Part shown: positions 1 through 39,772 of the stretch, one piece after another
Numbering within the stretch: the stretch's first letter is position 1
Layout: each line of letters starts with the position of its first letter
IMG/VR virus record: IMGVR_UViG_3300032820_000031
Span: 1-39,772 of that record
Length of the DNA stretch: 39,772 nucleotides
Source: a virus
Direction: 5' to 3' (one strand)
Program-made: the position numbers and the translations under genes
Notes under the pieces: model-generated
Seen by the model: the letters and a program-made list of their open reading frames with translations, nothing else
What the model was told of the DNA's origin: nothing
The model's database searches: none

Positions 1-210
1 AAAATACATGCTGCTAATTAAGCCACTCAGCGCCTTAATTCTATCCTCTCCAATGATTGGCGTACACATGACAATTGTAATCCCAACCATCAAAACAAAT
101 GCAGATATTGCCATGTAGCGTTGAGTTTCTTGCTTGTCGTGCGCATCACTCGCTTGCTCTTCTTCGATGCTAATTTTGCCATCGCCATCATAATCTTTTA
201 CCGGGTTCAT
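1..210 (-). CDS. EF-hand membrane protein, left allele, cut by the window edge
   Basis: This is the first 70 codons of a gene whose full-length counterpart is at 39325-39594. The ATG at 208-210 opens a protein with one canonical EF-hand loop (DYDGDGKISIEE, residues 6-17), then a charged linker and a hydrophobic segment at about residues 33-50; the rest lies beyond the edge. Compared with the full copy it changes only about six residues, mostly conservatively. It starts one base after the 39-aa microprotein stop, so the two are probably translationally coupled. The role is inferred from context only: a membrane protein in the lysis neighbourhood, possibly calcium-sensing. It is truncated by the window boundary and not by mutation. 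Confidence 0.8.
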   Translation of the reverse strand, partial: MNPVKDYDGDGKISIEEEQASDAHDKQETQRYMAISAFVLMVGITIVMCTPIIGEDRIKALSGLISSMYF

Positions 211-211
211 A

Positions 212-331
212 CTAACCAGCCACTGCGATGATACCAACCATGACCAGAAACAATGCTGCCATAGCTATCCCGGCTTGCCACTTAAATGCAAGACCAGAAA
301 ACCAATCCTCAATCTTGTTGAATGTTTTCAT
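212..331 (-). CDS. 39-aa single-span membrane microprotein, left allele
   Basis: An ATG at 329-331 follows a strong Shine-Dalgarno (AAGGAAG) with good spacing. The short N-terminal amphipathic stretch MKTFNKIEDWFS is followed by one hydrophobic span of about 20 residues that ends in GIIAVAG. The counterpart at 39596-39715 keeps the start, both ends and the hydrophobic character, while about eight core residues differ hydrophobic-for-hydrophobic, as expected of a selected membrane peptide. It overlaps the end of the nuclease gene upstream and sits one base from the EF-hand gene. A pinholin, an antiholin or a lysis regulator is possible; no family is recognised. Confidence 0.75.
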   Translation of the reverse strand: MKTFNKIEDWFSGLAFKWQAGIAMAALFLVMVGIIAVAG

Positions 332-674
332 TTTTCTTCCTTTCTTTTCTACTTTGTCTGGATCGTTCCTCACCAGCCGGAATTAAAGTGCAGTGACCAT
401 CGACAGGGTTTACTGTCAGAACCCGGACACCTGCCCAACGCTGTTCATCGCTCAGGCCGCCGTATGATCTCCCTGTCACCACTTTTACATCGATTAGCAG
501 CACCTTCGGCTTGCCCTTCCCCTGAGTTTTTACGCACACGATATCCGCTGGGCCGAAGCCCGAGAAATTGGTAAACACCTGCCAGCTTCGTCCGAGAAAG
601 TATTTTACCGCACAGCTTTCTGCCCATGAGCCTGTTTGTAGATGGTTGTCCCTAATTGATTTTGTCCCAGACAT
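309..674 (-). CDS. Small PD-(D/E)XK nuclease (resolvase-like)
   Basis: This 121-aa protein shows the layout of small Holliday-junction-resolvase or VRR-type nucleases. An early helix carries Glu19 (GSWAE), followed by the motif GFGPADIV with Asp44, then a strand LLIDVK with Asp62 and Lys64, which together form the E-D-DxK metal site. The C-terminal tail is highly charged. In the family such enzymes cut branched or repeat-end DNA. The placement among late genes beside lysis genes would suit debranching before packaging, but that is inference. The start overlaps the preceding coiled-coil gene and the end overlaps the 39-aa microprotein. Its 3' end is repeated at the window's right edge. Confidence 0.7.
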   Translation of the reverse strand: MSGTKSIRDNHLQTGSWAESCAVKYFLGRSWQVFTNFSGFGPADIVCVKTQGKGKPKVLLIDVKVVTGRSYGGLSDEQRWAGVRVLTVNPVDGHCTLIPAGEERSRQSRKERKKNENIQQD

Positions 675-864
675 AAGCAGCAGCCGCTGCTACTGCCGAC
701 AAAACGCTGCCTACCAAAATTAGTATGCGTATGCTGCTTTTGCCGTAAGCTGAGTATTCGATCAACTTATCTAGCTTCAGCTCGATGACAGCCAATCGTC
801 TTTCCTGGTCAGTATTACGCTGTTCCAGGGCTGCAATTCGAGCTTGTGTCTCAGCTTCGCTCAC
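652..864 (-). CDS. Coiled-coil plus one-span membrane protein, XhlA/holin-accessory-like
   Basis: The GTG at 862-864 was chosen because it follows a good Shine-Dalgarno (GGGGAAG), whereas the in-frame ATG further upstream lies deep inside the preceding gene. The 70-aa product has a heptad-rich helix at about residues 3-35 (charged, with L and I spacing) and a single hydrophobic segment at about residues 42-65. This arrangement is typical of XhlA-type hemolysin or holin accessory proteins. It overlaps the 105-aa gene by 14 bases and the nuclease gene by 23 bases, in a run of overlapping late genes leading to lysis. Function is inferred from architecture and location. Confidence 0.65.
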   Translation of the reverse strand: MSEAETQARIAALEQRNTDQERRLAVIELKLDKLIEYSAYGKSSIRILILVGSVLSAVAAAAAYVWDKIN

Positions 865-1168
865 CGGACTTCCCCTGAGTTGATCCGCTGCTCCCCCAAT
901 CAACTATACAAGCCATTGGCGGGTTTACGGGTTTAACTACATACGCTGTCCAGCGCTGGCTTTTTACATCCAGTGTGACAACGGTAACGTGCCCGCGCAT
1001 ACCTATGCCTCTAAACACGACCTTCTCATTATGCAGATCATGCAGGTCATCCATCAGCTGCTGTGCCGGATAACAGGAACTAGGCTTCGCTCTGGGTTCA
1101 GTGCTAAAAAAGAAAATTAAAAAAGCCACCAAAGTGGTGGCTGCAACAATTAATGCTAACCGCTTCAT
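851..1168 (-). CDS. Exported or membrane-anchored small protein of unknown function
   Basis: The 105-aa product begins with a signal-like stretch: MKR, then about 17 hydrophobic residues. The following mature domain carries two cysteines (about residues 32 and 87) that could form a disulfide in the periplasm. There is no lipobox with Cys right after the hydrophobic core. The ATG overlaps the upstream stop as TAATG, so translation is coupled to the large virion gene. Being just before the holin-accessory-like and nuclease genes, it may belong to the lysis or superinfection group, but no family is recognised. Confidence 0.65.
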   Translation of the reverse strand: MKRLALIVAATTLVAFLIFFFSTEPRAKPSSCYPAQQLMDDLHDLHNEKVVFRGIGMRGHVTVVTLDVKSQRWTAYVVKPVNPPMACIVDWGSSGSTQGKSGERS

Positions 1169-3462
1169 TACAATCTTCCCCCGCTAAACAAACGCTGTAC
1201 TCTAGCAGGGTCTATCCCCAGGCCTTCTAGTTGGGCGGGGTTTGCTCCGAGTAGACCTCTTGCAGCTCTTTGAACTCCTGCGGATAGATTTCGTTGACCA
1301 GATCCAGAACCCCCTCCAGCTGGTCGGTTGTTACTTTTGCCGGGTCCTCTAGATCGTTGTAAAGATTCTCCAGGCTCGAAAGAAATATATTCTGCTGACT
1401 CTTGTTGAAATTCCGTACTCGGCTTTGTAGGACTTTCCCAGCCTTTTGTAAGAAATCTTTTCGTGATCCCTGCTCTGGCATTGTTATCACCTTTCCACTT
1501 CATTATTACAAGGTCGGGAAACCCTAAACTTTCGTCCCAACCAGTTGATCTCCAATATTCTAGCGTGTCCTGGTACTTAAATTCTGAACCGCCAAAATCA
1601 GGGTCGCGTAAATATTTTGCGTCGAATGGTACGCGACCAGCTTCTTCAAAACCGAACTCCTGATAATACTTCGGTAGGAATCCCTTTGCAAACCTTTTCG
1701 ATGGCACCGCATAAGCGTCCAATACGGTGGCGCCATCCTCGATACTCCTTAAAACTGTTAGAGGCGCTCCAACGCCTTTAGCACCCTCATTGCTTACGAC
1801 ACTGACCAGCGCCGTTTCATTGTTAGTAAGGCCTGGAAAGTTTGTGCCGAAGTCACCATTGTAATCAACATTTTTTTTAAGCCCAAAGTATATTTGGGTA
1901 TTGCCTAGCTGTTTTACAACCAGGGAGCCGTCTTTAGCACCTTGCTGTATTTCTTTGATGCTGTAAGGTGTCAGCGTCACGCTGCCTTTATTATCTCGGA
2001 TAGCCTGGACAAACTCAGCTGGCGATACCCCGCCTTTCGTCACTGCAGTTTGTGTGGACCGCCAATTGCCTTCCAGCCCATCTAATGTGATTTGCGCTTG
2101 TCGCGGGCTGGAAATTCCCGGCACCGGCTCAGGCAGCCCTCTTGCTATCTCTGGTGTTATGTATTGTATTGGGCGTCCCAATTCCAACGACCTAGCTGTT
2201 CTAGGAGCCGAGGAACCGGCCCGGGCTTTTTCACCATAAAAATCTCTAAACAATTGCTTGGCGTTTGTGCCAGTTGGGAACCTGGCTACAGGCTTACCCT
2301 TAACACCATAGCGATAGCTGTTATGCGGCGTTGTTCCGTCCTCACCCAGCTTTACTACACCGCCTGTCTTGTCTACCTCGAGTAAAAGCAAAGCATCATG
2401 TCTGTTGGCACCAGCAAAGTCTGCCTCTCGCGTTGCATCTAAAATTCTACTTACAGACGGGGCGCCAAGTTCTTGTGCAAACGGCTGACCGACCACTTTA
2501 GCAACGTGTGCCCGTGCCTCGAATCCAGCCTCATCTAAAAATTTACCGACATCTGGACTTGCAAAGCCCGGGAACCCTTTTAACACACCGAGTGCTGGTT
2601 GCACGGAGTCCCTTCTTACCCTGTCGTCTATCTTTTTAACTGCATCATCTGACAGCCTGCCTTCTCGAGCATATGCTGACATCGTATCTGAGATTGCTCG
2701 GTTTAACGTAGCGTTAGACCGGTGGGTATCTTGGCTCATAGATAAGACAACTTGGTAGTCGCTTTTTTTATGCAATTTTGTCACGCCGCCAGTATCATCT
2801 ACTGCCCAGGCAACGCCAGCTGCTCGGTTCTCAGGGAGCAATGGGAAGTAGGGTCCACCTTGCAGTGGCTGCGGGTCAATCTTCGTGCTGTCGATCCCGG
2901 TATACCCACCGCCTGCTTTTGTTAAGTCAGCTGCTATCGGAACAATCGTCTTGCCTTCTATCATTTCTGGCGTGACATACGGCAAGTCTTCGACGTTGGG
3001 CATTTCCGGCAACGCTTCAGTCCGGGCACGTTCTTCTGTCTTTACGCCGCCGCCAACCGTGTCAGCGTCTTTCAGCATAATAGACGGTGATGGGTCGGCC
3101 CTGACCATAGGCGCCTTACTAGTTAGCCTCGCCAAAGCTGCAGGAAATTTTAATGCAGTAGCGGCTAGTGTGCCAACTAGAGGTAACGCATAAAGGCTGT
3201 CAGCCCCAGCTCCTAGCAGCTGCAAGCCGCCTGTTAAATAGTTTCCTTGCTCAATGTTTTCCCTAAAGCCAGGAAGAAAGCCGCCCTTTGGCCCAGGCAG
3301 CAGCCCCGAATAATCAGCGATACCGCCGCCCGGATACATGCTCATGCCGATTGTCGCAGCTGTCTTTGCTGCGTCATCGTCTAAGTTTTGCGTGATCAGC
3401 CGATCACCATAAACATCCGATAAGGGGTCATCAGCCAACAACCCAAGCACTTGATCTCTCAT
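1168..3462 (-). CDS. Large multidomain virion-associated protein with GNAT-like C-terminal region
   Basis: This 764-aa protein follows two large internal virion protein genes and probably travels with the ejected proteins. Residues 1-110 are glycine- and alanine-rich with two weak hydrophobic stretches, like the N-terminus of the gene before it. Residues of about 410-660 look like a large-polyvalent-protein module. Within it, the stretch from KGVGAPLTVLRS through YYQEFGFEEAGRVPFD resembles the acceptor-side strands of GNAT acetyltransferase folds. The last 80 residues are Gly/Arg/Ser-rich and are also the region that encodes the nested gene at 1227-1481. The stop overlaps the next ATG (TAATG), which supports this frame to the end. 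Enzymatic activity is unproven. Confidence 0.6.
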   Translation of the reverse strand: MRDQVLGLLADDPLSDVYGDRLITQNLDDDAAKTAATIGMSMYPGGGIADYSGLLPGPKGGFLPGFRENIEQGNYLTGGLQLLGAGADSLYALPLVGTLAATALKFPAALARLTSKAPMVRADPSPSIMLKDADTVGGGVKTEERARTEALPEMPNVEDLPYVTPEMIEGKTIVPIAADLTKAGGGYTGIDSTKIDPQPLQGGPYFPLLPENRAAGVAWAVDDTGGVTKLHKKSDYQVVLSMSQDTHRSNATLNRAISDTMSAYAREGRLSDDAVKKIDDRVRRDSVQPALGVLKGFPGFASPDVGKFLDEAGFEARAHVAKVVGQPFAQELGAPSVSRILDATREADFAGANRHDALLLLEVDKTGGVVKLGEDGTTPHNSYRYGVKGKPVARFPTGTNAKQLFRDFYGEKARAGSSAPRTARSLELGRPIQYITPEIARGLPEPVPGISSPRQAQITLDGLEGNWRSTQTAVTKGGVSPAEFVQAIRDNKGSVTLTPYSIKEIQQGAKDGSLVVKQLGNTQIYFGLKKNVDYNGDFGTNFPGLTNNETALVSVVSNEGAKGVGAPLTVLRSIEDGATVLDAYAVPSKRFAKGFLPKYYQEFGFEEAGRVPFDAKYLRDPDFGGSEFKYQDTLEYWRSTGWDESLGFPDLVIMKWKGDNNARAGITKRFLTKGWESPTKPSTEFQQESAEYISFEPGESLQRSRGPGKSNNRPAGGGSGSGQRNLSAGVQRAARGLLGANPAQLEGLGIDPARVQRLFSGGRL
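1227..1481 (-). CDS. Nested overlapping gene, 84-aa helical protein
   Basis: This reading frame lies entirely inside the 3' end of the 764-aa gene, on the same strand and shifted by one base. The ATG at 1479-1481 has its own good Shine-Dalgarno (AAAGGTG). The product MPEQGSRKDFLQ... has a balanced, soluble, helix-forming composition with regularly placed Leu, Glu and Asn and no cysteine. In contrast, the host frame over the same bases is low-complexity Gly/Arg/Ser. The reading frame is 255 bases long without a stop. Both frames seem to be used, because the host frame ends in a TAATG coupling. Function is unknown; a chaperone or regulator of the large protein, or a lysis protein, is conceivable. 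Confidence 0.6.
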   Translation of the reverse strand: MPEQGSRKDFLQKAGKVLQSRVRNFNKSQQNIFLSSLENLYNDLEDPAKVTTDQLEGVLDLVNEIYPQEFKELQEVYSEQTPPN

Positions 3463-3466
3463 TTAC

Positions 3467-5770
3467 TTACCTTATTGGTGGGGATGGCGGTTCTTCTGGA
3501 TCTAGCTCATCAGAAATTGCGAAACCGGCAGACGGTACAATTGGCATCGAGCCTCTAGACCTACCAGAGCGAATAGCTTTAGCAGCTGACCGACCGGATG
3601 CAATATTACCCGCTGTACTAGCACCAGCTTTAATTGCTATCCCTGCAGCTGGGTTTCCAGTAACAAACGCTATTGGTACACCGATCTTCTCAAGGAATTG
3701 CCTTGCTAATCTTCCTACTACATAGCCACTGCCTGATGGGTTGTCTGTCGGTGTGATAGCCCTGTCGATTGTAGCTGCAAACCGTTTCATCTTTGCAAGC
3801 TGTTCTGGATTGAATAAATTTTCCATAACAGTTTTATTTTCTTTTAGGTTCTTGAGGATTGTTGTTCGCAATCTACCCTTACCGTCTTTAGTAAGCCCCT
3901 GTTGCCCTAGTTTTGTTGTCTTTACCGGCTCAACCATCCTCATCCAAAAAAGCTCCTGCAGCTGTGGAATTTTTTCTGGTGAAATTTCTTTGATACGATT
4001 AATTATGGCGTTTGAGTTACCAGAGAACACTTGCTGCATGCCAAACAAAGCTCGAGTAACTTGCTCAGGTGTTGTTTCGGGAGCCAAAATTTTCTCGATA
4101 AACTTACCTGCAACGTCTTTGTTGTTGCCTACCGAAAATCGTTTTTGCTGCTCAGAATGAAAGGCTCGAGCTTTTTTAATTGCTTCAAGTATAGCTGGAT
4201 CACCTGACTGAATTGATTTAATAACAGCTGTGTCCAGCCACTTATCCATCGACCTTTTTATAACATCCAGCTGCCTTTTTTCATCGGCATTGGCTGTCCT
4301 GCGCATTGCTACAATACGCCGCCTTAATACTTCAAATTGGTTGTAAGAAGCAGGTGCCTTTGGGTCAGCTATAAACTCATCGCCAAGAGTTGTTGTTATT
4401 TTTTTGAGCTTGTTGGATATGTCACTAAAAACTTTTTTAACTCTTACTGAAGTGTCCGGGTCATAAAATTGTATCTGCTCGTTGAAATCTTTTGTGACGG
4501 TATTCTCTAAAGTGTCCATACCCTTGTCTGTAAATAACACGGGGTCGTTTGCATCTATTTCGCCTACCTGCTTGTATTGCTGCCGCACACCTTCCAGCCC
4601 GGCTTCTTGTTTGCCTTTTATATTTTGCTGTATATTGGCAGCTGCAGTTTGCATGTCAGGGCTTCTATCCCCCTCAACAAACGACTGCTGGAAGTCGTCA
4701 GCTGCTTTAATTATTTGCTCTTCCTGTTTGGCGTCCATTGCCTTCATTCGAGCAGTGCCTTTTTCGCCCAGCACATTGCCGCGCACCGACAGTTCGCGCT
4801 GTATATCCTGCGGATCTTGTGTTCTCTGTGCCCTGGTAAAATCAACGCCAAATTCGTCGGTTGCCATATCAGCTGCAGCTTGCTGCTCAGGGTTAGTTGC
4901 ACCTTGCTGCCTTGCATCTCTTAACCGTTTTGCAAAGTTGGACCCAACAACGCGAGGTAAATCTTCCGGGCTTAGGCCAGCCCGTGAAGCAGCTTCCATA
5001 CCCTCGTCAGTCAAAGTGCCGTTACGAAAGAACCGGCGATTTCCAATTAATGCATTCCAGGCAGCTCGAGCTGCTGGCGCCAATAGTTCGCCAAACATAC
5101 CGCCCAGGCCAGCATAGAGACCTCTTTCCTTACTAGGCTCCTGCCCACTGCCTAGAGCAAGAGATGCCTGATCTTGTAATAAGCTGGTAAGAAAACCAGC
5201 TGGCAATGCAAACCCTAATCTTGGCAGCAGCCCTGCAAAGTATTTTGCCCCTCGAGCTGCAGGTAAATACGAAATGCCATCAGCAATCAATTTGTAGAGA
5301 TCAGCGCCAGACGCACCAGGCCGGTTGACATAGTAAGTCTTACCATTAAATGTCAACGTCACATTGCCATACTCATCGGTGCCCTGCTTGGCGCCAGGAA
5401 TAGTCTGCTCTGCTACCCGGGCAATCGCATTGTCATCTACTGTCGTTGCATAGGTCGCTGCCATCTTGCCAGCCTGACCGGCTGTATCGAAGTTTGCCTG
5501 CGACAGCTCTGGTATTGAATCATCTTGTGGACCGCCGACAAATGCATCATATAAGTCGGTGCCCATCTCTTTGATGTCGCTAACGCCCTTGCCGAGCATT
5601 TGCAAACCTGTGTCGAAGTAGTTTTCTAACGGCCCAGGTTTTGTCTCAGGCTCTGGCTGGTCAAAAGGATCAGCAAAGTTGACTTGGTCAACGTCTAACT
5701 CGTCGCTGCCTGCCCCGACCTGAACGACAGTCTCTGGATTGTCAAAGGGATCGTTGAACGCTTTTGCCAT
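3467..5770 (-). CDS. Large internal virion / DNA-ejection protein
   Basis: The 767-aa product has an acidic N-terminus with repeated DPFD motifs (near residues 7 and 34). An Ala/Gly-rich, weakly hydrophobic central region spans roughly residues 160-230. A long, charged, mostly helical region at about residues 300-640 is rich in Gln, Lys and Glu. A small-residue-rich C-terminal region (about 690-740) could insert into membranes. This size and composition match the T7 gp15/gp16-like ejection proteins of podoviruses by architecture only; no catalytic motif was found. It overlaps the preceding gene by 29 bases and ends five bases before the next start. Confidence 0.55.
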   Translation of the reverse strand: MAKAFNDPFDNPETVVQVGAGSDELDVDQVNFADPFDQPEPETKPGPLENYFDTGLQMLGKGVSDIKEMGTDLYDAFVGGPQDDSIPELSQANFDTAGQAGKMAATYATTVDDNAIARVAEQTIPGAKQGTDEYGNVTLTFNGKTYYVNRPGASGADLYKLIADGISYLPAARGAKYFAGLLPRLGFALPAGFLTSLLQDQASLALGSGQEPSKERGLYAGLGGMFGELLAPAARAAWNALIGNRRFFRNGTLTDEGMEAASRAGLSPEDLPRVVGSNFAKRLRDARQQGATNPEQQAAADMATDEFGVDFTRAQRTQDPQDIQRELSVRGNVLGEKGTARMKAMDAKQEEQIIKAADDFQQSFVEGDRSPDMQTAAANIQQNIKGKQEAGLEGVRQQYKQVGEIDANDPVLFTDKGMDTLENTVTKDFNEQIQFYDPDTSVRVKKVFSDISNKLKKITTTLGDEFIADPKAPASYNQFEVLRRRIVAMRRTANADEKRQLDVIKRSMDKWLDTAVIKSIQSGDPAILEAIKKARAFHSEQQKRFSVGNNKDVAGKFIEKILAPETTPEQVTRALFGMQQVFSGNSNAIINRIKEISPEKIPQLQELFWMRMVEPVKTTKLGQQGLTKDGKGRLRTTILKNLKENKTVMENLFNPEQLAKMKRFAATIDRAITPTDNPSGSGYVVGRLARQFLEKIGVPIAFVTGNPAAGIAIKAGASTAGNIASGRSAAKAIRSGRSRGSMPIVPSAGFAISDELDPEEPPSPPIR

Positions 5771-7118
5771 ACTTCATTTTCCATCTGGTTCTGATTTCTT
5801 CTGCAGTGAGATTAGGTTCTGCTTGTTTCATCATATTCCTAAACTCATTATAGAAGACGTATCGTTTCCCTTTCTTATTGTAGCCAAACAAAGGCACTCC
5901 ATTTTGTTGGCGGAAATACGCTTTTAAAGCGCCTTTTCTTGTGCCCTTTTCCTCTACATAGCTACCCCAAAAGTTTGACTTATCGATATCACGTTGCGCG
6001 ACAGCCATCGCCGCCCTTAACAAAAAGTCTCTAGCCCTTCGCCCGACGCCAAGGCCAGGGAGTGTGCGTAGCATGATAGCCTGGTCCTCTTTTGTTTGCG
6101 GCCCCTTTTGCGCCATCATTTTTTTCAATAATTGATCAAGGATTAAACTCTGAAATTTTTGACCGTTTTGTACATTGCCCAGCGCATTATCGACTTTAGC
6201 AGGGTCAAATCCCGCCCAGATAAGCCAACCGCCCATGCGGGTTACTAGGCCAGAAGGAAGGTCATCATTTTCACCTGTTTGGTCATTGAGGTGCTTTGCA
6301 ACCATTAAATTCTCAGTCATGTTACGCTCAGAATTTAATGCAGCTGTGTCTATCTCTTCGTTCTGCTTAACTAACGATTTAGCCGCTGCCTCACCTTCTG
6401 CACCTAATGATTTTTGATCGATATTAATGTTTGTGGCGCTAGATGCTCTCAATGCTTTTTCTGTTGCTAAACTTTTTACAGTTTGTGGCTTTACCTGGTT
6501 TAAGCCATTTACCATCAATCTCGTTGTCTGAGGATCTACATTCGGATACAGCTTCTTTTGATCTGCTAATGGCATCAGTGTAAATTGTGATGCCTGCTGA
6601 CGCTTGATTTCCAGTTCCTTTAATTCTTTAGCTTGCGCTAGTTGTTGGAACCTAAAGTCTTGAGTTGCTTTTTGCTGCTCTTGCAGGTTTTGAAACTTAG
6701 CAACATTCATTGCATTAGCAGCTGACTTTGTCCCAGGGAATTGCAGCGCCGTCTGCATCAGCTCCATTGAGGAAGGCTGCTGCGACACTGTCGGCATTTG
6801 CATCATGTCCGGGCCAGACATATTCTGCAGAGCTGGATCAACAATGTCAGGCCGGTTGTACAAGGCCTGGATCGCGTCTGTAGCTGCTTTCTCTTTCTTT
6901 ATGTCTTGCGCAGCTTTGATCGACCTAGCCAGGCTGCTCAGGCCTTGCTGCAGGTTGCTGGGCGCTTCCCTAATTGGCTGTGGCGCTGTAAACCTAGCTG
7001 CCTGCCTTGGCATAGATCGTATTAATTCAGACATCTTCTTACTGCGCAGGCTGCTATTATCTGCACCAGCAACTTGGGCACTAAGCAGCCCACCGCCAAG
7101 CGTTTGTGGTAAAGCCAT
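5742..7118 (-). CDS. Internal virion protein (coiled-coil rich)
   Basis: The 458-aa product is Gln/Ala/Met-rich in its N-terminal half, with a predicted long helix at about residues 140-200 (alternating Gln, Leu, Glu and Lys). The C-terminal part is more globular and aromatic, with a basic tail ending in KYGKSVQRSL. The position between the 278-aa and 767-aa genes, all overlapping or closely spaced, puts it in the ejection-protein block that follows the tail-nozzle gene in many podoviruses. I see no enzymatic signature, and the assignment rests on gene order and composition. Confidence 0.5.
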   Translation of the reverse strand: MALPQTLGGGLLSAQVAGADNSSLRSKKMSELIRSMPRQAARFTAPQPIREAPSNLQQGLSSLARSIKAAQDIKKEKAATDAIQALYNRPDIVDPALQNMSGPDMMQMPTVSQQPSSMELMQTALQFPGTKSAANAMNVAKFQNLQEQQKATQDFRFQQLAQAKELKELEIKRQQASQFTLMPLADQKKLYPNVDPQTTRLMVNGLNQVKPQTVKSLATEKALRASSATNINIDQKSLGAEGEAAAKSLVKQNEEIDTAALNSERNMTENLMVAKHLNDQTGENDDLPSGLVTRMGGWLIWAGFDPAKVDNALGNVQNGQKFQSLILDQLLKKMMAQKGPQTKEDQAIMLRTLPGLGVGRRARDFLLRAAMAVAQRDIDKSNFWGSYVEEKGTRKGALKAYFRQQNGVPLFGYNKKGKRYVFYNEFRNMMKQAEPNLTAEEIRTRWKMKYGKSVQRSL

Positions 7119-7130
7119 TATAAACCTCTC

Positions 7131-7967
7131 CTAGAATATACCTGCCGAAGCGCCGCCAGAAAGAATACTGCCAATGCCGCTGAGTATCCCGCCAAAATTA
7201 TTGCTTCGCTGTACCGGCACACGGCTTACAGTACCCATTGGCGTTGCACCAATTGCAGACTGCAGCATCGATAGGTTCGAGATTGGGTAATTTAGACGAT
7301 CTAAGAACCTAGCCTCGCTGTCTCGCATGCCTAATTGATTTAATGCCTGTATCTGTTGTCCAATGCCCGACAACGCACCGGCCTGGTTCATCCCAAGTGT
7401 TTGTGCCTGACCAGCTCCCTGCATCATGCTGCTCCCACCTCGCATCAGCTGATCTGCAGCTGACTGCCCCAGCCGGGCTGCATCAGAGAAATTACGCATG
7501 CGCATTTCGCCAGTTATTCGCCCTAGCCTGTCTAAATAATTTCTATTGTTCTCCGCTTCTATGAGCGCAGCCCGGCTTCCACCGAAGGGGCTGTTTAGCC
7601 GTGCCTGCGTGTTCATCGTATCGCGCTCTCTTTGCAGATCTGCAGTTACGGAATCAATGACATCATCCTCAAATCTGTTCGTATATTTGTCCATCATCTT
7701 CGATGGGTCTGTCACACTCGATACGCCAGCTAGTTGTGTGTTCAATGCAGCATTTATCATCGGCTGCATTACACCAGGCATGCGGCGAACCATGTCAAAG
7801 CCAGTAACCTGGTCAGGTGTAAAGCCAGCGATAGTCGGACCTTCGTACTCCACATAAGGTCTATTGGCTAACGTGCCCGCAGCCGATAACACGTTATCAA
7901 CGAATGGCTCGTATTTTTTGGGGATTCCGCTTGAAGCGGTTACCATCTTAGGTCCACCTTTACTCAT
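7131..7967 (-). CDS. Internal virion or tail-associated ejection protein
   Basis: The 278-aa product has an arginine- and methionine-rich middle, including NSPFGGSRAALIEAE and the repeated stretch LGQSAADQLMRGGSSMMQG. A glycine-rich, hydrophobic C-terminus (GGILSGIGSILSGGASAGIF) looks membrane-active. Proteins with this SPFGGSR-type motif and Gly-rich tail occur directly after the small GNAT-like gene in many podovirus genomes and are treated as virion or DNA-transfer proteins. The ATG overlaps the stop of the preceding gene by four bases, so expression is coupled. Confidence 0.55.
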   Translation of the reverse strand: MSKGGPKMVTASSGIPKKYEPFVDNVLSAAGTLANRPYVEYEGPTIAGFTPDQVTGFDMVRRMPGVMQPMINAALNTQLAGVSSVTDPSKMMDKYTNRFEDDVIDSVTADLQRERDTMNTQARLNSPFGGSRAALIEAENNRNYLDRLGRITGEMRMRNFSDAARLGQSAADQLMRGGSSMMQGAGQAQTLGMNQAGALSGIGQQIQALNQLGMRDSEARFLDRLNYPISNLSMLQSAIGATPMGTVSRVPVQRSNNFGGILSGIGSILSGGASAGIF

Positions 7968-8311
7968 AGAAACTTCTCCAGCATTGTATGTGGTTCTTTA
8001 TAATCTTTTAGTATTCTCTTCCAGCCTCTCCTGCCTACAATGTAGACAGAAGTGCAGCGTTCATCTTTTGCCCAAATTTCTATATCTCTAAGCATTGAGA
8101 GCAGCTCGGCTCTTTTGCCAGCTGCAAGCCAAATTCTGGCCTTTCTCGCACCGCTTGGGTATTCGATAATTTCTGTAACAGCGCAGGAATTTTCTGTCGT
8201 CCACAACTGAGCCTGCCCTTGTTCCAGCGCATCTAAAACATCGACAAGTCTGTGTGTGTCCTGGCGATCTAAAGCTGTTTGCAGGAGTTGACCGACTTCA
8301 TCCCACTTCAC
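7964..8311 (-). CDS. GNAT-like small protein (T7 gp13-type position)
   Basis: The 115-aa product fits a short GNAT fold. It has a strand pair around YPSGARKARIWLAAG, a helix LLSMLRDIEIWAK, and the final strand and turn VYIVGRRGWKRIL, which is a pattern I know from phage proteins annotated as acetyltransferase-like or as gp13-like internal proteins. Full acetyl-CoA binding residues are not evident, so an enzymatic role is uncertain. It lies between the nozzle protein (stop and start touch at 8311) and the ejection proteins, the place of T7 gene 13, which suggests a role in assembling the internal core. Confidence 0.6.
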   Translation of the reverse strand: MKWDEVGQLLQTALDRQDTHRLVDVLDALEQGQAQLWTTENSCAVTEIIEYPSGARKARIWLAAGKRAELLSMLRDIEIWAKDERCTSVYIVGRRGWKRILKDYKEPHTMLEKFL

Positions 8312-10404
8312 TATCGTTTACGCTCTGTTTTTTCGATATCCAGCATTATGCGGCCTAGCCTGCCTTCTGTCGGAGATGCGTCACTCCAATCCCAGCGCAG
8401 TGCAATTTGCCTGGCACTTATCCTGCAGTCTTTCTTCAGCGTATCTGAAGATATCGGGCCTAAGTCTGTCTCCCTGACATCACTGCCTTGAGGCCAATCT
8501 TTACTTTTTATTTTGACGTTAACACCACCTGAGCCAATGAAGTCTGGTGTATACCTTTTGACGTAGGTGTGTTCGCCGCCCTCAGCTGTGTCGATCCATC
8601 CAGTTTCCAAAAATACGTTTGGTATAGCAGAACCGTTTGCTGTAGACCCTCGTTCCATAATACGCAAAGTACCATTGCCAAAAGCTGCTATAGGGAATTG
8701 CTCGAGGCCTCGGTCCATGTAAGCTGTAATGCCCTGGTCAGTAAACGTGCCAGATGTCCAAACTAATAATGCGTAGTTTAAGCATATATAATTGTAGTTG
8801 CCGGTAACGCCGTCTACGGTTGAAGGCCAAAACCAGTATATCTCATTGTATTGGTCTAAGGTGCCGGTAGCGATCAACGACTCTTGCTGATCAGTTAAGT
8901 TGTCAAAAAGGAAGTCACGCATAGGACAGCTGATGGTTGTTGGCGTACCACCTGACCACATTAAAAACTCACGGCTACTAGATAGCCAATAAACGCTGCC
9001 GCTATCACCAGCTCTTGCCCAAGCGTTGCGCGACATTAACCCGACACCTGTACCCAACAAGGTAGGCCTAAAGACAACTCTTATGTCCGGGATGTACTGC
9101 AGCGAAAATAGCTCCTGGCTTGTCCAAACTAAAGTTAGGTTAGGCACAGCGCAGCCAGCCACTATTCTCGATGATGACCCGCCAAGAATTATATCACCGG
9201 CGCTGTTTTCGTTAGTTGGCGTCCAATCACCATTTGCAAAACCTTTAGACTGATCTGCCCAGGCTATAGTCAATGGGCTGTATTCATTGTTTATTGCATC
9301 ACTAGTGCCCAAAGCCAAAATTACTCGCTCTGGCGTTGTGACAAACGTTATATTTTTCTGTGGGCAATCTAGCGCAACATCGGATATTGCTGTGGCCCGC
9401 TGCGAGGGATTGTTGTCAAACTTAAACAACGGCGAGTTGAGATAATTACAAATCAACGTGTCACCAAAGTTACCGAGAGTCCAAACTCTTGCCTGGTTCG
9501 CCAGTTCGTCTGAAGGTAAACTATAATAACCAATAGAATAGCCGCCCGAGGAATAACCGGAGCCTGCCACCGTTTCTTCCAGGCCAACATTTATTAATAA
9601 AAATTCTGTTAGTGATCCGCCAAGACTTGTGCCCGTTGCACTCGCATCTGCAGGGGCTTCTATCGTGTACTCATCTTCGTCCAAAACAGTAACTACATAC
9701 TGCTTGAGCAAAATATAAGTTATTGCAGCTGTGCTTGTAGCTGTTGCTGTCGCTTTAGTCGTAGACGTTATAATTAATGTGTCAGCGCTAACATAATAAA
9801 CAGTGTGAGATGTATTTATTTCATTAGCCGGGACGCCGCCAATTGCAGGTGCCCCAGAGATTTCTATCCTATCACCTGTCGAACAGCCGTGAGCCGTAAT
9901 CGTTAAAACCAGTGTGCGTGAATTTGTAGATGTCGCAATCGAAGCTATATTCCCACTCGAGCCAAGATCAATCCCATTGGCTGTTACATCATTGCGAAGC
10001 AGAGCTGTGTCACCGTCAATAGCACCATGCGACACACTGGTTACTTTCACTACGTTGCTGCCACTGGTTGTTGCAAGGGCACTTGCTAATGTCCGGTTTG
10101 CCCGTATTGGCGTAATAGGCCATAGGAGAGCGCCGGTGTAAACATACAACGATGTATTGGTTGCAGCTGCTATCTGTCGCTCAGAGTCAAACTCCCACTG
10201 ATGCAGCGCCCTGCATTTACCATCCAGGTAACCGCCGGTAGCGGGGTCAAATAAATCTTCATAACCACCGCACACCTCGGGCATGATTTTATTTCCTACC
10301 TTGCGGAACCGAACCATAGAACCGTCCACATAACGGCCCTCTGCATTTAGCCTGGAATTGTCTTTAATAATTCCAGGCTTCATAGGCAATTCAATTGTTG
10401 GCAT
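8311..10404 (-). CDS. Tail nozzle / stabilization protein (P22 gp10, T7 gp12 role)
   Basis: The 697-aa product begins with the motif PMKPGIIKDNSRLNAEG followed by DGSMVRFRKV and a GGYEDL turn, a start typical of podovirus packaged-DNA stabilization or tail-nozzle proteins. The body is beta-rich with many Ser/Thr/Gly turns and WT/VW repeats, consistent with propeller-type blades. A Thr-rich insertion at about residues 150-240 looks like an extra Ig-like or carbohydrate-facing domain. It is encoded downstream of the fiber cluster and next to the internal protein genes. Identification is by N-terminal pattern, size and synteny. Confidence 0.6.
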   Translation of the reverse strand: MPTIELPMKPGIIKDNSRLNAEGRYVDGSMVRFRKVGNKIMPEVCGGYEDLFDPATGGYLDGKCRALHQWEFDSERQIAAATNTSLYVYTGALLWPITPIRANRTLASALATTSGSNVVKVTSVSHGAIDGDTALLRNDVTANGIDLGSSGNIASIATSTNSRTLVLTITAHGCSTGDRIEISGAPAIGGVPANEINTSHTVYYVSADTLIITSTTKATATATSTAAITYILLKQYVVTVLDEDEYTIEAPADASATGTSLGGSLTEFLLINVGLEETVAGSGYSSGGYSIGYYSLPSDELANQARVWTLGNFGDTLICNYLNSPLFKFDNNPSQRATAISDVALDCPQKNITFVTTPERVILALGTSDAINNEYSPLTIAWADQSKGFANGDWTPTNENSAGDIILGGSSSRIVAGCAVPNLTLVWTSQELFSLQYIPDIRVVFRPTLLGTGVGLMSRNAWARAGDSGSVYWLSSSREFLMWSGGTPTTISCPMRDFLFDNLTDQQESLIATGTLDQYNEIYWFWPSTVDGVTGNYNYICLNYALLVWTSGTFTDQGITAYMDRGLEQFPIAAFGNGTLRIMERGSTANGSAIPNVFLETGWIDTAEGGEHTYVKRYTPDFIGSGGVNVKIKSKDWPQGSDVRETDLGPISSDTLKKDCRISARQIALRWDWSDASPTEGRLGRIMLDIEKTERKR

Positions 10405-11097
10405 TTATACTGTCCAGAGTTGACGATGTCCTGTATTAGCTGTCCCGCTGGGTCCACTTCCCCAGGGTGCCCCGGCACTAAAACCACCGCCCATACCGCT
10501 GAAGTTTTGCCCGGCGTTAAAGCCAAAATAACCAGGCATTTGACCTGGGGCATAGAAGCCAGCTTGGTTATTTGTAGTTGGCTGCGTCACAGCTGGGGTT
10601 TGCAGTAGGCCGGTAAACAAATCTCCAAAGCCTGTTAGCAATCCGCCCATATCGCCAAGAAAAGAGCTGTAGGCGTCTTGCGACGGGCCAAACGCTGTCG
10701 GCATAGTAGGACCTTGCCCCGGAACAGAGCCGCTGCCAGGCGGCAGTGCAGCTGGGGCACCATCATGTACACTTGGTGCAAAAGTTCCTGCACTCGGAAA
10801 CGTATAACCAAATCCTGAACGGCCTTCATTCATCCCATAAAGATCAAAATGCTCTCGCGCTATTTGATCTACTCGATTCTGGAACGCTTGCCCCGGGGCA
10901 ATCCCCTCCGCTTGGGCGCGAGCTGTTGCATCTTCAAAAACATCGGGGTTATTCGCCAGGTATTGCTGACCCATAGTAAGTGTGGGATTACCTGCCGTCC
11001 CCCCGGTGCCGCCTTGCGCATTTAATATGCCTGCTTGTTGATTGGCGTAATCAAGGGCCAATGCAGGGTTTGCTTCAACTTCACTCCATGAAATCAT
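10405..11097 (-). CDS. Tail-module protein with a NPDV...HF..YG..EGR motif
   Basis: The 230-aa product contains, at about residues 47-94, a stretch of the form YLANNPDVF ... AREHFDLYGMNEGRSGFGY. This matches the short repeat (YLA-NPDV ... H-x3-G-xx-EGR) found in many bacterial surface and secreted proteins. The rest is low complexity, rich in Gly, Pro, Ala and Phe, with repeated FGF/GGGF patterns and no charged helices, like a flexible virion decoration. It starts after a good Shine-Dalgarno (AGAGGAA). A host-surface interaction is possible but not shown. Confidence 0.55.
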   Translation of the reverse strand: MISWSEVEANPALALDYANQQAGILNAQGGTGGTAGNPTLTMGQQYLANNPDVFEDATARAQAEGIAPGQAFQNRVDQIAREHFDLYGMNEGRSGFGYTFPSAGTFAPSVHDGAPAALPPGSGSVPGQGPTMPTAFGPSQDAYSSFLGDMGGLLTGFGDLFTGLLQTPAVTQPTTNNQAGFYAPGQMPGYFGFNAGQNFSGMGGGFSAGAPWGSGPSGTANTGHRQLWTV

Positions 11098-11100
11098 AAT

Positions 11101-11385
11101 CTATTCCTCTGGCTTTGAAGGCCACGTTATATCTGATGGGAACCCTGATTGCGCTGGCACATCGCGCAATGCTTGTCGATAGGCTGTCATTGCATCACTC
11201 ATCGTAATATCACTACTTGCTGTCCAATCGGTTTCAGCAAGTTTTGCATTTCGTTCAGCCCTAGCCATTTCTGCTAATCTGGCGCTTTCGCCCGCTGCCC
11301 ATTCTGCCTCAAGTGCATCTTGCGCGGCTTCCTCTTCCGCAGTAAACGGAATCTCGCCATCAGGCGTTGCATGTGTTCTTGCCAT
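11101..11385 (-). CDS. Tail fiber assembly chaperone (Phage_tail_APC-like)
   Basis: The 94-aa product has an acidic, alanine-rich helical N-terminus and then the hallmark RNAKLAETDWT ... MTAYRQALRDVPAQ ... FPSDITWPSKPEE. The tDWT, YRQALRD and WP-x-P elements are the signature of the phage tail assembly chaperone family, which assists folding or attachment of fibers. It lies directly downstream of the fiber cluster, the usual place, with a clear Shine-Dalgarno (AAGGA). Confidence 0.8.
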   Translation of the reverse strand: MARTHATPDGEIPFTAEEEAAQDALEAEWAAGESARLAEMARAERNAKLAETDWTASSDITMSDAMTAYRQALRDVPAQSGFPSDITWPSKPEE

Positions 11386-11396
11386 ATCTCAAATCC

Positions 11397-12104
11397 TTAT
11401 GATGTCGCAAATCCGTATAATCTAAACGTGCCTGTTATCGTGCCGGAGTCGGCATAAAACTGGATGCCAATCTGCTCGGTTGTCGATGTCGCAAGAAGCC
11501 AAGCGTCGATAGCATTTACTGGGATGCCAGAAAAACCGCTATATCCGACACCTCTAATTGAGGTTGTTTTTGAATTGCTCGAACGCGGGTTATAAATATC
11601 GCAAAAAAAGTTAGCTCTCTGGGCATCGCTGCCAGTATTGTTTTGGTGGTACGAGAAAATAGTTCCACCGCTGTAACTAAAAGGCGGCGGGTTATTTGGA
11701 TATAATGCATTGTAATAATCGTAGGCGGTATAGCTGCCAACGCTTCCATCAAATTCAACCTTAGCTCCCAGATTAATATTTGATGTATCGGAACCGACGT
11801 TATTAGCTGTAATCCTGTAGTTGTCGTAAGTCGTTGTAAACACGTTTGAGAAATCGACGGTTGTACTGCTAGTAGACACTACCTCGCTGATGTAAGTCCA
11901 TGCACCGCCACTAGCCGCTGGTGCTTGTGAAACCCACGCACTCCCATCCGACGTTAAAAGATTTCCATCCGCACCATGGCCTGGCAATTCCGTGGGAGCG
12001 TTCTCCGCCGCCCAGTCTGTGCCGTCAGACGTTAATATCTGACCGTCGCTGCCAGCCGATATAAGCGCCAAATTGTTGCTGGCAACATCTCTTGCGCGGC
12101 TCAT
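11397..12104 (-). CDS. Short tail fiber / receptor-binding protein
   Basis: The 235-aa product starts with two copies of a GQILTSDGTDW-like turn (GSDGQILTSDG and GADGNLLTSDG), a motif of fiber shafts. It then has a beta-rich C-terminal domain with many Tyr, Asn, Ser and Thr (from about residue 70), as expected of a receptor-binding head. The ATG at 12104 overlaps the preceding stop as TGATG. The fiber chaperone gene follows immediately. Several candidate receptor-binding genes occur in a row here, so the division of labour is not known. Confidence 0.65.
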   Translation of the reverse strand: MSRARDVASNNLALISAGSDGQILTSDGTDWAAENAPTELPGHGADGNLLTSDGSAWVSQAPAASGGAWTYISEVVSTSSTTVDFSNVFTTTYDNYRITANNVGSDTSNINLGAKVEFDGSVGSYTAYDYYNALYPNNPPPFSYSGGTIFSYHQNNTGSDAQRANFFCDIYNPRSSNSKTTSIRGVGYSGFSGIPVNAIDAWLLATSTTEQIGIQFYADSGTITGTFRLYGFATS

Positions 12105-12385
12105 CACTCACCGCCTTCTTCTGGTGCTGGCAATGGATCAGGATCTTCATACCAAGCATCCCAATATCTTTCTGGCATGTCTTTGCAGTAATCCATTCTC
12201 GCATCTTCGCTTCCAAAAAAATTTTGAGTTAAAGGATTTTTAACGCCTAAATTTATGCGATATTTTTTTTCGGCTGTTTCACCCTCTTCTACGATTGTCT
12301 GTAGAATAACGGTAGAGTCACCATCGTCTTTAACTTCAAGAACTTTCATCTCGTAATCTGTGCCATGTAAATGATATTCACGCAT
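12104..12385 (-). CDS. Small acidic protein in the tail cluster, unknown
   Basis: This 93-aa product starts at the ATG at 12383-12385 (MREYHLHGTDYEMK); a TTG nine bases upstream is the alternative. It has a beta-strand-rich first half and an acidic, proline-containing tail ending in PAPEEGGE. Its start is inside the end of the preceding gene and its stop overlaps the next start. I recognise no family. Location suggests an accessory of the receptor-binding proteins, such as a chaperone or a fiber subunit. Confidence 0.6.
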   Translation of the reverse strand: MREYHLHGTDYEMKVLEVKDDGDSTVILQTIVEEGETAEKKYRINLGVKNPLTQNFFGSEDARMDYCKDMPERYWDAWYEDPDPLPAPEEGGE

Positions 12386-12740
12386 CTTTTTCAATCCCTA
12401 AAATGTAAGCGCTGCCCGAATTGGAACTACGAGTTAAGACGCGAGTGCCTGCCAACAAAGTTATCAGCGGAGTAGTCTGACTTTTATAATTTGAACCTTG
12501 GCTAGATAAACCACCCATTACGTGGATGTATGTTCCGCTTACGTCCACATCTAAATAATAGTCGTAACCATTACTGTAAGCGTAAGCATGACCGAAAAAC
12601 AGTTCTGCCTTTCTGCCGTCAGGAACCGTATATAATAATGTACTGCTATTTGAACTAGTTGCGGCTATTTGCTTGTCTGGCAAAGGGGTCGCCTCAGAGG
12701 CACCAGCACTTGATGCGACCTCATCAATTGGTGTTAACAT
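12378..12740 (-). CDS. Small tail-associated beta protein, unknown
   Basis: The 120-aa product is rich in Ser, Thr, Tyr and Gly with alternating polar and hydrophobic residues. It contains the segment LLYTVPDGRKAELFFGHAY, a pattern seen in small phage tail-tip or fiber-head proteins of jelly-roll type. A good Shine-Dalgarno (AAAGGAA) precedes the ATG. It sits between two larger receptor-binding candidates, which suggests a trimeric tip component; there is no direct evidence for its partner. Confidence 0.55.
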   Translation of the reverse strand: MLTPIDEVASSAGASEATPLPDKQIAATSSNSSTLLYTVPDGRKAELFFGHAYAYSNGYDYYLDVDVSGTYIHVMGGLSSQGSNYKSQTTPLITLLAGTRVLTRSSNSGSAYILGIEKDA

Positions 12741-12751
12741 TTTTTGTTCCT

Positions 12752-14383
12752 TTACTGATCAGATAAAATCCCAGATATTCTTACGGATAATTTTGGCGCA
12801 ACATTATATGTTCTTGCGGCTTTCTCGGTAGACGTTGGAACAGCCCAACCCATCCAGAATGAACCATGATAAGTAGTCAAACTTTCTGAGTCTGTCATGC
12901 CTGTGTCAATTTTTGTGGCTGTAGTGTTAGCTAAATCAATTTCGTATAATTGATAGTCTGAACTATAATTTCGTGTATAAAGTTTTAGACCTTCATAATA
13001 TTTATTCCAGTCATTTTTAAGCGTAAAACCAGTTAAGGTACTTGACATATTGCTAAATTCAAAAGAGCCATTTGACGAACTCCAATTAGAAAAAAGACTA
13101 GTGTCAAACCCTGCAGAAGCCGCAGATGCCCCCGCAACCAGATAAAGTCCATAACCTTGCATTGCGCCTTGGTCTAAAAGACTCGTTGAAGAGGTTGCAT
13201 CATATTCTGCGCGGGTAAACGTAAACGGCATTATGCGATCTTGATTTTGAACAAAAATATAATAACGCTCTTTGGTAGCATCATATGTCATTTTCATATC
13301 TACTTCAGAGTTATTAGAGTAAGAGTTCATAATGTAGCCTAGAGACCAAGCGTTACCAGCATTGTTGCCAAATGGATCTGTGCCGCCACTGTGGTTATTG
13401 TCTCTTATATGAATCCATTTTAGACCAGTATTATTATAATCGTGAGTTGGTGTAGTTGTTGGAATTTCATAGAGAACAAATTTGGCATTGCCCTCTGAAT
13501 TATACCCAATAAATTTTTTGTCTAAATAACGATCATAATAGAAAAAAGATTTACGATTGTCCCAACTAGTTACAGAACCTAATTGTTGGTTTCCACTATA
13601 GACCCAAGAACCATGAAAGTAATCTTGACCAGATGCACCGCCTTGCGTTGCCGAAGGTGTTAAATCCGATTTATCTAAATCGAAAAAACTAATTTGATGA
13701 TCGTAACTACCAGCCCGCATAAAATAAATGTAACGCTCACCATCGAAATAGGGAGTTCCATAACTTGACGAATAATAACCATATTCAGAACCAGTGTCGG
13801 CATCTACTAGTGAAAAACCTGTACTGCTTGAAGTTCCTTGCTGGAAATATATCGCTAAGTTTACGCCATTAGCGTTAGTGTGATAGACAACATAATTACC
13901 TATATAAGAATATAAAGTCACAGTTGCGCTATGAGTAGTAGATGTATTAATGTACGTGTTTTCAGTAATTGTATCTTGTACATTATTAACAAATGCTTTG
14001 CTGTGTTGTTGCCACTTGTTCATGCTACTATTGCTGTTAGCACGACTAAGCTGAAATCTTTGATCGCGGTAAGAAATCGTCTTAGCGGTCGGGCGTATAG
14101 ATAAGGTGCTGTTTGCGTCCATGATTGAAGACCCACTCAAGCCAACTCTGTCTTTTTTCGCACATACGCCAAGGCTTGCATATTTGTCGTTATTTAAATC
14201 TGTCGTTAGGCCGATAGTTGCCGTTGCCTCTATGGCATTATTATTATAGCCTTGTGTACCCTCTATCGATTTTATGACGTAGTGAGTACTGCCATTAGTG
14301 GTCACCGCATCCCAGCGACTACCCGCCTCGATCTCCGCATCGGTGAACTCTTTAAAAGCCAGTTGTTTTACTTGATCTGCCAT
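12752..14383 (-). CDS. Probable receptor-binding / tail spike-like protein
   Basis: The 543-aa product is a beta-rich protein very high in Tyr, Asn, Ser and Thr. It has repeated phrases of the type GYNSEGNAKFVLYEI, YFDGERYIYFMRAG and YDATKERYYIFVQN that read like blades of a beta-propeller (strand, charged turn, aromatic strand). Its first 25 residues (KEFTDAEIEAGSRWDAVTTNGS) are charged and could attach to a fiber. The AT-rich, Asn/Tyr-rich composition differs from neighbouring virion genes, as is usual for rapidly exchanged host-recognition genes. No catalytic residues for glycan cleavage are recognisable. Confidence 0.55.
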   Translation of the reverse strand: MADQVKQLAFKEFTDAEIEAGSRWDAVTTNGSTHYVIKSIEGTQGYNNNAIEATATIGLTTDLNNDKYASLGVCAKKDRVGLSGSSIMDANSTLSIRPTAKTISYRDQRFQLSRANSNSSMNKWQQHSKAFVNNVQDTITENTYINTSTTHSATVTLYSYIGNYVVYHTNANGVNLAIYFQQGTSSSTGFSLVDADTGSEYGYYSSSYGTPYFDGERYIYFMRAGSYDHQISFFDLDKSDLTPSATQGGASGQDYFHGSWVYSGNQQLGSVTSWDNRKSFFYYDRYLDKKFIGYNSEGNAKFVLYEIPTTTPTHDYNNTGLKWIHIRDNNHSGGTDPFGNNAGNAWSLGYIMNSYSNNSEVDMKMTYDATKERYYIFVQNQDRIMPFTFTRAEYDATSSTSLLDQGAMQGYGLYLVAGASAASAGFDTSLFSNWSSSNGSFEFSNMSSTLTGFTLKNDWNKYYEGLKLYTRNYSSDYQLYEIDLANTTATKIDTGMTDSESLTTYHGSFWMGWAVPTSTEKAARTYNVAPKLSVRISGILSDQ

Positions 14384-14399
14384 TTTTTAGTTCCTCTCG

Positions 14400-16298
14400 T
14401 TAGGCATATTTTAGGGTGCTGGCGATACTTGAGCCTGCCGGAGCATTTACCCAACTTGGGGCACCACCACTTCCGTTAGTTTGTAAGAATTGCCCGCTAG
14501 TTCCAGCACCAAGATGGGCAGTGGTGCTTGCAGCGCTTTGATACAAAATTCCTTGAGCCGCGCCGCCAGAAATATTGGCTACAGCGCCAGTTGGCTGAAC
14601 GTAACGAGCATCTGATTGAGCTTGCGTATAGGTGTCTGCAACAACGAATGTTCCATACCCTATAAACTGCACACTATCACCTGCCTGAGCGCCTGTCGTA
14701 AGAACAAAGTTAGTTCCGCTGGATACATTTACATCTGTTCCGTTTTCTAACTTCACTCCATTTACGAACACCAAAGCGAAACCGGGATTATATGCTATGG
14801 TTCCACTGCTTGGGAAAGTTGTTTGGTTAGCAGTAGCAGTATATGTCTGCTGCTCAATGATGTTATTTGTAGCCGACCCAGCCGCTACCCAAGCCGACCC
14901 GTCATAAACAACCATTTTACTTGTTGTCTGATTGAACCTCAAATCACCTTCGGCGGGGGCTGACCCTGTTCCATCGCCGCGAGTGTTTATTGTTCCCGCG
15001 CCAGTTGAATACGTTTTGCCGAAGCTGTTAATAGAATCTTCTGAATTGGCTACACTTGAGACAGCTGCATCAATACCGGCTACCGTTGAGATGTCTGTTG
15101 GCAGCGGAGCTGCACCAAGCGTTTGCAAGTCATTAGCGCGAGGTGCCAGAGCTTGAATGTCTGATGCGCGAGGGCCAAGATTACTAATAGCATTTGTCTC
15201 TACTGTCCCATCTTCTATATCGGCCAACGTGGCTATATCAGCCCGAACACTAGCCACTCCGAGCGTTGCAAGATCGGCCTCTCTTGGAGCTAGGTTTTGA
15301 ATGTCGGTAGCCCTGGGACCTAAATCTTGTAAATCACTCGCCCTAGGAGCCAAGTCTTGCAAATCTTGTGCGCGAGGACCAAGGTTAGAAATAGCATTGG
15401 TTGCTACTGTGCCATCTTCGGTATGAGCCAAGGTTTCAATATCAGCCGCTTTTGGGCCGAGCGTATTTAAATCACCTTCTCTCGGAGCTAAACTTTGAAT
15501 ATCTGATGCGCGAGGCGCAAGGTCACTGATGGCTGTTGTTGCTACGGTGCCGTCCTCGATATGAGCCAAGGTTTCAATGTCTGCCGCTTTAGGAGCCAGG
15601 GTCGTTATATCTGATGCTTTAGGAGCCAAGTTGGATATTGAATTGGTTGCTGTAGTACCATCCTCAATATCAGCCAGGGTTTCAATATCAGCCGCTCTAG
15701 GACTTAGAGCGTTTAGAGAAGCAACCTCTTGAGTGCCGCCGAGAGCAGCTAGGTCTGCCACAGCTGCTGTCGTTCCTAAGCGGCCTATTTCCGTTACCTT
15801 GCCTGCTACACTCGCCAAATTATTTGTAGGTGTAATCTCACCAGCGACAGCGGGCAAATTGCCATTCGTAATTTCAGGTGCAATTGTAAGAGCTGTAGCG
15901 GCATCCGGCAGCACTAATACAGATAACGTAGAACCGCCGTTTGTTCTGACATAACCGACAAGCCCATTGCCTAATGTCGCTGTAGTTACAGAGTTACTAA
16001 TTGTAATTTCTTGACCGCATGCGTTTTCCATCAAGAACCAGTTTTCTGTAGCCGGTATAGTTACAGTAGGAGCTGACGCCGGTGAGCCGATAAATTTTAT
16101 ATTTCTAAATCGGCTTTCGTTTGCAGTGTAATTGGTGGTCGTTAGTGTATGGTTACCAGTTAGCGTAATTTCTTTAACACCGCCGAGCGCATCATCAAGC
16201 ATGTTGAAAATACCATTAAGGCCTTGGACGCCCCATGTATTTAAACCTGCTCCGAGAGCCTGCAGCTCTAACCGTAACCTGGTAGTAGGTGTACTCAT
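14400..16298 (-). CDS. Repeat-rich tail fiber
   Basis: The 632-aa product has a virion-proximal part at residues 1-195. A repeat shaft at about residues 196-395 has four imperfect copies of a unit containing ADIETLAxIEDGTVATNAIS and runs of the 7-residue motif xLAPRASD. The distal part (about 415-632) contains GDLRFNQTTSKMVVYDGSAWV, the standard fiber turn, and a terminal GQFLQTNGSGGAPSWVNAP motif. The heptad spacing suggests a trimeric coiled or helical-bundle shaft. It follows the small tail gene and precedes the other receptor-binding genes. It is probably the main adsorption fiber. Confidence 0.75.
   Translation of the reverse strand: MSTPTTRLRLELQALGAGLNTWGVQGLNGIFNMLDDALGGVKEITLTGNHTLTTTNYTANESRFRNIKFIGSPASAPTVTIPATENWFLMENACGQEITISNSVTTATLGNGLVGYVRTNGGSTLSVLVLPDAATALTIAPEITNGNLPAVAGEITPTNNLASVAGKVTEIGRLGTTAAVADLAALGGTQEVASLNALSPRAADIETLADIEDGTTATNSISNLAPKASDITTLAPKAADIETLAHIEDGTVATTAISDLAPRASDIQSLAPREGDLNTLGPKAADIETLAHTEDGTVATNAISNLGPRAQDLQDLAPRASDLQDLGPRATDIQNLAPREADLATLGVASVRADIATLADIEDGTVETNAISNLGPRASDIQALAPRANDLQTLGAAPLPTDISTVAGIDAAVSSVANSEDSINSFGKTYSTGAGTINTRGDGTGSAPAEGDLRFNQTTSKMVVYDGSAWVAAGSATNNIIEQQTYTATANQTTFPSSGTIAYNPGFALVFVNGVKLENGTDVNVSSGTNFVLTTGAQAGDSVQFIGYGTFVVADTYTQAQSDARYVQPTGAVANISGGAAQGILYQSAASTTAHLGAGTSGQFLQTNGSGGAPSWVNAPAGSSIASTLKYA
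15113..15713 (-). repeat. In-gene repeats encoding the fiber shaft
   Basis: Within the fiber gene, four imperfect copies of a unit built on ADIETLA-x-x-EDGT occur, and each is followed by a variable number of 21-base units encoding LAPRASD-like heptads. Copies differ in heptad number (two, three, five and three by eye), so the shaft length appears to change by unequal exchange or slippage. Confidence 0.85.
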
Positions 16299-16308
16299 TA
16301 AGTCGCTC

Positions 16309-16578
16309 CTAAGATGCTATTGCGCGGTCTTGAACCCGGCGCCAATTCGTTCCGTCACTAAATAAAATTGTTGCCCCGCCGCTTTCGTCTGAGCAAAAGA
16401 TGACTTGCCCAGGCGTTGTAGGGCTTGGCAGACTAGCCACCTGGAAACTGGCAAGCCTGACTGTTTCACCGTTTCTAAAAAACGTAGCCTCAACGTTTGC
16501 CATAAACGGTATTAAAATTTGTTGGACGCTTTTCGCCCAGCCGGTCCATTCGCTGTGGACACTAGGATTAGGTATCAT
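16309..16578 (-). CDS. Small conserved tail protein
   Basis: The 89-aa product has an N-terminal helix (WTGWAKSVQQILIPFMANVEA) followed by the segment LPSPTTPGQVIFCSDESGG and SDGTNWRRVQD. That turn-rich ending is common in phage proteins encoded just before tail fibers. The start overlaps the stop of the adaptor gene (ATGA), so it is translationally coupled. It may link fibers to the tail hub, a role inferred only from its position. Confidence 0.6.
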   Translation of the reverse strand: MIPNPSVHSEWTGWAKSVQQILIPFMANVEATFFRNGETVRLASFQVASLPSPTTPGQVIFCSDESGGATILFSDGTNWRRVQDRAIAS

Positions 16579-17198
16579 ACGACAGTGACGCTAACAGTGG
16601 GTGCAATTGGTGAACCAGAAAACCGCGACCTTGCATCGTCACCGGCTACAGCACCACTAGCCCTATCGTAAAGACCAAACCATGTTTGCAATCTACTGTC
16701 TTCGCCCAAATACGGTGCAGAGGCTATGCAGCTGCCATACAGGTAAACATCCGGGTGACCGGTTAGCAGCCAATTAGTATCACTGTCATTAGTAAGCGTA
16801 GGTAATTTTTGGTAGTAGGTTAACGTAACCGTAGTTGTGCTTGGATAAGGGCCAACTAATAACTTGTCACCGGTTATTGTATAATGAACAGAGTTAGCAG
16901 CATTCGTTGTTGTATAAGTATCTTGAAATGCAGATAAGGTTAAAAATTCAAGGCGTATATGCGGCGATGAATTAAACACCACAGCTCGAGCCTCTATAAA
17001 GTCACTAGGTAAAGCTGCCTCGTTGCCGGTGAAAGACAAAGTTGCTGTCGCTTCCATTTTACGATTTCTAAACTTAACATCCCTATTTACATTCGCCTCG
17101 AGAATTTTAACGAAGTCAGGAACAACGGCTGCTAAGTCATCTCTGTTTAATAGAGTGCTTACAGAAGTTTTAAGCTCTCCGTAATTGCTCAGTGACAT
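16575..17198 (-). CDS. Head-tail adaptor / tail tubular-like protein
   Basis: The 207-aa product follows a pattern I recognise in many podoviruses. It begins SLSNYGELKTSVSTLLNRDDL with PDFVKILEANVNRDVKFRNRKME. It continues with ALPSDFIEAR, then YTITGDKLLVGPYPSTTTVTLTYYQKLP, and ends with a helix around NWLLTGHPDVYLYGSC. Members of this family form the ring between portal and tail (the P22 gp4 or T7 gp11 role). A strong Shine-Dalgarno (AAGGAGAGG) precedes the ATG, and the start lies within the last codons of the glycosyltransferase gene. Confidence 0.75.
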   Translation of the reverse strand: MSLSNYGELKTSVSTLLNRDDLAAVVPDFVKILEANVNRDVKFRNRKMEATATLSFTGNEAALPSDFIEARAVVFNSSPHIRLEFLTLSAFQDTYTTTNAANSVHYTITGDKLLVGPYPSTTTVTLTYYQKLPTLTNDSDTNWLLTGHPDVYLYGSCIASAPYLGEDSRLQTWFGLYDRASGAVAGDDARSRFSGSPIAPTVSVTVV

Positions 17199-18483
17199 CG
17201 AGCCTCTCCTTAATTTGTCTTGCTACATATTCTGGTGTCCAATCATTCAGCGCATGGACACTTTTATATAAAGGCATGTTCATAACGGTATTTGACCAGC
17301 TAGGTGCGTCAGAATTTAATACCAGGCATTGCGTACCGACAGCGCCAGCTGTGTGGACAACTGTATTCGGCACAGAGACAACAAGATCTAATGAGCTGAT
17401 CAATGCAGCTGTGTAGTCGTAATCAAGCTCTCTGTGCGTTAGAAATGGGTAAACGTGAACCCCATGATCTTCCGGTGTCCCGATAGGCGTATGCTCTAAA
17501 CTTATAAAGTCAGCATCAAGTTTAGAAAACGCCTTCATTAAATGTTTTAAATCTTGTGTTCGTTCTTTTGCTCCATTGTGCGGCAGCCCTCCCGTCCAGG
17601 AGATGCCGATCTTCTTTTTGTGAGGCAGTGTTTTTAGCAAGCCAAAGGCCATCGCCTTTCTGTCTAGACAAGTCATAAGGTAGGGATGACCTCTATAACT
17701 TTTAGCTGTCGGTCTGTACAACCCTGGTAAAGATCCAAAACTAATGCGTTTTGCATTTTTGGGTATAACGACCCCAAGCGTCCTGTCGTACAAACTGCCA
17801 ACCACACCAACGTCAGGAAAGCTCCGCCTAAACAACCCAACAAGTCTCGGATCGACCTCGAGGATTAAACCCTCAAATGCATCTTGCTGAAGGTCATAAA
17901 TACATTCTGCAAACATGAGCTGATCCCCCAGCCCTTGCTCACCATATGCGATTATGCAGCCTCGCTCACCAGGCTTCCACTTAGGCAGCTTCTCATGCCT
18001 GGCAGCCCGGTCATCTACACCATCGCCAAGATCCCATGCAGCCCAGCCTTTCCGATAGTTGCCCTCTGCTAAATGTATGAAAGACCAGTTACGCTCAAGG
18101 TGCGATGTATCTGCTCTTTTATATTGTTCCTTGGTTAATACGTTTTTTGGTTTCTCCAGCCAAACTTTCGCCATTTTAATATCGCCTAGATTTAAACATG
18201 CCTGCGCAGCATTGTTCATAGCGGCAATATTTTTTGAGTCAGCCTCATGTGCTTCCTCATACAGATCAAGTGCGTCTTTGTAACGCCCCATCGCGCCAAG
18301 GACGAGGCCAGCTTCTATCATCGTTGCAGCGCATGGTCTTAGTCCGTATGCCATCATTGCAAATGTATAAGCATGTCCTAGTTTTCCAGCAGCCAAGTAA
18401 TTTTTGCCCAGCTGACCGGTAGACCACCAATCATCGGTGTCTAACGCGATATTCTGATCTAAATGGTCATTTAATATGTTCAA
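17170..18483 (-). CDS. TPR-glycosyltransferase fusion (GT-B fold)
   Basis: The start is placed at the TTG at 18481-18483. It overlaps the preceding stop as TTGA and follows an AGGAAGAG Shine-Dalgarno, whereas the in-frame ATG at 18537 lies 57 bases inside the neighbour. The 437-aa product has TPR-like helices at about residues 20-150 (with AAMNNAAQACLNLGDIKMAK). A GT-B domain related to glycosyltransferase family 9 or OGT-type enzymes follows, with a first Rossmann half including YGEQGLGDQLMFAE (about 180-193). The second half has IGISWTGG (about 292-299) and SSLDLVVSVPNTVVHTAGAVG (about 363-383), the nucleotide-sugar side. It sits among virion genes, so virion proteins such as capsid or adaptor are plausible acceptors. 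Donor and acceptor are unknown. Confidence 0.75.
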   Translation of the reverse strand: MNILNDHLDQNIALDTDDWWSTGQLGKNYLAAGKLGHAYTFAMMAYGLRPCAATMIEAGLVLGAMGRYKDALDLYEEAHEADSKNIAAMNNAAQACLNLGDIKMAKVWLEKPKNVLTKEQYKRADTSHLERNWSFIHLAEGNYRKGWAAWDLGDGVDDRAARHEKLPKWKPGERGCIIAYGEQGLGDQLMFAECIYDLQQDAFEGLILEVDPRLVGLFRRSFPDVGVVGSLYDRTLGVVIPKNAKRISFGSLPGLYRPTAKSYRGHPYLMTCLDRKAMAFGLLKTLPHKKKIGISWTGGLPHNGAKERTQDLKHLMKAFSKLDADFISLEHTPIGTPEDHGVHVYPFLTHRELDYDYTAALISSLDLVVSVPNTVVHTAGAVGTQCLVLNSDAPSWSNTVMNMPLYKSVHALNDWTPEYVARQIKERLDVTEQLRRA

Positions 18484-18821
18484 AAGTGTACACTCTTCCT
18501 GCCTATGCTCCCGGTGTTCACTCTTAAATAACGCCACTCGGGATCATCGAGCTTTTTCCATAGTGCAGCGGCATGATCTTTATTAAAGATATCCAGGCCT
18601 TCCATTAACCATTGATGAATAATTACTGGCGGTATCCTGGCAACCAGGTGCATTTCCCCGTCCAGCTCTTTGCCCGCATCTTTGCCTTGCTCGGCCTTAT
18701 TCAAATCGACAACGGCAGCCTGGTCCTTATAAACGTGATTTATATAACTTGTTTCAGTTTCATTATCGTATGCAAAATACTCAGTGACACTTTCATTATC
18801 GTCTAGCAGACGCCACTTCAT
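18480..18821 (-). CDS. Conserved virion-associated protein after the capsid gene
   Basis: The ATG at 18819-18821 is chosen because of the very strong GGAGGAATT ribosome binding site just before it. The 113-aa product ends with HLVARIPPVIIHQWLMEG, then DIFNKDHAAALWKKLDDPEWRYLRVNTG. This wording (hydrophobic strand, W-x-x-EG, LxDPE-x-R-x-LR) is seen in small conserved phage proteins encoded next to capsid genes. Its role is probably structural or in head completion; no enzymatic motif is visible. Confidence 0.65.
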   Translation of the reverse strand: MKWRLLDDNESVTEYFAYDNETETSYINHVYKDQAAVVDLNKAEQGKDAGKELDGEMHLVARIPPVIIHQWLMEGLDIFNKDHAAALWKKLDDPEWRYLRVNTGSIGRKSVHF

Positions 18822-18878
18822 AATTCCTCCAATAGAAGCGGGTGCCGGAGATTGTCCCGACACCCTGCACTCTAATTG

Positions 18879-19862
18879 TTAAGTAGTTAGACCAACGATC
18901 TTTGCGTGTGCAGATTCGTTCGTAGGAATAATTCCGCATTCAGCGAGAATCGTTTTAGAACGAGAGTCACCAGTGACCGCCAAGTCGTATGTCTGATAGT
19001 TACGCAAGAAGGCTAACTGGACATACTCAGGATCAAGGAGCAGTACACTGTTAGCTCTAACGTGCCTGTCAGCTACGATTCGCATTCCTGCCTGGCCGCT
19101 GAAGTCGCTAATGTACACGGATGCCGAAGCCAGGATACTTGCAGTGTTCTGGCCTTTTGTATCGCGGTACAGGTCAGCCACGCCGCTGAAGGCGCTTACC
19201 CGGGCGCGATTTGCGCCGGATGCAACCAATACAGAAGGCTCGGCGCCGTTTGTCCAAGCAGCTTCAATTGCAGTTTTCAGAATGGTTTCAGTAAACGCAA
19301 CCTGGTCACCAGAGATTGGATCAACCACTGTACCGGTATCACCACCGGACCAGCCAGGCGTTGTAGCGTTTGCCTGGGTGCCGTTTGCATAGGTGATGTT
19401 TGTCGCAATGTATGACTCGAGACCACCCATTTTACTTGCAGCTGTCGTAGAACCAGCTGAAGATGCTTGGGGTCCGACAGCAGCTTTCTCTAGGTCTAAT
19501 TTCAGCTCCTTACTTTTCTTAGCCATGTTGTAGGCTAATTCGTCGGACGTACCATATAACTCGATGGCGCGGGTTGACCCGGAAACACCGGCAGATTTTT
19601 TGAGGATCTGCATGCGTTGACTTTGACGGACGACGCTGGGCGAAGCATTTACGCTGTCGTCGTCACCATCTATATGAAAGTTGTCAGCCGCTGCCGCCAA
19701 TGTGTCGATCAAGAACTCGTATGTTCTGGCTCGAGCGTTGACGGTTTTAGCCATTGATATTACAGGAGTCTCGGTTGGGCTGATGTTAGCAATAGCCCGG
19801 GAAACCTGTTCTGCTTTGTTGGCGCGAGAATTTGCGACAACAACATTAGTAGGGACTGCCAT
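18879..19862 (-). CDS. Major capsid protein (SU10/DUF5309-type HK97 fold)
   Basis: The 327-aa product shows the features of the SU10-type capsid family. An N-terminal arm is followed by ISPTETPVISMAKT, then the spine region with SGSTRAIELYGTSDELAYNMAKKSKELKLDLEKAAVG. A GLESYIATNITYANG segment and a C-terminal P-domain strand (PEYVQLAFLRNYQTYDLA) follow. It lies directly downstream of the scaffold gene and has a Shine-Dalgarno (AAAGGAA). No internal maturation protease is seen nearby, fitting a scaffold-dependent assembly. Capsid identity is strong; the exact subfamily is less certain. Confidence 0.85.
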   Translation of the reverse strand: MAVPTNVVVANSRANKAEQVSRAIANISPTETPVISMAKTVNARARTYEFLIDTLAAAADNFHIDGDDDSVNASPSVVRQSQRMQILKKSAGVSGSTRAIELYGTSDELAYNMAKKSKELKLDLEKAAVGPQASSAGSTTAASKMGGLESYIATNITYANGTQANATTPGWSGGDTGTVVDPISGDQVAFTETILKTAIEAAWTNGAEPSVLVASGANRARVSAFSGVADLYRDTKGQNTASILASASVYISDFSGQAGMRIVADRHVRANSVLLLDPEYVQLAFLRNYQTYDLAVTGDSRSKTILAECGIIPTNESAHAKIVGLTT

Positions 19863-19876
19863 AGTCCGGTTCCTTT

Positions 19877-20830
19877 CTAGTTTTCGATTGACTTAAAGAC
19901 CTCAGCCAAATTGTCTGTGGTCTGCTCCTTCGCATAAGCATCAAGCGTCTTGTCGAAACTACTTGCTTTCCTCTTAGGTCTTGCAGCTCCCGGCTTTACT
20001 ACTTTCGGTTTGTTAACCAGTTTTTTGCTGCGCACTATTTCAGAAGTCTTGGCCTGATTAAATTGATCCATCGCTAACTTGGCTATCAAGATCATGTTGG
20101 CATCAACAATGTTGATTACCTCTTGCTCCGGTAAGCCCATATCTTTTATTAGAAATGAATTAATTTGATTTGCCAGCTCCGCACGTTTTTGGGGAACACC
20201 CATGTCCGGTATTAATTCGACTAGTCTTTTTTGCTGAACGTCAATGTGCTGCTTCCTCTGGATCATGTATTGTGTTTGCTGCTCTTGCATAACTTTTTCT
20301 CGAGCTGCTTTTTTCTGATCCCACTCATACTTCTTCTTAGACCAACCAATCGGATCAAGCTCAGATTCCTCTGCCCAATCCGGTTCGTTTTCCTCTAAGT
20401 TCAGCAAAGCCAGACGGTCATAAATCTGCTGTTCGACAACCTTACGGTCTTCCTCGAACTGCTTCACTTTTGCCTCTAGCTCTCTTTCCCGTTCAGCATT
20501 CGCTTGCGTTTTTTGCGTATAATCTGAGCGCATCATCCAGCCGTTCTGAAGATCTTCAAGCGTCACCTGTTCGATTTGCCCGCTGGGTCCTTTGACCTCA
20601 TATAGCGCGGGTTCGTCCTGGTCGCTCTCTACCTCTTCAGTCTCTGCCTCTTCGTCAGACTCTTCGCCAGATGCCTCTAGCTCTTCGCCTTCATCATCTG
20701 CGGGTTGTTCTTCTACTTCCTGCTCTGGAGCCTCAGCTTGTCCATCTTGCGGGGCCTCGGCATCTTCCTCAGTCAATAGACCCAGGAATACATCCTCAGC
20801 CGATTGTACTTCGGTTTCTTCTACACTCAT
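19877..20830 (-). CDS. Capsid scaffolding protein
   Basis: The 317-aa product has an extremely acidic N-terminal third (residues 1-75, mostly Glu, Asp, Ala and Gln). The segment ALYEVKGPSGQIEQVTLEDLQNGWMMRSDYTQKTQ follows, a pattern typical of phage scaffold proteins that precede the capsid gene. A long charged helix spans about residues 108-220, and a basic C-terminal region contains KPKVVKPGAARPKRK, suited to bind acidic capsid or DNA surfaces. Immediate placement before the capsid gene and a good Shine-Dalgarno support the call. Confidence 0.8.
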   Translation of the reverse strand: MSVEETEVQSAEDVFLGLLTEEDAEAPQDGQAEAPEQEVEEQPADDEGEELEASGEESDEEAETEEVESDQDEPALYEVKGPSGQIEQVTLEDLQNGWMMRSDYTQKTQANAERERELEAKVKQFEEDRKVVEQQIYDRLALLNLEENEPDWAEESELDPIGWSKKKYEWDQKKAAREKVMQEQQTQYMIQRKQHIDVQQKRLVELIPDMGVPQKRAELANQINSFLIKDMGLPEQEVINIVDANMILIAKLAMDQFNQAKTSEIVRSKKLVNKPKVVKPGAARPKRKASSFDKTLDAYAKEQTTDNLAEVFKSIEN

Positions 20831-20875
20831 TTTTGTGTTTCCTTTTCTCAGGGGCCAGCGGCTTGTCCCAAGTAA

Positions 20876-21142
20876 TTAAACGTAGCGGCTTTTACCGCTT
20901 GCAATTTCGTCAGCTGCTTTAGCCGCGCTCTTGCCATCGAAGACCATACGCCTTAGCTGTTTCTCAACATTGCGTAGGGCCTGTACCGCCATCATGCATC
21001 GCATTCTGGCGTCATCGTCACGGGCAGGTGCTTCTACCGCCCGTTCAAATAAGGCTTTCTCAAAAGCATTAAATGCCTTCTTAAAAACTGGGTTGTCTAA
21101 AATTTGTTTTGCTTCGCCGGGGTCAAACGAAGGGTCATCCAT
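20876..21142 (-). CDS. Small conserved head-module protein
   Basis: The 88-aa all-helical product has the pattern ILDNPVFKKAFNAFEKALFERAVEAP followed by RMRCMMAVQALRNVEKQL. Small proteins with this NPxF-x-x-AF beginning are common between portal and scaffold genes in podoviruses. The ATG overlaps the preceding stop as TAATG, so it is translationally coupled. It may be an assembly helper; direct evidence for function is lacking. Confidence 0.65.
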   Translation of the reverse strand: MDDPSFDPGEAKQILDNPVFKKAFNAFEKALFERAVEAPARDDDARMRCMMAVQALRNVEKQLRRMVFDGKSAAKAADEIASGKSRYV

Positions 21143-21852
21143 TATGCAACACCACCTGATCCACTTGCGCCTTCACCAGATCCAGAAGATTCAGTACCGC
21201 CATCATTGTCACCAGGAGCGTTGTCATCACCGCCAGCTTCCTCTCCGCCATCGGAACCGCCGGAAAGGTCATACGTTGATAACCGGCCTTTAAGAATACT
21301 CATTATTGTTCCTTTTTCCAGAGGCTGACCAGCTCTACCCGAGTTGGGACCGTAAACACCCTGGCTTATCGGCACCATTTTGCCTTCTGAATCGTAGCCG
21401 TAGAACAGTTCGCCGAATAATCGGCTTTTCGGATCAATATCAAACGTATTGCCACCCATATCTTTCATTGCAGAAAATGCACTCATTGGGGTATATCCGC
21501 CAAAATTAGCGTTTCTAAAAGCCGCCTCTAATTCAGCCATATCTTTTGCTTTAAAAAATCCAGACCCGTCTGCCTTAGTGCTGCCAGAGTCAGCACCGTC
21601 AGCGTTCGGATCATCGGCCCCAAAAACACCGCTGGGCTGTATTGGCGTAATGCTGTGCCCATCTGCTGGATTATACTGAAAGCCCCGCAAGATACCGCCC
21701 GAGAAGTTGTCCATAAAATCTACTGCCTCTGGGCTTGTGCCATCGCTCAGTAAACCATACCCGCCGAACTCAGGGCGTATGATCGATAGGTCAGGATTGA
21801 TGCCGCCAGGGGCAGGCCATAGTGTACTCATGCTGTTTAATAAACCGGTCAT
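21142..21852 (-). CDS. Head-module protein of unknown function, acidic Gly-rich tail
   Basis: The 236-aa product has an N-terminal half rich in Gly, Phe and Pro (FGGYGLLSDGTSPEAVDFMDN). A middle section has an AELEAAFRNANFGGYTPMSAFS segment. A C-terminal 35-residue low-complexity tail of Gly, Ser, Asp and Glu follows. The ATG overlaps the stop of the 47-aa gene by four bases (ATGA). I do not recognise a family. Its position between portal and scaffold suggests a head accessory or decoration protein. Confidence 0.55.
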   Translation of the reverse strand: MTGLLNSMSTLWPAPGGINPDLSIIRPEFGGYGLLSDGTSPEAVDFMDNFSGGILRGFQYNPADGHSITPIQPSGVFGADDPNADGADSGSTKADGSGFFKAKDMAELEAAFRNANFGGYTPMSAFSAMKDMGGNTFDIDPKSRLFGELFYGYDSEGKMVPISQGVYGPNSGRAGQPLEKGTIMSILKGRLSTYDLSGGSDGGEEAGGDDNAPGDNDGGTESSGSGEGASGSGGVA

Positions 21853-21992
21853 TTTGCCACTTTCTTAATTACAACTTTTTTCTTAACACGTATCTTTTTC
21901 TTAGCCGGGCGCCTTTTCATATCCGGCAGATCTAAATTATCCGCCAAAATATCTATTGCCGCTAAATCGCTCTCATTGCCAAACTTATGCAT
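21849..21992 (-). CDS. 47-aa Lys-rich microprotein between portal and head genes
   Basis: An ATG at 21990-21992, one base after the portal stop, opens 47 codons. The acidic-hydrophobic start MHKFGNESDLAAIDILADNL is followed by a strongly basic second half with alternating Lys and Val/Ile (RRPAKKKIRVKKKVVIKK). The stop overlaps the next ATG as ATGA, so it fits precisely between two coupled genes. A DNA- or capsid-contacting peptide is possible. It has no recognised family and would be missed by a length cut-off of 60 codons. Confidence 0.7.
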   Translation of the reverse strand: MHKFGNESDLAAIDILADNLDLPDMKRRPAKKKIRVKKKVVIKKVAK

Positions 21993-21993
21993 G

Positions 21994-24171
21994 CTAATCA
22001 CTCACATTTATGTTGCCTTGACCATCCCGCGAACCGGCATTCATTTTAGCAACCTCTAGGTCTAGCTCCATTTCAAGCTCTCGCATTTTGAACAGGTGAC
22101 GGTTCGCTTCCATCTCTTTCTTCAGCTCAAGGTCTTCAGCCGCTATCAGCTTCTGAGCCTCAACCTTCATTTCAGTTTTCTTCAGCTCGACCTCTCTATT
22201 AAGCTCTGCCTCAAACTTTTTAAGCTCTGCCATCGCCTTGGTCTTAACCTGCTCCTGCTCAACTCTAGCCATCGTGTCAGCTTTCTTCAGCTCAAGCTCA
22301 CCCTGAAGTTTCATCATTTCAGGGCTAGGCTGCTGCGGTTTACCAGCCTGCTGCTGCATAGCCATAGTCGGATCTGAGAAAAACAGCATGGGGTCCAGCT
22401 CGGCACTCTCTGCCAGCTTAACCAACGTCTGATAATACTTAGTAAGGTCAGCCACCGGGTTATTAACACCAAGCTGTGACATTAAGTTTTCCTGCTTGGA
22501 CGCGATAAACTGCAGCTTCTGAACAGTCTCTTGCTTCGTGCCCACACCAAGACCGACATTAACCTTAACGTCCATTTGACTGTTAAAAGATGCAGGATCA
22601 ACTGTCACCCAATCTTTACCGGTCAGCCGAACTACTTCCTCATGGTCCTGGTGCCGGTTAATCATCTTTAACGCCAATTTATACAGACGCTTCCAACCAC
22701 CCTCTGCCATTGACCTGGCTATCAACTCAACTCTAGCCCGAGCAGCTGTCGTTGCCTCAGACACAGCTGTAGCTGTCTCACTCTGAAGCACACCTTCTGT
22801 TAAACTGCCTGCCAGGTCATTTACGCCGGTACGCTTTTGCAGCTGTGCGTCAATATACTGCACCATTGGAAACGCCTGACCGCCTGAGCTTCCCCACTGG
22901 TTAACAATCGGCATAAGGCTCGTTTGCGGGTTGCCCTGCGTTCTAATCACACTGCCAGGCGCCTGGCTCAGCAAATCGTCCAGCTCTACCTTGCTTTCAT
23001 CTACTGCAATGTGCGGGCTTAAAGACAGATACAATCCATCCATCATACCCCGCCACAACGCCGTCTTTAGGCGCTGCAGGTCTTTTGTCAGATCTGCCAG
23101 GCTGTAGCCTAGTGCCCGGTGCGGCCTGCGAACTGCAGTCAATTCGCAAAACGGAAGCTCAGAAACCGGTTCGATTTCTAAAATAACCGCACCCTCACTG
23201 CCGCCTAAACTACAGACCTTCAGCAGCTGGGACCCATCTCCGCTGTAGTTCAGTTTCAAATAACATTCATAAAGGTTAACTCGGCGTGAGCCTGGGTCCA
23301 CAACATCGTCATTATAATCAACCTGGACATCGTCAAAACGCTGCTCAAAAATATCGTTGTAGTCACCCTTGCTGCTTGCAGCCGCATTTACCTTCTCTTC
23401 GTCATATCCCTCATCTAACAGGCTGCGAACTGTCCGGTTCGATCTATGGCTGCAGAACGTGAATGTATCATCACGCTCATCTATTGTCCGGGCGCGGCGG
23501 TTAATCAAAAATTCTTCCGGGGCCAGCGATCCCCAGCGAAGCCGGGATTTTGTAACAACCCGTTTAATCTTAACATCATGCTTAGGCTCTACCGGCTTGC
23601 CTTCCAGGGCCGCAACCATCGCGCCTTCCTCATCGACAGTTACCTCGCCTTCCAGCTCACCCATCGCGGTATGCTCGAGAACCTCAACCGTATCATCAGA
23701 AATCAACAGGTCTACTTCCGGCTGCGTCAGGCCGGTGTATAGTTCCTCAGAAATTTCCTCATGGTCATCCCACCACAGCTTAGCAACGCTAGTGCCGGTG
23801 ATGAGCGCACTTTTCATCCAATCCATTGCTATGGTGTAGCCATCGTTTTTATTAAATAAAACGTAATGGACATACTTTGTAGCCTGGTCAGCCATCGCCT
23901 CATCAGCTGGCGTCCTGGGTTCAAAAACAGCCGCTGATTCACTGCCTAAAAATGTACGGACAAGGCTAGGCATTGTCTGCTCAACCTGCTCTAAAACATC
24001 CCTGGACATTACCTGGGAGCGCCCGGTTACTTCGTCACCGTATAACTCGCCCTGATATCGGGCTAACGAGTCAGCCCTATCAGCCGTCAGCGAATCGTAA
24101 TCATCGCCAAGAGCAGATTTCAGGTGCGAACCTACAATGGCCGCAACTTCATCTTCTGTCATTTTAGCCAT
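21994..24171 (-). CDS. Portal protein
   Basis: The 725-aa product has the portal pattern of this phage group. It starts with LARYQGELYGDEVTGRSQVMSRDV, then MPSLVRTFLGSE, a stretch DEAMADQATKYVHYVLF and a DWMKSALITGTSVAKLWWD segment. A central stem/crown region follows. A long, highly charged coiled-coil C-terminus (about residues 615-705, Lys/Glu/Leu heptads) could form a barrel into the head. The length is about that of P22-type portals. It lies right after TerL and the 35-aa gene; the start may be Met1 (24171) or Met4 (24162). It forms the dodecameric DNA entry channel. Confidence 0.85.
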   Translation of the reverse strand: MAKMTEDEVAAIVGSHLKSALGDDYDSLTADRADSLARYQGELYGDEVTGRSQVMSRDVLEQVEQTMPSLVRTFLGSESAAVFEPRTPADEAMADQATKYVHYVLFNKNDGYTIAMDWMKSALITGTSVAKLWWDDHEEISEELYTGLTQPEVDLLISDDTVEVLEHTAMGELEGEVTVDEEGAMVAALEGKPVEPKHDVKIKRVVTKSRLRWGSLAPEEFLINRRARTIDERDDTFTFCSHRSNRTVRSLLDEGYDEEKVNAAASSKGDYNDIFEQRFDDVQVDYNDDVVDPGSRRVNLYECYLKLNYSGDGSQLLKVCSLGGSEGAVILEIEPVSELPFCELTAVRRPHRALGYSLADLTKDLQRLKTALWRGMMDGLYLSLSPHIAVDESKVELDDLLSQAPGSVIRTQGNPQTSLMPIVNQWGSSGGQAFPMVQYIDAQLQKRTGVNDLAGSLTEGVLQSETATAVSEATTAARARVELIARSMAEGGWKRLYKLALKMINRHQDHEEVVRLTGKDWVTVDPASFNSQMDVKVNVGLGVGTKQETVQKLQFIASKQENLMSQLGVNNPVADLTKYYQTLVKLAESAELDPMLFFSDPTMAMQQQAGKPQQPSPEMMKLQGELELKKADTMARVEQEQVKTKAMAELKKFEAELNREVELKKTEMKVEAQKLIAAEDLELKKEMEANRHLFKMRELEMELDLEVAKMNAGSRDGQGNINVSD

Positions 24172-24271
24172 TAGGCATCCCGCACTTGCAGCAATTGTTT
24201 TGAATACGGTCAGAAAGCACCTCTAGGCGCTGCACAAGCTCTTTAAGCTGCTCTAGTATCTCTTTGTCCAT
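24164..24271 (-). CDS. 35-aa microprotein with a CCxC motif between terL and portal
   Basis: An ATG overlaps the terL stop as TAATG at 24271, and the 35-codon frame ends inside the first codons of portal. The product is a short amphipathic helix (MDKEILEQLKELVQRLEVL, leucine-zipper spacing) followed by NCCKCGMP, which could bind a metal or form disulfides between subunits. Both ends are tied to neighbouring genes by overlaps, which supports translation. The helix suggests an oligomer. A role near terminase-portal docking is an inference from position. Confidence 0.65.
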   Translation of the reverse strand: MDKEILEQLKELVQRLEVLSDRIQNNCCKCGMPNG

Positions 24272-25539
24272 TAAACTACCCATGTCTGTTCTGGTTGCTT
24301 AAACGGCTGGCTACGGGGTCTTACAACCCTAATATTCTCAGCTGCCAGCCCAGCTGCATCTGCAAAGTGGCTAGCCCAATCGTGACGAGGTGAGCTACGC
24401 CATACCCGCCGTTTGGAGTCCCACTCATAACGATAGTTTTTAAGCGCACGTAAAGCTGGCCCAAAATTCTCTTTATCAAACCAAAATTTATCAAAATGCA
24501 TACGCATGGCGTGTATGCGTTCTGTCGGACCGGTCCTTGGCGAAATCGTAGGCGTCACACCTAAACTTCGCAGCGTTTCTGCCCGGCTGGTGCCGGTGCT
24601 TAATTCCCTTACCGCCAAATCATGCGGAAACAGGTGCTTGTTGTAGGAGTACGGTTTCTCTTTCAGCTTCTTAACGAAAAAATCGAGTCCCACCCCAGAT
24701 GCCTCCAGGCAGTCTATCCAGTGGATCTCGCGGCCGCATTCCTGAAAAAAAACTACAGTGGTACTGTCTGAGATGCCCAGGTCCCATGCAGTGTTTACGC
24801 TTGTCGATCTGTCCCAGGGCACACTGGTTATTCGATCTGCCGCCTCATCAATCTGCTCACCGTACACCGCACCCTGCAACGCACTTGTAAAACTGCACTC
24901 AAATTCCTGCAGAAACATTGGCTTAGACATAGCCTTTTTAGCGTCTGCTAATTCTGCATCGTCAATAATGCCGGTTTCACTCGCCTTATAGAGACAGTGG
25001 AACCATCCAGGGTCCTCTTGAGCATGCGTGTACAATTCGTAAAAAAAATTATCCTCTCCAGAAGGCGTTCCCAAAAAAATAACACGGCCCTTCCTGTCCG
25101 ATAAACTCGGCCTGATCACAGAGGTCCAAGCCTCGGATTTGATGAGCGCTGTTTCGTCTACCACCGCCAAATCGTAGTAGTTACCCCTCAAATTTTCGAA
25201 GTTGTCTGCACCGGCAAGTTGAACCCTTCCACCGTTTGGAAAGTCGGCCCTAAGCTCAGTTTCATTAAACTTAACGTTCGGGATACCTCTAGAAAAATGT
25301 TTTAAATAATCAAATGCGATAGACTTTGCACTTGTCCTGTATGGTGCCAGGAACAACGCCCGGGGGGCGCGAAGGGGGGTGGTTAGGGCCGCTTTTATAG
25401 CCTCATTGATGGCAAAAACGGTCTTGCCTGCCCTACGGTGCAGTATGATAACGTTAAACCTTTTGAGCGACTTGTGCAGGATCTTCTGCAGCGGTCTAGG
25501 TTTATACGGTATTTTATATTCAGTCATACAACGCGACAT
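24271..25539 (-). CDS. terL: Terminase large subunit
   Basis: The 422-aa product is the ATP-driven packaging motor and nuclease. Walker A is HRRAGKT (about residues 34-40) and Walker B plus the catalytic Glu is LAVVDET (about 124-130). The coupling motif is FLGTPSG (about 155-161). The RNase H-like nuclease begins at AWDLGISDST with Asp253 and Asp258 and ends with DWASHFADA. Either Met1 (25539) or Met5 (25527) may start it; both lie in a tandem 12-bp repeat. An upstream AAGGAGA is better spaced to neither, so the start is not certain. A gap of 81 bases separates it from TerS, and the 35-aa gene overlaps its stop. Confidence 0.95.
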   Translation of the reverse strand: MSRCMTEYKIPYKPRPLQKILHKSLKRFNVIILHRRAGKTVFAINEAIKAALTTPLRAPRALFLAPYRTSAKSIAFDYLKHFSRGIPNVKFNETELRADFPNGGRVQLAGADNFENLRGNYYDLAVVDETALIKSEAWTSVIRPSLSDRKGRVIFLGTPSGEDNFFYELYTHAQEDPGWFHCLYKASETGIIDDAELADAKKAMSKPMFLQEFECSFTSALQGAVYGEQIDEAADRITSVPWDRSTSVNTAWDLGISDSTTVVFFQECGREIHWIDCLEASGVGLDFFVKKLKEKPYSYNKHLFPHDLAVRELSTGTSRAETLRSLGVTPTISPRTGPTERIHAMRMHFDKFWFDKENFGPALRALKNYRYEWDSKRRVWRSSPRHDWASHFADAAGLAAENIRVVRPRSQPFKQPEQTWVV

Positions 25540-25543
25540 ACAA
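25520..25543 (-). repeat. Two tandem 12-bp TTGTATG repeats at the terL start
   Basis: On the minus strand the sequence reads TTGTATGTCGCG followed by TTGTATGACTGA, with the shared core TTGTATG repeated at exactly 12 bp. The same core and spacing occur at 38108-38131 and 38349-38372. The repeats hold both candidate start codons of terL. A protein-binding site (terminase or regulator) is possible, but chance cannot be excluded for this copy. Confidence 0.55.
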
Positions 25544-25593
25544 CAACCGCATGTCTCCTTAGCTAACCCATTGGTTTTATTGTATTAATCAGG

Positions 25594-25621
25594 ACAACGA
25601 TGTGCGCACACAGAACGTTGT
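25594..25621. promoter_or_regulatory. Nested palindromes in the TerS-TerL gap
   Basis: The perfect 10-bp palindrome TGTGCGCACA (25601-25610) sits inside a wider inverted repeat of ACAACG (25594-25599) and CGTTGT (25616-25621). The gap between terS and terL here is 81 bases, although neighbouring genes overlap. It could be a packaging (pac or cos) site or a regulatory operator; there is no direct proof. Confidence 0.5.
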
Positions 25622-25989
25622 TACTCAATTGGATCATCGTCATCATCACCGAGCCACCGGAACTCGACGTTGCCTTCCTGGCGATTCAGTTCGCCCATTG
25701 TGAACCGACCGAGATGACTTAGCGCCTGCACCCGAGTCGCACCAGGATTGTCGAGGTTCTCAGCCTCAGCCATCAGTTTGCGCAGGATGTTCTCGCGTGA
25801 CAGGTCTAATTCCTGGTTCTTTTCCCGCATTTTGTCTTCAATGTAAGACTTTATCTCAGGTTTTCTCAGGTTCTCATATGCTTGTTGATCCGGCCTTGTT
25901 TTATAGCCCGCCAATCTTGCGGCATCACTCCCATTCAGTGTGATTAAGTATTCGTCACAAAACCGCTGCTGCTTTGCTGTTAAAGTCAT
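25621..25989 (-). CDS. terS: Terminase small subunit
   Basis: The 122-aa product has the hallmark start LTAKQQRFCDEYLITLNGSDAARLAGYK (helix-turn-helix of the Terminase_2 family). A helical oligomerization region with ENILRKLMAEAEN follows, then a tail ending in an acidic run of aspartates that could contact the motor subunit. It recognises viral DNA for packaging. The ATG overlaps the preceding microprotein stop as TAATG. Confidence 0.9.
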   Translation of the reverse strand: MTLTAKQQRFCDEYLITLNGSDAARLAGYKTRPDQQAYENLRKPEIKSYIEDKMREKNQELDLSRENILRKLMAEAENLDNPGATRVQALSHLGRFTMGELNRQEGNVEFRWLGDDDDDPIE

Positions 25990-26114
25990 TATGCCTTACG
26001 CTTCTTGCCACCCATCGTCTTGCCACCCATCTTCCTGATGGTCTTTGCATATCTCTTAGCTGCTTCCTTACCCTTCTTAGTATATGAGAATTTCATCTTA
26101 CCAATGCGAGGCAT
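25989..26114 (-). CDS. 41-aa basic microprotein before terS
   Basis: An ATG at 26112-26114 starts MPRIGKMKFSYTKKGKEAAKRYAK, ending in a Gly/Lys/Arg-rich stretch. Short proteins with this pattern (Gly-Lys, F-x-Y-Tx-x-G-K-x-A-A-K) are common in marine podovirus genomes near terminase, and I recognise the pattern, although they have no known function. The stop overlaps the terS start (TAATG). With about 16 Lys/Arg in 41 residues it probably binds nucleic acid. Confidence 0.75.
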   Translation of the reverse strand: MPRIGKMKFSYTKKGKEAAKRYAKTIRKMGGKTMGGKKRKA

Positions 26115-26125
26115 TTACTTTCCCT

Positions 26126-26329
26126 TCAATGATATGTTCTGCCGTTCTCAAAAAGCTCACCTGTATCAACGGCTAGTCTGCAATACTCTTCACACTCTTC
26201 CTTACTTCCCCAGATCGACATCTCAATAACAGCACAGCGACCTGAGCCGTCGTCTAATTCATAAATATGGAACGCTACACTGCCTTCTTTCATAAACCTC
26301 AAACGATCCAGGTCAGGAAATGAAGGCAT
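26126..26329 (-). CDS. Small unknown protein at the head of the late operon
   Basis: This 67-aa product starts at an ATG about 11 bases after GGGAA, immediately beyond the terminator, so it is the first gene read when late transcription passes that terminator. It is a mixed alpha/beta sequence (VAFHIYELDDGSGRCAVIEMSIWGSKEECEEYCRLA) with three cysteines. No family is recognised. Position suggests an early-late helper near packaging. Confidence 0.6.
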   Translation of the reverse strand: MPSFPDLDRLRFMKEGSVAFHIYELDDGSGRCAVIEMSIWGSKEECEEYCRLAVDTGELFENGRTYH

Positions 26330-26345
26330 GAAGTATTCCCATAAA

Positions 26346-26406
26346 AAAACCCCTCTGAAAAAGCCAAAGGAGTGAATGGTCAGTTGGTTAAATTCAGAAG
26401 GGTTTT
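26346..26406 (-). terminator. Leftward intrinsic terminator upstream of the late genes
   Basis: On the minus strand, AAACCCTTCTGAA pairs (one mismatch) with TTCAGAGGGGTTT and is followed by a run of T. The loop of about 33 bases can form an inner AACCAA/TTGG stem. It lies right after the promoter at 26461-26489 and before the first late gene, the position of lambda tR'. Confidence 0.7.
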
Positions 26407-26460
26407 AACAAAATGATATTATGACTAGTACATTGTTCAGTACAATAACAACAATAACCC

Positions 26461-26489
26461 CTTGTACTGCTCCACTGCCCCGGTGTCAA
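26461..26489 (-). promoter_or_regulatory. Candidate late promoter (PR'-like)
   Basis: On the minus strand a consensus -35 TTGACA, overlapping the stop codon of the Q-like gene, is followed after 17 bases by TACAAG. A second weaker pair is TTGTAC and CATAAT about 30 bases downstream, across a direct repeat of AGTACA spaced 12 bp. Transcription from here would meet the terminator within about 50-100 bases. Confidence 0.6.
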
Positions 26490-26941
26490 GATATAGTAGG
26501 CATCCTAGTTAAATTCCCGCTGATTTGCGCATATCTTGTGAAACAGTGAATAATAATGTCTTTCGCTGTGCCTTTCCGTTTACCCATCCTCTTGTCTATT
26601 TTAGACAGTGGCATCTCATCAATTAGAAAGAGCATTACTATTGAGTGCTTCCAGCCTATCTCTCTAACCCAGGGAAGATATATATCTCTCCTGCGCAGAT
26701 AAGCCCACTCTAGCGCTGGCATTGCTGTGGGCGCACCAGTGGATCGCTGCCAATTTGTTGCCCTCGGTATTAAACCGCCAGCTGCTAACATAAACATTCT
26801 TCTTATATCTCTAGCAGCATACTCGATCTGGCTGATGTCTCTATAGTTCTTACCCCAGTTTCTCACCATATAATCTATAGGATCACTTCTAACCCGCTTC
26901 CTGGTCTGCTCCGTTCCTAAGTCTACTTCACTGCGCTTCAA
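26486..26941 (-). CDS. Candidate late-gene antiterminator/activator (Q-like position)
   Basis: The 151-aa product is basic and helical. It contains RRRDIYLPWVREIGWKHSIVMLFLIDEMPLSKIDKRMGKRKGTAKDIIIHCF, where the last 30 residues resemble a sigma-region-4 or helix-turn-helix fold as in ArpU/RinA/Q-type regulators. It is the last gene before a promoter-terminator pair and the late operon, exactly where lambda-type Q genes lie. It starts inside the preceding gene (ATGA overlap). The fold and role are inferred from context and pattern; no database family is claimed. Confidence 0.5.
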   Translation of the reverse strand: MKRSEVDLGTEQTRKRVRSDPIDYMVRNWGKNYRDISQIEYAARDIRRMFMLAAGGLIPRATNWQRSTGAPTAMPALEWAYLRRRDIYLPWVREIGWKHSIVMLFLIDEMPLSKIDKRMGKRKGTAKDIIIHCFTRYAQISGNLTRMPTIS

Positions 26942-27480
26942 AGCCCTATATCATCCTCTAAGTCTCTATCCCGTACTTCCCGCACAACGGCTCCGGGAAA
27001 TGCATCCGTTGTCGCCTGCATTAAATCCCTGGCCTTCTCGTCAAGATATTTGCCAAGCACCTCGCCAATGGCTTTCATATCCCACACCACAATGCCGTCC
27101 TCGCTGTAATGCTGGTCGTGTGACTGTACTACGCCAAATGGTGTGCCATCAGGCATGACGCCCTGCAGCATGCCCTCTCGAGGCTTTATTCCTATCTGTA
27201 CGGCATGGTTCTCAAGTGCCTTGTAGCCGCGGATCATAGCAGCACCCATCTTCTTGATCCTGTCCAGGCTGTAGCTGCGCATGGCCTCATCCCAGAGGCT
27301 GCACTGTGTATGGAAACGTTCGCGCAGCTCCGGGTCCTGGCAGGAAGTCTCCAGGCGGCTGTATCCGTATTTCATGTCAAGCTCACGCCTAGCAGCCGCG
27401 ACCGCATCGACAACATGCTGACTCGCCAATATAGCGTCACGGCTGACTATCGGCGCTGCTCGTTTAACTTTTCTAGCCAT
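26938..27480 (-). CDS. Unknown protein of the replication-to-late segment
   Basis: The 180-aa product has a basic N-terminus (MARKVKRAAPIVSRD), helical central region (SLWDEAMRSYSLDRIKKMGAAMIRGYKALENHAV) and then a beta segment with GVMPDGTPFGVVQS and GIVVWDMKAIGEVLGKY. Similar small proteins occur next to Q-like or terminase regulators in phages, but I do not recognise the family. It lies downstream of the GGGAC-rich leader and hairpin, so its expression could be controlled there. Confidence 0.6.
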   Translation of the reverse strand: MARKVKRAAPIVSRDAILASQHVVDAVAAARRELDMKYGYSRLETSCQDPELRERFHTQCSLWDEAMRSYSLDRIKKMGAAMIRGYKALENHAVQIGIKPREGMLQGVMPDGTPFGVVQSHDQHYSEDGIVVWDMKAIGEVLGKYLDEKARDLMQATTDAFPGAVVREVRDRDLEDDIGL

Positions 27481-27492
27481 CAGACCGACACC

Positions 27493-27793
27493 GGGACACG
27501 GACAAACCCTAAAGGGTTTTGTCCTGTCCGTCCCGCATAGTGTTTTTTGTCCATTTTATGTCCCGTTTATGTCCCGCAAAAATGTCCCGCTATCCAATTT
27601 TGTGTTCAGGCAAGCTGACAAGACGCCCGTCATAAATGATTTTTCCTTTGTTTTTCAATCCGTTAAGTGCCCTATTAAAACTTTTTCGCACCGTTCCTTC
27701 GCTTACCTTATTTTCACCGTCAATGTCCCGCTGGGCTGTCCCGTCATGTCCCGCTTGACGGTAATACCAGGGTCTGATTTCGTCCTGCGGGAC
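27493..27793 (-). repeat. Cluster of GGGAC motifs around the 3' end of the primase-helicase gene
   Basis: GTCCC on the plus strand begins at 27530, 27560, 27571, 27584, 27725, 27738 and 27748, and GGGAC at 27493 and 27789. Most lie at 10-13 bp steps, near one helical turn. Nine copies in 300 bases compares with less than one expected. The cluster extends into coding sequence (residues of about 620-635), so the motif is preserved in the gene. Initiator-type iterons or primase sites are possible. Confidence 0.7.
27500..27524. promoter_or_regulatory. Hairpin in the leader of the 180-aa gene
   Basis: GGACAAACCC (27500-27509) is complementary to GGGTTTTGTCC (27514-27524) with one bulged base, leaving a short loop. 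No run of T follows in the leftward direction, so it looks like an attenuator, an operator or part of the GGGAC array and not like a terminator. Confidence 0.5.
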
Positions 27794-29611
27794 ATGGTCC
27801 GAGACAATGATTTTCGCCCCGCCGGGGAACTCCATATAGCCCTGTCGCTTTGTTCTGTAATCGCCAATAAAGATATTTCGTATGATATCCATTGCCATTT
27901 GTTCGCTGGGTGTAAGGCGCCGATTGTCGTTTGCCTCTATGTCAACCGGCTTAACGACACATGACGTTGTGGGCTTGCCTCGAGCGTCAATGCCGACCTC
28001 GATCACCTCTAATGAGAAGCCCATCTCCTGGCCCAGCTCGAGGTCACGCTGCTTTTTAACCTTAGCCACTGACGACTTCTCGGTTATCTTTTCCAGCTCG
28101 ATCTCAGTAGTCGTAGCTGCCGGTAACGAGCTGTGCCCTCTCGCTCCGGCTGCCTTGCTCTTGCCGCTGTGATGGACAACCATTGTATGTGCCCCGGTAG
28201 CAAAACGTATCGTATCGATAGTCGCAATGGTCGCTGTCATTGCCTCTGGTGCGTTTTCATTACCTGACGCCATAACCCTGGACAGTGTATCGATAACCAC
28301 CAGCCGAACCGGCATGTCATACTTTTTCTGGATAATGTCGCATGCTTCGATAATTCTCTCCACATCGCCCCGGGCATCCATCAAGTTAACAGCTGCCGGT
28401 ATGATGGCTAACGGTGCGTCTTCTATCTGGTGCTTCAATTGGAATGCTTTGATGCGTTTTCTGATACTGCCGCCGCCTTCTGCAGCCACATAACATACAG
28501 CGCCCTGGGCAACCTCTCGGCCCATGTACTCCCTGCCGAGTGCCACATGCACAGCCAGGTCTAGTGTATAAAACGTCTTTCCGACATTAGTCTCGCCGTA
28601 TACCACCGACATCTCGCCGTCTGTCAGCAGCCCCTCGACAAAGTCAAACGGCGGATCGACATCGCCCAGCTGGTCCCAAAACTCCAGAGGCAGCGGCAGT
28701 TCTGCCGGGTCGCTCTTTTCATAGCTTGTTGTAAAGTCAGGTGTATTTAACGGTTCGCCTCGAGCCAGCATCCCGCTGATCTTGGTGTGTGTCGAATGGA
28801 TCTTCGCCATCATCATCTGCTTGCCGCGGTTATCCTGCTCAAGCGTCTTGCCGTCACGCTCTAAAACCCGAGGCCTATAATGTTCCCATGCCCGGTTCGC
28901 CCATATGAGCTTATTGTCTACGTTGCCAGCTTCTCGTGCCAGCTCCATTCCAATCCAAAACACCACCCGCGACATAAACTCTTCCCGCCCGTTGGAAATA
29001 GGCTTCATGCCAAGAAGCCACTCGGGCAGGCTGCTGGGTGCATCTTCTATATTAACGTCTTGCTTTTCGACTGATGCTGTCTGCACCCGCGCCAGTAACT
29101 TAGCAGGCATCTTCCTTACTTTTGGCTTGTCAGCTAGGCTGCCTGCCTCACCCCAGGTGTAAGGCGTACCGTCAGCGTTGACCGAAGGCGGAACCATTGC
29201 CGCCCCGCCAATGCCTTTTATATCTATTTCTTTTGCTAATTTGCTGTTGCTGTTTCCGATGGTTTCGCTTGACGTAAAGTAAACGTGTATCCCGCCGCTG
29301 GCTGACTTGACTGTAATGTCAGTAGCTAGATCGATGCCTGACTCCAAACAGATTTCAGCAAACGCCTCAGCGACATCAGCTCCTTTATATATGTCAGCGT
29401 CCAAGACAAACGTGTCGTTGTAGCCGGTGATGATTGCCAGGTTGTCTGTCGGGTAATGCTGCCAGTGACTAATGACGGTTTGCTCGGTCCATTCTTTAAG
29501 CTGCCATCCTGTTCCTCGAGGCCGTTTGCTTTTAGGCCAGCAAGGTGTAATGCGGTAGCCTGCCGCCATCAGTTCCAATGCTGCCTGGCAGAAGTGATTA
29601 CTCGAGTCCAT
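27590..29611 (-). CDS. Prim-pol primase with helicase domain
   Basis: The 673-aa product combines an archaeo-eukaryotic-type primase-polymerase with a RecA-like helicase. The N-terminal domain shows PCWPKSKRP, then FVLDAD with Asp71 and Asp73, SASGGIHVYF (103-112) and KGIGGAAMVPPS (132-143), the bifunctional primase/polymerase pattern. The helicase carries Walker A GETNVGKT (about 339-346) and LVVID (about 437-441), RepA/replicative type. The last 120 residues look like a winged helix. It would unwind and prime viral DNA; no separate viral DNA polymerase is seen, so the host polymerase is likely used. GGGAC repeats lie in its 3' end. Confidence 0.85.
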   Translation of the reverse strand: MDSSNHFCQAALELMAAGYRITPCWPKSKRPRGTGWQLKEWTEQTVISHWQHYPTDNLAIITGYNDTFVLDADIYKGADVAEAFAEICLESGIDLATDITVKSASGGIHVYFTSSETIGNSNSKLAKEIDIKGIGGAAMVPPSVNADGTPYTWGEAGSLADKPKVRKMPAKLLARVQTASVEKQDVNIEDAPSSLPEWLLGMKPISNGREEFMSRVVFWIGMELAREAGNVDNKLIWANRAWEHYRPRVLERDGKTLEQDNRGKQMMMAKIHSTHTKISGMLARGEPLNTPDFTTSYEKSDPAELPLPLEFWDQLGDVDPPFDFVEGLLTDGEMSVVYGETNVGKTFYTLDLAVHVALGREYMGREVAQGAVCYVAAEGGGSIRKRIKAFQLKHQIEDAPLAIIPAAVNLMDARGDVERIIEACDIIQKKYDMPVRLVVIDTLSRVMASGNENAPEAMTATIATIDTIRFATGAHTMVVHHSGKSKAAGARGHSSLPAATTTEIELEKITEKSSVAKVKKQRDLELGQEMGFSLEVIEVGIDARGKPTTSCVVKPVDIEANDNRRLTPSEQMAMDIIRNIFIGDYRTKRQGYMEFPGGAKIIVSDHVPQDEIRPWYYRQAGHDGTAQRDIDGENKVSEGTVRKSFNRALNGLKNKGKIIYDGRLVSLPEHKIG

Positions 29612-30104
29612 TATGATACTCTATAATTGGCTTGCCCTGGTGACGGTTATCCCAGACAAGCCATTGGTATGAGTGAATAGGCGCTGCTCGGTGATCGTCC
29701 TTAAACCATATCGGTCTAAACTGCAGCTGCACTGATCCCGCAAAAGGGAAGTCGAAATACGGTGCCCGGCGCTTTGCATTATCCCACTGGACACGGACAA
29801 GTATTGCGCACATTTGTATAACATCATCCCTCACTGCATTGATCAGCTGCGATACGATATTGTCACAGTCAGGCAGCTTGTATGGCGGGTTGGTTAAAAC
29901 GGACCGCGCTGGTCCTATTAAATCGCGCCAGTGTCCATTCACAGCTGGCCTTAATGGAGTAGGGGAGCCGTCGTGACATATATCGATGCAGGGCAGTGGG
30001 ATATGCCAGGCTCTGTTAATGGCTATGACGCACCGTTCATCGACGGTTTCATAGTGGTCCTTTGGTTTGCGGCTGAACTGAGAAGTGGTATAGGGATTAA
30101 CCAT
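29598..30104 (-). CDS. DNA adenine-methyltransferase-like protein (NPPY motif)
   Basis: The start is the ATG at 30102-30104, which has a good Shine-Dalgarno (AAGGAAG) and overlaps the preceding stop by 8 bases. The 168-aa product has the catalytic motif LTNPPYKLPD (about residues 70-79). An upstream DICHDGS (about 41-47) stands where the AdoMet-binding motif would be, and FKDDHRAAP and YQWLVWD follow. This fits the short phage N6-adenine methyltransferase group, although the SAM motif is divergent. It follows a cytosine methyltransferase gene, so the phage may modify both bases to resist host restriction. Activity is not certain. Confidence 0.65.
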   Translation of the reverse strand: MVNPYTTSQFSRKPKDHYETVDERCVIAINRAWHIPLPCIDICHDGSPTPLRPAVNGHWRDLIGPARSVLTNPPYKLPDCDNIVSQLINAVRDDVIQMCAILVRVQWDNAKRRAPYFDFPFAGSVQLQFRPIWFKDDHRAAPIHSYQWLVWDNRHQGKPIIEYHNGLE

Positions 30105-31038
30105 TGACCGCTTCCTTTGCGGCCACCATTCGGCATCCGAGCGATTCAACCAGGGGTACACACATACTGTTACCTAGCGCCATGTATCGCTGCGAATTTG
30201 CTGCTGGTTTACCTTTAAACTTTATGTTGGTGTAGCCTCGTTTGAAGCCCATGAGTTCTTCGGCTTCTTCGACTGTAATTTTTCGGATTAAGTTACTTTT
30301 GTGGTGCAGCACGAGAGGTGTATTGTTTCCGCCAGACCCCCATCGTCTTGTGACTGTCGGAGAAACTTTAACCTCTTTTATTCGGCTGTCGGTTCCGTGG
30401 TTCTCATAGACTGTAATTCCAGAGCTGTTTTCAATTTCGGCGGTAATATTTTTCCCCGCTCCCTGGCTCTTCGGAGAATCCCCTGGCAACCCTTCGGGCT
30501 TAAATAAAACTGCGGCGGCACATCGCCAGTTTTCGCCACGATATCCGATAATGAAGAGGCGCTTTCTCCTTTGGGGAACGGAAGATTGAGCGTCCAAAAT
30601 TCGGTAGGCGATGCTATACCCGCATTGCCGAAACGCTGAGAGCAGGGCAGAAAAATCTCTTCCCCGTGAGCTTGATAGCAGACCAGGTACATTCTCGAAA
30701 AGAATAAACTTTGCTTTAAAGTGTGCAGCCATTCGGATAAAGACAAGCGAGAGGTTACCGTTTTCCGAATCCAATCCAGTTCGCAATCCGCTGATGCTAA
30801 AACTTTGGCACGGCGGGCCTCCGGCAAGGATATCGACATTTGCTCCATGTAAATTCCAATCTCTATAATTGTTCATGTCACCGTAATTCGGCACACCAGG
30901 ATACCGCTCTGCAAGCACGGCAGAGGGAAACGGTTCGATCTCACTGCATCCGATGAATTTTACCGGCAGATCACGCCAAGCGTATTCGACAGCTCCAATG
31001 CCGCTGCACACGGTAAGCACGTTACTTCTCTTCGGCAT
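30097..31038 (-). CDS. C5-cytosine DNA methyltransferase
   Basis: Start is the ATG at 31036-31038 (AGGTG just upstream); an ATG six codons earlier is less likely. In the 313-aa product motif I is CSGIG (about 11-15) and motif IV is GGPPCQS with catalytic Cys77. Motif VI is ENVPGL (115-120), motif VIII is QRRKRLF (156-162), and motif X ends with ALGNSMCVP. The target-recognition region at about 175-245 is short. The product transfers a methyl group to C5 of cytosine in DNA. No cognate restriction gene is seen nearby, so it is probably an orphan, self-protecting methylase. Confidence 0.9.
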   Translation of the reverse strand: MPKRSNVLTVCSGIGAVEYAWRDLPVKFIGCSEIEPFPSAVLAERYPGVPNYGDMNNYRDWNLHGANVDILAGGPPCQSFSISGLRTGLDSENGNLSLVFIRMAAHFKAKFILFENVPGLLSSSRGRDFSALLSAFRQCGYSIAYRILDAQSSVPQRRKRLFIIGYRGENWRCAAAVLFKPEGLPGDSPKSQGAGKNITAEIENSSGITVYENHGTDSRIKEVKVSPTVTRRWGSGGNNTPLVLHHKSNLIRKITVEEAEELMGFKRGYTNIKFKGKPAANSQRYMALGNSMCVPLVESLGCRMVAAKEAVNG

Positions 31039-31432
31039 CGTCACCTGCCAGATCACAAAATGTCGGGTCTAGCTCCATGACGACAAGCGTCTTATTGTTC
31101 TGCTCGGTAATAAACAGTAGGTCTACTGGCTCGAGCCAACGCCGTATTGTTTTAAACCCGCCTTTGACGTTTTTGTTTTCGCCCTTGAAATGTTTCGGGT
31201 AACTCTTGTACATATAGAAACCGTGACGACCATTATCGTCAATTTTCTCTAACTTTGGCTTCACTGTTTCTTTTTCTTTTACAGTGATCTTAAAGTCAAA
31301 ACTGTCATCAGAACCGAGCTGTCCTTTTCGCCGGTCAACTCTTACGCACCTTATACCTCTTTTCTCCAACGCCGATTGCGTCTTCTTTTCAGCATAGCGC
31401 CCTATGTTTGCAGCTTTACTTGTCATCTTCAT
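31022..31432 (-). CDS. Putative PD-(D/E)XK nuclease, Holliday-junction-resolvase-like
   Basis: The 136-aa basic product begins AANIGRYAEKKTQSALEKRGIRCVRVDRR, the helix-strand start with Glu15 of small resolvase-like nucleases. It continues with GSDDSFDFKI and a later strand DLLFITEQNNKTLVVMELD. The Asp/Glu and Lys positions are compatible with the nuclease core but less clear than in the 121-aa nuclease at 309-674. It overlaps the 69-aa gene and the methyltransferase, in the early replication operon. It is also compatible with an unknown DNA-binding protein. Confidence 0.5.
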   Translation of the reverse strand: MKMTSKAANIGRYAEKKTQSALEKRGIRCVRVDRRKGQLGSDDSFDFKITVKEKETVKPKLEKIDDNGRHGFYMYKSYPKHFKGENKNVKGGFKTIRRWLEPVDLLFITEQNNKTLVVMELDPTFCDLAGDDAEEK

Positions 31433-31625
31433 CCTTTGGTTTCAGCAGCCCCTTTAAAATTCGTCGCAAGACCAGAACCTGGGAAAGTATCGGGTCAATC
31501 TTTTTGTAGTCACCGTACTTAACAGCGTATCGACGCAGCACCTTCGCGTAGTATTCAAGTGCCCACAGCATAATGCGGGTTTCACTTTTCAGCGTGACGG
31601 TTTTATGGTTTGAGCTGTTATCCAT
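31416..31625 (-). CDS. Small basic protein, early operon, unknown
   Basis: The 69-aa product has two helices (TRIMLWALEYYAKVLRRYAVKYGDYKKIDPILSQVLVLRRIL) and a Lys-rich end. A good Shine-Dalgarno (AGGAAG) precedes the ATG. It overlaps the 136-aa gene by 17 bases. No family is recognised. Confidence 0.65.
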   Translation of the reverse strand: MDNSSNHKTVTLKSETRIMLWALEYYAKVLRRYAVKYGDYKKIDPILSQVLVLRRILKGLLKPKDEDDK

Positions 31626-31788
31626 TACGCTTCCTAAATAGTCGGCAGCGGTTCAGGAACCTTTGACACAGCCTGAACCGCCGCCTGTTTCCAGCTCGAT
31701 CTGCCACAGCACCAGGGAGAGAAGCTGGAGACCGGGAGCTGAAAATATCGAGAAGCGAATTTGTAAAAACTTTAAAGTAATAATGCAT
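31618..31788 (-). CDS. Possible small first gene of the leftward early operon
   Basis: A 56-codon frame starts at an ATG preceded by AGGGATGGAAG. Its first half (MHYYFKVFTNSLLDIF) looks normal, but the second half is Arg- and Cys-rich (RRRFRLCQRFLNRCRLFRKR) and overlaps a strong inverted repeat, so the region may instead be a structured leader. An in-frame ATG further upstream would make 72 residues but has a weaker site. Confidence 0.35.
   Translation of the reverse strand: MHYYFKVFTNSLLDIFSSRSPASLPGAVADRAGNRRRFRLCQRFLNRCRLFRKRNG
31648..31681. promoter_or_regulatory. Hairpin in the leftward early leader
   Basis: GCGGTTCAGG (31648-31657) is perfectly complementary to CCTGAACCGC (31672-31681), with a 14-base loop. 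No T-run follows on either side, so it is not a typical terminator. It may be a leader attenuator, an antitermination element or an operator. Confidence 0.6.
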
Positions 31789-31826
31789 CTTCCATCCCTG
31801 ATCCGCCATTTCTCGGTACGGACTCA

Positions 31827-31856
31827 GTCGTAACATCTCGGGAAAAATGTTGTCAA
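31827..31856 (-). promoter_or_regulatory. Leftward early promoter candidate
   Basis: On the minus strand TTGACA (31856-31851) is followed after 17-18 bases by TTACGA/TACGAC. The -10 is weak, so activation or another -10 is possible. The spacer contains CCCGAG, as does the promoter at 38074-38102. Confidence 0.5.
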
Positions 31857-31879
31857 GGGGGATTGACTTATAAATATTT

Positions 31880-31907
31880 TTGAGTCTACGGTGTGAGGGT
31901 GTATGAA
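31880..31907 (+). promoter_or_regulatory. Rightward early promoter candidate overlapping an operator
   Basis: TTGAGT (31880-31885) and TATGAA (31902-31907) are separated by 16 bases. The -10 lies in the left arm of the dyad at 31901-31926, so a bound repressor would block transcription of the Xre gene. Confidence 0.45.
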
Positions 31908-31926
31908 AACTTTATGTTTTTCATAC
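31901..31926. promoter_or_regulatory. Operator-like dyad 1
   Basis: GTATGAAAAC is repeated inverted as GTTTTTCATAC with a 5-base centre. It lies upstream of the Xre repressor gene and is the most likely binding site for that protein. Confidence 0.6.
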
Positions 31927-31928
31927 AT

Positions 31929-31949
31929 TAAGACGAGGACACCGTCTTA
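31929..31949. promoter_or_regulatory. Operator-like dyad 2
   Basis: TAAGACG and CGTCTTA form perfect 7-base arms around a 7-base centre. It starts three bases after dyad 1 and 30 bases before the Xre start, so it may be an mRNA hairpin or a second operator. Confidence 0.5.
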
Positions 31950-31979
31950 CAAGTAAACAATAAACCAAGGGACACCATA

Positions 31980-32306
31980 ATGAATACAAAGCTGCCAGGT
32001 GTTAAGGCGTCTACTGACTCAGTGTCGAAAGAGCGTTACGCATTAGCGTTGCGTTTGAAGACATTGCGTACCATGAACGGGTGGCGTCAGGAAGACGCTG
32101 CTCGAGAGCTTGGATGGACGATTAATAGCTACGGTGACATAGAACTGTGTCGCAAACGAGTACATACAGACCAGCTGCTAGAATTAGCAGCGGTTTTTGA
32201 AGTTACCCCAAGCTGGCTTCTCACCGGATCGACAAAAGATCTTAGTGATGCAGCCAAACGCCGTATCCAGAACGACGTATTTTTTAATCTCACAGAAACG
32301 GAGTAA
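31980..32306 (+). CDS. Xre-family transcriptional regulator
   Basis: The 108-aa product has one HTH_3 domain at about residues 20-80 (ALRLKTLRTMNGWRQEDAARELG, then TINSYGDIELCRKRVHTDQLLELAAVFEVTPSWLLTG), where the recognition helix is around INSYGDIE. It is the only Xre-type repressor gene recognised in the window, and is therefore the best candidate for the lysogeny repressor or a Cro-like switch. It lies directly after two dyads and starts after an AAGGGA ribosome site. It may autoregulate through those dyads. Confidence 0.85.
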   Translation: MNTKLPGVKASTDSVSKERYALALRLKTLRTMNGWRQEDAARELGWTINSYGDIELCRKRVHTDQLLELAAVFEVTPSWLLTGSTKDLSDAAKRRIQNDVFFNLTETE

Positions 32307-32311
32307 GAAAG

Positions 32312-32806
32312 ATGAATATAACGACTCAAAAATTTACCGAAGATGATTTGGTTTTTGTTTGGGAAACAGGGCTTGATGCCTTTGACAGCGCACAAGAGTT
32401 AAATGATGCACTTGAAGAATTTTACGATGAAATGTCGTGCGAGGATAAAAAAAAGTTTCAGCGGCCTTTTTATCGCGCTATTTACCGAAATCCCACTAGA
32501 AGTGCATGGGTTGTAGCCACGGCGTACAGCCCTGATGAAGAGATGGATACCTTCATGGCACAGCGCTGCAGAAAAGCAAAGCTGCGCACCTCTCATTTTG
32601 ACTGGGAGATAAAATTCCAGTGTATCATGGCTGGGGATCAGTATAATACAGAGTGCAAGTTTATCCGCGACTCAATCGAGATGCTCGAAACAAAATATAA
32701 TTTGTATGAAGAGAAGTACCTGATGTCGATTCGCGGTAAGCTGCATAAGCTGGCAATTAATCGTCCTATCTTAAAGCCCGTAGAAAATTTTTTAAAGGGT
32801 AACTAA
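32312..32806 (+). CDS. Unknown 164-aa protein in the rightward operon
   Basis: The ATG follows a GGAG Shine-Dalgarno and lies five bases after the Xre stop. The product is acidic at its N-terminus, helical, and rich in aromatic residues and Lys/Glu. It has a central KKKFQRPFYRAIYRNP and a C-terminal helix NLYEEKYLMSIRGKLHKLAI. No domain is recognised. Co-transcription with the repressor gene suggests an immunity or early function. Confidence 0.65.
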   Translation: MNITTQKFTEDDLVFVWETGLDAFDSAQELNDALEEFYDEMSCEDKKKFQRPFYRAIYRNPTRSAWVVATAYSPDEEMDTFMAQRCRKAKLRTSHFDWEIKFQCIMAGDQYNTECKFIRDSIEMLETKYNLYEEKYLMSIRGKLHKLAINRPILKPVENFLKGN

Positions 32807-32882
32807 GGATGCTGCATAAAATATAGGGCAAGTAGCTGCATATCTTTTCACCAGCCGCCTGTCCTTTTTATTTAAATTAAAA

Positions 32883-32897
32883 TCCCGAGATTTGACA
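32883..32897. promoter_or_regulatory. CCCGAG/TTGACA element in the 32807-32922 gap
   Basis: TCCCGAG is followed three bases later by TTGACA, reminiscent of the two leftward promoters at 31827-31856 and 38074-38102, where both motifs are also close together. A good -10 is missing at the right distance, so it could be an operator or a weak promoter for the following genes. The remaining gap holds a direct repeat of GCTGCATA. Confidence 0.35.
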
Positions 32898-32922
32898 AAT
32901 AACCGTAAATATGGAGAATAGC

Positions 32923-33174
32923 ATGCATTATGATTTGTACCAGGACATAGACCCAGGGCTTACAGCAACGACTTTACCAAAGCCAAAGAGGTCTAAAGAA
33001 AGCAGGGAACGAAGCAGCCGGGGGATCACAATCGGCAAGGCAAGAAACAACGGAGACAGGGAAATCGATATTGCGATACGGATGCTATGCAAAGAATTAG
33101 GGACACCAAATTTAAGCCAACGGCAGGCACACGCAATCTTGGTCAAACGATATTTAGACGGGAGAGACAAGTGA
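32923..33174 (+). CDS. Small basic protein, unknown
   Basis: Start is taken at the ATG at 32923, which has GGAG 7 bases upstream; an in-frame ATG four codons earlier is possible. The 83-aa product has a Lys/Arg/Ser-rich middle (PKPKRSKESRERSSRG) and a helical C-terminus (NNGDREIDIAIRMLCKELG). The stop overlaps the next ATG as TGATG. No family is recognised; nucleic acid binding is possible from its charge. Confidence 0.6.
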   Translation: MHYDLYQDIDPGLTATTLPKPKRSKESRERSSRGITIGKARNNGDREIDIAIRMLCKELGTPNLSQRQAHAILVKRYLDGRDK

Positions 33175-33278
33175 TGTTTTGGAAAGAATTAATCAAAGAT
33201 ATTTTGTGTTTTGTTTTTACAATGATGTTACCGGTGGTTGGGCTTTTTTACCTTGTCGCTTTTGGGATCATCCAATGA
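33174..33278 (+). CDS. 34-aa hydrophobic membrane microprotein
   Basis: The ATG overlaps the preceding stop (TGATG) and the stop overlaps the next start (ATGA). After MFWKELIKD, a hydrophobic segment of about 22 residues (ILCFVFTMMLPVVGLFYLVAFG) forms a single membrane span. Such a tightly coupled pair suggests real translation. Role unknown. Confidence 0.65.
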   Translation: MFWKELIKDILCFVFTMMLPVVGLFYLVAFGIIQ

Positions 33279-33400
33279 GGTTCGCCAGACTCCTGGCAGC
33301 TTATCGGGGAGCAGCTGAACAAAAAGGCACCCTGCCTGCAATGGTTAAATCTTTTGGCGAACACCGGCATATTCATGGAGATAAGGGTGCCACCCGATGA
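33275..33400 (+). CDS. 41-aa microprotein upstream of the exonuclease gene
   Basis: The ATG overlaps the preceding stop as ATGA and the stop overlaps the exonuclease start as ATGA. The product (MRFARLLAAYRGAAEQKGTLPAMVK...) is basic with an amphipathic N-terminal helix and several histidines (EHRHIHGDKG). Its exact fit between two coupled genes supports translation. Function is unknown; it may be a regulator of the nuclease. Confidence 0.6.
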   Translation: MRFARLLAAYRGAAEQKGTLPAMVKSFGEHRHIHGDKGATR

Positions 33401-34245
33401 TTTATTCTGACGACTTGCCAGAGGCAAAAAAGATACGGGCGGCATTCGCTAAGTTTGGCATTGATATGCTGTCTTACACGACCATCTACCGGGCTAAAGA
33501 TTCAACGCCGTCTTTCTTATTAAAACTATCCACACATAAAGACGATGATCTTGGCCTTCCTGGGCACATAGGCAATGCGACAGAGCGAGGCATAGTCGCT
33601 GCCCTGGTTGATCAGTCTATGCCGATTGATCGTGCGGTCCAGTATGCAATGGATTATATCGAGCCGCACCTGCAGTTTATGGAAGAGAAAAAACGAGAGC
33701 GTCACTTAAAGCAAACTGAGTCGCGGGTGAAAACCGGCATCGATCAGCTGCGGCCTCTCGGCGTACCAGATATGCCAAAGACCTGGTATCCAGGATCTAC
33801 TGATTTCAAAGACCAAAGATATTTCCAGTACAATCCTGAGTGGTCACCGGTCCCTATAAAGCTGTGGGCTGACCTTGTGTATGACGACCAGGGCCTGATG
33901 ATTGATATAAAAGCACCAGGTGCTGCACCTCGGCCTGGCATGATTGATAACTACATGCTGCAGGGCGCCCTCTACACAGCCGCTAATAACATGGCGTTTA
34001 AAACATTTGTCGCTCTGCCGAGCGTCAACAATTTCAAAGAGCAAAGATTTTCCTGGCACGATCTTGATGATCCTGCCCGGCACTTGAATAGAGCCAAGCA
34101 TCTTATTGGCGCTATAGGAAAGCTGCTTACCCTGGGCGACAGCGTTGAGGAAATAGCAGCATATGTCGTGCCTGATTGGAATCACTTCCGGGTTGATGGC
34201 CCGAGAGCCAAACAGGGGTTTAAAGAAATATTTTTATTTGATTAG
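33397..34245 (+). CDS. PD-(D/E)XK exonuclease (RecB/Cas4-like)
   Basis: The 282-aa product shows GNATERG with Glu63, then KLWADLVYDDQGLMIDIKAPG with Asp159 as the motif II Asp, Asp170 and Lys172, followed by the Q-x-x-x-Y helix QGALYTAA (Gln189, Tyr193). This is the order of RecB-type nucleases used for end resection. The next gene is an SSB-like protein, the usual exonuclease-SSB partnership in phage recombination, although no annealing protein is visible. A long charged helix lies at about residues 85-115. Confidence 0.8.
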   Translation: MIYSDDLPEAKKIRAAFAKFGIDMLSYTTIYRAKDSTPSFLLKLSTHKDDDLGLPGHIGNATERGIVAALVDQSMPIDRAVQYAMDYIEPHLQFMEEKKRERHLKQTESRVKTGIDQLRPLGVPDMPKTWYPGSTDFKDQRYFQYNPEWSPVPIKLWADLVYDDQGLMIDIKAPGAAPRPGMIDNYMLQGALYTAANNMAFKTFVALPSVNNFKEQRFSWHDLDDPARHLNRAKHLIGAIGKLLTLGDSVEEIAAYVVPDWNHFRVDGPRAKQGFKEIFLFD

Positions 34246-34254
34246 GAGAAAACT

Positions 34255-34842
34255 ATGAGTGGAATAGACGCATTTATAACAGCAGCTGACTCTGGCGGGG
34301 GATACGCACCCAGGCTTGAGTGGAATGGGCAGAGAGGCTTTTTTAAATTTCACGATGAGCAGATGGTGCCCAGCGCCAAAAATAAACTGGTTATGTTTGT
34401 TGATGTTCACAATGGTGATTACGGCTACAGACAATGGGTGCAAGCTGTAGATGACGATGGCAACCCAATAGTTGACAAGAGGCACCCGGAAGACGCTCGG
34501 GCAAAAATTGGTGAGCCAATGCCGCCTGCTCCAGCTTCATACGGTCAGAAAGACGGCGCTAAACTTGCTGTTTGGTGGCCTGGTTATTTAGCCGAGGGTG
34601 ATGTTACTGGCCCGTTTGAATGGGCTTGTGTCGGCAAGGTTTTGACTGATGCCTGTAAGCCATTGTTGGTTCACTGGAATAAAGAAAAGCCAACGAAAGA
34701 ACAATGCATGAAGCTGACTATCGATAAAGTCGGTGAGGCTGGTTCAAACAAAAATCCTTTCCCAGAGATTTCCTTCGAGATCGTCGCTATGCCGCCAGAA
34801 TTGCTGGGCACTAGCGCATCTGATGAGGAAGTGCCTTTCTAA
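34255..34842 (+). CDS. Putative single-stranded DNA-binding protein
   Basis: The 195-aa product has a beta-rich core (LEWNGQRGFFKFHDEQMVP, KLVMFVDVHNGDYGYRQWVQA and GPFEWACVGKVL). It ends with ASDEEVPF, which matches the acidic, Phe-terminated tail by which SSB proteins recruit partners. The gene follows the exonuclease after 9 bases with a strong AGGAGAAAA Shine-Dalgarno. Length and tail fit phage SSB. The fold is inferred, since it does not resemble the usual OB-fold sequence pattern. Confidence 0.6.
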   Translation: MSGIDAFITAADSGGGYAPRLEWNGQRGFFKFHDEQMVPSAKNKLVMFVDVHNGDYGYRQWVQAVDDDGNPIVDKRHPEDARAKIGEPMPPAPASYGQKDGAKLAVWWPGYLAEGDVTGPFEWACVGKVLTDACKPLLVHWNKEKPTKEQCMKLTIDKVGEAGSNKNPFPEISFEIVAMPPELLGTSASDEEVPF

Positions 34843-34844
34843 CG

Positions 34845-35102
34845 GTGGTCGTTAGGAACCCCCCGGAGAGCATAGGCAGCGGCAACTCCGGGGGGATTTT
34901 TAAGCTGCATCAACATAGACGCATTATCATTACAGAGGATCTTGAGACAAACGAGATATTGTTAAGTGTCTTCAACCCGCATTGCCGGGAGCCGGTAATT
35001 AGAGCATCCCTGTCAGATGATGAGTGTTTATCTAAAGGCGCCGAATTAATCGCCAAGTGCCGTAACAGAATTAGAAGGAATAGAAAATTTGAGGTTGATT
35101 GA
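34845..35102 (+). CDS. Unknown small protein, uncertain start
   Basis: The open frame has no ATG near its start; the GTG at 34845 would overlap a strong terminator hairpin, so translation may begin further downstream at an unusual codon near 34910. The later sequence (HRRIIITEDLETNEILLSVFNPHC, SDDECLSKGAELIAKCRNRIRRNRK) looks like a real protein with a basic tail. It runs into the next gene by 14 bases. No family is recognised. Confidence 0.45.
   Translation: MVVRNPPESIGSGNSGGIFKLHQHRRIIITEDLETNEILLSVFNPHCREPVIRASLSDDECLSKGAELIAKCRNRIRRNRKFEVD
34859..34902 (+). terminator. Rightward intrinsic terminator after the SSB-like gene
   Basis: CCCCCCGGAG (34859-34868) and CTCCGGGGGG (34886-34895) form a perfect 10-bp GC stem, followed by ATTTTTAA. 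This ends or attenuates the exonuclease-SSB transcript. Downstream genes need read-through or another promoter, which I do not see. Confidence 0.85.
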
Positions 35103-35334
35103 TTTTGGTAAAAGTTATGGGAACATCAAAGTGCCGGATGCGAAAGTAGATATAGAATTTAAATGGTCTGATGGAAAATTTTGCATACAGATTTCTGAGC
35201 CTATTAAAGATGCGACAAAGAACTCCGGCTGGTCGGAGCCGCAAAGTCACCATATAAGACAGCTGCAAATGGATGACAGTCAGGCAGCATTGTTTTTTCA
35301 GAAAGGCATCAAGTGTTTCAAAGAGGGAGAGTAG
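35089..35334 (+). CDS. Unknown small protein, probable TTG start
   Basis: No ATG fits, so the start is a TTG at 35089 or 35095 within the overlap with the preceding gene. The 81-aa product (IDFGKSYGNIKVPDAKVDIEFKWSDGKFCIQIS..., SHHIRQLQMDDSQAALFFQKGI) appears to be a small alpha/beta protein. No family is recognised. Confidence 0.45.
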   Translation: MRLIDFGKSYGNIKVPDAKVDIEFKWSDGKFCIQISEPIKDATKNSGWSEPQSHHIRQLQMDDSQAALFFQKGIKCFKEGE

Positions 35335-35336
35335 TT

Positions 35337-35687
35337 ATGAGTAAAAAAATTAACATTGATTCGCACTATCCATTACCTGAAAGAAATTACGAAAAGCCGT
35401 TAATTGAATTACCATTTGCTGAGTTAGAGGTTCATCAAAGTTTTAAGTTGGCCTTTCAAGAGCTTCTCGATGCATATGAAGAGCGACACAACTACCAACA
35501 TCCATCAATTAAAAAAGTCGATAAGGCTCACGATAAAGATAAGTGCAAAGAAGAGACCTTGCGCGGATATTTTATGACGGAAAAAACAAAAATGAAGCAG
35601 CGCAACATGAACATTTGGAATAACCGTACTTTTGCATACCGTTACATACCGGAAGCTGAAGAGTTGAGGTGCTGGAGAATGTCCTAA
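35337..35687 (+). CDS. Unknown 116-aa protein
   Basis: The ATG at 35337 is chosen because GGGAG precedes it; a frame upstream without a good site was rejected. The product is helical and charged, with a patch of Lys/Asp (KKVDKAHDKDKCKEET) and an aromatic C-terminus (IWNNRTFAYRYIPEAEELRCW). Its stop overlaps the next ATG as TAATG. No domain is recognised. Confidence 0.6.
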   Translation: MSKKINIDSHYPLPERNYEKPLIELPFAELEVHQSFKLAFQELLDAYEERHNYQHPSIKKVDKAHDKDKCKEETLRGYFMTEKTKMKQRNMNIWNNRTFAYRYIPEAEELRCWRMS

Positions 35688-35947
35688 TGTACGCTTTTAA
35701 AATTATCGCCCTGCTTGGCGCCTTGTGGACAGACAACGTCAGCGCCTATACAACCGGTACTTTGATAATTCAAAGCGGTTATGTGTTTGAAACTAAATTG
35801 GATTGTGCGATAGCTATTGGTGACGAGTTAGCATCGCAAGACGATAGTTTGATGTCGCAGATAGAAGGTGTGCAAGACACGCTATGCATCCAACAGCCTC
35901 AACCACTCATCCTGGTTATACCTAAAAGAAACCCCAGGAGACTTTAG
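35687..35947 (+). CDS. Exported small protein of unknown function
   Basis: The ATG at 35687 overlaps the preceding stop and follows a GGAG site. The 86-aa product has an N-terminal hydrophobic segment (YAFKIIALLGALWTDNVSA) that reads like a signal peptide with an Ala-x-Ala-like end. Two cysteines follow (about residues 40 and 66). An exported or periplasmic role is inferred; it is immediately followed by the AlpA gene. Confidence 0.55.
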   Translation: MYAFKIIALLGALWTDNVSAYTTGTLIIQSGYVFETKLDCAIAIGDELASQDDSLMSQIEGVQDTLCIQQPQPLILVIPKRNPRRL

Positions 35948-36133
35948 ATGCCTAAATTAATACCTGTCAGGGAAGTGATGCAGCGCCTGGATATCAGCAA
36001 GTCAACTTTATACAGACACGTTGCGAAGGGGGAGCTGCCCAAGATCCATACACGCTGCAACAAATCATTCTTTCTGATGGAAGAGTACAACCGGTATGAA
36101 GAAACCGGTGATTGGAGACTAGCCAAGAATTAA
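35948..36133 (+). CDS. AlpA-like excisionase / MerR-type HTH
   Basis: The 61-aa product PKLIPVREVMQRLDISKSTLYRHVAKGELP is the AlpA/excisionase HTH pattern, in which the helix-turn-helix is followed by a wing. A clear AGGAG Shine-Dalgarno precedes the ATG. The end of the gene overlaps the end of the convergent integrase gene by 15 bases. Such proteins direct integrase towards excision and bend DNA in the attachment region. It may also act as a transcription regulator. Confidence 0.8.
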   Translation: MPKLIPVREVMQRLDISKSTLYRHVAKGELPKIHTRCNKSFFLMEEYNRYEETGDWRLAKN

Positions 36134-37498
36134 CTTGGCGTAGTCTTCCACAAGTACCTTTCTCATGTCCCAACGAACATCCCGGTCATAGGCTCTTCTC
36201 ACCTTACCGCCGTCTAGTGTGTGGTCTAACTGCAGCTCTATAGCATCGTGCGAGTATTTGCCGTTTCCTGGGTTGTTGGGATCTTGCTGTGCCTCGGCCC
36301 AGGTTTGAAACGTGCTGCGGTTTGTGCCATGCGGCGTAGCTGGGTAACCTTCGACACCCATGCCGAGTGGACAGAAACGATGCAGCGCAGCTGATACTCG
36401 CTCATTCTGTATTGGGTTAACACCAGTAAAATCTTCGGCAGAGATTCCGTTTCTTTTAGATGCGCCGAGCTTTTTGTTTCTGCCAGCTGGGTCAGCTGCA
36501 AAAATATAGTCGTCGTCATCTACACCCTCATGGTCTTTAATGTCGTTGCGTTGACGGTAAGCCAACAACCATTCGGCTACAACCTTGGGCACTGGCATTT
36601 GATAATCGTGCAGGCGTTTTTTGTTCACCTTCATACGAGACTTTGGAATTGTCCAGATGACATTATCCATATCGCTAAAGTCGATCTCTTTCCATTTGCC
36701 TGTCACGATTTCTTTAAGGCGCTTATGCAGCAATGGACCGATCTTACAAGCTAACCTGTCACGCTCTTTCATCTTGAGGGCGCGAGGATCGGTGTCCATT
36801 CGCTTGTACCAATCCTGCAATGCAGCAATAGACAAGCTGCCTTCGGGCTGTTCAACGTGAGCCTCTTTCAAAGGCATATGATTTTCACAAACTTTCTTTA
36901 ACAGCTTAGGAACATCCCAGGAGTAATTGAACCTGGCTTCGCCAAATAATAGAAACGCTTTGATTTGCGTAATCCATTTGTCAGCCGATGCTGTGTGCCA
37001 AAATTCTTTGATGACTTCTGCCAGGTCGTCAGAGTCAATGTCAGCAAAAGGGGTTTTATGTATTTTCTCGCAGCGTTCTAGGAGCGTTTTTTTGTACTGA
37101 TTAAACGTTACCGGTGCCACTTCTATTGGCTGACCGTCGAGCGTATTGTCGTCAGTCATGCGGCACAGAAAAATTTTTATAACCTCGAGAGTAGTCATCG
37201 CACGTTCTGCTTTTTTTAATCTGTGCTTGGCTACGACGACGCCTTCGTGAACAGCTCGTTTTAGTTTTAAAGTTTCGCCAATCGCATCGTCTAGCGAAAC
37301 AGTTGGGAAGCTGCCAAGACCGATTGGCTTGTCCTTACCATTATAACGCTGCAGGAACACCCAGCTCATGGCGCCTGATTTACGCACATTTATTTTTAGG
37401 TTTGGGTAGCCGGTGCCGAATCGTATACCGCCTTTCGACGCCAATACTTTTTTGTGCTTAGGCAGTTTTGAGATTTGAAACTCGGTTAATGTTTTCAT
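36119..37498 (-). CDS. int: Tyrosine integrase (P4-type)
   Basis: The 459-aa product has the N-terminal DUF4102-type arm-binding fold (ISKLPKHKKVLASKGGIRFG, GLGSFPTVSLDDAI), core-binding helices and a C-terminal catalytic domain. Arg260 (HKRLKEIV) and the Lys of SRMKV are present. The box II stretch is HGTNRSTFQTW (His390), the later His is LDHT (His426) and the nucleophile is Tyr437 in RRAYDRD. In HGTNR the usual Arg at His+3 is at His+4, so the alignment of box II is slightly unusual. It is preceded by a 63-aa gene with one base between and follows a GGAGAG Shine-Dalgarno. It integrates the phage into a bacterial site. Confidence 0.9.
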   Translation of the reverse strand: MKTLTEFQISKLPKHKKVLASKGGIRFGTGYPNLKINVRKSGAMSWVFLQRYNGKDKPIGLGSFPTVSLDDAIGETLKLKRAVHEGVVVAKHRLKKAERAMTTLEVIKIFLCRMTDDNTLDGQPIEVAPVTFNQYKKTLLERCEKIHKTPFADIDSDDLAEVIKEFWHTASADKWITQIKAFLLFGEARFNYSWDVPKLLKKVCENHMPLKEAHVEQPEGSLSIAALQDWYKRMDTDPRALKMKERDRLACKIGPLLHKRLKEIVTGKWKEIDFSDMDNVIWTIPKSRMKVNKKRLHDYQMPVPKVVAEWLLAYRQRNDIKDHEGVDDDDYIFAADPAGRNKKLGASKRNGISAEDFTGVNPIQNERVSAALHRFCPLGMGVEGYPATPHGTNRSTFQTWAEAQQDPNNPGNGKYSHDAIELQLDHTLDGGKVRRAYDRDVRWDMRKVLVEDYAKLILG

Positions 37499-37499
37499 T

Positions 37500-37691
37500 C
37501 TAGCTCTCCATATCTAAATTTTTGAGAGCCTGTTTTTTGGCCCGTTCAATTTCAAACTCGGAAAGATTACCCGACGCTTCAATCATCTCAGCTGTTTCTT
37601 TAGCTGAAGCTGCCTTGTCTTCATCGTCCATACCAATGGCTAGTGTCAGCGCCAAGACCAATGCTTCATAATCGTTTGTAAGTTTTTTCAT
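37500..37691 (-). CDS. Small acidic protein upstream of the integrase
   Basis: The 63-aa helical product (NDYEALVLALTLAIGMDDEDKAASAKETAEMIEASGNLSEFEIERAKKQAL) is acidic and one base before the integrase start, so it is translated with it. The ribosome-binding leader GGGAGCAAACA is identical to that of the next upstream gene. No family is recognised; a regulator or directionality partner is a guess from the context. Confidence 0.6.
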   Translation of the reverse strand: MKKLTNDYEALVLALTLAIGMDDEDKAASAKETAEMIEASGNLSEFEIERAKKQALKNLDMES

Positions 37692-37712
37692 TGTTTGCTC
37701 CCTGGTAAAGTT

Positions 37713-37726
37713 GGGGCCGAAGCCCC
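37713..37726 (-). promoter_or_regulatory. UUCG-tetraloop hairpin between the small integrase-operon genes
   Basis: The leftward RNA would form GGGGC-UUCG-GCCCC, a very stable stem. There is no clear U-run, so it may set mRNA stability or partly terminate transcription before the 63-aa and integrase genes. Confidence 0.65.
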
Positions 37727-37731
37727 GTTAA

Positions 37732-38031
37732 TTAGCCAACCTTACTTACTCGGTCTACATCGCAATGCTTTGCGTAAAATGCATCATCCAGCCAAACTTC
37801 ATATGGCACAAAAGAAATTTCGTATTCGGTCACTGGCTTTGACTTACCGCCAAATACGTTCTCAATGATTTGCACTGTGTAGGCTTCATAGCCGCCCTCA
37901 CATACGCCCTTCTTGATAACGTGACCAATGAGATAGCTATCTGCGCGGTCAGGTGTAGGTGCGAAGTGGTAGGCTTTAATTACATCGCCAACATTGGCTA
38001 CATTGCTGTGATTGATTTCTGTATGTGACAT
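37732..38031 (-). CDS. Small protein at the head of the integrase operon, unknown
   Basis: The ATG at 38029-38031 is used because GGGAGCAAACA precedes it exactly as in the 63-aa gene; an upstream in-frame ATG lacks that site. The 99-aa product (ANVGDVIKAYHFAPTPDRADSYLIGHVIKKGVCEGGYEAYTVQIIENVFGGK) reads like a small beta-barrel/SH3-like fold with an acidic tail. No family is recognised. Confidence 0.65.
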   Translation of the reverse strand: MSHTEINHSNVANVGDVIKAYHFAPTPDRADSYLIGHVIKKGVCEGGYEAYTVQIIENVFGGKSKPVTEYEISFVPYEVWLDDAFYAKHCDVDRVSKVG

Positions 38032-38073
38032 TGTTTGCTCCCGGTTAAAATGTGTCTGTGTCTTATACATATA

Positions 38074-38102
38074 TATGTAGGAACTCGGGATTGTATTGTC
38101 AA
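38074..38102 (-). promoter_or_regulatory. Leftward promoter of the integrase operon
   Basis: On the minus strand TTGACA and TACATA are separated by 17 bases, followed by TATATGTA. This is a near-consensus sigma70 promoter. CCCGAG occurs in the spacer, as in the promoter at 31827-31856. The promoter lies beside the TTGTATGACTTG repeats. Confidence 0.75.
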
Positions 38103-38107
38103 GGCTG

Positions 38108-38131
38108 TTGTATGACTTGTTGTATGACTTG
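38108..38131 (+). repeat. Perfect 12-bp tandem repeat TTGTATGACTTG, left pair
   Basis: Two head-to-tail perfect copies of TTGTATGACTTG. The pair is matched by another pair at 38349-38372, in the same orientation, 241 bp away, with the GGGAC arrays in between. This flanking layout is that of arm-type sites. Confidence 0.9.
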
Positions 38132-38150
38132 AATCGATTTTTGGTCTTTA

Positions 38151-38272
38151 TTGGGACATCCTGGGACGCCCTGGGACAGCAACAAGTTACAAAGATGGCG
38201 GGATTAATTCAATGTTTTCAAGGGGTTGGGACTTGCTGGGACGGTTTGGGACAACATAGGACAAAATAGAAC
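38151..38272 (+). repeat. Helically phased TGGGAC iteron arrays
   Basis: TTGGGAC or CTGGGAC starts at 38151, 38161 and 38171, and again at 38226, 38236 and 38246, continued by ATAGGAC (38256) and ATAGAAC (38266). Every step within an array is exactly 10 bp, so all sites face the same side of the helix. The arrays are separated by 48 bases (38178-38225) that hold no repeat. Candidate uses are integrase or excisionase arm sites and initiator iterons. Confidence 0.9.
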
Positions 38273-38348
38273 AACGTCCGATTACGGTACATCGCTAAGT
38301 TTAAAAACGTAATAAAAACAAATAGTTACACATATGCGATATAGTGCG

Positions 38349-38372
38349 TTGTATGACTTGTTGTCTGATTAT
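38349..38372 (+). repeat. 12-bp repeat pair TTGTATGACTTG, right pair (second copy decayed)
   Basis: TTGTATGACTTG (38349-38360) is perfect, and TTGTCTGATTAT (38361-38372) is a diverged copy that runs into the end of the 49-aa gene. See the left pair at 38108-38131. The stretch 38273-38348 between the arrays and this pair is AT-rich and holds no gene that I can support. Confidence 0.75.
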
Positions 38373-38518
38373 TTTTTATCGTTGTAGAGGATAAAGAGCT
38401 GGGCAACCTTCTGTTCGATCACCTGGATGCGAGTATACATCTGAGCCAAAACTATAACAAGCGTTATGCCTGACAGGAAGATAGGCCATCCTGCAGAGAT
38501 CCAAGCAGTTAAATCCAT
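38369..38518 (-). CDS. 49-aa membrane microprotein at the end of the lysis genes
   Basis: Starting at the ATG at 38516-38518 after AAGGGTAAG, the product MDLTAWISAGWPIFLSGITL... has one hydrophobic span (about residues 8-24) and a charged helical tail (YTRIQVIEQKVAQLFILYNDKK). It follows the lysozyme stop by four bases. The layout suits a spanin, an antiholin or a small holin, but no family is recognised; there is no lipoprotein partner in view. Confidence 0.65.
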   Translation of the reverse strand: MDLTAWISAGWPIFLSGITLVIVLAQMYTRIQVIEQKVAQLFILYNDKK

Positions 38519-38522
38519 CAGC

Positions 38523-38945
38523 TTACCCTTTCTTTATAAGCTCGTAGTTTCGTTTGCTGCGATTAGGCAGCTGCTTGGCATATTGACTATCCATCAACTC
38601 TTCCGCTGCAGCTGCATACGCTTCCGCATTATCGGCTGTTTCCATCCCCCGTAAGAACAAGACAAATTTCGCCAGCCTCGAGGCTCCCAGGTTAAACATT
38701 AAATCTATCATTACACTTTGACGATTTTCGCTCAGGCGTGTCCACCAGGGGCACAGCCGGTCCAGCTCTTCGACGCATACCTCTATGTCGTTTTCTAGCA
38801 TAAACATTGCTTCGTCTTCACTGACTCCCCGGCTGTCTAAGTTTCTTCCGACCGCTATGCTCAACGCACCAGCGGTACAGTGATATGGTTTAAGACTTAG
38901 GCCTTCGTTGTCGATGAGCATTTTTTTCACCGCTTTTTTGTTCAT
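38523..38945 (-). CDS. GH24-type lysozyme (endolysin)
   Basis: The 140-aa product has the GH24 pattern. Glu14 in LIDNEGLSLKPYHC is followed by Cys23 in place of the usual Asp and by GALSIAVGRNLDSRGVSEDEA, where Ser29 replaces the usual Thr. LSENRQSVMIDLMFNLGASRLAKF follows, and the C-terminus is typical. The family cleaves peptidoglycan. The Cys at the Asp position is also seen in lambda-like relatives, so activity is plausible. No signal peptide is evident, so a holin is needed for export. It overlaps the holin gene by four bases (ATGA). Confidence 0.8.
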   Translation of the reverse strand: MNKKAVKKMLIDNEGLSLKPYHCTAGALSIAVGRNLDSRGVSEDEAMFMLENDIEVCVEELDRLCPWWTRLSENRQSVMIDLMFNLGASRLAKFVLFLRGMETADNAEAYAAAAEELMDSQYAKQLPNRSKRNYELIKKG

Positions 38946-39328
38946 CGTCTTTTCCCAAATAACTTAGTTGCACTTCTTACGCCAAAAGACGCTGCTACGA
39001 TCACCGAAAGTGCGTACTTATACCAATCGGGCATGAGCTGCAGCTGACCGAAACCTATTTGCACAATGTCTTCACAGCCAGGAATAAATGCCAGCACCAA
39101 GGGTATCGAAAACAAAACAGTCAGCCACTCGTCTTTCCAGCTACCGGCACTAGCGTTAGCCTGGGCGATATCCCAATCTATTTCTCCCGTAGCCTGACGC
39201 TCTTTAATTTTAGCTTCGCTTTTTATTGTGACAATTTTGGCTTCGGTCTTCGCCTTTTTTTCACTGACGTAACCCTCAAGCCAAGTACCTGCAAGGTTAG
39301 CCACTGGGCCTAGTAAATTCCCAATCAC
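38942..39328 (-). CDS. GTA_holin_3TM-like holin
   Basis: The 128-aa product has a charged helical region (about 20-55) and the segment GSWKDEWLTVLFSIPLVLAFIPG. It continues with VQIGFGQLQLMPDWYKYALSVIVAASFGVRSATKLF, the pattern of the 3TM holin family (W-K-D-E, SIP, FGVR). Two or three membrane spans occur at about residues 70-90, 100-125 and possibly near 5-18. It precedes the lysozyme gene with an ATGA overlap and follows the EF-hand gene by a four-base overlap. Confidence 0.8.
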   Translation of the reverse strand: MIGNLLGPVANLAGTWLEGYVSEKKAKTEAKIVTIKSEAKIKERQATGEIDWDIAQANASAGSWKDEWLTVLFSIPLVLAFIPGCEDIVQIGFGQLQLMPDWYKYALSVIVAASFGVRSATKLFGKRR

Positions 39329-39594
39329 TTTTTATTAGCCCAGGTAGTGAAGCCCATATACGCTCCGCACAAAGATGCTAAGGCAAAATACATGCTGCTA
39401 ATTAATCCACTTAACGCCTTAACTCTTTCATCGCCAATAATTGGTGTGCATAAAACAATCGTAATGCAGACCATCAAAACAAATGCAGATATTGCCATGT
39501 AGCGTTGAGTCTCTTGTTTATCGTGCTGGTCGCTTGCCTGTTCCTCTTCAATGCTAATTTTACCGTCACCGTCATAATCTTTTACCGGGTTCAT
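39325..39594 (-). CDS. EF-hand membrane protein, full-length copy
   Basis: The ATG at 39592-39594 is preferred to an upstream TTG. The 89-aa product has the EF-hand loop DYDGDGKISIEE (residues 6-17: Asp at 1, 3 and 5, Gly6, Ile8, Glu12 of the loop). A helix QASDQHDKQETQRY follows, then two hydrophobic spans at about residues 33-50 and 60-82. Two spans plus a calcium loop next to a holin suggest a second holin-like protein regulated by Ca2+. It is coupled to the 39-aa microprotein upstream (two bases apart) and to the holin downstream. Confidence 0.75.
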   Translation of the reverse strand: MNPVKDYDGDGKISIEEEQASDQHDKQETQRYMAISAFVLMVCITIVLCTPIIGDERVKALSGLISSMYFALASLCGAYMGFTTWANKK

Positions 39595-39595
39595 A

Positions 39596-39715
39596 CTAAC
39601 CAGCCACTGCGATGATACCAACCATCAACGTAAACATGCAGCCCATCGCTATTGCGACTTGCCACTTAAATGCGAGGTTAGAAAACCAATCCTCAATCTT
39701 GTTGAATGTTTTCAT
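39596..39715 (-). CDS. 39-aa single-span membrane microprotein, right allele
   Basis: The start, Shine-Dalgarno and ends match the copy at 212-331; the hydrophobic span reads AIAMGCMFTLMVGIIAVAG. The gene overlaps the nuclease 3' end and stops one base before the EF-hand ATG, so the two are read together. See the left allele for function. Confidence 0.75.
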   Translation of the reverse strand: MKTFNKIEDWFSNLAFKWQVAIAMGCMFTLMVGIIAVAG

Positions 39716-39772
39716 TTTTCTTCCTTTCTTTTCTACTTTGTCTGGATCGTTCCTCACCAGCCGGAATTAAAG
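39693..39772 (-). CDS. 3' fragment of the PD-(D/E)XK nuclease gene, cut by the window edge
   Basis: These 80 bases are identical to 309-388 and encode the charged tail of the 121-aa nuclease. The rest of the copy is not in the window. This is expected if the genome is circular. Confidence 0.8.
   Translation of the reverse strand, partial: LIPAGEERSRQSRKERKKNENIQQD

Follow-up and report, generated by a model that had tools for sequence, protein, structure and literature searches.

Phased TGGGAC repeats upstream of a phage integrase gene: a candidate attachment site, with a likely origin elsewhere in the same genome

In phages, the attachment site (attP) usually has the lysis genes on one side and the integrase operon on the other. 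In P4-type attP, where the integrase carries the N-terminal Arm-DNA-bind_3 domain (PF13356), the DNA upstream of the gene for it contains phased direct repeats, all on the same strand, and their commoner cores are GGTAAC, TGGGGC and GGTATC. The attL of the Escherichia coli prophage CP4-57 (ssrA, intA) has GGCCCA/TGGGCC repeats about 12 bp apart between the tmRNA end and the integrase. In the attL of the KplE1 prophage (IntS, TorI), which adjoins a tRNA gene, arm-type sites with a consensus containing TAAA are interleaved with excisionase sites upstream of the integrase, and the integrase and excisionase sites overlap the integrase promoter (PMC2951348). Short direct repeats also cluster as iterons at the origins 3' of initiator helicases, such as SaPI Rep and SCCmec Cch2 (PMC7581432), and inside lambda O-like initiator genes.

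We compared these systems with a phage genome from IMG/VR (record IMGVR_UViG_3300032820_000031, 39,772 nucleotides, hereafter the window), in which a repeat region at 38.1–38.4 kb was investigated. It resembles P4-type attP in the integrase domain and in having phased direct repeats, confined to one strand, ahead of the integrase gene, but its first TGGGAC lies 654 bp from the integrase start, the site is not at a tRNA end, and its TGGGAC core is not one of the commoner ones. CP4-57 attL is similar in its repeats before the integrase, but has another core, fewer copies and a tmRNA neighbor; the KplE1 site is similar in its interleaved sites and differs in its TAAA-containing consensus and its tRNA gene. 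The position of the SaPI and SCCmec iterons is matched by another window cluster at 27.5 kb, whereas the 38-kb array is away from the helicase and without inverted copies. Four of the O-like initiator genes carry the same arrangement of three direct TGGGAC copies, about 50 bp and three more, but there the arrays are intragenic with 11-bp steps, while that of the window is intergenic with 10-bp steps.

The phage is probably of marine origin. Its contig ends (1–388 and 39385–39772) overlap over 388 bp with 88% identity, so that a circular map and a nearly complete genome are probable; strain variants may have closed the circle, or the overlap may be a duplication that has diverged. No close relative of the integrase was found in IMG/VR or in 84,980 genomes, nor any DNA relative of 36.0–39.8 kb among phages, while a search for portal relatives gave an identical fragment of 7.5 kb and two that were distant. 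L466, from a different record, is an identical fragment. No Rfam family matched 27.0–39.8 kb. The integrase matched Arm-DNA-bind_3 over the cut-off (E 4e-7) and a PHROG integrase (E 5e-12), and its match to Phage_integrase was below the cut-off (E 0.0015). Its catalytic domain reads HGTNR, where related integrases usually have HGFR. Near the integrase, no other intergenic stretch of appreciable size has repeats apart from the 38-kb array, which is located between the lysis genes (lysozyme at 38523) and the leftward integrase operon (table 1).

Table 1. Repeats and genes considered in the window
Feature	Position	Strand	Remark
First phased array, three TGGGAC in 10-bp steps (38152, 38162, 38172)	38152..38177	+	Proposed integrase arm-type sites
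Second phased array, three TGGGAC in 10-bp steps (38227, 38237, 38247)	38227..38252	+	
Two decayed copies, TAGGAC (38257) and TAGAAC (38267), 10-bp phase kept	38257..38272	+	
Unique spacer between arrays, 49 bp	38178..38226		Candidate core
TTGTATGACTTG twice in tandem, left side, exact at 38108 and 38120	38108..38131	+	Putative sites of a second protein (excisionase or integrase)
TTGTATGACTTG, right side, exact at 38349, decayed copy TTGTCTGATTAT at 38361	38349..38372	+	
Most A+T-rich 40 bp of the region, 78% A+T	38300..38339		
Tyrosine recombinase, N-terminal Arm-DNA-bind_3, divergent catalytic domain	36119..37498	-	
AlpA/HTH_17-like protein	35948..36133	+	Candidate excisionase
63-aa ORF between array and integrase	37500..37691	-	No family
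112-aa ORF between array and integrase	37732..38070	-	No family
Prim-Pol + AAA_25 (RepA-like) primase-helicase	27590..29611	-	Presumed replication initiator
GGGACA/GGACA repeats in both orientations, CCCTTTAGGG palindrome at 27507–27516	27488..27592		Presumed origin

A sequence-only reading of this DNA had described TGGGAC in exact 10-bp steps, three copies and then three plus two decayed ones, and these positions were confirmed, all on the plus strand. We found that TGGGAC was the most clustered 6-mer of the whole window in an unbiased scan. With up to three mismatches, the TGGGAC triplet at 10-bp steps occurred 5 times against 0.01 expected from shuffles, and all five near-matches in the window fell in the 38-kb array, where six copies were direct and none inverted. 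The proposal that the sites face the same side of the DNA holds roughly, since at 10.5 bp per turn the six exact sites lie at about -34 to +51 degrees. The absence of a gene was borne out as well (no ORF of at least 60 aa between 38070 and 38466), as was the distance of about 600 bases from the integrase start at 37498. Two details needed correction: the spacer given as 48 bases measures 49, and of the paired 12-bp repeats on both sides, the left pair is exact and the right pair consists of one exact and one decayed copy. No core could be named from inverted core-type repeats, those in the region being too weak.

We consider it moderately probable that 38.1–38.4 kb is the attP of this phage, with the TGGGAC arrays as arm-type sites of the integrase. 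The array offers repeated phased sites on one strand, and a tyrosine integrase with an arm-binding domain is encoded 654 bp away. In the proposed arrangement, the Arm-DNA-bind_3 domains of adjacent integrase protomers would occupy the TGGGAC copies, one for each helical turn and all on the same DNA face, and the catalytic domains would be delivered to a nearby core, which may lie in the 49-bp spacer or in the A+T-rich DNA on the right of it. The TTGTATGACTTG sites would probably be bound by a second factor, for example the AlpA-like excisionase. We infer both this assignment of proteins to the TGGGAC and TTGTATGACTTG sites and the location of the core. For a core at 38178–38225, the 49 bp between the arrays are tight compared with the roughly 20–130 bp from tRNA end to array in clear attachment sites. 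Most likely, the repeats represent, in well-preserved form, a site of an already known kind and not something new.

Phased TGGGAC arrays were also surveyed elsewhere. Three TGGGAC copies were found in 97 stretches of IMG/VR at 10-bp steps and in 93 at 11-bp steps, but in only 9 at 14-bp steps, and the reversed motif CAGGGT at 10 bp gave 33, several of them long tandem repeats. Helical phasing of the motif is therefore real and widespread. The arrays occur in two settings, replication origins and attachment sites. Adjoining genes were enriched in primase-helicases (AAA_25, Prim-Pol, VapE/DUF5906, DUF927-HTH_56). In 18 of 36 prim-pol loci an array lay within 600 bp downstream of the prim-pol gene, against 2.8 expected; many others overlapped the last 200 or so bases of that gene. 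Still others were intragenic in O-like initiator genes, where they follow immediately on the codons for an 'RWGW'-type helix-turn-helix. In six O-like initiator genes, two TGGGAC triplets stood about 50 bp apart; this direct 3-50-3 layout with 11-bp steps is nearly that of the window array and counts against attP.

The attachment-site class is smaller and has the order tRNA 3' end, 20–130 bp, array, often followed by an integrase. It comprises about 15 loci at which arrays adjoin tRNA 3' ends and/or integrases; 13 arrays were located about 20–130 bp from a tRNA 3' end, many of them beside an integrase. At L124 and L023 the integrase carries Arm-DNA-bind_3, as in the window (at L023 just below the cut-off), and L023 has same-strand TGGGAC sites in 10-bp steps on both sides of a gap beside the integrase. 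The link between TGGGACA repeats and P4-type integrase sites proposed in the sequence-only reading is thus confirmed by these loci, at least two of them with Arm-DNA-bind_3, but it is not exclusive, since origins carry the repeats too. ARAGORN tRNA-proximity statistics were weak, owing to the trimming of viral contigs; in the genome loci, 6 of 120 arrays lay within 400 bp of a tRNA against 2 expected. Taking all arrays together, closeness to an integrase only weakly exceeded the within-locus expectation, so the class rests on the inspected cases. Equating TGGGAC arrays with integrases was rejected, as a PF00589 integrase occurred in 13 of 50 contigs with 10-bp arrays, mostly far away; equating them with origins was likewise rejected, as arrays are also found at tRNA 3' ends beside integrases. 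Phased TGGGAC arrays alone cannot separate an origin from an attachment site; orientation, neighbors and palindrome do better.

Arm-DNA-bind_3 integrases were also sampled regardless of motif (71 independent matches), and at least three 7-mers in 10–12 bp steps within 400 bp upstream were counted as phased repeats. Such direct repeats were present at 13 of the 71 integrases and at none of the coding controls. Their cores vary, and 7 of the 13 loci have 10-bp steps. The sampled repeats lay within about 170 bp, against 654 bp from the integrase start in the window. TGGGAC occurred at 2 of 70 Arm-DNA-bind_3 loci, which is not above background, and is not the usual arm core of these integrases; no direct account of TGGGACA arm sites was found in the literature.

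The sequence-only reading had left the 38-kb region as attP, origin or both. We found attP to be the best-supported of these because a better origin candidate exists at 27.5 kb. That GGGAC-core cluster (27493–27588, at the 3' end of the prim-pol gene) had been overlooked. It contains the second most clustered 6-mer of the window (CGGGAC/GGACA, 27.49–27.59 kb, directly 3' of the Prim-Pol/AAA_25 gene). In the inspected prim-pol/AAA_25 relatives, too, iterons cluster 3' of the helicase gene, with a different core in each lineage: CGTAACA, CGTACCA and GTATGA/GTAGGA in IMG/VR, TTTATAC and TTTGTAGT in Roseobacter phages, and GCGTGACA in Rhizobium phage 16-3. The top repeat occurred in both orientations in all 21 of 21 prim-pol-type regions, and a AACCCTTTAGGGTT-like palindrome was seen in the window, L220 and three Roseobacter phages, with looser forms in L218 and 16-3. 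In position, inverted copies and palindrome, the 27.5-kb cluster matches the origins of these relatives, and judged from its sequence it is likely to be the replication origin of the phage. Across the prim-pol/RepA-helicase phages (L218–L233 and L268–L272), the place of the cluster is common while the iteron core changes by lineage; it is possible that the core co-evolves with the C-terminal helix-turn-helix.

The main rival to attP is that the replication initiator has another binding region at 38 kb, serving as second origin, replication enhancer or titration site, which we regard as rather unlikely. Its candidate binder is the C-terminal domain of the prim-pol/AAA_25 helicase or an unrecognized initiator. 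The GGGAC core is common to the 38-kb array and the prim-pol 3' cluster, which rank first and second among the 6-mer clusters of the genome; in other genomes, TGGGAC arrays are found at primase-helicase 3' ends or inside initiator genes, and the 78% A+T stretch adjoins the 38-kb array. It stays the main rival because the strict 10-bp two-sided layout is found elsewhere mainly in replication settings, with none seen beside an integrase in IMG/VR. However, the 38-kb array lacks the inverted copies and the CCCTTTAGGG palindrome of the inspected prim-pol origins, no replication gene is beside it, and it is at least 8.5 kb from the prim-pol gene at whose 3' end iterons would be expected. Nor do its repeats lie in an initiator coding sequence as in O-like origins (no ORF of at least 60 aa in 38071–38465). 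The flanks differ, too, with C-GGGAC-A at most 27.5-kb copies and T-GGGAC followed by a variable base at 38 kb. Moreover, among the 13 records in which TGGGAC stands near an integrase, 12 had no second GGGAC cluster, so attachment-site arrays do not depend on an initiator with the same core. Both arm-type repeats at attP and origin iterons are already known as kinds of site; one core functionally shared between them would be new. That integrase arms and origin iterons share GGGAC so that cross-binding of initiator and integrase ties integration and excision to the start of replication is an improbable extension. The phage of L023 (G020) is maybe a second case with two GGGAC clusters.

It is also improbable, to a similar degree, that the array is not attP itself but controls the leftward integrase operon as a set of operators to which a phage repressor or the AlpA-like protein binds. 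The array does lie directly upstream of the two leftward ORFs and the integrase, and KplE1 gives a precedent that attP and operator need not exclude each other (PMC2951348). On the other hand, a search for a minus-strand promoter next to the array gave none convincing, although this is a weak test. Repressors do not usually bind to phased arrays of 6 to 8 direct sites.

Our confidence in attP is kept moderate because TGGGAC is a rare arm core, the distance of 654 bp is long, the strict 10-bp two-sided layout is found elsewhere mainly in replication settings, GGGAC is shared with the 27.5-kb origin-type cluster, and no attB or prophage was found. The attB search in 142 and 369 genomes of two bacterial classes gave nothing beyond matches of a chance-like kind, A-rich or in coding sequence, of which none was at a tRNA, and neither a prophage junction nor a prophage relative was found. 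If the region is attP, it provides an arm-site sequence that can be tested for a divergent integrase of the P4 type, from a phage without known close relatives, and the likely origin (27.5 kb) and the attachment site (38.2 kb) of one phage would both be marked by repeats of the same core.

Two further loci deserve mention. In L270 (MW202711, 31765–31900), whose portal protein is related to that of the window, nine GGGACA copies lie between genes, in a region that resembles an origin and is about 1.6 kb away from the repA-like gene. At L463, a TGGTTGC triplet in 11-bp steps adjoins an Arm-DNA-bind_3 integrase and four TGGGAC copies lie beyond a tRNA-like end, possibly representing two nested attachment sites.
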